A stretch of 64,000 nt of DNA, from positions 1 to 64,000 of the forward strand of contig JACRLX010000025.1 of assembly GCA_016235165.1 (NCBI GenBank). Reading direction: 5' to 3'. The first letter of the stretch is position 1; the number at the start of each line of letters is the position of its first letter. Below the pieces are notes generated by a model that did no database searches, was not told the DNA's origin, and saw nothing but the letters and a program-made list of their open reading frames with translations. This document shows positions 1 through 64,000 of the stretch, piece after piece. The translations under genes and the position numbers were made by a program. This stretch comes from Rhodocyclales bacterium (lineage in GTDB: Bacteria; Pseudomonadota; Gammaproteobacteria; Burkholderiales; Rhodocyclaceae).

Positions 1-135
1 ACGCCCAAGGCGCCCAAACCACATCTGATCAGCGGTACACTTTGGCATCGGCGGAACCTCGTTAATTTCGGCTTAGACACCTGTATTAACGCGCCTCACG
101 GCTGTTCCGCCGACCTCCCCTATGAAATATCCGGG

Positions 136-798
136 CTAGGCGCTGGCGAGGCCGGCGCGGATCGCCAGGCGGGTCAGCTCGGCGGTGTTTGCGACACCGA
201 GCTTGGCCTTGATCCGGGTCAGGTGGTTGCGTACGGTTTTTTCGCTCAGGTTCAGGGTACGCGCGCTATGTTCGACCGTATGGCCCTGTGCCGTGAGCAG
301 CAGGATCTGGAACTCACGGTCGCCCAGCAAGGACAGGCGGGATTGTTCGGGAGCGGCTTGCCGCTGCACCATGGCCGGAATCAGGTCGGGGCTGACGAAG
401 CCGCGCCGCGCCGCGACTTCGCGAACGCCGGCAATCAGGACTTCGGTGCTGCTGGCCTTGGTCACGTAGCCCAGCGCGCCCAGGGCCAGGGCGCGACTGA
501 GCACGATCTCGGTGGCATGTACCGAATACACCAGGATGCCGATTCGCGGGTCGAACTGTGCCAGGCGACGGATCGCTTCCATGCCGCCGTAGCCTTCCAT
601 CGATAGATCCATTACCACCACGTCGGTTGCGTGGTTGCGATACCAGGCGTTGGCTTCCTCGCCGCTGGCGAGGTCGGCGACGACATGCATGCCCGGTTCG
701 GCGCAGAGCAGGCTGCGCAGTCCGGCACGCAAGGCCGGGTGATCGTCGACCAGCAGCACGCGGATGGCGGTAGCCTCGCCGGCGCGTCGGGAACTCAT
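136..798 (-). CDS. NarL/FixJ-family response regulator (receiver + LuxR-type HTH)
   Basis: DNA-binding response regulator of 220 aa. The receiver domain (about residues 12-125) has the acidic pair in LLVDDH, the phospho-acceptor Asp64 in VVMDLSM and the switch Lys114 in YVTKAS. A LuxR-type helix-turn-helix follows (about 150-215, LSEKTVRNHLTRIKAKLGV). The ATG at 798 is chosen because the receiver begins just after it and because it overlaps the stop of the upstream hemerythrin-like gene (ATGA). It is the last gene of a tightly packed minus-strand run and has no adjacent kinase; the kinase at 5368-6894 has its own regulator. Target genes cannot be read from the sequence. Confidence 0.9.
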   Translation of the reverse strand: MSSRRAGEATAIRVLLVDDHPALRAGLRSLLCAEPGMHVVADLASGEEANAWYRNHATDVVVMDLSMEGYGGMEAIRRLAQFDPRIGILVYSVHATEIVLSRALALGALGYVTKASSTEVLIAGVREVAARRGFVSPDLIPAMVQRQAAPEQSRLSLLGDREFQILLLTAQGHTVEHSARTLNLSEKTVRNHLTRIKAKLGVANTAELTRLAIRAGLASA

Positions 799-1004
799 GT
801 CCGGCCTGCTGCCTGGCCAGCCTTCACCACCGCGACATACGCCGCATCCACGGTCAGGACGTGCTGGTAGAACCAGCCGTTGAGAATCTGGTCGCCATCG
901 CCGCGAAACGAGGCGGCGAGGTCGAACAATTGCTTGCACTGGGCATCGATGTCGGGCAGGCCGGTTTCGATGGCGGGCGACCATGTCGCCAGCGGCGTAT
1001 TCAC
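795..1004 (-). CDS. Shortened hemerythrin-like protein (69 aa)
   Basis: The N-terminus (W8, then DIDAQCKQLFDLA) matches the first helix of bacteriohemerythrins, but the usual ligand His is Cys23. The C-terminus (GWFYQHVLTVDAAY) matches the last helix with the His-x4-Asp ligand pair (H48, D53). The central part that normally carries the other His and Glu ligands, roughly half of a normal domain of about 130 residues, is missing. The GTG start at 1004 overlaps the stop of the DUF2189 gene (GTGA), and its own stop overlaps the next start (ATGA), so translation is probably coupled. It cannot hold a normal di-iron centre. It may be an in-frame deletion remnant or a retained miniature protein. Confidence 0.55.
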   Translation of the reverse strand: MNTPLATWSPAIETGLPDIDAQCKQLFDLAASFRGDGDQILNGWFYQHVLTVDAAYVAVVKAGQAAGRT

Positions 1005-1786
1005 GCCGATTCCCGCGGCGCGATCAGCGCGCGATAGGCATGCCAGGTGGCGTGCCCGACCAGCGGCATGGTGACGATCAGGCCAATGAAGGCCGTGGCG
1101 ATGCCGATGGCGGTGAGCAGCACGATCAGCACCGCCCATAGCAGCATCATCGGCAGGTTGCGCACCAGCGCCAGGAAGCTGGCCAGCATGGCGGTGACGG
1201 TATCCTGGTTGCGGTCCAGCATCATCGGGATCGAGACCACGGAAAAGGCGAACACCAGCCCGGCAAACAGGGCGCCGACCAGCACATAGGCGACCAGGAA
1301 TTCGATGTTGTCGAACTTCAGGATCTGCGCCATGAAGCTTTCCATGCTCGGCATGCCGCCCTGGTAGAAGAGGGCGAACATCACCAGCGAGGCGCGCGCC
1401 CAGAGCAGGTAAAGCACGATCAGGATCAACGAATAGATGCCGATCGCGGCAAGGTTGCGGCGCCAGACGGCGAGCGTCGGGGCCAGCGCCAGCGCCTCGC
1501 CGGTTTCGCGGCGGCGCGAGAGTTCATACAGGCCGATGGCGAAGAAGGGGCCGACCAGCATGAAGCCGGTGGTGACGGCGGTAACCAGCTGCACGGCATG
1601 ACGCAGGGCCAGCAGCAGCAACAGGCCGGTTGCGGCGAAGCACAGGCCGTAGAACAGGCTGGCCATGCCGCAGGCGCGCAGGTCGGCGGCGCCGCGCCGA
1701 AGCCAGTCGAAGGGCGCCGCCAGCGGCAGGCCGCTGTTGACCACAGGAAAGGGGTTTTGCGGCCGCTCGGTGCCGGATGGGGTCAC
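1001..1786 (-). CDS. DUF2189-family integral membrane protein
   Basis: Protein of 261 aa with about six hydrophobic segments, the family pattern of DUF2189/COG5473 membrane proteins of unknown function. The GTG start at 1786 overlaps the stop of the alpha/beta hydrolase gene as GTGA; no Met lies close to the start of the recognisable domain, which supports GTG. It is located in the inner membrane between a hydrolase and a hemerythrin-like gene. The position suggests cotranslation with both neighbours but does not reveal a substrate. Confidence 0.8.
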   Translation of the reverse strand: MTPSGTERPQNPFPVVNSGLPLAAPFDWLRRGAADLRACGMASLFYGLCFAATGLLLLLALRHAVQLVTAVTTGFMLVGPFFAIGLYELSRRRETGEALALAPTLAVWRRNLAAIGIYSLILIVLYLLWARASLVMFALFYQGGMPSMESFMAQILKFDNIEFLVAYVLVGALFAGLVFAFSVVSIPMMLDRNQDTVTAMLASFLALVRNLPMMLLWAVLIVLLTAIGIATAFIGLIVTMPLVGHATWHAYRALIAPRESA

Positions 1787-2613
1787 GCGGTAATGAAGCT
1801 GCGCAGGGCGTCGAGCACGGCATCGGGCTGCTCGGCCATCAATGCGTGCCCGGCACCGTCGAGCGTCACGCTGCGCGCGCCGGGAATCGCGGCGACGAGT
1901 TTCGCCGCCGCCTTGGGGTGGGTCATCATGTCCCTGCTGCCGCTGATCACCAGCGTCGCGCAACCCAGTGCGGCGGCGGCTTCCATGCCATGGGTATAGG
2001 CAGTGCACGCCGCCAGGTCGTTGGCCAGTACGCCCACGGGCTGGCGCTCGGCCAGCCGTTTCGCCGCGCCCATCATCCAGATGCCGGGCACCGTGTTGCC
2101 GCCCAGCGCGCCGCGCGGCGAATGCGACCAATTGTTGATCATGTCGATGGCCTTGGCCTCGTTGCTGCGGGCGGCGCTCAACAGGCCATCGGAAACCGGC
2201 ATCGGCACGGCGGTGCCGACCAGGGCAATGCGGCCGATGCGGGCCGGGTGGCGCGCGGCGCATTCGAGCGCGGTCAGCGAGCCCATGCTGTGGCCGACCA
2301 GGGAGACGGATTTCGCCGCCTCGCCAGCGCCGTCCGCCTGGATACCGCTACGCATAACTTTCTCCAGCAACAATTCGATCCAGTCGGCCAGATCCTCGAT
2401 CGAGGGCAGCGGTGCGCCGCCGCTGCGGCCGTGGCCGGGCAGGTCGACCGCCAGCACGCCGAAGCCATGGTGGGCGAACCAGCGGCTTTGCAGCAGCCAG
2501 ACACTGTGGTCGTTCTGGGCGCCGTGGATGAAGACGACCGTGGGCAGGCTCGCATCGAAGGGCTTGCCACCGGTATAGGCGTAGGCGGCGTGGCCGTTGA
2601 GTGCCAGCTCCAT
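1783..2613 (-). CDS. Alpha/beta-fold hydrolase
   Basis: Protein of 276 aa with the alpha/beta hydrolase fold: oxyanion-loop motif VVFIHGAQNDHSVW (about 27-40), DLPGHGRSGG (57-66), nucleophile Ser109 in GHSMGS, and the catalytic His in GAGHALMAEQ near the C-terminus. The class includes esterases, lactonases and haloperoxidase-like enzymes; the substrate is unknown. The ATG at 2613 lies 2 nt after the metY stop, so it is cotranscribed with that gene and possibly acts on a related thioester or ester, which is inference only. Its stop overlaps the GTG of the DUF2189 gene. Confidence 0.85.
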   Translation of the reverse strand: MELALNGHAAYAYTGGKPFDASLPTVVFIHGAQNDHSVWLLQSRWFAHHGFGVLAVDLPGHGRSGGAPLPSIEDLADWIELLLEKVMRSGIQADGAGEAAKSVSLVGHSMGSLTALECAARHPARIGRIALVGTAVPMPVSDGLLSAARSNEAKAIDMINNWSHSPRGALGGNTVPGIWMMGAAKRLAERQPVGVLANDLAACTAYTHGMEAAAALGCATLVISGSRDMMTHPKAAAKLVAAIPGARSVTLDGAGHALMAEQPDAVLDALRSFITA

Positions 2614-2615
2614 GC

Positions 2616-3899
2616 TCAGGTCTTGGCAGCGGCGGCCAGGCCGCGATTCAGGTCTTCGAGCAGGTCGCCGGCGTCTTCGAGTCCGATCGACAGGCGAATG
2701 GTGCCGGGGTGGATGCCGGCGGCGACCAGCGCGTCGTCGGACATGCGGAAATGCGTGGTCGATGCCGGATGGATCACCAGCGATTTGGCGTCGCCGACGT
2801 TGGCCAGATGCGAGAACACACGCAGCGCCTCGATGAATTTGCGTCCCGCCGCACGGCCGCCCTTGAGCGTGAAGCTGAATACCGAGCCGGCCCCGCGCGG
2901 CAGCAGTTTTTGCGCCAGCGCGTGGTCGGGATGGGATTCGAGTTCCGGGTAGGCGACACCGGCTACCGCCTCGCTTCCGACCAGATGCGCGACCGCCTGC
3001 CGTGTGTTGGCGATGTGGCGCTCCATGCGCAGGGGCAGGGTTTCCACGCCTTGCAACAGCTGGAAGGCGGTGAGCGGGCTCATGCAGGCGCCGAAGTCGC
3101 GCAGGCCCTCGCGACGCGCGCGCATGAGGAAGGCGGCGATCGGGGATTCCTCGCCGAAATCCATGCCGTGGAAACCCTCGTAAGCTTCCGTCAGCGTCGG
3201 AAACTTGCCGGACCTGTCCCAATCGAAGGCGCCGCTGTCCACCAGCAGACCACCGATGGCGACGCCATGGCCACCGAGGAACTTGGTGGCGGAATGGAAG
3301 ATCAGGTCGGCGCCGTGCTCGAAGGGCTGCATCAGCCAGGGCGTGGTGAAGGTGCTGTCCACCAGCAGCGGCAGGCCGTGTTCATGCGCCAGCGCGGATA
3401 CCGCCGGAATGTCGAGCACGTCGAGGCCGGGATTGCCCAGTGTCTCGCCGAATAGCAGACGCGTCTCGGGACGGATCGCGGCGCGCCAGGCGTCGAGGTC
3501 GCGCGGGTCGACGAAGCTGGTCTGGATGCCGAAACGCGGCAGCGTGTAATCGAGCAGGTTGTGCGAACCGCCATACAGCGAGCGGCTGGCGACGATATGG
3601 CTGCCGGCGCCCATCAGGGTGACGATCGCCAGGTGCAGCGCGGCCTGGCCGGAGGCCACTGCGATGGCACCGGCACCGCCTTCGAGGGCGGCGATGCGCT
3701 CTTCGAGCACGGCGTTGGTCGGGTTGGAAATGCGCGAATAGACGTGGCCGCCGCGCTCCATGTTGAACAGTGCCGCCGCCTGGTCGGCATCCTTGAAGAC
3801 GAAGGAGGTGGTCAGGTAGATCGGCGCCGCCCGCGCGCCGAAGCGTTCGTCCGGCACCTGTCCCGCATGCAGGGCCAGCGTATCGAAGTTGTATGTCAT
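2616..3899 (-). CDS. metY: O-acetylhomoserine sulfhydrylase (MetY type)
   Basis: PLP enzyme of the Cys/Met metabolism family, 427 aa, the usual length of O-acetylhomoserine aminocarboxypropyltransferases. It forms homocysteine from an acylated homoserine and sulfide. Signature regions seen are YSRISNPTN (about 54-62), VASGQAALH (81-89) and the PLP lysine K206 in HSATKFLGGHG. A MetZ-type O-succinylhomoserine sulfhydrylase is the main alternative, but length and the N-terminal LALHAG pattern favour MetY. It follows the DUF465 gene by 9 nt and precedes the hydrolase by 2 nt. Confidence 0.9.
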   Translation of the reverse strand: MTYNFDTLALHAGQVPDERFGARAAPIYLTTSFVFKDADQAAALFNMERGGHVYSRISNPTNAVLEERIAALEGGAGAIAVASGQAALHLAIVTLMGAGSHIVASRSLYGGSHNLLDYTLPRFGIQTSFVDPRDLDAWRAAIRPETRLLFGETLGNPGLDVLDIPAVSALAHEHGLPLLVDSTFTTPWLMQPFEHGADLIFHSATKFLGGHGVAIGGLLVDSGAFDWDRSGKFPTLTEAYEGFHGMDFGEESPIAAFLMRARREGLRDFGACMSPLTAFQLLQGVETLPLRMERHIANTRQAVAHLVGSEAVAGVAYPELESHPDHALAQKLLPRGAGSVFSFTLKGGRAAGRKFIEALRVFSHLANVGDAKSLVIHPASTTHFRMSDDALVAAGIHPGTIRLSIGLEDAGDLLEDLNRGLAAAAKT

Positions 3900-3908
3900 G
3901 CCATTCGC

Positions 3909-4127
3909 CTAGGCGTATTCGTCGGGATCGAGCAGGCGCTCCAGTGCGGAGATGCGGTCCTTGATCAGCAGCTTGCGCTTTTTCAGGCGCCGCACCATCA
4001 GGTCGTCGTCGGGCGGCGTCGTCGTCAGGCGCTCGATGGCCTCATCCAGATCGCGATGTTCGACGCGCAACTCGACCAGCTTGGCGCGCAGGGCCTCGGA
4101 AGTCTCGGGAGCGTCGTTGGCGGCCAT
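3909..4127 (-). CDS. DUF465 (YdcH-like) small coiled-coil protein
   Basis: Protein of 72 aa, highly charged and helical, with the DUF465 pattern: L-x-x-E-H-x-x-L-D-x-x-I in the first half (VEHRDLDEAIERL) and L-K-K-x-K-L-x-x-K-D-x-I (LKKRKLLIKDRISALE) in the second. The family is widespread in proteobacteria and has no firm function. It lies 13 nt after the CBS gene stop and 9 nt before metY, so it is part of the same transcription unit. Confidence 0.8.
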   Translation of the reverse strand: MAANDAPETSEALRAKLVELRVEHRDLDEAIERLTTTPPDDDLMVRRLKKRKLLIKDRISALERLLDPDEYA

Positions 4128-4140
4128 CGCGCGCGTGTCG

Positions 4141-4572
4141 TCAACTGGCGATGTACTGTTCCAGTTGCTGGATCAGGAAGCGCTGTTCGGAGATGGTTTC
4201 CTTGACCAGATCGCCGATCGAAACCATGCCGATCACCTTCTTCGACGCATCCAGGATGGGCAGGTGCCGTATGCGTTTCTCGGTCATCAGGGCCATGGCC
4301 TGATCGACCGTTTGCTCTGGCAGGGCGTAGAGCACTTTTTCGGTCATGATTTCCCGAACCAGGGTCTCCTTCGACGATTTGCCGAGCAGGATGACCTTGC
4401 GTGCGTAGTCGCGTTCGCTGAATATGCCGGCCAGCTGGCCATCGCGCATCACCAGCAGGGCGCCGATGTCGTTCCTCGCCATCAGTTCGAGGGCCGAAAA
4501 CACCGAATCGTCGGGCCCCACCGTCAGCGGCACGCGCGGCGTCGGCCCCAGCAGCTGTTTCATGGACTTCAT
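4141..4572 (-). CDS. Tandem CBS-domain protein
   Basis: Stand-alone CBS pair (143 aa). CBS1 spans about residues 12-65 (VFSALELMARNDIGALLVM, IFSERDYARKV) and CBS2 about 78-130 (AMALMTEKRIRHLPIL, GMVSIGDLVK). Such proteins bind adenine nucleotides and act as energy-state or redox sensors; no catalytic domain is present. The first ATG (4572) is chosen over the one at 4563 because a strong AGGAGG-like site precedes it. It is probably cotranscribed with the two-component genes upstream across a 152-nt gap. Confidence 0.88.
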   Translation of the reverse strand: MKSMKQLLGPTPRVPLTVGPDDSVFSALELMARNDIGALLVMRDGQLAGIFSERDYARKVILLGKSSKETLVREIMTEKVLYALPEQTVDQAMALMTEKRIRHLPILDASKKVIGMVSIGDLVKETISEQRFLIQQLEQYIAS

Positions 4573-4724
4573 GGTACGTCCTCCTCTCCGGTCAGGTGGC
4601 TGTGTTCAGCCGGTTGTTGTGGTGGATGGCGAAGGCGCCGAATCCGGTCGTCGCGGCCTATTTTGCAGGAAGTTCGCGTCGCGGTGTTTGTCGATGGAGA
4701 CAGAAATTTCGCTGATGGTCGGGA

Positions 4725-5366
4725 TCATTCCGCCAGGCCGTGTTCGAGGCCGTAGCGGATCAGTTCCGCGGTGCTGCGCAGTCCCATTTTTTCGAGCAGG
4801 CGGGCGCGATAGGTGCTCACCGTGGCGACGCCGAGGTTGAGGGTTTCGGCGACCTGGGTCAGGGTCTTGCCGGCGGCGATCAGTTTCAGCACTTGGTATT
4901 CGCGGTCGGTGATGCGTTCGTGGGGCGATTTTTCCGTGTCCTCGGAGATCGCGTCGGCGAGTTGCTGTGCCACCGCGGGGCTCAGGTATTTCTTTCCCGA
5001 CGCCACCTGGCGAATGGCATTCACCAGTTGCTCGGGCGCGCTCTGCTTGGTCAGGTAGCCCGAGGCGCCGGCCTTCAATGCACGCACGGCGTATTGCTCC
5101 TCGGGGTGCATGCTGAGGATCAGCACCGGCAGGCGGGGAAATTCCTTTTTCAGTTGCTTGAGGGTATCGATGCCGTTGCGGTTGGGCATCGAAACGTCGA
5201 GCAGGAAAACGTCCCAGGGTTGCTGGCGTGCCAGGGCAAGGGCCTCGGCGCCGTCGTCGGCTTCGCCGGTGACCAGCATGTCCTCGGTTTCGGAAAGTAT
5301 CTGCTTGAGGCCCTGGCGCACGATGGCGTGGTCATCGGCGATCAGGACGTTGATTTTTTCGGCCAT
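4725..5366 (-). CDS. NarL/FixJ-family response regulator, partner of the adjacent kinase
   Basis: Response regulator of 213 aa. Receiver: DD at 11-12, phospho-acceptor Asp57 in FLLDVSMPNRNG, Thr/Ser in LILSMHPEE, Lys107 in GYLTKQ. LuxR-type HTH at the C-terminus (about 150-205, ITDREYQVLKLIAAGKT). The start at 5366 begins the receiver and lies 1 nt after the kinase stop, which points to a cognate pair. The architecture resembles UhpA/NarL-type regulators of small-molecule or redox responses; the stimulus is unknown. Confidence 0.92.
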   Translation of the reverse strand: MAEKINVLIADDHAIVRQGLKQILSETEDMLVTGEADDGAEALALARQQPWDVFLLDVSMPNRNGIDTLKQLKKEFPRLPVLILSMHPEEQYAVRALKAGASGYLTKQSAPEQLVNAIRQVASGKKYLSPAVAQQLADAISEDTEKSPHERITDREYQVLKLIAAGKTLTQVAETLNLGVATVSTYRARLLEKMGLRSTAELIRYGLEHGLAE

Positions 5367-5367
5367 G

Positions 5368-6894
5368 TCAGAACAGCTTGCGCTGCAATTCCTCTTCCGT
5401 CGGTGGTTCGCCGGCACTGGCCTCGGGCACGCGCAGCACCAGGTGGGTGCCGCCATGCTCCGCCGCGCCGATGGTGAATTCCCCGCCCAGGCTCGATACC
5501 CGCTCGCGAATTCCACGCAGGCCGAACGACCTGGGTTTCTGCATGTCGTGCGGCGAAATGCCGCGGCCGTTGTCCCGGATTTCGAGCAGGATGTTACCGC
5601 TTTCGCGGCTCAAGCGCATCACCACCAGCGAGGCGTGGGCATGCTTGGCGACATTGGTCAGGGCTTCCTGGGCGATGCGGAACAGCGCCAGCGAGGTGTC
5701 GGGTTCCGGTTCGATGCCGTCCTCGTCGCATTGCACGCGACAGGAAATGCTGAACCGCTGCGTGAAATCTTCCGCCTGGCATTCGATCGCGGCGGGCAGG
5801 CCGAATTCCTTGAGGATGCCGGGGCGCAATTCGCGCGCAACCCGGCTGGCGGTACTCATCGCCTGGTTCAGCAGGGTCTCGATGGAGTGCGCCTTGTCGC
5901 GCAGCCTGGTGGCGTCGGCCGGTAGCTTGGCGGCCAGTTGCGCCGCCTCGATCTTGAGGAAAACGAGGATAGAGCCGAGTTCGTCGTGGATGTCGCGCGA
6001 GATGCGCTCGCGTTCTTCTTCCTTGGCGGCCTCGAGGTGGCTGGACAGCTCGGCCAGCTGCTGGCGCGAGCCGCGCAGCTCGGCTTCGTTTTCCTTGCTC
6101 TCGGTGATGTTGGTGGCGATGCCGCGCCACTCGACGACGCCATTGTCGAAACGGTGAGGTGTGGAGCGCAGGTTGATCCATTTCTGCCGGGTGCGGCCCC
6201 GGGTGTGGCCCTCCCAGTTGAGCAGGGTGCCGTGCAGCGCGGAATCGCGCAGCGCGCCTTCCAGGCTCCTGCGGCGCTCGTTGTCGAAGGCGTCGAACAG
6301 TTTGTCGGCGGAGGCCAGCAGGTGTTGCTGCTTGAAGCCGAACAGCTTCTGGCAGCCTTCGCTGACAAACAGGAAGCGATACTCGCCACCCTCGTCGCGC
6401 CGCAAATGAAACAGCATGCCGGGCAAGTTGGAGGCCAGGGCATCGAAGCGCGCCTGGCTTTCATTGAGCATTTCCAGCGCCGCGCGATGGTCGCCGCGAT
6501 GACGCGCTTCACGCACTTCGCGGTCGATCGCCGGCAGCAGGTGATCCAGCCGGTCGGCGTCGACCACGTCGCGAACGCCCATCGCCATCGCCGCGCCGAC
6601 GCTCAGCCGGCCGTTCGGCGCCGCAAGCACGATGACCGGCAGATCGTTGCCGGATTCATTGACCAGATCGAGGGCGACAGCAAGGTCGAGCGTGATTGCG
6701 TCGTTCAGGTAGAGGGCCAGATCCCATGCCTGGTCGTGCATGGCCTGGCGCAAGGAGTCGGCGCTGGCGACACGGTGAATATGGCAGTCCCGGTCCGGCC
6801 CTTCGAGCAATTCGCGCAGTCCGGCCGGCGCGTCGTGGCGACCTGCGATGATCAGCAGGTTCAGGGACTGGCGGGGGGCGGAACTGGCTGTCAT
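5368..6894 (-). CDS. NarX/UhpB-type sensor histidine kinase with pseudo-receiver and PAS domain
   Basis: Cytoplasmic kinase of 508 aa. Residues about 11-125 resemble a receiver domain but lack the acidic pair (LLIIAGRHD) and a clear phospho-Asp, so they look like a pseudo-receiver. A PAS domain spans about 145-265 (FLFVSEGCQKLFGF to WRGIATNITESK). A HisKA_3 helix holds the phospho-acceptor His303 in SRDIHDELGS, followed by an HATPase domain (N box QEALTNVAKHAHA, G1 DNGRGIS, G2 FGLRGIRERVSSLGG). No membrane segment is present, so it senses a cytoplasmic signal. The next gene is its likely regulator. Confidence 0.92.
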   Translation of the reverse strand: MTASSAPRQSLNLLIIAGRHDAPAGLRELLEGPDRDCHIHRVASADSLRQAMHDQAWDLALYLNDAITLDLAVALDLVNESGNDLPVIVLAAPNGRLSVGAAMAMGVRDVVDADRLDHLLPAIDREVREARHRGDHRAALEMLNESQARFDALASNLPGMLFHLRRDEGGEYRFLFVSEGCQKLFGFKQQHLLASADKLFDAFDNERRRSLEGALRDSALHGTLLNWEGHTRGRTRQKWINLRSTPHRFDNGVVEWRGIATNITESKENEAELRGSRQQLAELSSHLEAAKEEERERISRDIHDELGSILVFLKIEAAQLAAKLPADATRLRDKAHSIETLLNQAMSTASRVARELRPGILKEFGLPAAIECQAEDFTQRFSISCRVQCDEDGIEPEPDTSLALFRIAQEALTNVAKHAHASLVVMRLSRESGNILLEIRDNGRGISPHDMQKPRSFGLRGIRERVSSLGGEFTIGAAEHGGTHLVLRVPEASAGEPPTEEELQRKLF

Positions 6895-6922
6895 GGTCGC
6901 GGCTAACTCGGTGATCCGCGAG

Positions 6923-6949
6923 TTTATAGCGGATCGGCTCCGCTATAAT
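6923..6949. promoter_or_regulatory. Palindromic bidirectional promoter between kinase gene and tRNA-Thr
   Basis: A perfect 9-bp inverted repeat (TATAGCGGA at 6925-6933 and TCCGCTATA at 6939-6947, 5-nt spacer) overlaps a -10-like TATAAT at 6944-6949 reading toward the tRNA, and a TATAAA on the minus strand at 6928-6923 reading toward the kinase. Clear -35 boxes are not seen. Basis: sequence; promoter function is inferred. Confidence 0.5.
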
Positions 6950-6959
6950 CCGCGCCCGT

Positions 6960-7035
6960 GCCGGCATAGCTCAGTTGGTAGAGCAACCGCCTTGTAAGCG
7001 GTAGGTCGTCAGTTCGATTCCGACTGCCGGCACCA
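6960..7035 (+). tRNA. tRNA-Thr (anticodon TGT)
   Basis: 76-nt cloverleaf with encoded CCA. Acceptor arms GCCGGCA (6960-6966) and TGCCGGC (7025-7031), D arm GCTC...GAGC, anticodon stem ACCGC/GCGGT with loop CTTGTAA (anticodon TGT), T loop TTCGATT, discriminator A then CCA. The T stem (GTCAG/CCGAC) has one A-C mismatch at the usual 52-62 position. Downstream to 7099 nothing else is recognised. Confidence 0.95.
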
Positions 7036-7099
7036 TTAAACCAAGTAGTTAACGGCTTTATTGCTACGGACCAATCGAGCAATCGGAGTCTGGGCGTGG

Positions 7100-7522
7100 C
7101 TATTCAAGCATTTTCGATACTTCGGCTATCAGGGAGCCGGCCAGATCACATAACTCCGTGATGGCGGCTTCATCTACTTCCAGAAATCCCTCGTACTCAG
7201 CCAGATTCCGTTTCTGATGAGCGGCATCCAGCACTCGCCAGCGGGGCGCAGGCCAATTCAAGGTATACGTGAGACACTGGAACACGGTGTATCGGTTTTC
7301 GCTGCGATAGCCATGCCAGCGAAGGGCGGTCAATGCAGCCGCGTGGGCGGCGTTGTAGGCACTGGTGAAGCGACCTTCAATGGAGAGTTTTGTCAGTCGA
7401 GCATCTTCCAGACGGGTTCTCGCCATCGCCAACATCCGCCTTGCCTCGGCTTCGTTGCGCGGTTCGGCCTTGAGTTGGCCGATGCGGACCAGGTTATCGA
7501 GCGCGGGCAAGCTCACGGGCAT
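7100..7522 (-). CDS. HEPN-domain protein, probable toxin of a MNT/HEPN pair
   Basis: All-helical protein of 140 aa with the HEPN features: helix RFTSAYNAAHAAALTAL (about 51-67) and the conserved polar motif RNLAEY (R105-N106 ... Y110) where HepT-type toxins have R-x4-6-H; here the last residue is Tyr. HEPN partners of minimal nucleotidyltransferases are usually RNases inhibited by AMPylation. It overlaps the 3' end of the nucleotidyltransferase gene by 29 nt. The ATG at 7522 is preferred over a TTG two codons upstream; GGAG abuts the ATG, so the start is not certain. Confidence 0.8.
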   Translation of the reverse strand: MPVSLPALDNLVRIGQLKAEPRNEAEARRMLAMARTRLEDARLTKLSIEGRFTSAYNAAHAAALTALRWHGYRSENRYTVFQCLTYTLNWPAPRWRVLDAAHQKRNLAEYEGFLEVDEAAITELCDLAGSLIAEVSKMLE

Positions 7523-8084
7523 CTCCAATCAAAGGAAGAATGGGCTGCGCCAGGACGCGATTCACAAATGAATCGGGTTCGGCACGGCGGCGCTCAAACT
7601 CCGCGGGGGTGTAACACGTTGGATTGATTTTCCGTCCTAATTGCGCCTCCAGTGGTACCAGCAATTCGAGGACACTACTCAGCAACAAGTTCTCGCCGAT
7701 AAGCATCACGTCTATGTCGCTTTGCGCCGTGTCGGTTTGTTTCGCCACGGAGCCGTAAACCCATGCCCCTTGCAGACCGGGGGCCAGAGGTAGTAGCGCT
7801 TCGCGCAACAGGGGTTCCACCCCAAGTGTCTTTCGCGTCAGTCCGACCAACTCACTAAAAACCGGGCTTTGTGGATTGGCCTGGAATCGTCTCAGGTTGC
7901 CGACTCGCTCGGAACGGACCAGACCCGCATCGGCCAGTCGGTTCAATTCCCTTTGCAGGGAGGCACTTCCCAAGCCCGTTAGGCGACGCAATTCACTCAG
8001 GTGATAGCCACGTTCAGGCTGGCCAAAAAGCCATTGAAAGACGCGGGATTGGCTATCAGTGAAAAGAGAAGCGGCGATCGACAT
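7494..8084 (-). CDS. Winged-helix + minimal nucleotidyltransferase (MNT) protein, probable antitoxin
   Basis: Protein of 196 aa. Residues about 10-75 form a winged helix-turn-helix (LSELRRLTGLGSASLQREL, then the wing around SERVGNLRRF). Residues about 90-196 are a minimal nucleotidyltransferase with the GS...DxD signature (G111-S112 and D123-I-D125). MNT proteins AMPylate their HEPN partner in the known pairs. The DNA-binding domain suggests autoregulation at the palindromes just upstream. ATG at 8084 is chosen; an in-frame TTG nine codons earlier lies inside the putative operator. It is followed by the overlapping HEPN gene. Confidence 0.82.
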   Translation of the reverse strand: MSIAASLFTDSQSRVFQWLFGQPERGYHLSELRRLTGLGSASLQRELNRLADAGLVRSERVGNLRRFQANPQSPVFSELVGLTRKTLGVEPLLREALLPLAPGLQGAWVYGSVAKQTDTAQSDIDVMLIGENLLLSSVLELLVPLEAQLGRKINPTCYTPAEFERRRAEPDSFVNRVLAQPILPLIGDARELARAR

Positions 8085-8096
8085 AGCCAAATAATA

Positions 8097-8128
8097 GCAT
8101 GAACATGCCAAACTTGAGCATGATATGC
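8097..8128 (-). promoter_or_regulatory. Two phased palindromes, probable operator of the MNT/HEPN pair
   Basis: GCATGAACATGC at 8097-8108 (arms GCATG/CATGC) and GCATGATATGC at 8118-8128 (arms GCAT/ATGC) lie 13-44 nt upstream of the MNT start. Their centres are about 20-21 bp apart, two helical turns. A -10-like TATTAT on the minus strand (8096-8091) abuts the first. From here to the terminator at 8267 there is no gene; the only other pattern is a tandem ATGCTGACCA (about 8219-8250). Confidence 0.5.
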
Positions 8129-8266
8129 CGACGATTTCGGATATGTACCGTACGCGCTATATTCCTTGTCTGTAGGTAGGCATGGCGTGGGAGATCCATA
8201 TTCTGCCACCGGAAATATCTGCTAAAAAATGCTGACCAAAATGCTGACCATCCTACCCTAAAAAGC

Positions 8267-8301
8267 CCAAAAAAATAGCCAGCAATTGATTGCTGGCTAT
8301 T
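8267..8301 (-). terminator. Rho-independent terminator of tmRNA
   Basis: A 12-bp perfect stem (8274-8285 with 8290-8301, 4-nt loop) is followed on the minus strand by a run of Ts (A-run 8267-8273 on the plus strand). A second A+T-rich hairpin (8305-8312 with 8318-8325) lies between it and the tmRNA 3' end. Confidence 0.85.
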
Positions 8302-8330
8302 ATTAACTAATTGATTTAATTAGTTGTTAA

Positions 8331-8692
8331 TGGTGGAGGCGGCGGGAATTGAACCCGCGTCCATAAGCGCGCCACATACAGTTCTACATACTTAGTCTCG
8401 CCGTTTGGTTTAACCCGCAGCCCGCCGACGGACAGGCTGGCTGAGGACGATTCGCTGAATTTTCGAACCCTGCGTCGCGACTCCGCAAGGCCTTATCCCG
8501 CTGAATGATTCCGATGCAGCTCGCGCTGCCTGGCCCGCGGGATGGCCAGTTCGGAAGCCAGCCGCTATTAGGCGGCTAGAGCGAAACGCTCGTCGTTGGC
8601 AGTTAGTGCTTTCCAGATGGATTTACGAGGGACCCGGAATCCTCGGTATGCCCTGCATGCTTTGTCACCCATGTCGAAGCCATGTCGCCCCC
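8331..8692 (-). ncRNA. ssrA: tmRNA (ssrA)
   Basis: 362-nt transfer-messenger RNA. The 5' end GGGGGCG (8692-8686) pairs with CGCCTCC before ACCA at the 3' end (CCA at 8333-8331), giving the tRNA-like acceptor stem. The T arm GGGTTCAATTCCCGCC-like sequence is present. The tag reading frame at 8600-8568 encodes ANDERFALAA followed by TAA and TAG. The tag is typical of betaproteobacteria. Its partner smpB is at 36459-36908. Confidence 0.97.
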
Positions 8693-8742
8693 TGAGTGTT
8701 GCGGATCAACTGGTGGCCGATCCGCGAATTGCAAGTCCGATT

Positions 8743-9402
8743 CTAGCGCGTTGCAGGCTGGCCGCCGAGGATTTCCTCGGGTACGGCGGCGATCCGGTCG
8801 GCCCCCCAGTGCTGCGGGCCGGCACCGTTGCCGAGATAGCCCCAGGCGGCGACCACGGTGAGCATGCCGACGGCGCGGCCGGAGATCACGTCGCGTTCGT
8901 CGTCGCCGACGTAGATGCATGCTTCCGTGGCGACGCCGAGCACGGCCCCGGCCAGTTGCAGGGGATAGCCATGAGGCTTGGCGCGGCGGGCGCTGTCACC
9001 GCAGACGACGCAGGCGCTGCGCTGCCGCAGGCCCAGCTGCTCGATCAGCGGGATGGCAAAACGCTGCGACTTGTTGGTGACGATGCCCCAGGAAATGCCT
9101 TCCGCATCGAGCGCGTCCAGGTGGCGGTCTATGCCGTCGAAGAGGCGGGTGCCGATGCAAAGCGCATCCTGGTAGATGTTCAGGAAACGTTGCTGCAAGG
9201 CCGGGTAGCCGGGGTCGGCCGGGGTCAAGCCGAAGCCTGCGCCGATCAGGCCGCGAGCTCCCGAGGATACATGCGGACGCAGCTGTTCCAGGGGCAATGC
9301 AGGGCGGCCCCGTTCGCGCAACAGCTGGTTGAGGGCGCCACCAAGGTCGGGCGCTGTGTCGGCGAGCGTACCGTCGAGATCGAAGAGGACGGCGTCAGGC
9401 AA
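8743..9402 (-). CDS. gph: Phosphoglycolate phosphatase
   Basis: HAD-superfamily phosphatase of 219 aa. Motif I is FDLDGTLADT (nucleophile and acid Asp), motif II the Thr in IVTNKS, motif III Lys around ARRAKPHGYP, motif IV YVGDDERDV. It removes phosphate from 2-phosphoglycolate formed by DNA repair or oxygenation. It overlaps ubiG by 8 bp; the ubiG-gph order is common in betaproteobacteria and supports the assignment over other HAD phosphatases. Confidence 0.9.
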   Translation of the reverse strand: MPDAVLFDLDGTLADTAPDLGGALNQLLRERGRPALPLEQLRPHVSSGARGLIGAGFGLTPADPGYPALQQRFLNIYQDALCIGTRLFDGIDRHLDALDAEGISWGIVTNKSQRFAIPLIEQLGLRQRSACVVCGDSARRAKPHGYPLQLAGAVLGVATEACIYVGDDERDVISGRAVGMLTVVAAWGYLGNGAGPQHWGADRIAAVPEEILGGQPATR

Positions 9403-10102
9403 GGCGGCGCGCCCGGAGCAGGTAGTTGATGTCGGTATCAGAACCGACCACGCCTTCGCGCTTCAAGGGGTTATAGCGCAGGCCGGTGATTTCGAGGACT
9501 TCGAGGCCGGCCTGGCGGCATAGCCGGGCCAGTTCCGCCGGCTTCAGGAAGCGGGTGTATTCATGGGTGCCGCGTGGCAGGAGATTGAGCATGTACTCCG
9601 CGCCGAGCACGGCTACGAGATAGGCCTTGGCATTGCGATTCAGGGTGGACAGGAACACCTGACCGCCCGGCTTGACCAGCTTGGCACAGGCAGCGACGGT
9701 GCTGGCGGGATCGGGGACATGCTCCAGCATTTCCAGGCAGGTGACATGGTCGAAGCTGCCAGGGGTCTGGTCGGCCATGGCTTCGGCGGCGATCAGCCGG
9801 TAGTCGATCTTGTGTCCGCTTTCATAGAGGTGCAGGCGTGCCACACCAAGCGCCTTCTCGGACAGGTCGATGCCGGTGACCTCCGCGCCCAGCGCGGCCA
9901 TGCCTTCGCTGAGCAGGCCACCGCCACAGCCGACGTCGATCACGTGCTTGCCCCGCAGTTGGGCATGTGAGTCGATCCAGGCCACGCGGGCCGGGTTGAT
10001 GTCGTGCAGCGGGCGGAAGGACGAGTTCGGATCCCACCAGTGGTGAGCGACCTCGCCGAACTTGTCGAGTTCGGCCTGGTCGGCATTGGCAAGGGTAGTC
10101 AT
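9395..10102 (-). CDS. ubiG: Ubiquinone biosynthesis O-methyltransferase UbiG
   Basis: Class I SAM methyltransferase of 235 aa for both O-methylation steps of ubiquinone synthesis. Typical UbiG features are FGEVAHHWWDP near the N-terminus, SAM motif VIDVGCGGGLLSEGMA (about 54-69), CLEMLEHVPDP and a C-terminal GSDTDINYLLRARR. It is cotranscribed with gph by overlap and lies downstream of a terminator that separates it from the ompA gene. Confidence 0.95.
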   Translation of the reverse strand: MTTLANADQAELDKFGEVAHHWWDPNSSFRPLHDINPARVAWIDSHAQLRGKHVIDVGCGGGLLSEGMAALGAEVTGIDLSEKALGVARLHLYESGHKIDYRLIAAEAMADQTPGSFDHVTCLEMLEHVPDPASTVAACAKLVKPGGQVFLSTLNRNAKAYLVAVLGAEYMLNLLPRGTHEYTRFLKPAELARLCRQAGLEVLEITGLRYNPLKREGVVGSDTDINYLLRARRLA

Positions 10103-10173
10103 TGTGTGCGGTTTCAGATTCAGACGGGGTCCAAATGTCCATGGATACCGTCCGCGCCGTTGGCACGGACATA

Positions 10174-10200
10174 AAAAAGCCCTGCGGGGCAGGGCTTTTT
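10174..10200 (-). terminator. Rho-independent terminator after the OmpA-family gene
   Basis: GCCCTG/CAGGGC stem (10179-10184 and 10190-10195, 5-nt loop) flanked by A and T runs on both sides, so it could act in both directions. It ends the OmpA-family transcript ahead of ubiG. Confidence 0.85.
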
Positions 10201-10217
10201 CCCGGAGTCGGGCAGGA

Positions 10218-10880
10218 TTACTTGGTGCCGATGACTTCGATTTCGACGCGACGATCAGGCTGCAGGCAATCGATGACCTTCTTGCTCTTCGGGCCCTTGC
10301 ACTGATCGGGCTTGGTCACTGGCTGCTTCTTGCCCTTGCCTTCGGTGTAAACACGGTTCGGCTCGACCCCCTTGCTTACCAGATAGGCCTTGACGGCCTC
10401 GGCGCGCTTTTCCGACAGCTTCAGGTTGTAGGCGTCGGTACCAAAACGGTCGGCGTGGCCGACGGCGATGATCACCTCGAGCTTGATGCCCTTGATGTCG
10501 GCGGACAACTTGTCCAGCTTGGCCTTGCCTTCGGGACGCAGATCGGCCTTGTTGAAATCGAACAGGGCGTCGGCGGCCAGGGTTACCTTCTGGGCGGCGG
10601 GCTTAGGTGCGGCGGCGGCAGGCTTGGCGGCCGGCGCGGCGGGGGCGGGGGCGGCGGCGGGAGCAGCTTTCTTCACCAGATCGGGATCGCAGGCCTCGAT
10701 GGCCATCGCCGGGGTCCAGTAGCCGGTGCGCCAGCACAGGCCAGTGCCGCTCCTGACGACTTCACCACGCTGGTCGATGGCATAGCCGACCGTGCCCTTC
10801 AGGTCGATTCCGGATGTTTGTGCAAACGCAGCGGCGGAAAGGCCGAGCATGGCGGTGAGCAGAAGCGATTTCTTGATCAT
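10218..10880 (-). CDS. OmpA-family outer-membrane/peptidoglycan-associated protein
   Basis: Protein of 220 aa: signal peptide MIKKSLLLTAMLGLSAAAFA, a short N-terminal region with two Cys (LCWRTGYW, EACDPD), an Ala/Pro/Lys-rich linker (about 85-115), and an OmpA C-terminal domain binding peptidoglycan (LFDFNKADLRPEG, VGHADRFGTDAYNLKLSEKR). The start at 10880 gives the signal peptide and has a GGGGGGA ribosome site. It lacks a full N-terminal eight-strand barrel, so it is a short periplasmic/anchoring type. Confidence 0.9.
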   Translation of the reverse strand: MIKKSLLLTAMLGLSAAAFAQTSGIDLKGTVGYAIDQRGEVVRSGTGLCWRTGYWTPAMAIEACDPDLVKKAAPAAAPAPAAPAAKPAAAAPKPAAQKVTLAADALFDFNKADLRPEGKAKLDKLSADIKGIKLEVIIAVGHADRFGTDAYNLKLSEKRAEAVKAYLVSKGVEPNRVYTEGKGKKQPVTKPDQCKGPKSKKVIDCLQPDRRVEIEVIGTK

Positions 10881-10953
10881 TAGGTCCCCCCTGGATGGGT
10901 TAGATGGTGACGGATTCGGTGTTTCAACCATTCCCTGAGTCTTTGCACTGCGT

Positions 10954-12297
10954 TCAGGTGATCAACCGAGTATGCCATAAACCCGCGATGTCAAGCAATT
11001 CCGAAGCGTCGATCTGTGACGGAATGCCGGCGCTCATCAGGAGTTTACCGGCCACCCAGGTGTGTGTGACCTGCTCCCGTCCGGCGGTGTAAACCAGATG
11101 CGAGGCTGGGTCATAGCAGGGCTGTAGCAGCCATTCGTCGAGCTTGACCGCGCACAGATCGGCGGCCTTGCCAGGTAACAGCGAGCCGATTTTGGCCTCA
11201 AGGCCCAGCGCCCTGGCTCCCCCCAAGGTGGCCGCATGCAGCACGGCATGGGCGCCAAGGGCTTCCGCATCCAGGCTGGCCACCTTGGCCAGCAGCGCGG
11301 CGTGGCGGATTTCATGAAACATGTCGAGGCGATTGTTGGATGCGGCACCGTCGGTGCCGAGACCGAAATTCAGGCCGCGTGCCTGCGCTGCCGCCATGGG
11401 CGGAATACCGCTCGCCAGCTTCATGTTGGAGGTCGGACAATGGGCTATATGGCAACCTTCGTGGGCCAGAAGCTCGATCTCCGCGGGTTCCAGGTGGACC
11501 GTATGCACAGCGATCATTTGGGGACCGAGCAGCCCCAGGCGGCGCAGCCGTTCGATCGGGCGCACGCCATGCAGTTTCAGGCTTTCTTCGACTTCATGCA
11601 TGGTTTCGTGCACATGCATGTGGATCGGCACTTCCAGTTGCGCCGCCAGGGTGGCGATCTTTTCGAAAGTCTTGTCGGCCACCGTATAAGGCGCGTGCGG
11701 CGCCAGGCAGAAGCTCAGCAAGGGCTTGTCGCTCAGTTTGTCCCGCACCGAGAGGCCCTTGGTAAGGTAGTCATCGGCGTCGACGGCGTAGCGCGTGGGA
11801 AACTCGATCGCGATCAGGCCCAGCGCGGCGCGCATGCCGCTTTGCAGCACGGCTTCGGCAGCCGCCTCCGGGAAAAAATACATGTCATTGAAGGTGGTAA
11901 CGCCGCCACGCAGCATTTCGGCGCAGGCGAGCAGGGTGCCGGCGCGGACGAATCCGGCGTCGGCGTGTTTCGCCTCGGCTGGCCAGATGTGCTCGGAAAG
12001 CCAGCGCATCAGCGGCAGATCGTCGGCAAAGCCGCGCAGCAGGCTCATCGCGGCATGGGTGTGGAGGTTCACCAGGCCGGGCAGCAGGACCTGCCCCGGG
12101 AGTTCCGTGACCTGGCGCGGCCGATAGCGTTGCAGGGCTTCGGCGTCGGGGAGCAGGGCGACGATGTTTCCCTTGTCGATGGCAAGGGAGTGGTGGGTCA
12201 GGGTAATGCCGGCCGGCTCGATGGGAACGATCCAGCTCGGGCGGATCAGATGGTCGATTTCGACCGGCGCAGCAGGAGGGCTAAAGGTGGCATTCAT
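10954..12297 (-). CDS. mtaD: 5-methylthioadenosine/S-adenosylhomocysteine deaminase (TRZ/ATZ family)
   Basis: Amidohydrolase of 447 aa from the ATG at 12297. Metal ligands are visible: HTHAAMSLLRG (H-x-H), HMHVHE, and the Asp in GTDGAASNNRLDM; the substrate region has CLAPHAPYTV. The family deaminates MTA or SAH, and the frequent betaproteobacterial neighbours are ubiG and gyrA. An in-frame ATG at 12354 would add a 19-residue tail without signal character and lacks a ribosome site. It is divergent from gyrA. Confidence 0.88.
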   Translation of the reverse strand: MNATFSPPAAPVEIDHLIRPSWIVPIEPAGITLTHHSLAIDKGNIVALLPDAEALQRYRPRQVTELPGQVLLPGLVNLHTHAAMSLLRGFADDLPLMRWLSEHIWPAEAKHADAGFVRAGTLLACAEMLRGGVTTFNDMYFFPEAAAEAVLQSGMRAALGLIAIEFPTRYAVDADDYLTKGLSVRDKLSDKPLLSFCLAPHAPYTVADKTFEKIATLAAQLEVPIHMHVHETMHEVEESLKLHGVRPIERLRRLGLLGPQMIAVHTVHLEPAEIELLAHEGCHIAHCPTSNMKLASGIPPMAAAQARGLNFGLGTDGAASNNRLDMFHEIRHAALLAKVASLDAEALGAHAVLHAATLGGARALGLEAKIGSLLPGKAADLCAVKLDEWLLQPCYDPASHLVYTAGREQVTHTWVAGKLLMSAGIPSQIDASELLDIAGLWHTRLIT

Positions 12298-12412
12298 CTT
12301 TGGATTCAACCAGATTTGAGTGCCATGGACAACCCGCCCGGGTGAGGTCGGCATGCTAAAATCGCAAGCTTTTACATCGTCGCTTTGACGCGCATCGGCC
12401 GAGGCCGCCTAA

Positions 12413-14992
12413 ATGAATTCGTTCGCCAAAGAAACCCTGCCGATCAGCCTCGAAGAGGAGATGCGTCACTCCTACCTCGACTACGCCATGAGCGTGACCG
12501 CCGGCCGGGCCCTGCCGGACGTCCGCGACGGCCTGAAACCCGTGCATCGCCGTGTCCTTTTCGCCATGCACGAGCTCAACAACGACTGGAACCGGGCCTA
12601 CAAGAAGTCCGCCCGCATCGTCGGCGACGTGATCGGTAAATACCACCCGCACGGCGATACCGCCGTCTACGACACCATCGTGCGCATGGCGCAGGATTTT
12701 TCGCTGCGCTACATGCTGGTTGATGGCCAGGGCAATTTCGGCTCGGTGGATGGCGATAATGCCGCGGCCATGCGTTATACCGAAGTGCGCATGGCGCGCA
12801 TCGGCCACGAACTGCTGATCGATATCGACAAGGAAACCGTCGATTTCGGGCCGAACTACGATGGCTCGGAGCAGGAGCCGCTGATCCTGCCTTCGCGCAT
12901 TCCCAACCTGCTGATCAACGGCTCCTCGGGCATTGCCGTCGGCATGGCGACCAATATTCCGCCGCACAATCTCAATGAGGTGGTGGACGCCTGTTTGCTG
13001 CTGCTGAGGAATCCCGAAACCAGCATCGAGCAGCTGATCGAGATCATTCCCGCGCCGGACTTCCCGACCGCCGGACTGATATACGGCGTGGCTGGCGTGC
13101 GCGACGGCTATCTGACCGGGCGCGGACGCGTGGTGATGCGCGCGCGTACCCATATCGAGGACTTGCCGCGTAACGGGCGCCAGGCCATCGTGGTCGACGA
13201 GCTTCCCTACCAGGTCAACAAGAAGACCTTGCAGGAAAAGATCGCCGAACTGGTCAACGAAAAGAAGATCGAAGGCATCGCCCATATCCAGGACGAGTCG
13301 GACAAATCCGGCATGCGCCTGGTGATCGAGCTGAAGAAGGGTGAAGTGCCCGAGGTGGTGCTGAATCACCTCTACAAGCAGACGCAGCTGCAGGATACCT
13401 TCGGCATGAACATGGTGGCCCTGGTCGATGGCCGGCCACGCCTGCTCAATCTTAAGGAAATGTTGCAATGTTTCCTCGCGCACCGACGTGAGGTCATCAC
13501 GCGGCGCACGGTATTCGAGCTGCGCAAGGCGCGCGAGCGGGGACACATCCTCGAAGGCCTGGCCGTCGCCCTCTCCAACGTCGATGAGATCATTGCCCTG
13601 ATCAAGGCGGCGCCAACGCCGGCCGATGCCAAGCGCGGGCTGATGGCGCGTGCCTGGCGGTCCACGCTGGTGGAGCAGATGCTGGCGCGGGCGTCGGCGG
13701 AATCTTCACGCCCCGAAGGCCTGGGGGCCGAATTCGGCCTTGCGGCGCAGGGTTACATGCTGTCGGATGCCCAGGCCCAGGCCATCCTCGAACTGCGCCT
13801 GCAACGCCTGACCGGGCTGGAGCAGGACAAGATAGTTGCCGAGTACAAGGATGTCATGGAGCAGATTGCCGACCTGCTCGATATCCTGGCCAAGCCGGAA
13901 CGCATCACCACCATCATCGGCGAGGAACTGATGGCGGTGAAAGCCCAGTTCGGCGACGTGCGCCGTTCCGAGATCGTGCTCAGCACCGCCGAGATCAATC
14001 TCGAAGACCTGATCGTGCGCGAGGACATGGTGGTCACGCTCTCGCATTCCGGTTACATCAAGCGCCAGCCCCTGGCCGACTACCGCGCCCAACGTCGTGG
14101 CGGACGCGGCAAGCAGGCGGCCGCGGTCAAGGACGACGACTTCGTCGATCGCCTGTTCGTAGCCAACACCCATGACTACATCCTCTGCTTCTCCAATCGC
14201 GGTCGGGTGTACTGGCTCAAGGTGTATGAGGCGCCGGAAGGCACGCGCAACTCGCGCGGCAAGCCGATCGTCAATCTTTTCCCGCTGGAGGACAAGGAAA
14301 AAATCACTGCGATCCTTCCGGTCAAGGAATTCGACGAGGAACACTTTGTCTTCATGGCCACGGCCATGGGCACGGTGAAGAAGACGCCGCTGACCAGCTT
14401 CGCCAATCCGCGCAAGGCCGGCATCATTGCCGTCGGGCTCGACGACGGAGACCATCTGATCGGCGTCGCCATCACCAACGGCCAATGCGATGTGATGCTG
14501 TTCTCGGATTCCGGCAAGGCCGTGCGCTTTGCCGAAGACGATGTGCGCCCGATGGGGCGCGAGGCGCGTGGCGTGCGCGGCATGATGCTGGAAGACGAGC
14601 AGCAGGTGATTTCCATGCTGGTGGCCGATAGCGAGGATTACACGGTATTGACGGCCACCGAAAACGGTTTCGGCAAGCGCACCCCGATCGCCGAATACAC
14701 CCGTCACGGACGCGGCACCAAGGGCATGATCGCAATCCAGACTTCCGAACGCAATGGCAAGGTGGTAGCTGCCGTGCTGGCGGCGCTGGGCGAGACCAGC
14801 GAGGAAATCATGCTGATTTCCACTGGTGGCGTGCTGATCCGCACCCGCGTTTCCGATATTCGTGTCATGGGCCGTTCGACCCAGGGCGTCACCCTGATCA
14901 CGCTGGACGACGGCACCTTCCTTGCCGGGTTGGAGAAAGTGATCGAGACCGAGGAAGACGATCCGGCTGCGGAGCCGTCTCCGGAGGAATAG
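12413..14992 (+). CDS. gyrA: DNA gyrase subunit A
   Basis: 859 aa, full length. The N-terminal breakage-reunion domain has the catalytic Tyr in [10 protein letters not shown]; the quinolone-resistance region reads [15 protein letters not shown], with Thr at the position of E. coli Ser83 and Asp at position 87, both common wild-type residues. Six C-terminal beta-pinwheel blades follow, including the GyrA box-type QRRGGRGKQ. The tail is acidic ([13 protein letters not shown]). GAGG precedes the ATG. Confidence 0.97.
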
Positions 14993-15102
14993 GTTGTTCG
15001 CTCGCATGCTTTGGGATAAGGACAAGCGATAAGTTTTGTGGCAGAAATACAGGGTTTGAATCTGTAATCCGATCTGAACAATATTTCATAGGGAGGCTGG
15101 TG

Positions 15103-16185
15103 ATGGCACGTATATTCAATTTCAGCGCAGGACCGGCGGCACTTCCCGAGGAAGTGCTGAAGCAGGCCGCCGACGAAATGCTCGACTGGCATGGCAGCGG
15201 CACCTCGGTGATGGAAATGAGCCACCGCGGCAAGGAGTTCATGGGCATCGCCGCCCAGGCCGAGGCGGACCTGCGCGAACTGATGGGCATCCCGGCGAAC
15301 TACAAGGTGCTCTTCCTCCAGGGCGGCGCCTCGGCGCAGTTCGAGATGATTCCGATCAACCTGCTGCGCGGCAAGCCGGTGGCCGACTACGTACATACCG
15401 GCGAGTGGGCGAAGAAGGCGATCAAGGCGGCCAAGCTGTTCTGCAACGTCAATGTGGCTGCCAGCGCCGAGGACAAGAGCTTTACCTATGCTCCGGCCCA
15501 GGCCGACTGGAAGCTCAGCAAGGATGCCGCCTACGTGCATTACACCGCCAACGAGACCATCGGTGGCGTCGAGTTCCACTGGACGCCGAACACCGGCGAC
15601 GTGCCGCTGGTCTGCGACATGTCCTCGAACATCCTGTCGAAGCCGGTCGAGGTCAACAAGTTCGGCCTGATCTACGCCGGCGCACAGAAGAACATCGGCC
15701 CGGCCGGTTTGACCATCGTCATCGTGCGGGATGACCTGGTCGGCAAGGCGCAACCGACGCCGCCTGCCATGCTCGACTACAAGACCCACGTCGATGCCGA
15801 GTCGATGTACAACACGCCGCCCACCTATGGCATCTACATTGCCGGCCTGGTGTTCCAGTGGCTGAAGAAGAACGGCGGCGTGGCGGCGATGGAGAAGCAC
15901 AACGTCGAGAAGGCCAACCTGCTGTACGACTATCTGGCGACCACGGATTTCTACCGCAACCCGGTGCGCAAGGAAGATCAATCGCGCATGAACGTCCCGT
16001 TCACGCTCAAGGATGCGGCGCTGGATGAAGAGTTCCTCAAAGGTGCCAAGGCACGCGGCATGGCCCAGCTCAAAGGGCATCGCTCGGTCGGCGGCATGCG
16101 CGCCTCGATCTACAACGCCATGCCGCGCGCCGGCGTCGAGGCGCTGGTCGAGTACATGAAAGAATTCGCCGCGCAGAAGGCTTGA
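15103..16185 (+). CDS. serC: Phosphoserine aminotransferase
   Basis: PLP aminotransferase of 360 aa converting 3-phosphohydroxypyruvate to phosphoserine and acting in PLP synthesis. It begins with the diagnostic [11 protein letters not shown] and has the PLP lysine in [18 protein letters not shown] at 15091-15096 favours the ATG at 15103 over the GTG one codon earlier. The next gene, serA, is 4 nt away, so the two serine-synthesis steps are coexpressed. Confidence 0.96.
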
Positions 16186-16189
16186 GATC

Positions 16190-17386
16190 ATGTCCGACCA
16201 ATTTCAGGCGCAGTTTCAAGTATTGATACTCAACAATGTTTCGCAGAACGGCCTCAAGCGCCTGCCGGCGGAACGCTTCCATTGCGCCAAGGACGTCGCC
16301 AAGCCCGATGCAATCCTGCTGCGCTCGGCCGATCTGCACAGCGTCGAGATTGCCAAATCGGTAATGGCGATCGGTCGCGCCGGGTCTGGCACCAACAATA
16401 TTCCGGTCAGCGAGATGACCAAGCGCGGCGTGCCGGTGTTCAACGCTCCCGGCGCCAACGCCAATGCCGTCAAGGAACTGGTGCTGGCCGGCATGCTGCT
16501 CGCGGCTCGCAACATCGGCGGCGCGATGAAGTTCGTCACCGGGCTCGATCCCAAGGACCCGGAAATGGAAAAGAAGGTCGAGGATGGCAAGAAGACCTTC
16601 GCCGGCTACGAAATCTCCGGGCATACGCTGGGCGTTGTCGGTCTCGGCAAGATCGGCTGTCTGGTGGCGGATGCCGCGATCAAGCTGGGCATGAACGTGG
16701 TCGGTTACGACCCGGAGATCACGGTCGATGCCGCATGGAGTCTGCCGTCGCAGGTCCGTCGTGCCAACTCGCTGGCTGAGGTGTTGAAGAGCTGTAACTT
16801 CGTCACCCTGCATGTGCCGCTGGTCGATGCCACGCGCAGGATGATCAATCCCGCCAGCATCGAGCAGATGAAGAACGGTGCGGTGCTGCTCAACTTCTCG
16901 CGCGAAGGGGTGGTCGACGAGGCCGCAGTGCTTGCGGCCCTCGATGCGAAGAAGCTTGGCTGCTACGTCTGCGATTTCCCCAGCGCCCACGTCAATACCC
17001 ACCCGCATGTGGTCGCCTTGCCGCACCTGGGAGCATCCACGCGCGAGGCCGAGGAAAACTGCGCCATCATGGTGGCCGACCAGTTGCGCGACTACATGCT
17101 CGACGGCAACATCGTCAATTCGGTTAATTTCCCGAACGTTGTGATGCCGAGGGAGTCCGCCTACCGGCTGGCGATCGCCAACGCAAACGTGCCGAACATG
17201 GTCGGCCAGATATCGACGGCGATGGCCGAGGCCAAGCTCAACATCCACAACATGATGAACAAGTCGAAAAAGGATGTGGCCTACACCCTGGTCGACGTGG
17301 ACAGCAAGGTGCCGAAGAAGCTGGTAGACGAGATTTCCAGGATAGAGGGAGTGCTGGCCGTGCGGTATTTGCCGCAGGAGGGCTGA
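16190..17386 (+). CDS. serA: D-3-phosphoglycerate dehydrogenase with ACT domain
   Basis: 398 aa. Substrate-binding part GRAGSGTNNIP (about 65-75), NAD-binding GVVGLGKIGCLVADAA (about 145-160), catalytic His in LPHLGASTREAEEN, and a C-terminal ACT domain (about 325-398: NVPNMVGQISTAMAEAKLNI) that usually binds serine for feedback. It is the short SerA type. It catalyses the first step of serine synthesis in an operon with serC. Confidence 0.95.
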   Translation: MSDQFQAQFQVLILNNVSQNGLKRLPAERFHCAKDVAKPDAILLRSADLHSVEIAKSVMAIGRAGSGTNNIPVSEMTKRGVPVFNAPGANANAVKELVLAGMLLAARNIGGAMKFVTGLDPKDPEMEKKVEDGKKTFAGYEISGHTLGVVGLGKIGCLVADAAIKLGMNVVGYDPEITVDAAWSLPSQVRRANSLAEVLKSCNFVTLHVPLVDATRRMINPASIEQMKNGAVLLNFSREGVVDEAAVLAALDAKKLGCYVCDFPSAHVNTHPHVVALPHLGASTREAEENCAIMVADQLRDYMLDGNIVNSVNFPNVVMPRESAYRLAIANANVPNMVGQISTAMAEAKLNIHNMMNKSKKDVAYTLVDVDSKVPKKLVDEISRIEGVLAVRYLPQEG

Positions 17387-17388
17387 GG

Positions 17389-18471
17389 GTGGCGGACGAC
17401 GCCCAGGAGCTGGGAAAGCTGCGTGACCAGATCGATGCGATCGATGGCGAGCTGTTGCGCCTGATCAACGAGCGCGCCAAGCTCGCCCGCCGCATCGGCG
17501 AAATCAAGCAGGGCAATATTTATCGGCCGGAACGCGAGGCCCAGGTGTTGGCCCGCGTGGCCGAGCGCAATCCGGGGCCGCTTCCCGCAGCGGCGGCGCA
17601 ACGCATCGTGCGTGAGATCATGTCCGCCTGCCTGGCCCTGGAGCAACCGCTGAACATCGCTTTTCTCGGGCCTTCGGGAACTTATTCCGAATCGGCGGCG
17701 CGCAAGCATTTCGGTGCTGCACCCAGTCTCCAGGCTTGCAGCGGCATCGACGACGTGTTCCGCGCCGTGGAGTCGGGCAACGCCCATTACGGCGTGGTGC
17801 CGATCGAAAACTCGACGGAAGGCGCGATCGGCCGTTCGCTGGATCTGCTGCTGTCCTCACCCTTGCAAATCTGTGGCGAGATCAACCTGCCCATCCATCA
17901 CCAACTGATGGCGAGTGAAGGGGGGCTGGCGGAGGTGACGCGCATCTACTCGCATGCCCAGTCGCTGGCCCAATGCCACGAATGGCTGAACCGGAACCTG
18001 CCGCAGGTGCCAAGGGTTCCCGTCGCGAGCAACGCCGAGGCGGCCCGCCTGGCGTCTGCCGAAACGGGTTCGGCGGCGATTGCCGGCGATGCAGCGGCTG
18101 AGTTGTATGGGCTGAAAATCCTTGCCGGCAATATCGAGGACGACCCGAACAACACGACGCGCTTTGCCGTGGTTGCCGGGCACGATGCCGGTCCCTCGGG
18201 CAAGGACCGCACCTCGCTGGTATGTTCGGCGCAGAACCGGCCGGGCGGTTTGTACCATCTGCTGGCACCCTTCGCCGACAACGGGGTCTCGATGAGCCGC
18301 CTGGAATCGAGGCCGGCCCGCGGCTTTGGCGGCAGCCGTTGGGAGTATGTGTTTTACATCGACATCGAAGGTCATCGCAGCGAGAAGGCTGTCGGTCGTG
18401 CCCTGGAACAGTTGCGCGGCATGGCCGGCTTCGTCAAGATTCTCGGCTCCTATCCCAAGGCCGTGTATTGA
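17389..18471 (+). CDS. pheA: Bifunctional chorismate mutase/prephenate dehydratase
   Basis: 360 aa. An AroQ chorismate mutase occupies about 1-90 (LRDQIDAIDGELLRLINERAKLA pattern), a prephenate dehydratase about 92-270 (AFLGPSGTYSESAA, GVVPIENSTEGAIG, with the catalytic Thr in NNTTRFAVV), and an ACT domain follows (about 280-360, RPGGLYHLLAPFADNGVSM, LESRP). The start is GTG at 17389, 2 nt after serA, with GGAGGG upstream. It makes phenylpyruvate for phenylalanine synthesis. Confidence 0.95.
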   Translation: MADDAQELGKLRDQIDAIDGELLRLINERAKLARRIGEIKQGNIYRPEREAQVLARVAERNPGPLPAAAAQRIVREIMSACLALEQPLNIAFLGPSGTYSESAARKHFGAAPSLQACSGIDDVFRAVESGNAHYGVVPIENSTEGAIGRSLDLLLSSPLQICGEINLPIHHQLMASEGGLAEVTRIYSHAQSLAQCHEWLNRNLPQVPRVPVASNAEAARLASAETGSAAIAGDAAAELYGLKILAGNIEDDPNNTTRFAVVAGHDAGPSGKDRTSLVCSAQNRPGGLYHLLAPFADNGVSMSRLESRPARGFGGSRWEYVFYIDIEGHRSEKAVGRALEQLRGMAGFVKILGSYPKAVY

Positions 18472-18485
18472 ATGAAAGGGCAATG

Positions 18486-19580
18486 ATGAGCATCGTCGAG
18501 CAGGCACCTTCCTACGTCCGCGCCATCTCGCCCTACATTCCGGGCAAGCCGATCACGGAGCTGGCGCGCCAGATGGGCATTCCGGTCGAAAAGATCGTCA
18601 AGCTGGCGTCCAACGAAAACCCGCTGGGCATGAGCCCAAGGGCGCGCCTGGCCGTCGAGGCCGCCTTGTCCGGCATCGAACGTTATCCGGATCAGTTCGA
18701 CCTGATTGCCGCGATCGCCGAGCGTCACGGCGTTGCCCAGCAGCAGGTGGTGCTGGGCAACGGCTCGAACGACGTGCTCGACCTCGCCGCGCGCGTGTTC
18801 CTCGCACCCGGCCGCTCAGCAGTGTTCTCGCGCCATGCCTTCGCGGTGTATCCGCTGGCGTCGATGTCCGCCGGGGCCGAGTGCGTCGCTGCACCGGCAA
18901 GGAACTACGGCCACGATCCGGTGGCGATGCTGGCCGCGATTCGTCCGGATACCCATGTGGTCTGGATCGCCAATCCGAACAACCCGACCGGCAACTTCCT
19001 GCCGCAAGCCGAGGTGCGCGCCTTCATCGAGAAAATTCCCTCGCATGTCTGCGTGGTGCTCGATGAAGCCTATACCGAGTATCTGGCACCTGCCGATCGG
19101 GCCGATACCGTGTCCTGGGTCAGGGATTTCCCAAACCTGCTGGTGGTGCGTACCTTCTCCAAGATCTATGGCCTGGCCGGCCTGCGCGTCGGCTACGGCA
19201 TCGGCCGCGCGGAAATGATCGACCTGCTGAACCGGGTGCGGCAGCCGTTCAACGTAAACAACCTGGCCCTGGCCGGTGCCATCGCCGCGCTCGATGACCA
19301 CGAATTCCTTGTCCGCAGCTATGAGTCGAATCGCAGCGGCATGGAGCAGATCGTTGCCGGCCTCAAGCGACTCGGGCTGGCGCATATTCCGTCGCACGGC
19401 AACTTCGTCACCTTCGAGGTGGCCGATACCCCCGGCGTCAATTCCCGCCTCTTGAAGCAGGGCGTGATCGTGCGTCCGATCGGGGGGTATGGCCTGCCTA
19501 ATCACTTGCGCGTCACCATCGGTCTGGAGGCGGAAAACCGCATCTTCCTCGATGCCCTGGAGAAAGCCCTGCACGCCTGA
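18486..19580 (+). CDS. hisC: Histidinol-phosphate/aromatic aminotransferase
   Basis: PLP class I/II aminotransferase of 364 aa: LASNENPLG, NPNNPTGNFL, DEAYTEY and the PLP lysine in RTFSKIYGLAGLRVGYG. Between pheA and tyrA, this HisC-type enzyme (HisC2) probably transaminates aromatic keto acids as well as or instead of imidazoleacetol phosphate. Two adjacent ATGs exist; 18486 has better spacing from AAAGGG than 18483. The stop overlaps the tyrA start. Confidence 0.9.
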   Translation: MSIVEQAPSYVRAISPYIPGKPITELARQMGIPVEKIVKLASNENPLGMSPRARLAVEAALSGIERYPDQFDLIAAIAERHGVAQQQVVLGNGSNDVLDLAARVFLAPGRSAVFSRHAFAVYPLASMSAGAECVAAPARNYGHDPVAMLAAIRPDTHVVWIANPNNPTGNFLPQAEVRAFIEKIPSHVCVVLDEAYTEYLAPADRADTVSWVRDFPNLLVVRTFSKIYGLAGLRVGYGIGRAEMIDLLNRVRQPFNVNNLALAGAIAALDDHEFLVRSYESNRSGMEQIVAGLKRLGLAHIPSHGNFVTFEVADTPGVNSRLLKQGVIVRPIGGYGLPNHLRVTIGLEAENRIFLDALEKALHA

Positions 19581-20458
19581 TGCTTAAGAAACTTGTGGTT
19601 TGCGGGGTCGGCCTGATCGGCGGCTCCTTTGCGCTGGGTCTGAAGCAGGCCGGCAGGGTTCAGGAAGTCGTCGGGCTCGGACGGACCCGTGCTGCGCTCG
19701 AAGATGCGCTCGCCCTGGGCGCCATCGACCGGATTGCTCTCGACTGGGCGGATGCCCTGCGGGATGCCGATCTGGTGTTGCTGGCGATGCCGGTGGGTCA
19801 GATGCAGGCCGTATTTGCGGCGCTCGCGCCCCACCTGGCACCAGGCACGCTGGTGACCGACGGTGGCAGCACCAAGGGCGACGTGGTTGCGGCGGCACGG
19901 GCTTCGCTGGGCGGCAAGATTGCGCAATTCATTCCCGGGCATCCGATAGCGGGTGCGGAAAAGAGCGGAGTAGCGGCGGCGAAGCCCGACCTTTATGTCG
20001 ACAAGCGCGTGGTGCTGACGCCGCTGGCCGAAAATCCGGCAGCCGACGTCGCCCGCTTACAGGCGGTATGGGAAGCCTGTGGTGCCAAGGTGTCGCGCCT
20101 GACCGCCGAGGAGCATGACCGCGTGTTCGCCGCGGTGAGCCACTTGCCGCATCTGCTGGCGTTTGCGCTGGTGCATGACTTTGCCCAGCGGTCGAATTCG
20201 GATCAGCTGTTTGGCTTTGCCGCCGGCGGCTTTCGCGATTTCACGCGCATCGCCAGCAGCCATCCTGAAATGTGGCGCGACATCTGTGTCGCCAATCGCC
20301 ACGCCTTGCTGCAGGAGCTAGACGCCTACATGCTGGAACTGATGCGTACCCGCGTGCTGCTGGCCGCGGCCGATGCCGAGCGACTGGAGCAGCTGTTTTC
20401 CACGGCCCGTGCCCGGCGCGACGCCTGGCTCGATTCCTTGCTGCCGCCGGGGGAATGA
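19580..20458 (+). CDS. tyrA: Prephenate dehydrogenase
   Basis: 292 aa. Rossmann motif [15 protein letters not shown] at the N-terminus, [21 protein letters not shown], and the catalytic His region [12 protein letters not shown]. It oxidises prephenate (or arogenate) toward tyrosine. The ATG overlaps the hisC stop (TGATG) and its stop overlaps the aroA start, so translation is coupled along the aromatic operon. Confidence 0.94.
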
Positions 20459-22404
20459 TGGAAAACCTGAAACTTCCACCGCTGGCCAAGGCATCCGGCA
20501 TCGTTCGCCTTCCCGGCTCGAAGAGCATTTCCAATCGCATGCTCTTGCTGGCGGCGCTAGCCGAAGGCCGCACCGAGATTCGCGACCTGCTCGATTCCGA
20601 CGACACTCGCGTGATGCTCACAGCGCTGGCGAAAGTCGGCGTCGGCGTCACGGCAATCGGATGCAATGCGTATGCCATAGAGGGCTGCTGCGGGCAGTTC
20701 CCGATGCGCGAGGCGGATCTGTTCATGGGCAACGCCGGGACGGCGATCCGGCCGCTGACGGCCGCACTGGCGCTGTCGGGTGGGCATTACCGCCTATCCG
20801 GCGTGGCACGCATGCATGAGCGTCCGATCGGCGACCTGATCGATGGTCTGCGCCAGATTGGCGCAGACATCCGCTATGCCGGCAACGAAGGTTTTCCGCC
20901 GCTGGAGATCCATCCGGCGCACGTTGAACTAAGCGATCCGATACGCCTGCGCGGCGACGTCTCCTCGCAGTTCCTCACCGCGCTGTTGATGGCCCTGCCG
21001 CTGACAGGGCAGCGCGTTGTGATCGAGATGAGCACCGAACTCATCTCCAAACCCTACGTCGAGATCACGCTGAACTTGATGGCGCGCTTTGGCGTCGCGG
21101 TCGAGCGTGAGGGCTGGGAGCGATTCGTCATCGAGGGCGGCCAGCGGTACCACAGCCCCGGTGTGCTGCATGTCGAAGGCGATGCCTCGGCGGCTTCGTA
21201 TTTTCTGGCTGCCGGTGCCATAGGCGGCGGGCCGGTACGGGTGGAGGGCGTGGGGTGGGCGAGCATCCAGGGCGACGTCAAATTCGCCGATGCGCTGGCG
21301 GCGATGGGGGCGCGCATCGAATGGGGCGATAACCACATCGAGGCGCGCGGCCCGGCTTCTGGCAGGCTCAAGGCCTTCGACCTCGACCTGAACTACATTC
21401 CCGATGCGGCAATGACGCTGGCAGTGGCCGCGCTGTTCTCTGACGGTCGCTGCGTCCTGCGCAATATTGCCTCATGGCGCGTCAAGGAGACCGACCGCAT
21501 CGCGGCGATGGCGACCGAACTCAGGAAGTTCGGCGCGACCGTGGAAGAGGGCAGGGATTACCTCACCGTCAGCCTCCCTCCGTCCTCTGTCCTCTGTCCT
21601 CCGTCGTCTGGAATCGATACCTACGACGACCACCGCATGGCGATGTGTTTTTCGCTGGCGGCCCTTGGTGGTGTGGCGGTTACGATCAATGATCCTGCCT
21701 GTGTGAACAAGACCTTTCCCGGCTACTTCGACGCCTTTGCCGAAATCGTGGCGCCGGTCATCGCCATCGACGGTCCCTCGGCCTCGGGCAAGGGCACGGT
21801 GGCCGAGCGCGTGGCGACCGCCTTTGGCTACCACTACCTCGACAGCGGTTCGCTGTATCGGCTCACGGCGCTGGCCGGCCTGCGCGCCGGCAAGGCCCTG
21901 GACGACGAGACGGGATTGGCGGCGGTGGCGACCAGCCTGCCGGCGCGGTTTTCCGGCGGCCGCATCCATCTGGACGAAGCCGATGTTACCGACGCCATCC
22001 GTACCGAGGAAATCTCTGTCGGCGCCTCGAAAGTGGCGGCCCTGCCGGCAGTGCGGGCCGCGCTGCTTGACCGCCAGCGAGCCTACCGGCGCTTTCCAGG
22101 CCTGGTCGCCGACGGCCGCGATATGGCTTCGGTGGTATTCCCCGGAGCGGTGACCAAGGTGTTTTTGACCGCCTCGGCCGAAGCACGCGCAGAAAGACGC
22201 TATAAACAGTTGATCGCAAAGGGGATGCCTGCTAACATGCACGCCCTTTTGCAGGATTTGCAGGAACGGGATGCGCGCGATGCCCAGCGCAGCGTGGCTC
22301 CCCTCCGGCAATGCGACGATGCCGAACTCGTGGATACCACGGAAATGGATATCGAAGCCGCAGTCGCTGCCGTCATGGCCATCGCCAAACGTCAGGGGCT
22401 CTGA
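20458..22404 (+). CDS. aroA-cmk: Fused EPSP synthase-cytidylate kinase (AroA-Cmk)
   Basis: One open frame of 648 aa. Residues 1 to about 430 are 3-phosphoshikimate 1-carboxyvinyltransferase ([71 protein letters not shown]). Residues about 434-648 are cytidylate kinase with P-loop [14 protein letters not shown] and [11 protein letters not shown]. No stop separates them, and Cmk starts without its own Met. Such fusions are known in several betaproteobacteria. The linker before TYDDHRMAM is encoded by a heptanucleotide repeat. Confidence 0.95.
21576..21610 (+). repeat. Heptanucleotide repeat inside aroA-cmk
   Basis: Five imperfect 7-nt units (CCCTCCG, TCCTCTG, TCCTCTG, TCCTCCG, TCGTCTG) encode part of a Pro/Ser/Cys-rich surface segment. 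Gain or loss of one unit would shift the frame and remove the cytidylate kinase as well. Confidence 0.8.
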
Positions 22405-22521
22405 TCCGGAAAGTTTTTTGCAGCAAGGCAGTAACGGCGTCATCACGGTCGCCCGGCCGCAATGACAATGTCCAACCAACCCGTCACCCCGGTGACACCC
22501 CTCTGTAAGGTCCCTTAATCA

Positions 22522-24231
<1,710 letters not shown>

Positions 24232-24243
24232 TTGTCTGACACC

Positions 24244-24537
24244 ATGACCAAATCGGAACTCATCGCCCGGCTGGCGGAGCGTTTTCCCCAGCTCGTGGCG
24301 AAGGATGCCGACTTCGCCGTCAAGATGATCCTCGATGCGCTCACCCTGGCCCTGGTCAAGGGGGATCGCATCGAGATCCGCGGCTTCGGCAGCTTTGCCC
24401 TGAACTACCGGCCGCCGCGGATCGGGCGCAATCCCAAGTCGGGTGACAAGGTGCAGGTACCGGAAAAGTACGTGCCGCACTTCAAGGCTGGCAAGGAGTT
24501 GCGTGAAAGGGTCGATTACGGAACCGGGGCTGGGTAA
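24244..24537 (+). CDS. ihfB: Integration host factor subunit beta
   Basis: 97-aa HU/IHF-family DNA-bending protein: [17 protein letters not shown], then the beta-arm region [22 protein letters not shown] with the DNA-intercalating Pro, ending [14 protein letters not shown] at 24244 is preferred over a TTG at 24232 because family members start MTKSEL. The position directly after rpsA is conserved in proteobacteria. Confidence 0.95.
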
Positions 24538-24615
24538 CGCGAGGCAGGCGGCGGCAGTCGTTCCGTTGGCTGCCGGACGTCGCCCGTTTGTTGCCTATCC
24601 CCGATCTTCCGCGCC

Positions 24616-24849
24616 ATGACGTTCCTGATCAAGCTGTTGGTCTGGCTGCTGCGCATTCTGGTCTTCATCGGCCTGCTTGGCCTGGCGGTCAAGAATAGCG
24701 GTCCGATGGAACTGCGCTTTTTTCTCGACCAGGCCTGGACGGCACCTGTATCGGTGGTGATCCTGGCGGTCTTTGCCGCTGGTGTTGCGGTCGGTTTGAC
24801 CGCTGCGCTGGGCGTCTTCCTGCGACCCTCGTCGCGCCGCGGGCACTGA
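24616..24849 (+). CDS. lapA: LapA-like inner-membrane protein
   Basis: 77 aa with two transmembrane helices (about 5-22 and 40-65) separated by NSGPMELRFFLDQAWTAP, the DUF1049/LapA pattern. It works with LapB in control of lipopolysaccharide synthesis (LpxC turnover in E. coli). It is 6 nt upstream of lapB. Confidence 0.85.
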   Translation: MTFLIKLLVWLLRILVFIGLLGLAVKNSGPMELRFFLDQAWTAPVSVVILAVFAAGVAVGLTAALGVFLRPSSRRGH

Positions 24850-24855
24850 GCCGCC

Positions 24856-26031
24856 ATGGAAATCGAACTCTGGTGGCTGCTGGCCCTGCCCGTGTTTTTC
24901 GTGCTCGGCTGGGTTGCCGCGCGCATCGACATCAAGCACCTGCTCAAGGAATCGCGCGCCCTGCCGCGATCCTATTTCAAGGGCCTGAATTTCCTGCTCA
25001 ACGAGCAACCGGATCAGGCCATCGAGGCCTTCATCGAGGCGGCGCGCGTCGATCCGGAAACCATCGAACTGCATTTCGCGCTGGGCAATCTGTTTCGCCG
25101 TCGGGGCGAGACCGACAGGGCGATCCGTGTCCATCAGAACCTGATCGAACGCGACGGACTGAGCGAAGCCCAGCGCCTGCATGCACTCTCCGAACTCGGC
25201 CAGGATTACCTGAAGGCCGGCCTGCTGGATCGCGCCGAAGAAATCTTTCTCAAACTGCGCTCCACCTCCCGCGATGAGGAAGCGCTGAAGAACCTGCTCG
25301 AAATCTACCAGCAGGAAAAGGAATGGGAAAAGGCGATTGCGGTTGCCAACGCCATGCCCAACCATGCCGATCACCTCTGGCAGAAGGAGATCGCCGAGTT
25401 CCACTGTGAAATGGCCGCCGCCGAGATACTCAACGGCAAGCACGAGCGGGCTCGCGATCTTTTGGATGCAGCCCTTGCCGCCAACCGCAAATGCGTTCGC
25501 GCCTCCCTGCTGCAAGCCGAACTGGCGGCAAAAGTCGGCGCCGGAGATACGGCGATCGAGCACTGGAAACGGGTCGAGCAGCAGAATCCGGTCTATCTTT
25601 CCCTGGTCGCCGAAAAGATCATGGCCGTGCATGTGCAGCAGGGGCGCATCGACCAGGGGCGCGAACTGTTGCGGCATTGGCTGGAGCACCACCCGTCCCT
25701 CGACATGCTCGATGCCGTATTCCGCGTCGAACTCGATACCCAGGGCGCCGAGGCGGCTTACGGATTGGTCCGCGACGAGTTGCGGCGTACCCCGACGCTG
25801 CTGGGTCTCGACAAGCTGCTGGAGGCGCAGATCCTCGTCGCTCCGGCGGAAAAGCGCGCCGACCTGGAACTGATCAAGAACCTGATCCACAACCACACCC
25901 GCCGCGTTGCGCGCTATCGTTGCGATGCCTGCGGCTTCAAGGCGCGCCAGTTCTACTGGCGCTGCCCCGGCTGCGGCGGCTGGGAAACCTATCCCCCGCG
26001 CCGCACCGAAGAATTCGACATCACCCTCTAG
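24856..26031 (+). CDS. lapB: LPS assembly protein LapB (TPR protein with rubredoxin-type metal domain)
   Basis: 391 aa. One N-terminal membrane helix (WWLLALPVFFVLGWVAAR), about nine TPR-like repeats on the cytoplasmic side, and a C-terminal four-Cys rubredoxin-like knob (CDACGFKARQFYWRCPGCG). It acts as adaptor of FtsH-dependent LpxC turnover in the known systems. The context lapA-lapB-ugd-rfaE1-hldD groups it with envelope sugar genes. Confidence 0.94.
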   Translation: MEIELWWLLALPVFFVLGWVAARIDIKHLLKESRALPRSYFKGLNFLLNEQPDQAIEAFIEAARVDPETIELHFALGNLFRRRGETDRAIRVHQNLIERDGLSEAQRLHALSELGQDYLKAGLLDRAEEIFLKLRSTSRDEEALKNLLEIYQQEKEWEKAIAVANAMPNHADHLWQKEIAEFHCEMAAAEILNGKHERARDLLDAALAANRKCVRASLLQAELAAKVGAGDTAIEHWKRVEQQNPVYLSLVAEKIMAVHVQQGRIDQGRELLRHWLEHHPSLDMLDAVFRVELDTQGAEAAYGLVRDELRRTPTLLGLDKLLEAQILVAPAEKRADLELIKNLIHNHTRRVARYRCDACGFKARQFYWRCPGCGGWETYPPRRTEEFDITL

Positions 26032-26040
26032 TCCATCATC

Positions 26041-27363
26041 ATGAAAATTACCGTTATCGGCACCGGTTACGTCGGCCTGGTTTCCGGCACCTGCCTGGCC
26101 GACGTCGGCAACGACGTACTCTGCCTCGACCTCGACGCCAACAAGATCCGCATCCTCAACGAGGGTGGCATTCCGATCTACGAACCCGGTTTGGAGGCTA
26201 TGGTGCGCAAGAACGAGGCAGCGGGTCGCCTGCGCTTCACCACCGATGTCGAGGCCGCGGTGGCGCATGGCGTGCTCCAGTTCATCGCCGTCGGCACGCC
26301 GCCCGACGAAGATGGATCGGCCGACCTGCAATACGTGGTCGCGGCGGCGCGCAACATCGGTCGCCACATGGACGGCTATCGCGCCGTGATCGACAAATCG
26401 ACGGTGCCAGTGGGTACAGCGGACAAGGTGCGTGCCGCGATCGCCGAGGAACTGCAAGCGCGTGGCGCCACGCTTGACTACAGCGTCGTCTCGAACCCGG
26501 AATTCCTCAAGGAAGGTGCGGCGGTCGAAGACTTCATGAAGCCCGACCGCATCGTCGTCGGTGCCGACGATGCCCGCGCCGTGGAGTTGATGCGGGAACT
26601 GTATGCCCCCTTCCAGCGCAATCACGAGCGCCTGATCCTGATGGACGTAAAGAGCGCCGAACTGACCAAGTACGCGGCGAACGCCATGCTGGCCACCCGC
26701 ATCAGCTTCATGAACGAACTGGCGAACCTGGCGGAAAAGCTGGGCGCCGACATCGAACTGGTCAGGAAGGGCATCGGCTCCGATCCGCGCATCGGTTTCC
26801 ATTTCCTGTACCCAGGCGTTGGCTACGGTGGCTCCTGCTTCCCGAAGGACGTGCAGGCGCTGATCCGCACCGCCAGCGAGGCAGGGCAGGGACTCAAGGT
26901 CTTGCAGGCTGTCGAGGATGCCAACGAAGCGCAGAAGACCGTGCTTGGCGGCAAGATTGCCAAGCGCCTGGGGCAGGATCTCTCCGGCAAGACCTTCGCG
27001 CTATGGGGCCTGGCCTTCAAACCAAATACTGACGACATGCGCGAGGCGCCCAGCCTGGTGTTGATCCGGGAATTGCTGGCGCGCGGCGCCTCGCTGCGGG
27101 CCTACGACCCGGTGGCGACGCACGAGGCGCAACGCATGCTCGGCGACAACCCGCGTATCGCTTATGCGACATCACCGATGGATGCCCTGGATGGCGCCGA
27201 TGCGCTGGCCATCGTCACCGAATGGAAGGAGTTCCGCAGTCCCGACTTTGCGGCGATCAAGGCGCGGCTCAAAACCCCGGTGATCTTCGACGGGCGCAAC
27301 CTCTACGAACCGGCGGCGCCGCGTCGCGCCGGACTCGAGTACTACGCGATCGGCAGGCTATGA
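26041..27363 (+). CDS. ugd: UDP-glucose 6-dehydrogenase
   Basis: 440 aa. NAD motif [17 protein letters not shown] at the N-terminus, [15 protein letters not shown], catalytic Cys in [16 protein letters not shown], and [17 protein letters not shown]. It makes UDP-glucuronate for polysaccharide or lipid A modification. It follows lapB by 9 nt and overlaps rfaE1 (ATGA). Confidence 0.94.
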
Positions 27364-28295
27364 ACATGCTGCCCGACACCTCGGCCACGCGCATCCTGAT
27401 CGTCGGCGACGTGATGCTGGACCGTTACTGGTTCGGCGAGGTCTCGCGCATTTCTCCCGAAGCCCCGGTGCCGGTGGTCAAGGTGGATCGTAGCGAAGAA
27501 CGGCCCGGTGGCGCCGCCAACGTCGCGCGCAACGCCGCCGCCCTGGGCGCCCGGGTGGCCTTGCTCTCGGTGGTCGGCACCGATGATGCCGGACGCAGCC
27601 TGGAGCGCCTGCTGGGTGAATCCGGCATCGAATGCAGTTTGCATCAGGACGCCAAGCTGAGTACCACGGTCAAGTTGCGGGTGGTCGCGCGCCAGCAACA
27701 ATTGCTGCGCATCGATTTCGAGAACGCCCCCGATCACGAGGTGCTGGAGGCCAAGCTGGCGGATTTCGAGTCGCGCCTGGCTGCCTGCGACGTGGTCATC
27801 CTTTCCGACTACGGCAAGGGCGGTCTGACGCACATTACCGAAATGATCGCCCGGGCGCGAGCCGCCGGAAAGCAGGTGTTGGTCGACCCCAAGGGCGAGG
27901 ACTACGCGCGCTATGCCGGGGCGACCTTGCTGACGCCGAATCGCTCGGAACTGCGCCAGGTGGTCGGCAGTTGGCGCGACGAGACGGAGCTGGAGCAGAA
28001 GGCCGGTCGCCTGCGCGCCGAGCTGGGCCTTGAGGCCTTGCTGGTGACGCGCAGCGAAGAAGGCATGACCTTGTTTACCGCCTCGGGGCGCGAACATGTG
28101 CCGGCCGTGGCGCGCGAGGTTTATGATGTCAGCGGTGCCGGCGATACGGTGATCGCAACCCTGGCGGTGATGCTGGGCAGCGGCCTGTCCCTGCCGGAGG
28201 CGATGCGCCAGGCCAATCTTGCCGCCGGCGTGGTAGTCGGAAAACTGGGCACCGCGACATGCAGCCTGCAGGAGCTGCAGGCTGCAGTTGCCTAG
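27360..28295 (+). CDS. rfaE1: D-glycero-beta-D-manno-heptose-7-phosphate kinase (RfaE domain I)
   Basis: PfkB-family sugar kinase of 311 aa: [51 protein letters not shown] and the catalytic [11 protein letters not shown]. Only the kinase domain of HldE is present; the adenylyltransferase half is not fused and is not in the window. The start ATG at 27360 overlaps the ugd stop. A perfect GCCTGCAG/CTGCAGGC palindrome sits near its 3' end (28264-28282). Confidence 0.93.
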
Positions 28296-28312
28296 GTTGA
28301 GTACCTTCCCCC

Positions 28313-28363
28313 CGCCCCCCTTCCCGGGGAAGGGGGCGATTAAGGTGAGCGGGCTTTGCCCGC
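28313..28363 (+). repeat. G+C-rich hairpins between rfaE1 and hldD
   Basis: A long C/G palindrome (28313-28338, CCCCC...TTCCCGGGGAA...GGGGG) is followed by GCGGGC-TTT-GCCCGC (28349-28363) and ATTATTT. The first looks like an interspersed intergenic repeat, the second like a weak terminator or processing hairpin. Function is inferred only from shape. Confidence 0.5.
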
Positions 28364-28387
28364 ATTATTTGGAAGACTGAGGTATTT

Positions 28388-29374
28388 ATGTACTACGTCG
28401 TCACCGGCGCCTGCGGCTTCATCGGCGCCAATCTGGTCAAGGCGCTCAACGAGCGCGGTGTCACCGACATCATTGCCGTGGACAATCTGGAAAAGGCCGA
28501 CAAATTCCACAATCTGACGGATTGCGAAATCGCCGACTACCTCGACAAGCCCGACTTCCTCGAACTGGTCGAGCATGGCCAGCTCGACGGCGGCATCGAG
28601 GCCATCCTGCATCAGGGCGCCTGCTCGGATACCATGGAAACCGATGGCCGCTACATGATGGCCAACAATTACCGCTATTCGCTGGCCTTGATGGATTTTT
28701 GCGGTGAGCAGGAGATCCCCTTTCTGTATGCCTCGTCGGCCTCGGTCTATGGTGGCGGCAGCGTGTTCCGCGAGCAGCGCGACCACGAGGCGCCGCTCAA
28801 TGTCTATGGCTATTCGAAATTCCTCTTCGACCAGATCGTGCGTCGCCGTCTCAGCAGCGCCGACTCCCAGATCGCCGGCTTCCGCTACTTCAACGTGTAT
28901 GGTCCGCGTGAACAGCACAAGGGGCGTATGGCCTCGGTGGCTTTCCATCATTTCAACCAGTTCCGCGCCGAAGGCAAGGTGAAGCTGTTCGAGGGCTACG
29001 CCGGCTACGACAATGGCGAGCAACGGCGCGACTTCGTTTATGTCGGTGACGTGGTCAAGGTCAACATGGCCTTTCTTGAGGAACGCGTTTCCGGCATCTA
29101 CAACCTGGGCACCGGGCGCGCGCAGAGCTTCAACGAGCTGGCGACAGCAACCGTGAACGCCTGCCGTGCGCTGGAAGGCAAGCCGGCGCAGACCCTGGCG
29201 GAACTGGTGGCGGCGGGTACCATCGAATACATTCCGTTTCCCGAGGCACTCAAGGGGAAGTACCAGAGCTTCACCCAGGCCGACATTTCCGCCTTGCGCG
29301 GCACCGGTTACGGCGAGGAATTCGCCACCGTCGGCCAGGGTGTCGGCGAGTATGTGAAATGGCTGGCGCGATGA
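28388..29374 (+). CDS. hldD: ADP-L-glycero-D-manno-heptose 6-epimerase
   Basis: Short-chain dehydrogenase-type epimerase of 328 aa: NADP motif [28 protein letters not shown], and [12 protein letters not shown] with catalytic Tyr and Lys. It completes the heptose precursor for the LPS core, matching rfaE1 upstream. The stop overlaps the cysM start (ATGA). Confidence 0.95.
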
Positions 29375-30273
29375 ACTACCGCTCGATCGAGGAGTTCGTC
29401 GGCGAAACGCCGCTGGTACGCTTGCAGCGCCTGCCGGGCGCGGCCAATGCCAAACGCAATAACGTCATCCTCGCCAAGCTCGAAGGCAACAACCCGGCCG
29501 GCTCGGTCAAGGACCGCCCGGCCCTGTCGATGATCCGCATGGCCGAGCAGCGCGGGCGGATCAAACCCGGCGACACCCTGATCGAAGCGACCTCGGGCAA
29601 CACCGGGATCGCGCTGGCAATGGCGGCGGCGATGCGCGGCTACCGGATGATCCTGGTCATGCCGGAGAACCAGAGCCTGGAACGCTGCCAGACCATGCGC
29701 GCCTTCGGCGCCGAGCTGATCCTGACGCCCAAGGCGGGCGGCATGGAGGCGGCGCGCGACCTGGCGGACCGCATGATGACCGAAGGCAAGGGCGTGGTGC
29801 TCGACCAGTTCGCCAACCCCGACAACCCCCTGGCGCACTACGAGTCGACCGGTCCCGAGATCTGGCGCGATACCGGCGGCGGCATCACGCACTTCATTTC
29901 CAGCATGGGCACCACCGGCACCATCATGGGATGTTCGCGCTACTTCAAGGAGAAGAACCCGGCGATCCGGATTATCGGCTGCCAGCCGGAAGAGGGTTCG
30001 CAGATTCCCGGTATCCGCAAGTGGCCGGAGGCCTATCTGCCAAAGATCTACGACGCTTCGCGCGTCGACCAGATCGAATACGTGGGCCAGGGCCGGGCCG
30101 AGGAAATGGCGCGTCGTCTGGCACGCGAGGAAGGCATTTTTGCCGGCATCTCGTCCGGTGGTGCGATGGCGGTGGCCCTGCGCATCGCGGAGCAAGTGGA
30201 GAACGCGGTGATCGTCAGCATCGTCTGCGATCGCGGCGACCGTTACCTGTCGACCGGGGTGTTCCCCGCCTGA
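29371..30273 (+). CDS. cysM: Cysteine synthase B
   Basis: PLP enzyme of 300 aa. The PLP lysine lies in [16 protein letters not shown]; the substrate loop is [18 protein letters not shown] and the phosphate loop [15 protein letters not shown]. The basic loop RDTGGG/FISSMGT and length fit CysM rather than CysK. It makes cysteine from O-acetylserine with sulfide or thiosulfate. ATG at 29371 is chosen for the ATGA overlap with hldD. It ends 1 nt from the convergent stop of the next gene. Confidence 0.92.
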
Positions 30274-30274
30274 A

Positions 30275-31519
30275 TCAGGCCGGCAGGGCAATCCTGCCGT
30301 CGGTGCTGAACTGGTAGTCGCGGAAGATGTGTTCCGCGCTGAGCAGTTGGTAGCTGCCGTCCGCGTTGCGCCGCGAGGTGTCCTTCAGCCGGTAGGTGTA
30401 GTGGCCGCAGGTCCAGATCTCGAAGTTGCGCATGTGGGTGCACAGGCAGGTCTTGTCCATTACCTTGACCTTCTTCGCTTCCGGATGCAGGGCCACTTCG
30501 CGGTTGTAGGCCTCGATGTACTGGCAACTGCCGTTGGCATCGAGCAGGTAGCCGTAGGCCTCGCAGTTGGGGCGGATGCCGTCGCCGATGCCGGGGCTGT
30601 TCTTCAGCATGCGCATGGGATAGCCGGTGGGCGAAATGGTATTCACCTCGATGTCGGTTTCGCCGGCCTTGAAGTATTCCTGCTGCACATCTTCCGGCAG
30701 GCCGCATTCCTTCGACACCGTGAAGCGCGTCGCTACCTGCACCGCGGCGGCGCCGTTTTCCAGGAAGGACACGGCGTCCGAGCCGGTAAAGATGCCGCCG
30801 GCCGGGATCAGCGGAATGTCGAGCTGCTCGGCCTTTAGCCAGTCACGGATTTCGGCGACGATGGTGGCGAGGTTGTATTGCGCCCAGTCCATGCCGAAGC
30901 CCAGATGCCCACCCGCCAACGGACCTTCGATGACGACATAGTCGGGCAGGCGCTTGGTGCGGGCGCTCTTCTTGATGAACAATTGCAGCGCGCGCAGGCT
31001 GGAAACGATGATGCCCAGCTTGGCGTCGCGAAAGCGCGGATGGTCCTCGATCAGGGCGAAACTGCCCAGGTGCAGGCCCGCCGCCAGGGTAACACCGTCG
31101 ATACCGGCGTCGAGTGCCGCCTTGATGCGCATGCGCAAGGTGTCCTTGGGCGCATTCATGGTCAGCTTTTCCATGCAGTTGATGAAGATCAGACCGTCGC
31201 CACGCTTGGCTTCCATGGTGCGACCGACGTGCAGCGCGGTAGCCTCGGCGAGCAAGCCGAGGTCGAACTTGACCACCGCCTTGTCGGTATTGGCGACGTT
31301 GAACTTGTACTGCTTGAGCTTGGTCTTGACGTATTTGGTATTGAAGCGGCGATCCGATACCGTCGGCACCATGGCGTCGGAGATATGGCCGATGCCACCA
31401 AGGCGCGCCGCTTCCAGCGAGAGTTCGGCGGTCGAGATATCCACTCCCATGCCGCCGACCATGATGGGCACCAGCTCATGCTTGCCCAACCGCAGGCGAA
31501 AATCATCGACGCGCTTCAT
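30275..31519 (-). CDS. Nitronate monooxygenase-like flavoprotein (NPD family)
   Basis: 414 aa with a TIM-barrel FMN-binding pattern of 2-nitropropane dioxygenases: MVGGMGVDIS at the N-terminus, VIEGPLAGGHLGF, IPLIPAGGIFTGSDA and GAAAVQVATRFTVSKECG. A long C-terminal extension with a Cys cluster (KTCLCTHMRNFEIWTCGHYTY) is unusual for plain nitronate monooxygenases. Nearby family members include trans-acting enoyl reductases, so the exact substrate is open. It is transcribed convergently to cysM. Confidence 0.8.
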   Translation of the reverse strand: MKRVDDFRLRLGKHELVPIMVGGMGVDISTAELSLEAARLGGIGHISDAMVPTVSDRRFNTKYVKTKLKQYKFNVANTDKAVVKFDLGLLAEATALHVGRTMEAKRGDGLIFINCMEKLTMNAPKDTLRMRIKAALDAGIDGVTLAAGLHLGSFALIEDHPRFRDAKLGIIVSSLRALQLFIKKSARTKRLPDYVVIEGPLAGGHLGFGMDWAQYNLATIVAEIRDWLKAEQLDIPLIPAGGIFTGSDAVSFLENGAAAVQVATRFTVSKECGLPEDVQQEYFKAGETDIEVNTISPTGYPMRMLKNSPGIGDGIRPNCEAYGYLLDANGSCQYIEAYNREVALHPEAKKVKVMDKTCLCTHMRNFEIWTCGHYTYRLKDTSRRNADGSYQLLSAEHIFRDYQFSTDGRIALPA

Positions 31520-31605
31520 CGCGGAACTTCCTTGTTTGCAAGCCCATTATTATCGCCTGCCGCAGGCGGGCGCGGATGTGCCAGGGGAGGTTTTTTCTGC
31601 GGGGC

Positions 31606-33420
31606 TCAAGGCATCAGGGCGAGTAGGGCTTCTGCATAGCGATCCACCTTGGCCGCGCCGATGCCGGGTATTTCCAGCAGCTCGTCGCGGTTCAGCGGAC
31701 GGCGCAGCGCCAGCTCGCGCAGGCTGCGGTCATGCAGGATGACGTAGGCCGGGACTCCCTGGGAGCGCGCCGTTTCGGCACGCCACTGGCGCAAGAGCTC
31801 GAAGAGCGCCTGCGAACTGTCGTCGAGCGCGGTTTGCAGGCTGTCGCGCCGTGTCGCCGGCGCCGACTCTTTGCCGTGCCCCCGCCCGGCCGGGCGGCGG
31901 CGCCGCAGCCTGAGGGACTGCTCACCCTTGAGCACCGGGCGTGCCGCGTCGGTCAGGCGCAAGGCGCCATGGGCCTCGACATCGGCGCACAGCAGGCCGG
32001 TGGCCAGCAACTGGCGGAACACCGAGCGCCAATCCGCCTCATCCAGCTCGGCCCCGGCGGCGAAGGTCGGTAGTTGCTGGTGCCGGAACATCTGAACCTT
32101 GTCGGTGAGCTTGCCGCGCAGGATGTCGATCAGATGCCCGGCGCCGAAGCGCTGGCCGGTGCGCAGGGCCGCCGACATGGCTTTCTGTGCGGCGATGGTG
32201 CCATCCCAGGCGACGGGCGGTTCAAGGCAGGTGTCGCAGTTGCCGCAGGGGCCGCTTTCCTCGCCGAAGTAGGAAAGCAGGCTGCGGCGCCGGCAATGCA
32301 TGGTCTCGCACCAGGCCAGCAGGGCGTCGAGCTTGCCGCGCTCGATGCGTTTCTGATCTTCGCCGGCGGTGGATTCCTCGATGCGGCCGCGATGGACCAC
32401 GACGTCGTTGAGTCCGTATGTCATCCAGGCTTCGGCCGGCTCGCCGTCGCGACCGGCGCGGCCGGTCTCCTGGTAGTAGGCCTCCAGGCTCTTGGGCAGG
32501 TCGAGATGGGCGACGAAGCGCACGTCGGGCTTGTCGATGCCCATGCCGAAAGCGATGGTCGCCACCATGACCACGCCGTCCTCGCGCTGAAAGCGCTGCT
32601 GGTGTTGCTGGCGGTTCGCGGCATCGAGTCCGGCGTGATAGGGCAGGGCGGCGATGCCCTGCTCGCGCAGCCAGTCGGCAGTCTCGTCAACCTTGCGCCG
32701 CGACAGGCAGTAGACGATGCCCGCTTCACCGCGATGGGCGGAAAGAAAATCCAGCAGCTGACGCCGCGGATTATCACGCTCGACCACGCTGTAGCGGATG
32801 TTCGGTCGATCGAAACTGGAGACGAAGACCCTGGCGGCATCCAGGCCCAGACGCTCGACGATCTCGCGCCGGGTCAGGGTGTCGGCGGTGGCGGTCAGGG
32901 CAATGCGCGGTACGTCCGGCCAACGCTGATGCAGTACGGCCAACTGGATGTATTCGGGACGGAAATCGTGCCCCCACTGTGAAACGCAATGCGCTTCGTC
33001 GATGGCGAACAAGGCGATGCCCTGACGCGTCGCGAGGAAATCCAGCAAGGCGAGGAAGCGCGGGTTCAGCAGCCGCTCCGGCGCGACGTAGATCAGGTCC
33101 AACTGGCCCTCGCGCAACTGCCGCTCGATTTCCGCCGCTGTCGCGGCATCCAGGGTCGAATTGAGGAAGGCGGCGCGCACGCCGGCCTGTTGCAGGGCGG
33201 CAACCTGGTCCTGCATCAGCGCGATCAGGGGCGAAACGACCACGGCCATGCCCGGACGCAGCAGGGCCGGCAATTGGTAGCACAGTGATTTGCCGCCGCC
33301 GGTCGGCATCAGTACCAGGGCATCGCCACCGGCGACGACGTGGCCGATGATTTCCGCCTGCGCGCCGCGAAACGAGTCGAAGCCGAAGACGCGGCGCAGG
33401 GTTTGCAAGGCGGAAGGCAT
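31606..33420 (-). CDS. recQ: ATP-dependent DNA helicase RecQ
   Basis: 604 aa, complete. Helicase motifs: Walker [20 protein letters not shown] box [20 protein letters not shown], motif [16 protein letters not shown]. The RQC zinc-binding cysteines (CETMHCRRR...CGNCDTC) and a C-terminal HRDC domain ([19 protein letters not shown]) are intact. It acts in recombination repair. It is divergent from the NYN gene across about 108 bp in which no clear promoter is recognised. Confidence 0.96.
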
Positions 33421-33528
33421 GGAGCGGGTGGCAGGCAGGCGAAACAGGGGAGCGAATTATGCCGTCTCGCGCCGCAGTCGCGTTGAAAATGCGACACTCC
33501 ACTTTTCCGGGAAAATCGAAAGCATCAC

Positions 33529-34362
33529 ATGGCAGGAACTACCGAAATCATCAGCATGGCGCTGTTCTGCGACTTCGAGAACATCGCCCTGGGCGTGCGC
33601 GACGCCAAGTACGCCCAGTTCGACATCAACAAGGTGTTGGAGCGCCTGCTGCTGAAGGGCAGCATCGTGGTCAAGAAGGCCTACTGCGACTGGGCGCGCT
33701 ACAAGGAATTCAAGGCGCCGATGCACGAAGCCTCCTTCGAGCTGATCGAGATTCCGCATCTGCGCCAGTCCGGCAAGAATTCCGCCGACATCCGCATGGT
33801 GGTCGATGCGCTGGATCTTTGCTATACCAAATCCCATGTCGATAGCTTTGTCATCATCAGCGGCGATTCGGATTTCTCGCCGCTGGTGTCCAAGCTGCGC
33901 GAGAACAACAAGCGGGTGATCGGCGTCGGTGTCAAGGCGGCGACGTCCGACCTGCTGGCGGCCAATTGCGACGAGTTCATTTTCTACGACGACCTGGTGC
34001 GGGAACTGCCCGCGAAGAAACCGCGCACGCCGCGCAAGCCGGCGGCCAAGGCAGCGGTCCCGGGCAAGGCGAACGAAGCCCGGAGCGATGAAAAGCCTGA
34101 AGATCTCAAGCGTCAGCAGGCCTTCGATCTGGTGCTGGAAACCATCGAGGCACTGATCGCCGAGCGCGGCGAGGACGAGAAGATCTGGGGCTCGATGGTC
34201 AAGCAGACCTTGAAGCGGCGCAAGCCCGGTTTCAGCGAGTCGTATTACGGCTATCGTTCGTTTGGCGAACTGCTGGAAGACGCCATGAAGCACCGGCTGC
34301 TGGTGCTGGAACGCGACGAGAAATCCGGGCAGCACATCATTCGCCTTCCCGTCGAAGACTAG
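33529..34362 (+). CDS. NYN-domain (LabA/DUF88-like) protein with C-terminal OST-HTH-like domain
   Basis: 277 aa. The NYN nuclease fold occupies about 10-160: FCDFENIALG, KNSADIRMVVDALDL, IISGDSDFSPLVSKLRENNKRVIGVG, with the conserved Asp residues of PIN-like RNases. A Lys/Pro/Ala-rich linker (about 165-195) leads to a predicted LOTUS/OST-HTH-like RNA-binding domain (about 200-270: WGSMVKQTLKRRKPGFSES, YGYRSFGELLEDA). It is followed by a methyltransferase gene 8 nt later. An internal ATG (33556) is a possible alternative start. Confidence 0.85.
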   Translation: MAGTTEIISMALFCDFENIALGVRDAKYAQFDINKVLERLLLKGSIVVKKAYCDWARYKEFKAPMHEASFELIEIPHLRQSGKNSADIRMVVDALDLCYTKSHVDSFVIISGDSDFSPLVSKLRENNKRVIGVGVKAATSDLLAANCDEFIFYDDLVRELPAKKPRTPRKPAAKAAVPGKANEARSDEKPEDLKRQQAFDLVLETIEALIAERGEDEKIWGSMVKQTLKRRKPGFSESYYGYRSFGELLEDAMKHRLLVLERDEKSGQHIIRLPVED

Positions 34363-34370
34363 GCAAGACG

Positions 34371-35192
34371 GTGAGCGGCATTCCGGAGATTCGCCCCGGG
34401 CAGTCGACCGAACTGCTCAAGGAACTGCACATCCTGACCCGCGACGGGCGGCTGAACCAGGACAGCCGGCGCAAGCTGAAGCAGGTCTATCACCTGTGCC
34501 AGTTCATCGAGCCGCTGCTGACGGAAGTCCTCGCTGACGGGGGCGAGCTGACGCTGGTTGACCATGGCGCCGGCAAGTCTTACCTGGGGTTCATCCTCTA
34601 TGACCTCTACTTGAAAGCCAGGGAGGAGGGGCGCGTTTTCGGCATCGAGACCCGCGCCGGGCTGGTCGACAAGTCACGCGAACTGGCGCGAAGGCTGGAG
34701 TTCTCGCGCATGGAGTTCTTGAACCTGGCGGTAGCCGACGCCATCATCTCTCCGAACCTGCCCGGGCAAGTCGACATCGTGACCGCCCTGCATGCCTGCG
34801 ATACGGCGACCGACGACGCGATCCGCTTCGCCCTGCAGCGCCGGGCCCGATTCATTGTTCTCGCACCTTGCTGCCAGGCCGAAGTGGCCGCGGCCCTGCG
34901 TCGGCACAAGGTGGCGTCGCTGGCGCGCACGGCGCTGGCCGAAATCTGGCGCCATCCCATCCACAGCAGGGAATTCGGCAGCCACGTCACCAATGTCCTG
35001 CGCTGCCTGTTGCTCGAAGCGAATGGCTACCAGGTCACTGTCACCGAGCTGGTGGGGTGGGAACATTCGATGAAGAACGAACTGATCATCGCCCGCCGCG
35101 AAGGCGGCCCGCGGGGCAACGCGCGCGACCGGCAGCTATGGATCCTGCGCGAACTTGGGCTTGACGAGCTGCAGACGCGCTTCGCCTACTGA
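34371..35192 (+). CDS. SAM-dependent methyltransferase, METTL25/RRNAD-like
   Basis: 273 aa, GTG start. A SAM-binding segment reads TLVDHGAGKSYLGFILYD (about 62-79), with downstream motifs TALHACDTATDDAI and VLAPCCQAEVAA typical of the METTL25/GSTCD-like group of class I methyltransferases. RNA or protein substrate is unknown. The 8-nt gap to the NYN gene suggests the two act together, perhaps on RNA; this is inference. Confidence 0.75.
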   Translation: MSGIPEIRPGQSTELLKELHILTRDGRLNQDSRRKLKQVYHLCQFIEPLLTEVLADGGELTLVDHGAGKSYLGFILYDLYLKAREEGRVFGIETRAGLVDKSRELARRLEFSRMEFLNLAVADAIISPNLPGQVDIVTALHACDTATDDAIRFALQRRARFIVLAPCCQAEVAAALRRHKVASLARTALAEIWRHPIHSREFGSHVTNVLRCLLLEANGYQVTVTELVGWEHSMKNELIIARREGGPRGNARDRQLWILRELGLDELQTRFAY

Positions 35193-35267
35193 GCGGGAAG
35201 TCGGCGCCTGTGGCACGGCGTCGCTTGACCTGGGCAGCATCGCCGTCGCCGTCCGCGCGACGACGAA

Positions 35268-36455
35268 TCAGTGCCGGGTGCCGTGCCCGTGGCGAGCGAG
35301 AATTCGCGCCGACGCAAACAGGCCGATGGCGACGGTGGCGCTGATCGAAGCCAGCGGAATCACTGTGCCGTCGTGGCTGCTTCCTACCCACATGCCGGTG
35401 AAAAACGCGCCAAGCATCGAAATGAAACCGAACAGTCCTGCCGCGGCGCCGGCCTTTTCCGGAAACGGCGCCAGCGAGCCGGCCTGGGCGCAGGGAAAGT
35501 TGATGCCATGCGCAATCATGACGACGAACTGCGCCACGATCACCATGATCGGGTTGGCCAGTCCGCCGAGCGCCATGGCGAAGAAGCCGAGGCCGCCCGC
35601 CAGTCCGACCAGGGTGCCGCTCTCCAGGGTGCGTTGCATGCCGATGCGACTGATCATGCGCCGGCAGAGCAGGGTGCCGCCGAGGTAGCCGAGAACGCCG
35701 CAGGCGAAGTAGTAGCCATAGTGCTGCGTCGGCACGCCGAGGACGCGGATCAGAACGAAGGGCGTGCCCGAGATGAACGCGAAGATCGAGGCATACGACA
35801 GGGTGCCGGGCAGGGCATAGGCCCAGAAGGCCGGGCTTCGGGCTACCTCCAGATAGCTGCGGCCGAGTCGGCCTGGACGCAGCGCTTCCGGGTCGGGTTG
35901 CGCATTCGATTCGCGCATCCGATGCAGGGCGGCGATCCAGACAGTCAGCCCGGCCAGGGCTAGCGCCACGAAGGCGGCGCGCCAACCGTAGGCGATCTGC
36001 AGGTAGCCGCCGAGGATGGGCCCGAGGATCGGCGCGATGGACAGCAACGAACTGACCTTGGCCAGCATCCTCGCGCCTTCGGCCGGGGCGTAGGCATCGC
36101 GGATCACGGCTCGGGCTACGACGACGCCGGTACAGCAGCCGATGGCCTGGGAAAAGCGGGCCGCCACCAACAGTGGCAGGCTTGGCGCGAAGGCACAGGC
36201 GACGCTGGATGCCAAGTAGAGTGTGAGGCCACCGATCATCACCGGCTTGCGCCCGTAGCGGTCGGACAGCGGGCCGCTGATCAGTTGCGCGGTGCCAAAG
36301 CCGATCACGAACAGGGACAGTGTATGTTGCACGGCACCGGCGCCGACGCCGAAATCCGCCGCCATCCCGGGCAGGGTGGCGAGATAGAGATCGGTCGACA
36401 AGGGCTGGAGCATGAGGCAGCCGGTGACAAGCCAGAGCAGGGTGGCGGGACTCAC
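35268..36455 (-). CDS. MFS drug-resistance exporter, Bcr/CflA type
   Basis: 395 aa with twelve predicted membrane helices. Between helices 2 and 3 is GPLSDRYGRKPVMIGG, the MFS motif A, and helix 5 has PILGPILGG, the antiporter motif C-like sequence. The N-terminal DLYLATLP pattern fits Bcr/CflA proton-driven exporters (multidrug, sulfonamide). The start is GTG at 36455, 3 nt after the smpB stop. Substrate unknown. Confidence 0.88.
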   Translation of the reverse strand: MSPATLLWLVTGCLMLQPLSTDLYLATLPGMAADFGVGAGAVQHTLSLFVIGFGTAQLISGPLSDRYGRKPVMIGGLTLYLASSVACAFAPSLPLLVAARFSQAIGCCTGVVVARAVIRDAYAPAEGARMLAKVSSLLSIAPILGPILGGYLQIAYGWRAAFVALALAGLTVWIAALHRMRESNAQPDPEALRPGRLGRSYLEVARSPAFWAYALPGTLSYASIFAFISGTPFVLIRVLGVPTQHYGYYFACGVLGYLGGTLLCRRMISRIGMQRTLESGTLVGLAGGLGFFAMALGGLANPIMVIVAQFVVMIAHGINFPCAQAGSLAPFPEKAGAAAGLFGFISMLGAFFTGMWVGSSHDGTVIPLASISATVAIGLFASARILARHGHGTRH

Positions 36456-36458
36456 CGT

Positions 36459-36908
36459 TCAGCCGCGCCGGTCGCGCATCAGGCGCGCTTTCTCTCGAAC
36501 CCAGTCACGCTCTTTTTCGGCGTCGCGCTTGTCATGCTGCTTCTTGCCCTTGGCCAGGCCTATGCTCAGCTTGACCCGGCCCTTGCTGTAGTGCAGATCG
36601 AGCGGTACCAGGGTATAACCGGCGCGCTCGACCTTGCCGATCAGCTTGTTGATTTCCTCGGCGTGCAGCAGCAGCTTGCGGGTCCGTACCGGATCGGGAT
36701 GGATGTGCGTCGAGGCCGAAAGCAGCGGGGTGATGTGGGCGCCGATCAGGAAGACCTCGCCGCGCTTGACCACCACATAGGCTTCCTTGAGCTGGGCGCG
36801 GCCGGCACGAATGGCCTTGACCTCCCAGCCTTCCAGCACCAGTCCGGCCTCATGGCGATCCTCGATGAAATATTCGTGGAAGGCCTTCTTGTTGTCGACG
36901 ATGCTCAT
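36459..36908 (-). CDS. smpB: SsrA-binding protein SmpB
   Basis: 149 aa, binding tmRNA in trans-translation. It contains [43 protein letters not shown]-like [23 protein letters not shown], and the basic C-terminal tail ([16 protein letters not shown]). ATG at 36908 (MSIVDNKK) is the family start. Its RNA partner ssrA is at 8331-8692. It is divergent from ratA. Confidence 0.96.
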
Positions 36909-36971
36909 TGGACCGGGCGCTAAAATTGCAAATTCTACCGTAGCCCCCACCGCGCCTTACCGGCAGACTCC

Positions 36972-37403
36972 ATGGCCCTGGTCGAGAAATCCGTCCTGAT
37001 CGAACGCACTGCCACGCAGATGTTCGTTCTCGTCGACCGCATCGAGGACTATCCCGCGTTCCTGCCCTGGTGTGGCGGCAGCACGATCCACGAACGGACG
37101 CCGGAGCGGACGGCGGCGACGGTATATATCAACTATCACGGCCTCAAGTCGCACTTTTCGACCGAGAACACCAAGCAGGAACCTTTCCTGATGGATATCA
37201 AGCTGAGGGATGGGCCCTTCGATCATCTCGACGGCCATTGGCGTTTCACGCCGCTGGGCGATACGGCCTGCAAGGTAGAATTCCGCCTTCACTATGCCTT
37301 TTCCAGCCAGTTGCTGGAAAAGGTGCTGGGGCCGGTGTTCCATCACATCGCGAATACTTTCGTCGATTCCTTCGTCAAGCGCGCGCAAACGGTTTATGGC
37401 TGA
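36972..37403 (+). CDS. ratA: RatA/Coq10-family START-domain protein
   Basis: 143 aa with the START/polyketide-cyclase fold of RatA: VLVDRIEDYPAFLPWCGGS, INYHGLKSHFSTENT and LGPVFHHIANTFVDSFVKRA. Family members bind ubiquinone or block 70S assembly in E. coli; which role applies here is not decidable. It overlaps ratB by 8 bp. Confidence 0.9.
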   Translation: MALVEKSVLIERTATQMFVLVDRIEDYPAFLPWCGGSTIHERTPERTAATVYINYHGLKSHFSTENTKQEPFLMDIKLRDGPFDHLDGHWRFTPLGDTACKVEFRLHYAFSSQLLEKVLGPVFHHIANTFVDSFVKRAQTVYG

Positions 37404-37713
37404 TCAGATACAAGTCGAGGTGGTTTACGCCCTGGCCGGAACGCAGGAACTGGCCCGGCTCAGCCTGCCGCAGGGCAGCACGGCCCTGCAGGCCGTCGAG
37501 GCGTCGGGCTTGCTGGCGAAGTATCCCGAGATTGACCTGAAGCGGAACAAGATAGGTGTGTATGCCAAGCTGGCCAAGGCGGATACGGTGTTGCGCGACC
37601 GCGACCGGGTCGAAATTTACCGTCCGCTGATCGCCGACCCCAAGGAGGTGCGCAAGCAGCGCGCCGCCGAGGGCAAGGCCATGAAAAAGGGCGGCGGCGA
37701 AGCCGAGGACTGA
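37396..37713 (+). CDS. ratB: RnfH/RatB-family ubiquitin-like protein
   Basis: 105 aa, beta-grasp RnfH family: QVEVVYALAGTQELARLSLPQG, VGVYAKLAKADTVL-like IGVYAKLAKAD, DRVEIYRPLIADPKEVRKQRA. The Lys-rich tail ends KKGGGEAED. The pairing ratA-ratB is conserved; function remains unclear. A hairpin (37721-37742) with no T-tract follows. Confidence 0.88.
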   Translation: MADQIQVEVVYALAGTQELARLSLPQGSTALQAVEASGLLAKYPEIDLKRNKIGVYAKLAKADTVLRDRDRVEIYRPLIADPKEVRKQRAAEGKAMKKGGGEAED

Positions 37714-39291
<1,578 letters not shown>

Positions 39292-39306
39292 GTGCCGCAT
39301 TGCTGC

Positions 39307-39333
39307 AAAGGCGGCTTCGGCCGCCTTTTTTCT
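39307..39333 (+). terminator. UUCG-capped terminator between guaB and guaA
   Basis: AAAGGCGGC (39307-39315), loop TTCG, GCCGCCTTT (39320-39328), then a T run. It ends only about 15 nt before the guaA ATG, so it either ends most guaB transcripts or works as an attenuator. Confidence 0.85.
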
Positions 39334-39347
39334 TTAGAGGCCCCGCC

Positions 39348-40913
39348 ATGTCCCACCAGAAGATCCTGATCCTCGATTTCGGTTCCCAGGTTGCCCAGCT
39401 GATTGCCCGCCGTGTCCGCGAACAGCAGGTGTATTGCGAATTGCACCCCTTCGATGTCAGCGAGGACTTCATTCGCGACTTCAAGCCGCAAGGCGTGATC
39501 CTTTCCGGCGGGCCGAACTCGGTTTACGAGGCCGAGGACTGGAAGGCGCCGGATATCGTCTTCCAGCTCGGGGTGCCGGTGCTGGGCATTTGCTATGGCA
39601 TGCAGACCATGGCCTCGCAGTTGGGTGGCAAGGTCGAGAGCAGCAGCAAGCGCGAATTCGGCTATGCCGAAATGCGCGCGCGTGGCCATTCGAAACTGTT
39701 CGCGGGCATACAGGATCGCAGCAATGCCGATGGCCATGGCCTGCTCGAAGTGTGGATGAGCCACGGCGACAAGGTTACCGAACTGCCGCCCGGCTTCAAG
39801 GTGATCGGCGGCAATGAATCGACGCCGATCGCGGCGATGGCCGACGAGGCGCGCGGATTCTACGCCGTGCAATTCCACCCGGAGGTTACGCATACCCTGA
39901 AAGGCAGGGAGATCATCGCCCGATTCGTGCATGAGATCTGCGGCTGCGGCCACGACTGGAACATGCCCGACTATGTCGATGAGGCGATCGCCAAGGTACG
40001 TGCCCAGGTGGGTGAGGACGAAGTGATACTCGGCCTGTCCGGCGGGGTCGACTCATCGGTGGTCGCGGCGCTGCTGCACCGGGCCATCGGCGACAAGCTG
40101 ACCTGCGTCTTCGTCGATAACGGACTGCTGCGGCTCAACGAAGGGGCGCAAGTCATGCAGACCTTCGCCCGCAACCTGGGCGTCAAGGTGATCCACGTCG
40201 ATGCCTCAGCCCAGTTCATGGGGCACCTCAAGGGTGTCACCGATCCAGAACAGAAGCGCAAGATCATCGGCCGCGAATTCGTCGAAGTGTTCCAGGCCGA
40301 GGCGAAGAAATTGCCCAAGGCCAAATGGCTGGCGCAAGGCACGATCTACCCGGACGTGATCGAATCGGCCGGCGCCAAGACCAAGAAAGCGCATGCGATC
40401 AAGAGCCACCACAATGTCGGCGGCCTGCCGGAAACCCTGAACCTGAAGCTGTGCGAACCCTTGCGCGAACTGTTCAAGGACGAAGTCCGCGAGTTCGGCG
40501 TGGCCCTCGGGCTGCCGCACGAGATGGTGTATCGCCATCCTTTCCCCGGCCCCGGCCTGGGGGTGCGCATCCTCGGCGAAGTGAGACAGGACTACGCCGA
40601 CCTGCTGCGCCGCGCCGACGCCATCTTCATCGACGAGTTGCGTGCCGCCGACTGGTACGACAAGACCAGCCAGGCCTTTGCCGTCTTCCTGCCGGTGAAG
40701 AGCGTCGGTGTGATGGGCGATGGCCGCACCTATGAATACGTGGTGGCCTTGCGCGCCGTGCAGACCTCGGACTTCATGACCGCGAAGTGGGCCGAACTGC
40801 CCCACGAATTGCTGGGCCGCGTCTCCAACCGCATCATCAACGAAGTACGCGGCATCAATCGGGTGGTCTACGACATTTCGGGCAAACCGCCGGCAACCAT
40901 CGAGTGGGAATAA
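39348..40913 (+). CDS. guaA: GMP synthase (glutamine-hydrolysing)
   Basis: 521 aa. Glutamine amidotransferase domain with nucleophile Cys in [15 protein letters not shown] and [11 protein letters not shown] pyrophosphatase with P-loop [17 protein letters not shown]-terminal dimerisation domain ending [13 protein letters not shown] at 39348 has AGAGG upstream. The 3' end of guaA is a known target of integrating elements, and a tyrosine recombinase gene follows. Confidence 0.97.
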
Positions 40914-40956
40914 TTACATAGCGTTTCGGTACTATTCGTACCTATTCAAAAAACAC

Positions 40957-40994
40957 GAAAACCCCTTGGTAAAACAAGGGGTTTTCTGTTTTTT
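40957..40994 (+). terminator. guaA terminator
   Basis: A perfect 12-bp stem GAAAACCCCTTG (40957-40968) with CAAGGGGTTTTC (40975-40986) and a 6-nt loop, followed by TGTTTTTT. Paired ACTATTC-type heptads flank it on both sides (about 40931-40947 and 40995-41011). Confidence 0.9.
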
Positions 40995-40997
40995 ACT

Positions 40998-41013
40998 ATT
41001 CCTGACTATTCAG
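40998..41013 (+). repeat. 16-bp direct repeat, left copy
   Basis: ATTCCTGACTATTCAG, identical and in the same orientation to 42743-42758, 1745 bp away. The two copies bracket the integrase and the alpA gene. Likely binding sites for integrase or the AlpA-like protein. Confidence 0.75.
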
Positions 41014-41030
41014 GGTAGCTCACATCTGGA

Positions 41031-41186
41031 GACGGTATCGGTGACGGTATTGGCATTTCTTGAGAGCTTCAGTAACATCGATACCGTCAACATCAAATGG
41101 ACGCGTTGACGGTATCGTGAAATGCAAAACCCAGTAACCATGCGGGTTGGCTGGCGAATTTAGGGGGTTTTGCGTTGACGGTATCG
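41031..41186. repeat. Five copies of GACGGTATCG upstream of the integrase
   Basis: Copies at 41031-41040, 41043-41052 (GACGGTATTG), 41079-41088 (inverted), 41108-41117 and 41177-41186. Such arrays next to P4-type integrases usually are arm-type recombinase sites. The last copy ends 20 nt before the integrase ATG, so binding could also repress int. Confidence 0.75.
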
Positions 41187-41206
41187 GCGACCAGGAAAGG
41201 GCCACC

Positions 41207-42442
41207 ATGCTTACCGATACCCAACTGAAGAACCTCAAGGCGACCGGCAAGTTGTACAAGCTGGTCGATCGTGACGGCCTCTATGTCGCGGTTACCCCGT
41301 CAGGAGTTGTTTCCTTCCGATACGACTATCGACTGAACGGCCGGCGGGAAACTCTCGTTCTTGGGCAATACGGCCCAGAAGGCCTTACCTTGGGCGAGGC
41401 TAGAGAGAAACTGATCGAAGCCAAAAAGGAAATTGCTGCAGGGAAGTCACCCGCCAAGGAAAAGCAGCGTTCAATTCAGAAATCGAAAGCGGCCAAAACT
41501 TTCGGCGAGTTCTCGACCCTGTGGCTGAAGGAATATCGCATGGCGGACAGTACCCGGGACATGAGGAAATCTGTCATTGATCGCGATATCGAGCCCGAGT
41601 TTGGCCGACGTCTTCTCAAGGAAATCGCGGCTGAAGATTTGCGGGCACTGTGCGAAAGGGTCAAGACTCAGCGCAATGCACCGGCAACGGCCGTTCACAT
41701 CCGGGACATTGTTGCTCAGGTTTTCAGGTTTGCGATCGAGCGTGGTCACAAGGTCGCAAATCCTGCTGATGATGTCAGGGCATCCTCGATCGCGACCTTC
41801 AAGCCCAAAGATCGGGCGCTTTCCCCAGACGAAATCAGGATTTTCTTCCAGGAGTTGGATTTGGTACCGACGCTGCCAACAATCCGGTTGGCGTTGAAGC
41901 TTGTTCTTCTTACGCTCATCCGCAAGGGCGAGCTTCTCAATGCGACCTGGGATGAGATGGATTTCGTTGGCGCCAAGTGGATCATCCCCGCGCAGAGAAT
42001 GAAGGCCAGAAGGCCCCATGTGATTTACTTGCCCGACCAGGCCATGGACATCATGATTGCGCTGAAGACCTGCGCAGGAGGATCCAATTTTATCTTGCCG
42101 TCCCGGTATGAAGGTGACAAGGGAATGTCCAACAATACCCTCAATCGCGTTATTACTGTCACGGTCGAGCATGCGAAGAAAAAGGATTTGCCTCTGGACG
42201 ATTTCACCGTTCATGATCTCCGCAGAACGGGTTCAACGCTTCTGCATGAGGCGGGATTTAATACCGACTGGATTGAGAAATGCCTGGCCCATGAGCAGAA
42301 GGGAGTCAGGGCCGTCTACAACAAGGCAGAGTATGCGGATCAGCGCAAGGACATGCTCCAGCAATGGGCAAACATGGTAGATGCGTGGATTGCCGGGAAA
42401 GAAATCACGCCCATTCATCGTCCCACCCGCGCGGCGGCGTAG
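41207..42442 (+). CDS. P4-type tyrosine recombinase/integrase
   Basis: 411 aa. An N-terminal DUF4102-like arm-binding domain (about 1-80: LTDTQLKNLKATGKLYKLVDRDGL), a core-binding domain (about 98-190), and a catalytic domain with R239 (TLIRKGELLN), H336-x-x-R339 (VHDLRRTGSTLLHEAG), H362 and the probable nucleophile Y371 (AVYNKAEY). The ATG at 41207 has AGGAAAGG upstream. It follows guaA and would integrate the element there. It appears intact. Confidence 0.93.
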   Translation: MLTDTQLKNLKATGKLYKLVDRDGLYVAVTPSGVVSFRYDYRLNGRRETLVLGQYGPEGLTLGEAREKLIEAKKEIAAGKSPAKEKQRSIQKSKAAKTFGEFSTLWLKEYRMADSTRDMRKSVIDRDIEPEFGRRLLKEIAAEDLRALCERVKTQRNAPATAVHIRDIVAQVFRFAIERGHKVANPADDVRASSIATFKPKDRALSPDEIRIFFQELDLVPTLPTIRLALKLVLLTLIRKGELLNATWDEMDFVGAKWIIPAQRMKARRPHVIYLPDQAMDIMIALKTCAGGSNFILPSRYEGDKGMSNNTLNRVITVTVEHAKKKDLPLDDFTVHDLRRTGSTLLHEAGFNTDWIEKCLAHEQKGVRAVYNKAEYADQRKDMLQQWANMVDAWIAGKEITPIHRPTRAAA

Positions 42443-42476
42443 AAATCTGATGCTACCGAGCGGGCTGGTGTCGGCG

Positions 42477-42737
42477 TCAGGCCTGTTTTCGGACAGGCCT
42501 GAATTTGCGTTTTTGGACGTCCGGGGAAAGCTGGGGTTGGATGAGCGCTGAGCGTCTTTCTTGAATCCAGTTCTCCACTTCGTCAAGATCCCAGACAACG
42601 CAACGTGGCGTTAGATTGAATCTATTGGGAAACCCCCCCGACTTTTCGAGCCGGTAAATTGCCGAGTCGGAAAGTGGGATTAGACGGAGTAGTTCTTCGC
42701 GTCTGATCAAGCGCTTGACCTGTATTGGTTTGCTCAT
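42477..42737 (-). CDS. AlpA-family MerR-like HTH regulator/excisionase
   Basis: 86 aa with the AlpA pattern: VKRLIRREELLRLIPLSDSAIYRLEKSGGFPNRF-type helix-turn-helix (about 5-40) and VVWDLDEVENWIQER. Such proteins activate integrase or act as directionality factors. It is convergent with the integrase, 34 bp apart. The start at 42737 has AGGAA, which lies within the right copy of the 16-bp repeat, so it may bind its own leader. Confidence 0.85.
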   Translation of the reverse strand: MSKPIQVKRLIRREELLRLIPLSDSAIYRLEKSGGFPNRFNLTPRCVVWDLDEVENWIQERRSALIQPQLSPDVQKRKFRPVRKQA

Positions 42738-43046
42738 TGTCGATTCCTGACTATTCAGTACTATCGACAATTACAACTTCCCGCAGGTTGGCTGTGTTTT
42801 CGAAATCGACCCAAAAAGGGCGCATTTCGGATTTCTATTGGGGAAATTTGGAGCTTGATGTATTCCGTTCTCCTTGGATAGACCGTTGAAGCTGTAAAAA
42901 TCTCCTCCCAGAATTTTGGTAATGCCATTTGAGTAATGCAGTCACTCAAAACATTCTCTGCGGGTCGATCTCCCGTCGGGTAGTCAAGACCCACACACAA
43001 TCGAGTCAATCGACCCCTGATGGGTTTTTTCTAAGCCGCCAACTGC
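42738..43046. other. A+T-richer intergenic stretch with the right 16-bp repeat
   Basis: It contains the repeat ATTCCTGACTATTCAG (42743-42758) followed by ACTATC. No gene is convincing; a minus-strand open frame (42761-43009) has no family features or ribosome site. Composition is lower in G+C than either side, consistent with a joint between acquired segments. Confidence 0.5.
42743..42758 (+). repeat. 16-bp direct repeat, right copy
   Basis: Identical to 40998-41013. It covers the ribosome-binding site region of the minus-strand alpA-like gene. Confidence 0.75.
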
Positions 43047-43052
43047 TATAAT
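43047..43052 (+). promoter_or_regulatory. -10 box upstream of czcI
   Basis: TATAAT lies 10 nt before the ATG at 43063; its last bases overlap an earlier in-frame ATG (43051). If used, transcription would begin only a few nucleotides before 43063, giving a nearly leaderless mRNA. No good -35 is seen. Confidence 0.45.
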
Positions 43053-43062
43053 GGCTGCGCCT

Positions 43063-43407
43063 ATGAGACGCTTCCTCGCCATTCTGCTGCTGGTTATGCT
43101 ACCGCTAAATGCCGCTTTTGCTGCGGCTGCCGGTTATTGCCAGCATCAGAAAGAATCTCCGCAGGCGGCTCATTTCGGGCATCACATGCATCACCACGAC
43201 AGATCAGTCGATAAATCGACCGATACCGGAGCCCAGCTAGATCCGGATTGTGGATTCTGCCATTTGTCGTTCTCGTCTTTTGTGCCGACCTTGTCGCCAA
43301 TGCTTGGCGATATCAGCCCACACCAACTGGTTGCGCCACCTGCCGCCGAGTTTTGTTCCGCGACGGTCGATCCCTTCGACCGTCCGCCGCTTACCCGCCT
43401 CGCCTGA
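43063..43407 (+). CDS. czcI: CzcI-like periplasmic metal-responsive protein
   Basis: 114 aa: signal peptide MRRFLAILLLVMLPLNAAFA, then YCQHQ, a His cluster HFGHHMHHHD and CGFCHLSF, the layout of CzcI proteins that precede czcCBA operons. These are periplasmic and thought to modulate the efflux system. The second ATG is chosen because the first lies in the -10 box and would add charged residues before the signal peptide. czcC follows after 117 nt. Confidence 0.75.
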   Translation: MRRFLAILLLVMLPLNAAFAAAAGYCQHQKESPQAAHFGHHMHHHDRSVDKSTDTGAQLDPDCGFCHLSFSSFVPTLSPMLGDISPHQLVAPPAAEFCSATVDPFDRPPLTRLA

Positions 43408-43524
43408 TCCGGCGGGACGCGTCCACTCTTTTTCTCGTCCTTGACGGCAGACTAAGTCCGCGCCAGCGGGCTGTCTGTACGTCCCGTCGGATTCTTCTCA
43501 TGGTTCAACTCGCTGAGGAATTCG

Positions 43525-44844
43525 ATGAACAAGGCGCTTTTGCTTTCGCTTGTGCTGCTGGCCACACTGCCAGCGCACGCACAGTACCCGCAGGCCCTGA
43601 CTAGGACGGTCGCGACCAATGGGTCGTCCGGCCTTGCGCCCACGTCTGTTGAGCTTCCGCTGACCTTGGAACAGGCTTGGCAACTTGCCGAGCAGTCCAA
43701 CCCTGCCCTGAAGAGCGCACAGGCGAGCCTCGCCACCGCCGAAGGACAACTTGCCGATACCCAAGGTTTGCTTTGGAACAACCCGCAGATCGCCGCCGAG
43801 CGTCAGCGGCGGACAGTGCCCGATCCGACGCAAAACGATCGCACGCAGCGCGAGTGGAACGTCGGCCTGACGCAGACGCTTGAGATCGCCGGCCAACAAG
43901 GCTATCGGCGCACGGCGGCAGAGCAGGAACTGGCGGCGCTGCGCGAAACGATCGAAGAAGCGCGGCGCCAGTTGCGTGCCGAGGTCGAGCAGAAATTCGT
44001 CCGCGTCGTCGCCCTGCAATTACGCGCCGAAATGGAAACGGGATTGGTCGACCTGATCCGGGAGAACAGCACTGTCACGCGCAAGCGCTTCGACGCAGGC
44101 GAAGACACCAAGCTCGACGCCAATCTCGCCGAAGTCGAGCTCGGACGGGCACGCAACCAGCTCGAAACGGTTGGCGAACAGTTGATCCAGGCTCGCGCGG
44201 AACTCGCTACCCTGCTGCAATTGCCGGCGGAAAGGCTTCCAGCGGTCAAAGGTGCGCTCGCCGTCAAACCGGGACTGCCCTATACCCTTGATCAACTGCT
44301 CACGGCTGCGGCCAGTCGAGCCCAGCTGCGCGCGCTCGATCACCGTGAGCAGGCGGCGCGCAACCGGCTAGGCCTCGAACGGGCGGCAGCCTACCCGGAC
44401 ATCACTGTCGGCCTGAGTTCCGCCCGCGAAGGTCCCGGCGACGCCCGCGAGAGGATCGTCGGGCTGAGCGTATCGGTTCCCTTGCCGCTCTTCCGGCGGA
44501 ATAGCGCCGGTATAGGCAAGGCGTCGGCCGAGTTGACCCAGGCCGAGATCGAGAAGCAGGCCGCCGGCCGCGATACCCGCGCCCGTGTCCTGGCCCTGTG
44601 GCAAAAGCTCGACAGCCTGCGTCAGCGGACGCAACGGCTCGACCAGTCGGTGCTGCAACGCCTTGAAGAAAACCAGCGCCTGTCGACTGCCGCCTACCGT
44701 GCCGGCGAGATCAGCCTCGTCCAGATGCTGCTTGCCACCCGGCAGGTGCTCGACACCCGCCGCGAAGTCCTCGAAGCAATGACCGAATTCGCCTTGACGC
44801 GCAGCGAACTGGAGCAAACCGCCGGCTGGAGCGCGAGCCAATGA
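43525..44844 (+). CDS. czcC: CzcC-type outer-membrane efflux protein
   Basis: 439 aa TolC-family protein: signal peptide MNKALLLSLVLLATLPAHAQ and two outer-membrane efflux repeats (LEQAWQLAEQSNPALKSAQ near 50, and ASRAQLRALDHREQAARNR near 265), with long coiled helices. It forms the exit duct of the tripartite RND pump. GAGGAATTCG precedes the ATG. The stop overlaps an in-frame ATG of the next gene. Confidence 0.9.
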   Translation: MNKALLLSLVLLATLPAHAQYPQALTRTVATNGSSGLAPTSVELPLTLEQAWQLAEQSNPALKSAQASLATAEGQLADTQGLLWNNPQIAAERQRRTVPDPTQNDRTQREWNVGLTQTLEIAGQQGYRRTAAEQELAALRETIEEARRQLRAEVEQKFVRVVALQLRAEMETGLVDLIRENSTVTRKRFDAGEDTKLDANLAEVELGRARNQLETVGEQLIQARAELATLLQLPAERLPAVKGALAVKPGLPYTLDQLLTAAASRAQLRALDHREQAARNRLGLERAAAYPDITVGLSSAREGPGDARERIVGLSVSVPLPLFRRNSAGIGKASAELTQAEIEKQAAGRDTRARVLALWQKLDSLRQRTQRLDQSVLQRLEENQRLSTAAYRAGEISLVQMLLATRQVLDTRREVLEAMTEFALTRSELEQTAGWSASQ

Positions 44845-44894
44845 AGGCCGCACCTGCTGTCACCGGCCAAACCACCCGCATCGGAAAAGACCCC

Positions 44895-46145
44895 ATGAAG
44901 ACATCCAAAACCGACCTGACGCTCGCCTTGGCCATTGGCCTGGCGACGCTTGCGCTGACCGCTTGCGACAAGCCGGAGCCGACCGCGAAGGCAACGCAAC
45001 CAGCCGCCGCAGCAAGCAGCGGCACCGACAAGGCCGGCGACAAGCACGGTGAGCACAAGGAAGGCGAAGCCGGTCATGGCGAGGCGGGGTCGTTAAAGCT
45101 CAGCGCTGAAGAAATCGAAACCGCCGGAATCAAGGTCGAAGAACTCGCGGCGCAGGAAATCAGCGAGCAGTTGACGGTCACCGCCACCATCCGCCCCAAC
45201 CAGGATCGCATCACCCATGTCGCACCGCGAGTGCCGGGACGCATCGTCAAGGTCCACGTCAATCTCGGCGACCGGGTGAAGGCCGGACAGGCGCTGGCCG
45301 TGCTCGACAGCCTCGATGTGGGCGAAGCGCACTCCAGCTATCTCCAGGCGAAGACCCAGCTCGCGGTGGCCAAGGCCGACTTCGAGCGTGCCGAAAAACT
45401 CCACGGCGACCAGATCATCGCCCAGAAGGACCATTTGCGCGCCCACGCCGAGTACGAGAAGGCCAAGGCATCGTTCGCCGCCGCCGGCGACAAGCTGCGC
45501 ATGCTTGGGGTGGGGACAACGCCAGCCGACGATGGCCGGGCCGTGTCGACCTTCCCACTGACCACGCCGTTTGCCGGCACGGTGATCGAGAAGCACGCCA
45601 TCCTCGGCGAACTGGCCCAGCCCGACAAGCAGATGTTCACCGTGGCCGACCTCTCGAAACTGTGGATCGAGGCCAACCTGTTCGAGAAGGATCTCGGCCG
45701 GGTCAAGACCGGCGCGGAAGCGATGGTCACTGTCGATGCCTATCCCGGCGAATCCTTCCAGGGCACGCTCACCTACATTGCGGCGGTCGTGGACAAGGAG
45801 TCGCGCACGGTCCAGGCCCGGGTCGAGGTCGCCAATCCGGGCGGACGGCTCAAACCCGAGATGTTCGCCACCGCAGCTATCCGTACCAGCGGAACGGTCG
45901 GCGTCGCGGGCAAAGCCAAGGCGTTGTTGCTGCCGCAGGAAGCCGTGGTGCTGATGCAGGGCCAACCGACGGCCTTCGTCGAGGAACACGGCGGCTTCGA
46001 GCCGCGTGCTGTCGAGCTGGGAGAAAAACTGCGTGACCGGGTCGTGATCAAAAACGGATTGCAGGCCGGCGAGCGGGTGGTGACTGCCGGAACGTATGCG
46101 CTCAAGGCGCGCCTGCTCAAGTCGCAAATCGGCGATTCGCACTGA
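44895..46145 (+). CDS. czcB: CzcB-type periplasmic adaptor (membrane fusion) lipoprotein
   Basis: 416 aa from the ATG at 44895, chosen because it gives a signal peptide ending in the lipobox LTAC (Cys24). After a His/Glu-rich stretch (KHGEHKEGEAGHGEAG) come the barrel-sandwich domain (THVAPRVPGRIVKVHVNLGDRVKAG), alpha hairpin, and beta-barrel (ADLSKLWIEANLFEKDLG). It links CzcA and CzcC. An upstream ATG at 44841 overlaps the czcC stop but would spoil the signal peptide. Confidence 0.9.
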   Translation: MKTSKTDLTLALAIGLATLALTACDKPEPTAKATQPAAAASSGTDKAGDKHGEHKEGEAGHGEAGSLKLSAEEIETAGIKVEELAAQEISEQLTVTATIRPNQDRITHVAPRVPGRIVKVHVNLGDRVKAGQALAVLDSLDVGEAHSSYLQAKTQLAVAKADFERAEKLHGDQIIAQKDHLRAHAEYEKAKASFAAAGDKLRMLGVGTTPADDGRAVSTFPLTTPFAGTVIEKHAILGELAQPDKQMFTVADLSKLWIEANLFEKDLGRVKTGAEAMVTVDAYPGESFQGTLTYIAAVVDKESRTVQARVEVANPGGRLKPEMFATAAIRTSGTVGVAGKAKALLLPQEAVVLMQGQPTAFVEEHGGFEPRAVELGEKLRDRVVIKNGLQAGERVVTAGTYALKARLLKSQIGDSH

Positions 46146-46154
46146 GGACCGGCC

Positions 46155-49100
46155 ATGCTCAATTCAATTGTCGATCTCTCGCTGCGCTACAAGGTCCTGG
46201 TCCTGGTCGGATTCCTGCTCGTCGTGGTGTTCGGTGTGCAAGCCTTCCGCGCCGTGCCGGTGGACGCCTTTCCGGATGTGACGCCGATTCAGGTCAATGT
46301 CTACACCGAGTCGCCCGGCCTCGCCGCCGAGGATGTCGAGAAGCTGCTCACCTTCCCGATGGAAACGGCCATGGCCGGCTTGCCCGGCGTGGAAGAAATC
46401 CGTTCTGTGTCGCTGTTCGGGCTGTCCTTCGTCAGCGTCTATTTCAAGGACGACGTCGACATCTACTTCGCCCGCCGCCTGGTCGGCGAGAAGATGCTCG
46501 AAGCCAAGGCGCGCATGCCGGAAGGCTACGGCGAACCGACGCTGGGACCGAACTCTTCCGGGCTCGGTCAGGTGTTCTGGTACACGGTCGAATCGGCCGA
46601 CCAGAAGCTCTCGGCCATGGACCTGCGCACCTTGCAGGACTGGAACGTGCGCCTGTTGCTGCGTACCGCGGCGGGCGTCGACGACGTCATCTCCTGGGGC
46701 GGCGACGAGAAGCAGTTCCAGGTGCTGATCCAGCCGCACAAACTGATCAAGTACGGGCTGACCTTCAAGGCAGTCATCGAGGCGCTGGCCGCCAACAATC
46801 GCCAGGTCGGCGGGCAGTACGTGAACCTCGGCCGCGAGCAGTACCTGGTGCGCGGGCTGGGACTGGTCACCGGCACGCGCGACATCGGCAATGTGGTGAT
46901 CACGCAACGCGAAGGCTCGCCGATCTACGTCCGCGACGTGGCCGAGGTGAAGGAAGCGCCCGGCCTGCGTTTTGGTGCGGTGACACGGGACGGCAAAGAA
47001 GTCGCGCTAGGCATGGCGCTGGCACGCATCAACGAGAATGCCAAGAACGTCGTCGATGCGGTCAAGGCAAAGCTCAAGCTGGCGCAGCAGGCATTGCCCA
47101 AGGGCGCCTCCATCATCCCAGTGTACGACCGCACGGAACTCGTCGACAAGGCGCTCGCGACGGCCGAAAGCGCGCTGCTCGAAGGCTCGATCCTGGTCGC
47201 CGTCGTCCTCTTCCTGTTTCTTGGCGAAATCCGCTCCGCCATCGTCGTAGTCGTCACGTTGCCGCTGGCGATGCTCATTGCCTTCATCCTCATGCAATAC
47301 GTCGGTATGTCGGCCAACCTGATGTCGCTGGCCGGGCTGGCCATCGGTATCGGCATGATGGTGGATGGCGCGGTGGTGATGGTGGAGAACAGCTTCCGCC
47401 TGCTCTCGCATCAGGCCGGCAAGACGGTGAACCGCACCCACGTCATCCTGGAAGCGGCGCACGAGGTGATCAACCCGATCGCCTTTGCCATCCTCATCAT
47501 CATCGTGGTGTTCCTGCCGCTGTTCTCGCTGACCGGGCTGGAGGGCAAGCTATTCAAGCCGATGGCGCTGACGATTACCTTTGCCATGGTCGGCTCGCTG
47601 ATCCTGACCATGACGCTGGTGCCGGTGCTCGCGGCGCTGATCTTGAAGCCCATGGAAGAGAAGGACACCTTCCTTGTGCGCTGGGCCAAGCAGCTCTATC
47701 TGCCGCGCCTTGACTGGGCGCTCGACAACAAGCGCAAGGTCATCGGTGGGGCGCTTGTACTTCTGGTTGCGTCGCTTGCGGTGTTTCCGTTTCTGGGCAA
47801 GGAGTTCATGCCGAGCCTGCAGGAAGGCTCGATCATGTTTCGCGTGACCGGCATTCCGTCTACTTCGCTGGACGAAAGCATTGCGGTGTCAAAGCGCTTC
47901 GACGCCATGCTGAAGCAGAACTTTCCGCAGGTGAAGTCGACGCTCGCCACCATCGGCCGCGCCGAAAAGGGCGAGACCGCAGACGTCAATTACATGGAGG
48001 TCCTGGTCGAGGTCAAGCCGGCGAAAGAATGGCCGAAGAAAATCAGCATGCCCGAACTCTCCGGACAGATGCAGGAGTTCATGGAAAAAGCGATGCCCAC
48101 GGTGGTGCTGGCTGCCACGCAGCCGATCCAGATGCGCGTCGAAGAGCTGATCTCCGGCGTGCGCGCCACCCTGGCCCTGAAGATCTACGGCGAAGACCTG
48201 ACCACGCTCGACCGCCTGGCCGGCGAAGCGAAGGCCGTGCTCGACAAGGTGCCCGGCGTCGCCGACCTCGCGCTGGAAGCGAACAAGGGCAAACCGCAAC
48301 TGGTGATCAAGGTCAATCGTGACGAGGCGGCGCGCTATGGCATCAACGCCGACGAGATTCTCGAGGTGGTCCAGGCCGGAATCGGCGGCAAGAGCGTCAG
48401 CACGGTGATCGACGGGGTCAAGCGCTTCGATATCCAGGTGCGGCTCGACGCGGCCTTCCGCGACAGCCCGCAGGCGATCAGCGACATTCCGATTCGCACC
48501 CAGTCCGGCGCGCTGGTGCCGCTGTCGCGGGTCGCTACGGTGGAGACCGACGAGGGCTATTCCTTCGTGCGCCGCGAGCAGTTGCAGCGTTATGCCGTGC
48601 TGCAACTGGACGTGAAAGGCCGCGACGTGGATGGTTTCGTCAAGGAAGCCGATGCCAGAATCCGTAGCCAAATGAAACTGCCCGAAGGCTATTGGATCGA
48701 GTGGGGCGGTGCCTTCGAGAACCAGCAACGGGCTATGGCCCGGCTCGCCGTGATCGTGCCACTGACCATCGGCCTGATCTTCATCCTGCTCTACACCGCC
48801 TTCAATTCGCTGAGCCACGCCACGTTAATCATCGCCAACGTGCCTTTCGCCGTGATCGGTGGCGTCTTCGGCCTGGCGATTACCGGGCAGTACGTGTCGG
48901 TGCCCTCGGCCATCGGCTTCATCGCCGTGTTCGGCGTCGCCATGCTCAACGGCATCGTCTTGGTGTCCTTTCTGAATGATCGGCGGCGACAGGGATTCAG
49001 CATCCGCGAGGCGGTGCGCGAAGGGGCAGCGCTGCGGCTGCGGCCGGTGCTGATGACGGCCTCGGTGGCGATTTTGGGCCTGATCCCGATGCTGCTGTCG

Positions 49101-49247
49101 CAGGGCGTCGGGGCGGAGACGCAACGGCCGTTGGCGACGGTCGTCGTCGGGGGCTTGTTCACTTCAACGGCACTGACCCTTCTTCTCCTGCCGCTCATGT
49201 ACGAGTGGTTGGAAATTCGCAGGGAACGCAAGGCGGCATCGGCATGA
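46155..49247 (+). CDS. czcA: CzcA-type heavy-metal RND efflux pump
   Basis: 1030 aa with twelve membrane helices and two large periplasmic loops; N-terminal VDAFPDVTPIQVNVYTESPGL is typical of heavy-metal RND pumps. The proton-relay helix reads AIGIGMMVDGAVVMVEN (396-412) with Asp404 and Glu411, but lacks the first Asp of the DFGxxxDGA motif of classical Co/Zn/Cd CzcA. The exact metal is therefore uncertain. It completes the czcICBA cluster. Confidence 0.92.
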   Translation: MLNSIVDLSLRYKVLVLVGFLLVVVFGVQAFRAVPVDAFPDVTPIQVNVYTESPGLAAEDVEKLLTFPMETAMAGLPGVEEIRSVSLFGLSFVSVYFKDDVDIYFARRLVGEKMLEAKARMPEGYGEPTLGPNSSGLGQVFWYTVESADQKLSAMDLRTLQDWNVRLLLRTAAGVDDVISWGGDEKQFQVLIQPHKLIKYGLTFKAVIEALAANNRQVGGQYVNLGREQYLVRGLGLVTGTRDIGNVVITQREGSPIYVRDVAEVKEAPGLRFGAVTRDGKEVALGMALARINENAKNVVDAVKAKLKLAQQALPKGASIIPVYDRTELVDKALATAESALLEGSILVAVVLFLFLGEIRSAIVVVVTLPLAMLIAFILMQYVGMSANLMSLAGLAIGIGMMVDGAVVMVENSFRLLSHQAGKTVNRTHVILEAAHEVINPIAFAILIIIVVFLPLFSLTGLEGKLFKPMALTITFAMVGSLILTMTLVPVLAALILKPMEEKDTFLVRWAKQLYLPRLDWALDNKRKVIGGALVLLVASLAVFPFLGKEFMPSLQEGSIMFRVTGIPSTSLDESIAVSKRFDAMLKQNFPQVKSTLATIGRAEKGETADVNYMEVLVEVKPAKEWPKKISMPELSGQMQEFMEKAMPTVVLAATQPIQMRVEELISGVRATLALKIYGEDLTTLDRLAGEAKAVLDKVPGVADLALEANKGKPQLVIKVNRDEAARYGINADEILEVVQAGIGGKSVSTVIDGVKRFDIQVRLDAAFRDSPQAISDIPIRTQSGALVPLSRVATVETDEGYSFVRREQLQRYAVLQLDVKGRDVDGFVKEADARIRSQMKLPEGYWIEWGGAFENQQRAMARLAVIVPLTIGLIFILLYTAFNSLSHATLIIANVPFAVIGGVFGLAITGQYVSVPSAIGFIAVFGVAMLNGIVLVSFLNDRRRQGFSIREAVREGAALRLRPVLMTASVAILGLIPMLLSQGVGAETQRPLATVVVGGLFTSTALTLLLLPLMYEWLEIRRERKAASA

Positions 49248-49272
49248 TCAAGGCGAAAAGAAAGGGGGAATC

Positions 49273-49704
49273 ATGAAAGCAAGGACAGCAGTATCGGCTT
49301 GTCTGGCAATCCTCGTGCTGACCGCTTGTGCCGGACATTCGCACAGCCTGGTTCGGGAGGAAAGCGACCGGGACATCACGACCGGCATGTTCCGTCACGA
49401 AGGGCCAGAGGGATCGTCGATGGCACTGGAATTTCGCGGGATACGTTTCGAGGCGCGTGGCTTCGCCATCGAGCGCAATCAGAACCTGGCGGAGTTGAAG
49501 CGACGTTACGGGATCGACCGCAAGCATTGGGACCGGATTTTTTCAGGCATGGATACGGACCACTACGTGTATGCGGCCCAACCCGAGTTACACGCCGGCA
49601 ATGGCGCGACGCTACGGTGCTCGGCTGTCTGGCGGTCGGGCGGTTCCCCGGCCGGGGAATGCGTTACCACCGACGGATTGCACGTCAATTTCCGCTTCGA
49701 GTGA
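49273..49704 (+). CDS. Small lipoprotein with KHWDRIF motif (paralogue 1)
   Basis: 143 aa. Signal peptide with lipobox LTAC, then AGHSHSLVREES. The body shares many positions with the protein at 54558-54986: ARGFAIERNQNLAELKRRYG, KHWDRIFSGMDTDHYVY, and a C-terminal GATLRC...GECV two-Cys end. I do not recognise a described family. Outer-membrane or periplasmic location follows from the lipobox. Immediate context is czcA upstream and the P1B-4 ATPase downstream, so a periplasmic role in metal response is likely but unproven. Confidence 0.8.
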   Translation: MKARTAVSACLAILVLTACAGHSHSLVREESDRDITTGMFRHEGPEGSSMALEFRGIRFEARGFAIERNQNLAELKRRYGIDRKHWDRIFSGMDTDHYVYAAQPELHAGNGATLRCSAVWRSGGSPAGECVTTDGLHVNFRFE

Positions 49705-49755
49705 GCGTGACCGAAATCCCGAGGCGCGCTGATAACGAGTGAAAGCTGGAAAATC

Positions 49756-50115
49756 ATGCTGAAAGAGTTTCCTTCGAAAAAGCAGGTGCCCGGCGAAAGA
49801 AAGCGTCGCTGGTTTTTCTGCCACGAACTCGACCTGGTGGTCTGGTTCGACGATCAGGACCACCCGGTCGCTTTTCAACTGGCGTATGACAAGTATAGTG
49901 ATGAGCGGTCGATTACCTGGGACGCGGAAACAGGATACCGCCACTATGCGGTGGATGAAGGAAACCCTTTCCCCGGGAAAACGCAAACGCCGCTCTTGTA
50001 TGAGGATGGTGCGTTCAGTGCCGGCCGCGTAATTGATTCGTTCAAATCGCTGTCCGCGGAAATGCCCCCGGAGATCGCGACCTTCGTCCTTCACAAATTG
50101 TCTGACTACTGCTGA
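49756..50115 (+). CDS. Uncharacterised cytoplasmic protein
   Basis: 119 aa, no signal peptide or membrane helix. Notable features are KRRWFFCHELDLVVWFDDQ, FQLAYDKYSDERSITWD, KTQTPLLYEDGAF and a C-terminal VLHKLSDYC. No known domain is recognised. It lies 51 nt after a lipoprotein gene and 21 nt before the P1B-4 ATPase, in the same orientation, so it is likely part of the metal operon. Confidence 0.75.
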   Translation: MLKEFPSKKQVPGERKRRWFFCHELDLVVWFDDQDHPVAFQLAYDKYSDERSITWDAETGYRHYAVDEGNPFPGKTQTPLLYEDGAFSAGRVIDSFKSLSAEMPPEIATFVLHKLSDYC

Positions 50116-50136
50116 TAGTCAGCCAAAAAGCTCATC

Positions 50137-52473
50137 ATGACCGAGAAACTTAAACTGGACTTGCCCCTGGTCTTGCCGGATATCGCCGATGAGCGCGACG
50201 CCTGCGTAGGGCGATTGACCGAATTGCTGCAGGCCGAAGGCTTAGAAGCGGCGCACCTGGTCCACGAGGACGGCAACGCCCGCCTGTGCCTGCATTATGA
50301 CCCGCAGCGACTCAGCGTAAGCCGGGTGCGCGAACTGGCGCAAGCGGCCGGTGCCAAGATCGGAAATCAGTTTCGCCACGAGAACCTGAGCATCGACGGC
50401 ATGGATTGCCCCACCTGTGCCACCGTAATCGAGCATGCCCTGCAACGCACGGACGGTGTGCTGGAAGCTTCCGTGAGCTATGCCGCCGAGCGCCTGCGCC
50501 TGGAATTCGACAGCGAGAAAATCCAGCGGTCGGCAATCGTCGGGCGCATCCAGGCGCTCGGCTATGCCGTGCGCGAGGAAGGCCATGAGGTCGGGTGGTT
50601 TGCCGAGCATCGCGAGCTTATTTTCAGCTGCGTAGCCGGCTTGCTGTTGCTGGCCGGCTGGCTTGCAGGTCGCGCCGACGCACCGCGCAGCTTGGCGCTC
50701 GGCTTGTTGCTGGGCGCATACGGGGCAGGCGGTTTCTACACCCTGCGCGATGCATGGCAGAGTTTGCGCAGCCGGAGCTTCGACATCGACACCCTGATGA
50801 TCGTCGCGGCGGCCGGGGCGGCGGCGCTGGGGGCCTGGGAAGAAGGCGCGCTGCTGCTGTTCCTGTTCAGCCTGGGCCATGCCTTGGAACACATGGCCAT
50901 GGACCGGGCACGCAAGGCCATCGAGGCACTGGCGGAACTGGCCCCCAAGACCGCCATCGTGCAGCGGGATGGCGTGGAGATCGAGGTGCGTGTCGAAGAC
51001 TTGCAGCGCGGCGACCGGGTGATCGTCAAACCCGGTCAGCGCATCCCCGCCGATGGCCAGGTGGCGACCGGCAACTCGGCGGTGGACCAGTCTCCGGTGA
51101 CCGGCGAATCCATGCCGGTGGACAAACAGGCGGGCGACAAGGTCTTCGCCGCCACCGTCAATGGCGAGGGCGCGCTCATCATCGAGGTGACCAAGCTGGC
51201 GCGCGAAAGCACGCTGGCGCGAATGATGGATATGGTGGCCGAGGCGCAGACACAGAAATCGCCCACGCAACGCTTTACCGACCGCTTCGAGCGAATTTTC
51301 GTGCCCGTCGTGCTGGTGGGCGTCGGTTTGCTCATCGTGCTTCCGCCGTTGTTCGGTTTCCCCTTTGCCGAATCCTTTTACCGCGCCATGGCGGTGCTGG
51401 TGGCGGCTTCGCCCTGCGCGCTGGCCATCGCTACCCCGTCGGCGGTGTTGTCCGGCATCGCGCGCGCCGCGCGCGGCGGCGTGCTGATCAAGGGCGGCGT
51501 GCACCTGGAAAATCTCGGCGTGCTGACGGCCATCGCCTTCGACAAGACCGGCACGTTGACCGTCGGCAAGCCAAAGGTGACTGACGTCGTCGCCGTCAAC
51601 GCAGACGAGGCAGGTCTGCTGACCGTGGCCGCCGCCGTGGAAAGTCGCAGCGCCCACCCCCTGGCACAGGCGGTAGTGACGGAGGCGAAGCAGCGCGGTT
51701 TGAGTTGGAGTGAGGCCGGCGAAGTCGAAGCAGTTACCGGAAAAGGATTGCGCGCCGCAGTCGATGGCAAAAAGGTAGCGATCGGTAACGCTAGACTGTT
51801 TGACGGCGAATCCATTCCCGAAGCCATTCGACAGCACTCTGAGCGCCTCCAGACGGAAGGCAAAAGCATCATGCTCATCCAGGCCGACGGGCAGTTCCTC
51901 GGCGTCGTGGGCCTGGCCGATACCCCGCGCGACGGAGTGAAGCAGGTGCTGGAACGATTGCAGCAGATCGGCATCAGCAAGACCGTCATGCTGACCGGCG
52001 ACAACGAACGGGTCGGACGCGCCATTGCCGACGCGGTCGGTCTGGACGAAGTGAAAGCGGGACTGCTGCCGGAAGACAAGGTCACGGCCATGGAAGAACT
52101 CGGGCAACGTTACGGTCAGGTGGCCATGATCGGCGACGGAGTCAACGATGCTCCGGCCATGGCACGCGCCACGGTCGGCATTGCGATGGGTGGCGCCGGC
52201 ACCGATGTGGCGCTGGAAACGGCGGACGTGGCGCTGATGGCGGACGATCTGTCCAAGCTGCCCTTTGCCGTGGCTTTGAGTCGCGCATCGAGGCGCATCA
52301 TTCGCCAGAACCTTTGGGTCTCGCTAGGCGTGGTGGCACTGCTGATTCCTGCCACCTTGTTTGGCTGGGCTGGCATCGGCCTCGCGGTGTTGGTGCATGA
52401 AGGCTCCACGCTCGTGGTAGTGATCAACGCCTTGCGTCTGTTGGCCTATCCCGGCGAAGAAAATACCAAGTAG
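50137..52473 (+). CDS. P1B-4-type metal-transporting ATPase (Co/Zn/Cd class)
   Basis: 778 aa. A degenerate ferredoxin-fold region (about 20-80, with RDACVGRL) precedes a metal-binding domain with SIDGMDCPTCATVIEHAL (CxxC, about 84-150). The core has TGES, S425-P426-C427 in the transport helix, D469KTGT, SAHPLA and GDGVNDAPA. The last helix has HEGST, which together with SPC defines the P1B-4 class (CzcP/CtpC/CoaT). An N-terminal soluble CxxC domain is less usual in that class. It is embedded in the metal island after czcCBA. Confidence 0.93.
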   Translation: MTEKLKLDLPLVLPDIADERDACVGRLTELLQAEGLEAAHLVHEDGNARLCLHYDPQRLSVSRVRELAQAAGAKIGNQFRHENLSIDGMDCPTCATVIEHALQRTDGVLEASVSYAAERLRLEFDSEKIQRSAIVGRIQALGYAVREEGHEVGWFAEHRELIFSCVAGLLLLAGWLAGRADAPRSLALGLLLGAYGAGGFYTLRDAWQSLRSRSFDIDTLMIVAAAGAAALGAWEEGALLLFLFSLGHALEHMAMDRARKAIEALAELAPKTAIVQRDGVEIEVRVEDLQRGDRVIVKPGQRIPADGQVATGNSAVDQSPVTGESMPVDKQAGDKVFAATVNGEGALIIEVTKLARESTLARMMDMVAEAQTQKSPTQRFTDRFERIFVPVVLVGVGLLIVLPPLFGFPFAESFYRAMAVLVAASPCALAIATPSAVLSGIARAARGGVLIKGGVHLENLGVLTAIAFDKTGTLTVGKPKVTDVVAVNADEAGLLTVAAAVESRSAHPLAQAVVTEAKQRGLSWSEAGEVEAVTGKGLRAAVDGKKVAIGNARLFDGESIPEAIRQHSERLQTEGKSIMLIQADGQFLGVVGLADTPRDGVKQVLERLQQIGISKTVMLTGDNERVGRAIADAVGLDEVKAGLLPEDKVTAMEELGQRYGQVAMIGDGVNDAPAMARATVGIAMGGAGTDVALETADVALMADDLSKLPFAVALSRASRRIIRQNLWVSLGVVALLIPATLFGWAGIGLAVLVHEGSTLVVVINALRLLAYPGEENTK

Positions 52474-52584
52474 ATGACAGACGAAAGCACACAGGACGGA
52501 TACGGGCGAGGGCTATTCGTTTGTTCGCGCGAGCAGTTCGAGTGAGCCAAAGACAGATTACAAAGTGAACGAAGGAGAATCGGC

Positions 52585-52926
52585 ATGAAAGAGATCAAGG
52601 CATTCATCCGTCAACACCGTATCGCCGACGTGCTTCAGGCGCTGCGGCAATCGGGCCTGTGCGAACTGGCTACCCCCGGTGCCAGCTGCCACAACATCAC
52701 GGTATCCCAGGTGCAACGGCCACTGGCGAGTACGGACCCGACGCAGCAGCATTACTCCATGGACCTGGCCGAAGCCGTCGTCACCGAATACAAACTGGAA
52801 CTGATATGCGCTGATGATGTGGCCGACGCGCTGGTCGACGCCATCACCAAGGCGGCGCATACGGGGCAGTCCGAAGCGGGCTGGATCTTCCTGAGTGACA
52901 TTCAGCGCGCGGTCGAGATTCGCTGA
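52585..52926 (+). CDS. PII-like signalling protein linked to metal efflux
   Basis: 113 aa with the PII fold: MKEIKAFIRQHRIADVLQALRQ at the start and GWIFLSDIQRAVEIR at the end, matching GlnB ends (GKIF-S-x-A-IR). The T-loop region differs from GlnB and lacks the uridylylated Tyr motif. PII-like proteins of unknown ligand are found next to RND metal pumps in other bacteria. It follows the ATPase by 111 nt and precedes an ankyrin gene by 8 nt. Confidence 0.85.
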   Translation: MKEIKAFIRQHRIADVLQALRQSGLCELATPGASCHNITVSQVQRPLASTDPTQQHYSMDLAEAVVTEYKLELICADDVADALVDAITKAAHTGQSEAGWIFLSDIQRAVEIR

Positions 52927-52934
52927 GGCGGGCA

Positions 52935-53495
52935 ATGAAAAACAAGCACCAGCACCCATCGCCTGCTGCGAAGGAAAGAACAAATCCTTCCGCGCAGGCG
53001 GCTTGTCTTGCAGCGGTCCAAGGGGGTGCGCTGGAGCGCATGAGCGCCCTTCTGCGGGAAGGCGTAGCCGTGAATTGGCAGGACAGGGACGGCTGCAGTT
53101 TGCTGTTCCATGCGATTTTCAGAAGGCATTTCGCCATTGCCGAGGAACTCCTCGCGCGAGGAGCGAACATCGATCTCCCGGACCGGCGTGGCTGGACACC
53201 GCTATTCTGGGCGGCTTTCAATGGCCACACCGACATCGTCGGTTTTCTGGTCGCGCACCTCGCTGATGCAAATGCGGGAACCCATGAAGGTGACCGGCCC
53301 TTGTTCATGGCTGCTTACAAGGGTCACGCAGAAGTGGCCCGTTTGCTGCTGGCCGGAGGGGCTCAGTGGGATGCGGTCGACCCCGGAGGCCACGATGCAC
53401 TTTGGGTGGCCCGCATGAATGGTCACCATGCAATCGTAAAGCTACTCGAAACAAGAGCGGCGGCGCCCGATGCGCAGCTTCCAGGTACACATTGA
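52935..53495 (+). CDS. Ankyrin-repeat protein
   Basis: 186 aa with about four ankyrin repeats (ARGANIDLPDRRGWTPLFWA, NGHTDIVGFLVAHLADANAG, KGHAEVARLLLAGGAQWDAVD, GGHDALWVARMNGHHAIVKL). No signal peptide; a cytoplasmic binding scaffold. The 8-nt spacing to the PII-like gene suggests joint expression and possible complex formation. The partner is unknown. Confidence 0.87.
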   Translation: MKNKHQHPSPAAKERTNPSAQAACLAAVQGGALERMSALLREGVAVNWQDRDGCSLLFHAIFRRHFAIAEELLARGANIDLPDRRGWTPLFWAAFNGHTDIVGFLVAHLADANAGTHEGDRPLFMAAYKGHAEVARLLLAGGAQWDAVDPGGHDALWVARMNGHHAIVKLLETRAAAPDAQLPGTH

Positions 53496-53653
53496 CGCCA
53501 AGATGAAGTTAGCAATGAAGCCACGATGACAGCGTTGGCAGTTTCGCGTTTCGAGTGGCGAAGGTTTTCGTGACCAATAGCGTTCAGGCCATCCCAATAA
53601 AGGCAGTAGTTAGTTATTTATACATACGACATTGACAAATGAAAGGAAATGCC

Positions 53654-54024
53654 ATGCAAACTAAGTTCGTTATGGCCTGTGGAATTTTGTTCGGATTGAG
53701 TGCATGCGCTTCGACAGGCACGCTCCAAACTACGAGCTTGGAACAAAAATAACCGGTTCGGTTACCCGAGGGGGCGTTGAACCGCATCGCGTCGAAATCA
53801 GTCTCGACGGCAAAATGTATACAGGCGAATGGCGCACCACGGCACCGACACCGGAACAAAAGGCGGCGACGTCATATCCGCACCAAAAGCATATTGGTCA
53901 AGTGCGATCCACCCTCAAGGCTAGCGATGGCGGCGTGCTTGACTGTCACTGGGATACCCATGGTGAGACGGCGGAGGGTAGTTGTTCGTCGGGTGAGCGT
54001 TCTTATCCGCTCATCCTGAAGTAA
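53654..54024 (+). pseudogene. Frameshifted lipoprotein gene (two-Cys family)
   Basis: The first frame (53654-53752) encodes MQTKFVMACGILFGLSACAS with lipobox LSAC, then stops after LEQK. A -1 shift at the A5 run (about 53744-53748) continues as ITGSVTRGG ... GKMYTGEWRTT ... GGVLDCHW ... GSCSSGE to 54024. One A less than needed would explain it. Together the two halves give a lipoprotein of about 123 aa. It could be a sequencing error, a decayed gene or a slippage-controlled gene. Confidence 0.7.
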
Positions 54025-54060
54025 CCAATCCATTGAGGGCTGACTGAAAGGACAAGAAAA

Positions 54061-54482
54061 ATGACCAAAACGCTATTGTCTTTGCTGCTCATTGCCGGTC
54101 TTGCTGGCTGTGCCGCTGCACCTGATTTGCCCTCGACGTATACGCTGGATGCCAACCAACCCGAGGGATTGGCCATTGTCTCGTTGACGCTGAGCGGCAA
54201 GCCGTTGGATAAGGTCTCGGGCTACGAATATAGAATCAGGGCGAACCTAGCCCGTATGGCGAAACCGAGTACAAGCCGGCTCGTGAATTTGTTTACCGTT
54301 TCAGCATCAAGCCCGGTGAGGCAACCTATATCGGCCGCCTGAATCTCCATCTGGGTTCCGGGAATACCGAGCGGATCACGGTCAATGATCGGCAGGTGGA
54401 GGACATGCGTTTGCTCGGCCAAAAATACCCCGCGCTTGGTGCAGCAAAAATTGGGGCGGCGGTAGGAGTTCTTCAGCCTTGA
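54061..54482 (+). pseudogene. Frameshifted small lipoprotein gene
   Basis: Frame 1 encodes MTKTLLSLLLIAGLAGCAAA (lipobox LAGC) to about SGYEYRIR at 54240. After that the downstream reading (EPSPYGETEYKPAREFVYRF ... RLLGQKYPALGAAK) is in the frame one base earlier and runs to 54482, so a single base is missing near 54240. The intact protein would have about 140 aa. No known domain. It lies 36 nt after the preceding broken gene. Confidence 0.7.
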
Positions 54483-54557
54483 GGAATTGATAGCGCACGT
54501 CTTTGAAACCAGAATCGTTGTTTGTCGTCGTTCAATCGTTCCAGAGGAGAACTGAAA

Positions 54558-54986
54558 ATGAAGCTGAGAAATGGTGTGGTCATCATGGGGGTGGCAGTGG
54601 TGTTGGCGGGGTGTGGCGCGCATTCCCACATGTTGGCCAAAGACTCGGCGCCGCAATTGCTCAAGGGGGAATTCACCCATGGGCAGACCAATCGGCTAAC
54701 GCTCGAATCGGCGGATCGGCAGTACGAAGCCGCAGGATTCAAGGTCGAGACCCACATGAACTGGGCCGAACTGACGCGCCGCTACCGGGGCACCGATCCC
54801 AAGCATTGGGATCGCATCTTTGCCGGCCACGACAAGGACCATGAGACGTATTCGGCAGAAGCTAAAGCGGTCTCCAAGGACGGCGCCGAATTGAACTGCA
54901 AGCTGGCGTGGCCGTCGGGCAAGGCTCCGCAGGGCCTGTGTATGGACAAGGCCGGCAAGGAATACGCGGTACGGTTTGACTACTAA
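54558..54986 (+). CDS. Small lipoprotein with KHWDRIF motif (paralogue 2)
   Basis: 142 aa. Lipobox LAGC in MKLRNGVVIMGVAVVLAGCG, then AHSHMLAKDS. It matches the protein at 49273-49704 along its length: YEAAGFKVETHMNWAELTRRY, KHWDRIFAGHDKDHETY, GAELNC...GLCMDKAG. AGAGGAGA precedes the ATG. It is probably anchored in a membrane facing the periplasm. The repeated presence of this family within one metal island suggests a shared metal- or stress-related role. Confidence 0.8.
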   Translation: MKLRNGVVIMGVAVVLAGCGAHSHMLAKDSAPQLLKGEFTHGQTNRLTLESADRQYEAAGFKVETHMNWAELTRRYRGTDPKHWDRIFAGHDKDHETYSAEAKAVSKDGAELNCKLAWPSGKAPQGLCMDKAGKEYAVRFDY

Positions 54987-55051
54987 CCAGGATCGCCGAT
55001 GGCCAATTGTTGCAATGATGCCTGTCGCACACAGGCTGTCGTCAGCCCACG

Positions 55052-55339
55052 CTAGTCGAACAAGTCCTTGAAAAATCCACCGCGCTTACCGGAATTGCTG
55101 CTATGGCCCCAAGCTTGCTCGTCATCGCATCCATGCCGTCGCTGCTGAGGCTGCTGAGGTTGCGGTGCGCCCCCCTGTTGCGATGCTGCATAAGCGGGGT
55201 CGTGCTGACTACGCTCGATGATTTTGTCGAGTTCTCCCCGGTCAAGCCAAACCCCCCGGCATTGCGGACAATAGTCGATCTCGATCCCCTGACGCTCGGT
55301 CATGACAAGAGTGGTTTCTATACAGACTGGGCATTTCAT
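55052..55339 (-). CDS. Zinc-ribbon (zf-TFIIB-like) protein
   Basis: 95 aa. N-terminal four-Cys zinc ribbon: MKCPVC, then EIDYCPQCRGVWLDRGELDKIIERS, as in the zf-TFIIB/COG3809 family. A Gln/Pro/His-rich linker and GGFFKDLFD tail follow. These small proteins are found near phage, stress and metal genes; no function is assigned. It is transcribed away from the lipoprotein genes. Confidence 0.85.
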   Translation of the reverse strand: MKCPVCIETTLVMTERQGIEIDYCPQCRGVWLDRGELDKIIERSQHDPAYAASQQGGAPQPQQPQQRRHGCDDEQAWGHSSNSGKRGGFFKDLFD

Positions 55340-55454
55340 GACAGCTCTCCTTGAGTAAAGCCCAACAGTTTCGAGTTCCGAAACTGCCTGACATATTTGA
55401 TCTCGTCATCAGCAATTGTTGGCCGACTTGCTGGCGACGCCAAACGCAATCTTC

Positions 55455-56519
55455 TCATCCCAACTTGACAAGTTTCCTTTGATTCCTAGTAGTGCTAAAT
55501 AGGCAGATCACGCCGAAAGAAATTGCTACGTCCGCGAAATTGAAGGCGGGCCAATGCGCGTGCCGCCAATGTAAGTCGAGGAAATCAACGACCTGTCCAC
55601 GCAGCACACGATCCGCGACATTGCCGAGCGCACCACCAAGGATCAGGCTGTAGCCCGCCGCTTCGAAGCGTGGCCGTTCCTGGCACAGCATGCGTCCCAG
55701 CCAAACAGAAGCGACCAGACCCAGAGTGATGAAGAAGTAACGTTGCCAGCCGCCAGCGTTCGCCAGAAAGCTGAATGCTGCGCCCGGATTCAGGACATGA
55801 ACGAGGTTAAAGAAAGGGGTGATTTCGATCTGTTCACCGTAGGCAAACGCGCGGGTGATGGCGAACTTCGCGAGCTGATCGATCATGACCGCACCGGCGG
55901 CCACTGCGAACCAGGCCCAAACTGACGTACGGCGAAATGATTGCCACATAGGGGCGGCCAGCGGGATCAACCACCCGGCGAGGGCCGTGCAGATCCATCC
56001 AAGTCCCCAGCCCGCGAGTATGTCAGCAGGGAAATGCATTCCGGCTGCGACGCGCGACCATCCGACAAATGCAACGTACAACACCATACCGATGCGGCCA
56101 AGTCGACCCATCAAAGGCCAGAGCGCGCCGACCACCAGCGCGGTATAGGTGGAGTGTCCGCTGGGCAGGCTGTAGTGACGCTCGATGTTTCCGATCACGC
56201 TCACCATGTCGCCAAGGACGGCAGGCGGGCGTGGAAAGTCGAGCCAGAGCTTCAAGACGGTGGCGACCAGTAAAGCCAGCAAGAAGGCCACGCTAAAACC
56301 AATGAGGCGGTGCAAAACGACCGCGCCACGCGCCGGGTTGGTGGCCGACTTCGACCACCACCACAGACCCAGCATCGTCAGCGGCGCCGTCCAGTAACTT
56401 CCCACGAGGCTGAAGAACCACGCCAGCGGCCCCAGCGCGGCAGGCGTACCCGTGTTGATGGCTTGGAACAACGCGATGTTCAGGCCACCCCAGTCATAGA
56501 GAAAGAATTTCCAGCTCAT
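55455..56519 (-). CDS. pbrBC: PAP2 phosphatase-lipoprotein signal peptidase fusion (PbrBC type)
   Basis: 354 aa membrane protein. Residues about 1-195 are a PAP2 phosphatase (KLWLDFPRPP, PSGHSTY, SRVAAGMHFPADILAGW), expected to act on undecaprenyl pyrophosphate. Residues about 200-354 are LspA-like, with the two catalytic Asp motifs GNVADRV and FNFADVAI. The same fusion is described as PbrBC in the lead-resistance locus of Cupriavidus metallidurans. It overlaps the ATPase gene by ATGA, matching pbrA-pbrBC. Confidence 0.9.
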   Translation of the reverse strand: MSWKFFLYDWGGLNIALFQAINTGTPAALGPLAWFFSLVGSYWTAPLTMLGLWWWSKSATNPARGAVVLHRLIGFSVAFLLALLVATVLKLWLDFPRPPAVLGDMVSVIGNIERHYSLPSGHSTYTALVVGALWPLMGRLGRIGMVLYVAFVGWSRVAAGMHFPADILAGWGLGWICTALAGWLIPLAAPMWQSFRRTSVWAWFAVAAGAVMIDQLAKFAITRAFAYGEQIEITPFFNLVHVLNPGAAFSFLANAGGWQRYFFITLGLVASVWLGRMLCQERPRFEAAGYSLILGGALGNVADRVLRGQVVDFLDLHWRHAHWPAFNFADVAISFGVICLFSTTRNQRKLVKLG

Positions 56520-58918
56520 CGGCGCAGCAGCCTCAAGCCATTGCCAACGACGAGCAAGCTGGCCCCCATATCAGCAAACACAGCCATCCACATAGTCGCT
56601 TGACCCGTGAAGGTAAGCACCAGAAATACTGCCTTGATGCCAAGGGCCAGCACGATGTTTTGCATCAGCACCTGCGCCGTCGCACGCGACAGGCGCACGA
56701 ACGTCGGTATCTTGCACAGGTCATCGTCCATCAGCGCCACGTCGGCCGTCTCGATGGCGGTGTCCGTGCCAGCAGCCCCCATTGCAAAGCCGATGTCCGC
56801 TCGTGCCAAGGCCGGTGAATCATTGATGCCATCGCCAACCATGCCGACCTTGCCGCTTCGGGCCAATTGCTCAACTTCGCGCAGTTTGTCGTCTGGAAGT
56901 AGATTGCCTTCTGCACGGTCGATCCCGGCTTGTGCGGCAATGGCCTTTGCCGTGTGAGGGTTGTCGCCGGTCAGCATCATGGTGTTGATGCCAATTGCAT
57001 GCAACTCGGCGATGGCTCTCCTGCTACTGTCCTTGATGGTGTCCGCTACGGCGAACAAGGCATGAACCTCCTTTGCGCCGACCAACATCACGACAGTTTT
57101 ACCTACGGTTTCCAGCGCCGCGATGTGCTGTTCCAGTTCTGGTGTGCATTGCCCCAACTCTTCGAGCATCCGGTGGTTGCCAAGATGGTAGACCTCACCG
57201 TTGATTTGGCCTTGCACACCCCGACCGGGCAGCGCGTTGAATTCGGCCACTTCGAGCAAGGCAACCCCGTCCGTCTGCGCGGCCTGTGCCACCGCTTTGG
57301 ATACAGGATGGTCTGAGCGGGCTGCCAGACTGGCAGCGATGCTGCGACTATCCGAGGCGAGCGCATTGCCCCATGCGACAAAATCGGTTTGTGCTGGCTT
57401 GCCGTGCGTGATCGTGCCGGTCTTGTCCAGTGCCAGCCAGCGCAGCTTGCGGCCTTCTTCCAGATAGACGCCGCCCTTGATGAGAATGCCGTGGCGTGCG
57501 GCGGCGGCCAAGCCGCTGACAATGGTGACCGGTGTAGAGATCACGAGTGCGCACGGGCAGGCGACAACCAGCAGAACCAATGCACGGTAAATCCAGTCGA
57601 GCCATGCCGCACCCATGAACAGCGGCGGCAACAACGCGACGGCGATGGCGACGCAGAAAACGATAGGCGTGTACCAGCGGGCGAACTGATCGACAAAACG
57701 TTGAGTCGGCGCGCGACTCCCCTGAGCGGCCTCTACCGCGTGGATGATGCGGGCCAGTGTGGAGTGGCTGGCCACGGCGGTGACGCGGTACTCGAATGAA
57801 CCGGATTCGTTGATGGTGCCAGCGAACACCGAATCACCGGGGGCTTTCTCGACCGGGAGGCTTTCGCCGGTAATCGGTGCTTGGTTGACGGTGGAGAAGC
57901 CTTCCACGACCTGCCCATCCAGCGCAATGCGTTCGCCCGGTCTGACCCGAACCCGGCTTCCAATGGCGACCTGTTTAGCGTTCACTTCGCACCATGTACC
58001 GTCCGGCTGCTGTACGGTCGCCTGTTCTGGCGCGAGATCAAGCAGGCCACGGATGGCGTTGCGAGCGCGATCCAGCGACTTGGCCTCAATCACCTCGGCC
58101 AGCGCGAAGAGCACCATCACCATCGCCGCTTCGGGCCAGTGACCGATCAACATGGCACCCGTGACGGCAATCGACATCAGGGCGTTCATATTGAGGTTGC
58201 GGTTCTTGAGCGCGATCCAACCTTTCTTGTAGGTGGAGAGGCCGCCCGTGAAGATGGCCACCAGAGCCAGAACGACGACCGACCAATGATTGCCATTGTG
58301 GAGCCAGTACACCGCCTCGGCCGCCGATGCAGTTACCAAGGAGATGCCCAGCGGCCACCAGTTGGTCGGTGTGGTCAAAGGGGGAACGGATGGCGCGGCC
58401 TCGGCCGTGTCCATCACTTGCGCCTCGAATCCAAGCGCTTGCAGGGCCACGAGCACGTCTGGCAGAACCTGGTCAGCATGGCGTACCGACAGCGTGCGCT
58501 GCATCAGGTTGAAGTCCAGTCCAGAGACCCCGGCCATTGTGCCGAGCTTGTTGCGGATCAAGGCTTCTTCGGTCGGGCAATCCATTTTGGCAATGGACAG
58601 CCTGGTTGTCTGCCCGGCCGACGCCTGATCCATGCGCACGGCTTGCATGCCGATGGCCGTTAACGCCTGCTCAACGGGAGCCAGTGAGGACAGTTCGTGG
58701 CGAACGACCAAGGTACGCTGCATCAGGTTGAATTCAAGACCCACCACGCCCACCAGCCCGCCCAGCTTGCTTCGGATCAGCGCCTCTTCCGTGGGGCAAT
58801 CCATGTTCTCGATGAGATATACCGCTTGATCCGATCCGGTTGTCAGCGGGACTTGTGTCGTGGGTTGGCTTATTGGCCCGGCCGAGCAGCCACACCCCTT
58901 TGACGCGCATTCGCTCAT
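56516..58918 (-). CDS. P1B-2-type Pb/Cd/Zn-exporting ATPase (PbrA/CadA-like)
   Basis: 800 aa from the ATG at 58918, which has GAAAGAG at good spacing. The N-terminus has CASKGCGCS, then two tandem metal-binding domains each with MDCPTEEALIR. The core has C454-P455-C456, DKTGTITHG, SDHPVS and GDGINDSPA, and ends with ADMGASLLVVGNGLRLL, typical of P1B-2 pumps. Together with PbrBC it forms a lead/cadmium/zinc resistance operon behind a MerR-type promoter. Confidence 0.93.
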   Translation of the reverse strand: MSECASKGCGCSAGPISQPTTQVPLTTGSDQAVYLIENMDCPTEEALIRSKLGGLVGVVGLEFNLMQRTLVVRHELSSLAPVEQALTAIGMQAVRMDQASAGQTTRLSIAKMDCPTEEALIRNKLGTMAGVSGLDFNLMQRTLSVRHADQVLPDVLVALQALGFEAQVMDTAEAAPSVPPLTTPTNWWPLGISLVTASAAEAVYWLHNGNHWSVVVLALVAIFTGGLSTYKKGWIALKNRNLNMNALMSIAVTGAMLIGHWPEAAMVMVLFALAEVIEAKSLDRARNAIRGLLDLAPEQATVQQPDGTWCEVNAKQVAIGSRVRVRPGERIALDGQVVEGFSTVNQAPITGESLPVEKAPGDSVFAGTINESGSFEYRVTAVASHSTLARIIHAVEAAQGSRAPTQRFVDQFARWYTPIVFCVAIAVALLPPLFMGAAWLDWIYRALVLLVVACPCALVISTPVTIVSGLAAAARHGILIKGGVYLEEGRKLRWLALDKTGTITHGKPAQTDFVAWGNALASDSRSIAASLAARSDHPVSKAVAQAAQTDGVALLEVAEFNALPGRGVQGQINGEVYHLGNHRMLEELGQCTPELEQHIAALETVGKTVVMLVGAKEVHALFAVADTIKDSSRRAIAELHAIGINTMMLTGDNPHTAKAIAAQAGIDRAEGNLLPDDKLREVEQLARSGKVGMVGDGINDSPALARADIGFAMGAAGTDTAIETADVALMDDDLCKIPTFVRLSRATAQVLMQNIVLALGIKAVFLVLTFTGQATMWMAVFADMGASLLVVGNGLRLLRR

Positions 58919-58954
58919 GGGTAACATCTCTTTCAAATTATTTATTCAATCCCC

Positions 58955-58985
58955 ATTAGAAACTCCGTAGTCGCTATAGAGTCAA
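58955..58985 (-). promoter_or_regulatory. MerR-family-type promoter/operator of the ATPase operon
   Basis: On the minus strand: -35 TTGACT (58985-58980), a 19-bp spacer, and -10 TCTAAT (58960-58955). An imperfect dyad ACTCTATAG/CTACGGAGT (58982-58962) fills the spacer. The long spacer and the ACTC...GAGT dyad are typical of PbrR/CadR promoters. Confidence 0.8.
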
Positions 58986-59140
58986 GTGATAAAAGGTGAT
59001 TGGGGCGAGGAAATCAGAATTGGCGACCTCACAAAGCGCTCTGGATACAAGGTCGTGACCATTCGCTACTACGAGAAGGAATGGCTGCTGCCGAAGCCAA
59101 CGCAGAATGGTGGCAACTGTCGATTGTACGGTGAGGCAAT
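58986..59140 (+). pseudogene. Truncated MerR/PbrR-like regulator remnant
   Basis: An open frame from GTG 58986 encodes IRIGDLTKRSGYKVVTIRYY, then EKEWLLPKPTQNGGNCRLYGEA, the DNA-binding half of a PbrR-like MerR protein. After RLYGEA (about 59138) homology ends, where family members continue with the dimerisation helix and metal-binding cysteines. It diverges from the ATPase in the usual pbrR/pbrA layout. The break lies next to the 3' end of the intact, oppositely oriented CadR-like gene, so recombination replaced the rest. Confidence 0.7.
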
Positions 59141-59158
59141 GACTATGGTGGAGCAATC

Positions 59159-59635
59159 CTATTTATTTGTGGGGATTGGCTTCACACCCCGTAACGTGCG
59201 CGGCACATGGTCAACTTTGACATGCGAACGGGGAGGTATATCGACTGGTTGCGCCAACTCGTTGAGAATTCCACAGTGTCCAGCATCCAGCGAGTCCTGA
59301 CACAACTTGCGTAGTCCTTTGAGTTGCTGTTCGAGATGCATCAGTTCGCGGATGCGATTGCCTACGGTATCAATGTGTCCATCGAGCAGGTGGTTCACAC
59401 CCTCACAGTCATCCGCAGGGTGATCTTTGAAGCGAAGCAATTTCCGAATCTCTTCGAGCGTCATGTCCAGGTTACGGCAGTTACGGATGAAGGAAAGACG
59501 TTCCAAGTGTGCCTCACCGTAAATGCGGTAGTTGCTGTCGGTTCGGGCAGCTACAGGCAATAGCTCCTCGCGCTCGTAATAGCGAATCGTTTCCACATTC
59601 GCGCCCGTGATTCGGGCCAGATCACCAATTTTCAC
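59159..59635 (-). CDS. MerR-family metal regulator (CadR/PbrR-like)
   Basis: 158 aa. Winged HTH at the N-terminus (MKIGDLARITGANVETIRYYEREELLP, NYRIYGEAHLERLSFIRNCR), then the dimerisation helix. Metal-site cysteines are at C77 (DDCEGVN), C112 and C121 (LCQDSLDAGHCGIL), close to CadR/PbrR spacing. The last 25 residues lack the His-rich tail of CadR and end near the recombination joint. It can bind the ATPase promoter in trans and the promoter ahead of fpr, from which it diverges. Confidence 0.88.
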   Translation of the reverse strand: MKIGDLARITGANVETIRYYEREELLPVAARTDSNYRIYGEAHLERLSFIRNCRNLDMTLEEIRKLLRFKDHPADDCEGVNHLLDGHIDTVGNRIRELMHLEQQLKGLRKLCQDSLDAGHCGILNELAQPVDIPPRSHVKVDHVPRTLRGVKPIPTNK

Positions 59636-59737
59636 GTTGAACCCTCAAATCCAGAAGTGCAACGCGGAAACGCCGCACCGGACGTAGCCCAAGTCCATCC
59701 ACGTTTTAGCCGCCTTGATATCAAGGCCATTAAACAC

Positions 59738-59768
59738 TTGACTCTGTACCCACACAAGACTTTATGTT
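59738..59768 (+). promoter_or_regulatory. Possible MerR-type promoter ahead of the fpr operon
   Basis: TTGACT (59738-59743), 19-bp spacer, TATGTT (59763-59768). The sequence CACTTGACTCT is shared with the ATPase promoter, but the second dyad half is weak. It lies in the region between the divergent CadR-like gene and fpr. Confidence 0.5.
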
Positions 59769-59789
59769 AGCAGACTGAAAGGAGTTGAA

Positions 59790-60566
59790 ATGAGCACATT
59801 GCTAACAGAACAAGTGTTGAGCGTCCATCACTGGAACGAAACGTTATTCAGTTTCAAGACGAGCCGCAATCCCGGACTGCGTTTCGCCAATGGCCAGTTC
59901 GTGATGGTCGGACTCGACGTAAACGGAAAACCGCTGACCCGGGCCTACAGCATTGCCAGTCCGAATTACGAGGAACATCTCGAATTCTTCAGCATCAAGG
60001 TGCAAGACGGTCCATTGACTTCCCGCCTGCAACACCTGCAGCCGGGCGACCCCATCGTCGTCAGTCGCAAACCCACCGGCACCCTGGTGCTGCACGACCT
60101 TCTGCCGGGAAAGAACCTTTATCTCCTTGCCACGGGCACCGGTCTTGCCCCCTTCATGAGCCTCATCCAGGATCCGGAAACCTACGAACGGTTCGAGAAA
60201 GTGGTCCTCGTTCACGGCGTCCGCCACGTGAGCGAACTGGCCTATGCTGACTTCATCACCACGCAACTTCCGGCAAACGAATTCTTCGGCGAGGAAGTCC
60301 GCAACAAACTTGTCTATTACCCGACAGTGACCCGCGAGCCTTTCCGCAACCAAGGGCGGCTGACGGAACTCATCGACAGCGGCAAGCTATTTACGGACAT
60401 CGGCCTGCCACCACTGGATCCGGTTGTCGATCGGGCGATGATCTGCGGCAGTCCCGCCATGCTGCAGGACTGCTGCGACCTGCTGAATTCACGCGGTTTC
60501 CGGATTTCACCGCACATCGGTGCTCCGGCCGACTATGTGATCGAACGGGCGTTCGTCGAGAAATGA
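59790..60566 (+). CDS. fpr: Ferredoxin-NADP+ reductase
   Basis: 258 aa, plant-type/bacterial Fpr: FAD motif TRAYSIASP, NADP motif GTGLAPFMSLI, CGSPAMLQDCCDLL and the C-terminal VIERAFVEK. AAGGAG is 8 nt upstream of the ATG. It transfers electrons between NADPH and ferredoxin/flavodoxin. The genes after it are thiol-redox proteins, so here it may serve a periplasmic or metal-stress redox chain. Its stop overlaps the next start (ATGA). Confidence 0.93.
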   Translation: MSTLLTEQVLSVHHWNETLFSFKTSRNPGLRFANGQFVMVGLDVNGKPLTRAYSIASPNYEEHLEFFSIKVQDGPLTSRLQHLQPGDPIVVSRKPTGTLVLHDLLPGKNLYLLATGTGLAPFMSLIQDPETYERFEKVVLVHGVRHVSELAYADFITTQLPANEFFGEEVRNKLVYYPTVTREPFRNQGRLTELIDSGKLFTDIGLPPLDPVVDRAMICGSPAMLQDCCDLLNSRGFRISPHIGAPADYVIERAFVEK

Positions 60567-60790
60567 AGCGCTCTCGACTGATTCTCCTGTTTGTCCTCGC
60601 GATCTGGGGTGCCCAATCGGTCTGGGCGCAAGGCTGGCAATCCGGGCGCCAGGGCGGCGGCTGGAACAAGCTGGAGATGTGTCACGGCTGCCACGACATG
60701 GGAATGCGCGGCGGCATGGGAATGGGTAGGCATTTGTCCCGCCAATCGTCTGGCGACGGGCGACGCCGCGCCCGTCATGCCGCGTCGTAG
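60563..60790 (+). CDS. Small exported CxxCH-containing protein
   Basis: 75 aa: signal peptide MKRSRLILLFVLAIWGAQSVWA, then a Gly-rich segment with MCHGCHDMGMRGGMGMG. CHGCH fits a c-type haem attachment motif, with several Met as possible axial ligands or metal ligands. The tail is Arg-rich. ATG overlaps the fpr stop. The protein is too short for a normal cytochrome c, so haem binding is unproven. Confidence 0.6.
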   Translation: MKRSRLILLFVLAIWGAQSVWAQGWQSGRQGGGWNKLEMCHGCHDMGMRGGMGMGRHLSRQSSGDGRRRARHAAS

Positions 60791-60800
60791 GAGAACAGAA

Positions 60801-61253
60801 ATGACGAATCGATGTTTCGGACTGCTACCACCCGCAATGCTTGCTATATCCGTTCTGATCTGGGGGGGCGCTGGACTTGCCGCCGAGCAGCCGCTACCGC
60901 CCGACGAGGCGTTCAAGTTCAAGGCATCATTCAAGCGCCCCGATGTCGTGGTGGCGGAAATCATCCCGGCCAAGAACCACTATTTCTACAAGAGCAAAAC
61001 CCGCTTCGCGCTGAAGAACGCCAACGGTGTCCTCATCACGCAAGTGGTGCTACCCGCCGGCGAGATGAAGAACGATCCTTTCTTCGGTCTGATTGAGGTG
61101 TACAAGGCGCCCATTGCGGTCAGCATTCACCTGGATCGAGCGCCCAAGGCCCAATCGTTCACCCTGTATTCGACGTATCAAGGATGCAACGAGAAACTCG
61201 GAATCTGTTATCCGCCGATTGAAAAAACCATCGAAATGAAATTCCCAAAATAG
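60801..61253 (+). CDS. Stand-alone DsbD alpha-domain-like protein
   Basis: 150 aa with a signal peptide (about 1-28) followed by the N-terminal immunoglobulin-like domain of DsbD: LPPDEAFKFKASF, IIPAKNHYFYKSK, and the redox pair in YQGCNEKLGICYPP. The membrane beta and thioredoxin gamma domains of DsbD are absent. AGGAG precedes the ATG. Its TAG stop is the last codon of the 8-bp duplication made by the IS, so the gene itself is complete. It probably exchanges electrons with the downstream DsbE-like protein. Confidence 0.85.
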   Translation: MTNRCFGLLPPAMLAISVLIWGGAGLAAEQPLPPDEAFKFKASFKRPDVVVAEIIPAKNHYFYKSKTRFALKNANGVLITQVVLPAGEMKNDPFFGLIEVYKAPIAVSIHLDRAPKAQSFTLYSTYQGCNEKLGICYPPIEKTIEMKFPK

Positions 61254-62741
61254 GGCTCTGTTGAGTTTCGAGTGGGTTAAGCGGCATGCGGATTGATCTT
61301 CGAGAAGTCGAGCTTGCCGGCGATGAGAAAGACGACGGCGCGAATGGTCGAGAAGCTGCTGTAGCCGCGCGCCTTGCGTTTGGCGGCCTGGAACAGGCCG
61401 TTGATGGCTTCGAGGAAACCGTTGGTCTGGCGCGTCTGCGTCCAGGCGACGATGCCCTCCAGATGAGAGCGGATCATTTTTGCCACCTCCTTCATCGGTT
61501 CGACCTTCGAGCGCATCACGTTGGTAGTCCATTGCAGCAACATGCTGCGCACGACATTGACCTGCTTGCGCTCCAGAATTTCCCGCAACTGCTCTTTGTA
61601 GAGCCAGCAGCGCGCCGTTCGCTTGGTGGTCGCCTGGGCGATCAAGGCATCCAGATCGTTGCGGGCATCCGCCGCCAGATTCGCCCGATCATGCAGCAAC
61701 TTCCAGCGCAGTCCCTTGAGGCTCGGGTCGGTGCGCTGCTCAATGCGGCGGGTCTTATCGACGGCGGTATTGGCATGAGCGATGACGTGGAACTTGTCGA
61801 AGGTGATCTGGGCGCTGGGCAGGTGCTTGGATACGCCGCTGATAAAGGCTGGCGACATGTCGATGGAGATGGAGTCGACCGCCTTGGGATCGCCGCCGTG
61901 CGCGGTGAAATCGGCGGCAAAGTCCTTGATGGTCTGGGCATCACGCCCCTCGGTGACGAAGAGCACGCGCCGCTGGTCGGCATCGGCGACCAAGGTGATG
62001 TAATCATGTCCGCGCGCCTTCGAGGTTTCGTCGGACGCCAGACGCTTCACTTCGGAGAAGTCGGCCTGCGCCAGGCTCAGATCGACGTAGCGCTTGCAGA
62101 TGGCCGTCACCTGATGCCAGGAGAGGTTCACCAGTCGAGCGACAGCGGTGAAGGTCATCTCGCGGCACAGCGTCAGGATCAGCGCTTCGAACAGCAGCGT
62201 GAAGCCGGCAAGTTTCCCCGCCCAATCGGGTTCGACCTGGCGAACACCGCCATCAGGCAACTTGACCCGCGGCACGCGCACCTCCAACTGACACTCGTGC
62301 TGGAAGAAGTTCAGATGCCGGTAGCGCTTCGTCACGGTGTCATGCACCGGATGAAGTCCTTCCACACCAGGAACGGCAAAGCGGCTCCCGGCGACAAAGT
62401 CCACAGTAATGGTCAGCTCCTTCTTTGCGGCGTCGAACTCCACGCCGTTGATGAACCACGGATCGGTGATGCCCAGTGCGGCTTCAAACAACTTGGCACT
62501 CATGTCTGTCCTGTCACTCTCGTTTCTGTCGGGCGCGCATCCTACCTGCCTCGCCGCTCATCCAATCACCGCTCGGGTCTCTATGGCCGGATGCGTAACA
62601 GCGCCGCATCCAGCCATAGACCAGCGTATCGCCCGATTCCAGGCGTCAAGGGTTCGCTGCGCCGGGCTTCGCCCGCCCTTGACCCCCAGCCTCGGGCTAC
62701 CGTCGTCATGCCCCGTTACCCACTCGAAATTCAAGAGAGGC
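61254..62741 (-). mobile_element. ISL3-family insertion sequence with 8-bp target duplication
   Basis: 1488 bp. Terminal inverted repeats of about 26 bp: GGCTCTGTTGAGTTTCGAG on the left (from 61254) and GCCTCTCTTGAATTTCGAG on the right strand (from 62741), 22 of 26 positions identical. Flanked by perfect 8-bp direct repeats CAAAATAG (61246-61253 and 62742-62749). It contains one transposase gene. Confidence 0.93.
61277..62503 (-). CDS. ISL3-family transposase
   Basis: 408 aa, intact. N-terminal zinc-ribbon-like and HTH region (SWHQVTAICKRYVDLS) and a DDE domain: Asp in LASDETSKARGHDYITLVAD, Asp in SIDMSPAFISG with FDKFHVIAHAN, and Glu in NGFLEAINGLFQAAKRKARG. This matches the ISL3 group. The 5' region to the right inverted repeat (62504-62741) is noncoding. 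Confidence 0.93.
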   Translation of the reverse strand: MSAKLFEAALGITDPWFINGVEFDAAKKELTITVDFVAGSRFAVPGVEGLHPVHDTVTKRYRHLNFFQHECQLEVRVPRVKLPDGGVRQVEPDWAGKLAGFTLLFEALILTLCREMTFTAVARLVNLSWHQVTAICKRYVDLSLAQADFSEVKRLASDETSKARGHDYITLVADADQRRVLFVTEGRDAQTIKDFAADFTAHGGDPKAVDSISIDMSPAFISGVSKHLPSAQITFDKFHVIAHANTAVDKTRRIEQRTDPSLKGLRWKLLHDRANLAADARNDLDALIAQATTKRTARCWLYKEQLREILERKQVNVVRSMLLQWTTNVMRSKVEPMKEVAKMIRSHLEGIVAWTQTRQTNGFLEAINGLFQAAKRKARGYSSFSTIRAVVFLIAGKLDFSKINPHAA

Positions 62742-62819
62742 CAAAATAGCAGCTCGCGCACGTGGCGTACAAGGCCAATCGGCTGGGGGGATAATGACCT
62801 GACAGAAGGGAGATTTGCC

Positions 62820-63240
62820 GTGTCGAGGTACTGGTTGTTGCCGTTGTTCGTTTTCATCATTCTTGTCGGCTTTCTGGGTGCGGGTTTGCGGCTCAACCCG
62901 CGCGAAGTACCGTCGCCCCTGATCGATAAGCCGACCCCGGCATTCCGGATCCCACAACTGCATGACGCCGGGAAAACCATCGATCCGCAGGACATGAAAG
63001 GCAGGGTTTGGCTGCTCAACGTCTGGGCGTCCTGGTGCGCGGCTTGTCGTCAGGAGCATCCTCTGCTGGTCGAAGTTGCCCGACGCAACATCGTCCCCAT
63101 CGTCGGACTGAATTACAAGGACACCCGTGACGCTGCGCAGAACTGGCTGCAAGAAATCGGTAATCCTTATGTCCTGTCGGCGTTCGACGCCGACGGACGC
63201 GTGGGCATCGACTACGGGGTGTACGGCGTTCCTGAGACGT
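62820..63240 (+). CDS. DsbE/TlpA-like thioredoxin, first exon
   Basis: GTG start with AGGGAG upstream. The exon encodes an N-terminal membrane anchor (YWLLPLFVFIILVGFLGAGL), then the thioredoxin fold with active site WASWCAACRQEHP and a cis-Pro loop GVYGVPET, where it is interrupted. The reading frame resumes at 63960 with FLIDQQGIIRYKHI. DsbE/CcmG proteins reduce apocytochrome c thiols. Read straight through, the frame ends with an unrelated tail at 63335. The gene runs off the right edge. Confidence 0.88.
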
Positions 63241-63959
63241 GTGCGCCGGGCATGGCGCGTTACTTCGTCGGTGAAAGTCCGATGGCCAGGTTTGCAGAGC
63301 CGAAGGCAAGGAGAAGGGCAAGGGCGTTGCCGTGAGGCAGGGTCTGAAGGAAGCCCAATCCAAAGCTGCGGGGCGATGAACAAAAACCGGATATGAGGCG
63401 TGATGCATTCGGGACGAGCGGGCACGTGACCGCGAAGTCCTCCATCTGCGGCAGTAGGGTGCATTTTGTAAATCCGGCGTCTATGCAGTGAAGGTAACGC
63501 GTCTTACCCCGGGAGATCTCTCCGGTGCTTCGGAAAAGTGAAGCTGGGCGTCTGGTAACGGGCGCTGAATACCGTGGAGAAGTCAGCAGAGGGCATAGTA
63601 GTTGGAAGGCAGGCAAGGCTAGTGAGGCACTGCAATGTCGAAAGACGCAGCCCCGGATAGGCCGGAGCCGCAAAGCCGCCCAATGAAGGCCCGAACGGTA
63701 CCCCGCGAGGGGATTGAAAGAGAGGAGAAGTCGCTTGCCAAGGAACAGCGGTATTGCATTCGGCGAGTCCGGAAGGCGCAAGCCTGATGGCTGGAATGAA
63801 ACCGACGTTGGCGCGGTAGGAGATGAAGCTCCGGTTGAACGGGGTGGTGGTATGCTTTTCACCATGCTGAACGACTTAATCTGCCGAACCGCCGGATACG
63901 TGACCCGTACGTCCGGTGGTGTGGGAGGGGGAAGCCGTGAGGCTTTTCCCTATCCCGAT
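63241..63959 (+). mobile_element. ORF-less group II intron interrupting the DsbE-like gene
   Basis: 719 nt. It begins GTGCG and ends GAT. The 5' part has a GCGCC/GGCGC stem and TCGGTGAAAGTCC, typical of domain I. A domain V-like hairpin lies near 63890-63922 (CCGCCGGA ... TCCGGTGG) and a domain VI-like stem with CCCTATCCC near 63923-63956. A loop GCGTC (63499-63503) in a GGTAA/TTACC hairpin can pair with exon GACGT (63236-63240) as EBS1-IBS1. No reverse transcriptase is encoded. It lies in the same orientation as the host gene. Confidence 0.87.
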
Positions 63960-64000
63960 TCTTGATCGACCAGCAGGGCATCATTCGTTACAAGCACATT
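63960..64000 (+). CDS. DsbE/TlpA-like thioredoxin, start of second exon (partial)
   Basis: Joined to 63240, the codons read E-T-F-L-I-D-Q-Q-G-I-I-R-Y-K-H-I, the usual strand after the cis-Pro loop of CcmG/DsbE proteins. The remainder is beyond the window. Confidence 0.85.

Follow-up and report, generated by a model that had tools for sequence, protein, structure and literature searches.

A dsbE gene at the end of the analyzed DNA (a 64,000-nucleotide stretch of a Rhodocyclales bacterium genome, here called the window) is interrupted by a group II intron that lacks a reverse transcriptase (RT) gene and whose removal would restore the reading frame exactly. Sequence comparison, the only tie between them, places this intron as a displaced, ORF-less relative of class-C-like introns that occupy integron attC sites on their top strand. 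This origin had been missed in the initial annotation of the window.

Exon 1 alone scored 141.9 bits against the DsbE model TIGR00385 (cut-off 123.15). Along the contig (C7) the model ran colinearly through both exons, with 62835-63239 matching model positions 2-141 and 63956-64054 matching positions 141-173, as expected of a DsbE family member. Exon 1 ends GAG ACG T at 63240 and exon 2 begins TC TTG ATC at 63960; joined, they read GVPET-FLID, and the frame past the junction is FLIDQQGIIRYKHIGPITARALETELLPRIRKLTAS, followed by the stop codon. This bears out the initial annotation, which had described a split DsbE-like gene with its frame restored exactly by removal of the insert. An unspliced mRNA has 31 intron codons after GVPET and a stop at 63335, and DsbE would then be truncated after GVPET with a 31-residue tail. 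Since the intron lies in frame inside the gene, dsbE should work only if the intron leaves the mRNA.

Ten places in the genome match the dsbE model, and two exceed its cut-off, namely exon 1 and, on contig C8, an intact gene. The C8 gene is 66% identical to the intron-bearing copy over residues 3-174 and is flanked by frames that we take, from their sequence, to be CcmF and CcmH. Because of this intact gene, the intron-bearing dsbE looks like an accessory second copy and is probably not the essential or housekeeping one. We also looked for intact homologues in relatives, as had been proposed. The joined DsbE protein was matched in all 31 genomes of the genus, with a near full-length match at 60-67% identity in 24 of them (the C8 copy included); matches in the others were lower, split, partial or weak. 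A pattern for the intron at the GVPET codons, allowing no mismatch, matched this genome alone among 399 belonging to the order. The surrounding dsb cluster is flanked on both sides by E1-E2 ATPases with heavy-metal domains and includes a frame (L022:8157-8594) that by eye we take to be DsbB-like. An ISL3 transposase gene lies in the same cluster as the intron, so two mobile elements entered it.

Table 1. Features of the intron-bearing dsbE region (window positions unless a locus is named).
Feature	Position	Strand	Basis or remark
DsbD_N protein	60789-61250		neighbor of the intron-bearing dsbE
ISL3 transposase gene	61277-62503	minus	separates the DsbD_N gene from the intron-bearing dsbE
dsbE exon 1, 421 bases (140 codons plus one base)	62820-63240	+	TIGR00385; GTG start, ends GVPET
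Hairpin in exon 1, 43 bases	63187-63229	+	-10.7 kcal/mol (DNA parameters); gap of 11 bases to the insertion point
IBS1, ACGT	63237-63240	+	ACGT in most relative copies (counts in text)
ORF-less group II intron, 719 bases	63241-63959	+	GTGCG...CCCGAT
Proposed EBS1, ACGT	63424-63427	+	hairpin 63418-63433, variable loop of RF02001; predicted pairing
CGCGTC loop holding the EBS1 first proposed	63498-63503	+	third base varies; probably not EBS1
Structured domain IV, in place of an RT gene	63724-63876	+	43 pairs; coordinates hand-converted from columns 488-656
Domain V	63888-63920	+	RF00029
Domain VI	63926-63956	+	Rfam match and covariation fold
Candidate branch-point A	63952	+	in domain VI, 8 bases before the 3' end
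dsbE exon 2, start	63960-64000	+	TIGR00385; continues past the window, stop codon at contig 64067-64069
Thioredoxin-fold/DSBA protein	L022:8591-9247		neighbor

The insert is a group II intron, and its boundaries are those first assigned to it: GTGCG at 63241 and GAT at 63957-63959 are the GUGYG and AY end signals of the class. When the intron was compared with group II models, a check that had been called for, three Rfam families passed their gathering scores: RF02001 (131.1 bits at 63326-63502, gathering score 32), RF01998 (44.1 bits at 63544-63620, gathering score 35) and, weakest of the three and by a margin of 1.1 bits, the domain V/VI model RF00029 (41.1 bits at 63887-63959, gathering score 40). 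The matches follow the order expected for group II, with parts of domain I preceding domain V/VI. The intron contains no RT frame, stops breaking all three forward frames, in agreement with the earlier claim that it lacks an RT gene.

A DNA search found the intron sequence in 10 of the 31 genomes of the genus and in at least 109 of 395 genomes of the family (its own genome counted in both). The family figure is a lower bound, only two candidates per genome having been scored, and includes many fragments and more remote introns. Where the 5' end was present, copies had attC-type stems upstream, followed by approximately ACGT, the intron and T. The four bases before the relative introns were exactly ACGT in 18 of 24 copies and otherwise ATGT, CCGT, GCGT (twice), AGGT or ACGA. 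An R'' motif was present within the 80 bases searched in 12 of the 24, compared with 3.2% of 2000 random stretches, and the 3' flanks read TRRRY in 7 of 22 and T followed by a purine in 16 of 22. (Hairpins were compared in 22 relative flanks; the motif count of 24 adds second copies in L060 and L062.) The arrangement is clear on plasmid pR148, where, in a class 1 integron, the intron follows the aadA1 cassette and precedes its own RT gene and qacEdelta1. It is in cassette orientation, with GCGT before it and TAGATGC after it, which is the attC top strand. The RT of another relative (L025) scores 401 bits against TIGR04416, and its closest solved chain is the GsI-IIC RT (406 bits; the next scored 325), from which we call the lineage RT class-C-like. 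The genome studied here has a complete integron integrase gene of its own (C41:36677-37621, L078; 476.8 bits, cut-off 265).

Two features of the 3' end were seen among the relatives. Two copies (L092:5297-6008 and L090:5923-6708) end in CCCAAA instead of CCCGAT, so the 3' end can vary in the lineage. In L025, two copies of domain V/VI (1448-1522 and 1732-1805) lie 210 bases apart behind one RT gene. They are 92.0% and 94.7% identical to the domains of the dsbE intron by blastn, and only the first passes the gathering score. Such a tandem 3' end could permit alternative 3' splice sites.

The ORF-less form is not confined to dsbE. Nine distinct ORF-less loci were found besides our own (G046, G152, G184, G335, G023, L090, L092, L095 and L097), of which L090 and L095 were called ORF-less by pattern and partial matches only. 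The ORF-less domain IV pattern occurred in eight named stretches, L091, L093, L094 and L096 repeating G335, G023, G046 and G152. In the G023 intron (L026:5573-7755), an element with a transposase-like frame, presumably IS110-like, interrupts the sequence near intron position 345. The one-contig genome G184 has both forms in attC-like sites, one copy being ORF-less and the other bearing an RT as a 484-amino-acid open frame. Mobilization of the ORF-less copies in trans would be the simple reading, a process that PMC2882425 demonstrates for T. elongatus introns.

We aligned G046, G152, G184, G335 and G023 (in two pieces) and later added Contendobacter and Nitrosovibrio MAG records. The resulting alignment, A1, holds seven of the ten ORF-less loci. 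It leaves out G023 (cut by the transposase-like frame), L090 (interrupted) and L095 (which runs off its locus); two of its rows are partial, and L097 is unmatched over its first 22 bases. The RNAalifold consensus of A1 has 193 pairs, 40 of them changed on both sides. The dsbE intron forms 192 of the 193, the highest of the seven rows in a consensus whose alignment includes it; the other rows form 189/193, 182/186, 186/193, 184/193, 143/146 and 155/163. A second alignment, A2, consists of 14 copies, other copies with a 5' end being left out. The RNAalifold fold of domains I to III, from 14 rows, has 107 pairs, again with 40 changed on both sides. Covariation thus backs a ribozyme fold that looks intact in the dsbE intron.

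Domain IV, where an RT gene would otherwise lie, is itself structured. Its cells are 93.4% paired, and 20 of its 43 pairs are changed on both sides. None of 500 shuffles reached the paired share and the double changes, 2 of 500 matched its count of additional pair types, and versions slid along the alignment were at most 44.9% paired. A search of domain IV for an RT remnant gave weak matches only (best tblastn E value of 0.041; best blastn E value of 0.034, over 19 bases), and a recent deletion of the ORF is therefore unsupported. An old deletion may have occurred, because a short stretch there, GAAGGCCCGAACG, also occurs in RT-bearing copies.

The initial annotation had assigned EBS1 to GCGTC at 63499-63503. 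A loop does exist at that place, but all four bases occur at its third position among the copies. Because this base varies while nearly all insertion sites end in ACGT, the assignment is probably wrong. A better candidate is a loop that RF02001 writes as variable (GCaaaacA) and that reads GCACGUGA in the dsbE intron. This loop, GC-ACGT-GA at 63422-63429, is the same in all aligned copies of A1 and A2; further relatives that had no hairpin at the expected place, their 5' part being cut, diverged or interrupted, were left out of the comparison. Its ACGT is probably EBS1 and would pair with the IBS1 ACGT at the end of exon 1.

Upstream of the insertion point, exon 1 can form a hairpin that resembles the attC stems preceding the relatives. 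The relatives' mean was -12.9 kcal/mol over 22 flanks, two weak ones (L067 at -0.9 and L071 at -1.8 kcal/mol) being kept in the mean. The distance from hairpin to insertion point is also the commonest among the relatives (9 of 22). Hairpins at least as strong were found at 1 of 61 ACGT/T sites of the window, 2 of 81 ACGT/T sites in three stretches of the genome, 17 of 549 NCGT/T sites and 22 of 500 base shuffles, as well as at 15 of 543 positions in the gene, a count that includes the site itself and may include neighbors sharing its hairpin. The dsbE hairpin thus beats about 96-97% of control sites, a signal at the 2.5-4.4% level, which suggests, without being decisive, that an attC-like hairpin stood in for the attC stem. 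The dsbE site, having neither an R'' motif nor TRRRY, is not an attC site. The short IBS1 (3-4 bp) and upstream stem-loop typical of class C (IIC) introns are both seen here, as ACGT and the hairpin 11 bases away, the evidence for the hairpin being modest.

The account that we consider probable, with some reserve, is that an ORF-less member of a class-C-like lineage, which normally homes to integron attC sites in their top strand, was moved in trans by a cognate RT, either in an earlier host cell or in a donor. Its EBS1 ACGT would have paired with ACGT in dsbE, the upstream hairpin would have served in place of the attC stem, and the intron would have come to lie, in sense orientation, within an accessory dsbE gene. 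From the mRNA it would cut itself out, alone or with an ill-matched maturase, and GVPET-FLID would be restored exactly. Some doubt attaches to this account because class C introns, according to the relevant passages of PMC4424553, insert after terminators or at attC motifs, and the dsbE site is neither. A further-reaching version, which we put forward tentatively, is that a long-lived lineage of ORF-less class-C-like introns, whose domain IV is its own, conserved and covarying, spreads within integron cassette arrays on borrowed RTs. One member would then have left the integron in this genome by mistaking a coding-gene hairpin for an attC, and would now splice from a protein gene although the cell has no related maturase.

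The 4.47-Mb genome (57 contigs) has one RT by PF00078, on contig C52, and a query with the lineage RT up to an E value of 10 found only this protein. The initial annotation had proposed a genome search for related introns bearing an RT; an RT-bearing intron is indeed there, but it is of another type. The assembly thus contains no RT of the lineage type, and since the genome is a draft, one outside the assembly is conceivable. We consider splicing of the dsbE intron in the cell likely. If it occurs, it would rely on the ribozyme with general helpers or on an ill-matched maturase. The initial annotation held that a protein from elsewhere is required, which goes beyond these results: the ribozyme may act without one, or the intron may not splice.

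In that last case the intron would be a dead insertion that has lost its maturase, and this dsbE copy would be a recent pseudogene for which the C8 gene makes up. The missing RT fits such a history, as does the ISL3 transposase gene that closely precedes dsbE in its cluster, and loss of the intron-bearing copy would be bearable because a second, intact dsbE exists. Yet the two exons are undamaged and keep the frame, the intron has the sense orientation, and its ribozyme fold is preserved; we regard a dead insertion as unlikely. We think it improbable that the C52 maturase splices the dsbE intron in trans: it is the only RT found in the genome and an open frame (TIGR04416, 368 bits), but it is just 34% identical to the lineage RT, and its host intron matches a different domain I model, RF02012. 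A misassembly that joined the intron into dsbE, conceivable in a draft, is very improbable, since the intron DNA was matched at dsbE and nowhere else in the genome, the site lies inside a 161-kb contig, and two halves of one gene adjoin it in exact frame.

The C52 intron (L023:5136-7787, about 100135-102786 of the contig), the genome's only RT-bearing group II intron, may merit separate study. It interrupts one tRNA-Gly(CCC) gene just past the anticodon loop, and a complete tRNA-Gly(CCC) gene lies within it, between its domain I and the RT, which has what we take to be an HNH-like tail. Its 3' end was set by restoring the tRNA and agrees with the end of the Rfam match. A whole tRNA-Gly(CCC) lay inside the intron at all ten loci compared (L121-L130). 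The 5' half of the split tRNA was present in all eight loci scanned (L128 and L130 left out), and the 3' half was found by pattern in four of the eight. No comparable group II intron that both splits and carries a tRNA was found in the literature searched.

If our account is right, a lineage of ORF-less introns spread over integrons of several genera, one member of which sits in a coding gene in an assembly devoid of a related maturase, would let nature itself test how a retroelement turns into an intron of a host gene. It would also test whether attC-targeting introns read sequence or a DNA hairpin. Neither the dsbE intron nor the ORF-less lineage was found described in open-licence papers; in the part of PMC8876359 drawn on, "ORF-less" denotes cassettes.

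ORF-less introns are described as rare in bacteria in the passages cited from PMC4424553, which give C.te.I1 of Clostridium tetani as the sole exception then known, its genome having no IEP-related gene, and report that it self-splices in vitro. TeI3 of Thermosynechococcus elongatus, in the corresponding passages of PMC2882425, is moved by IEPs in trans and retains clear remnants of both ORF ends. The dsbE intron shares with both the ORF-less state. Unlike TeI3, it has in domain IV at best a faint ORF remnant together with a covarying fold, and its lineage is linked to attC sites, a link seen for neither TeI3 nor C.te.I1 in those passages. Known IIC-attC introns of the S.ma.I2 type resemble the lineage in combining a stem-loop with a short IBS1 and a class-C-like RT (in the relatives). 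They insert, as cited in PMC7923331, at TTGT/T of the attC bottom strand and run against the cassettes, whereas the lineage inserts at ACGT/T in cassette orientation, most clearly on pR148, and the dsbE junction is likewise ACGT/T. The cited part of PMC7923331 also places one Enterobacter cloacae (E. cloacae) IIC intron in the attC top strand, which likens it to the lineage by site. Also among the closest known counterparts is the pR148 intron itself, 75.5% identical to the dsbE intron over intron positions 1-365 and with the same EBS1 loop; it has GCGT/T at its junction, encodes an RT and sits in an integron, whereas the dsbE intron is RT-less and sits in a protein gene.
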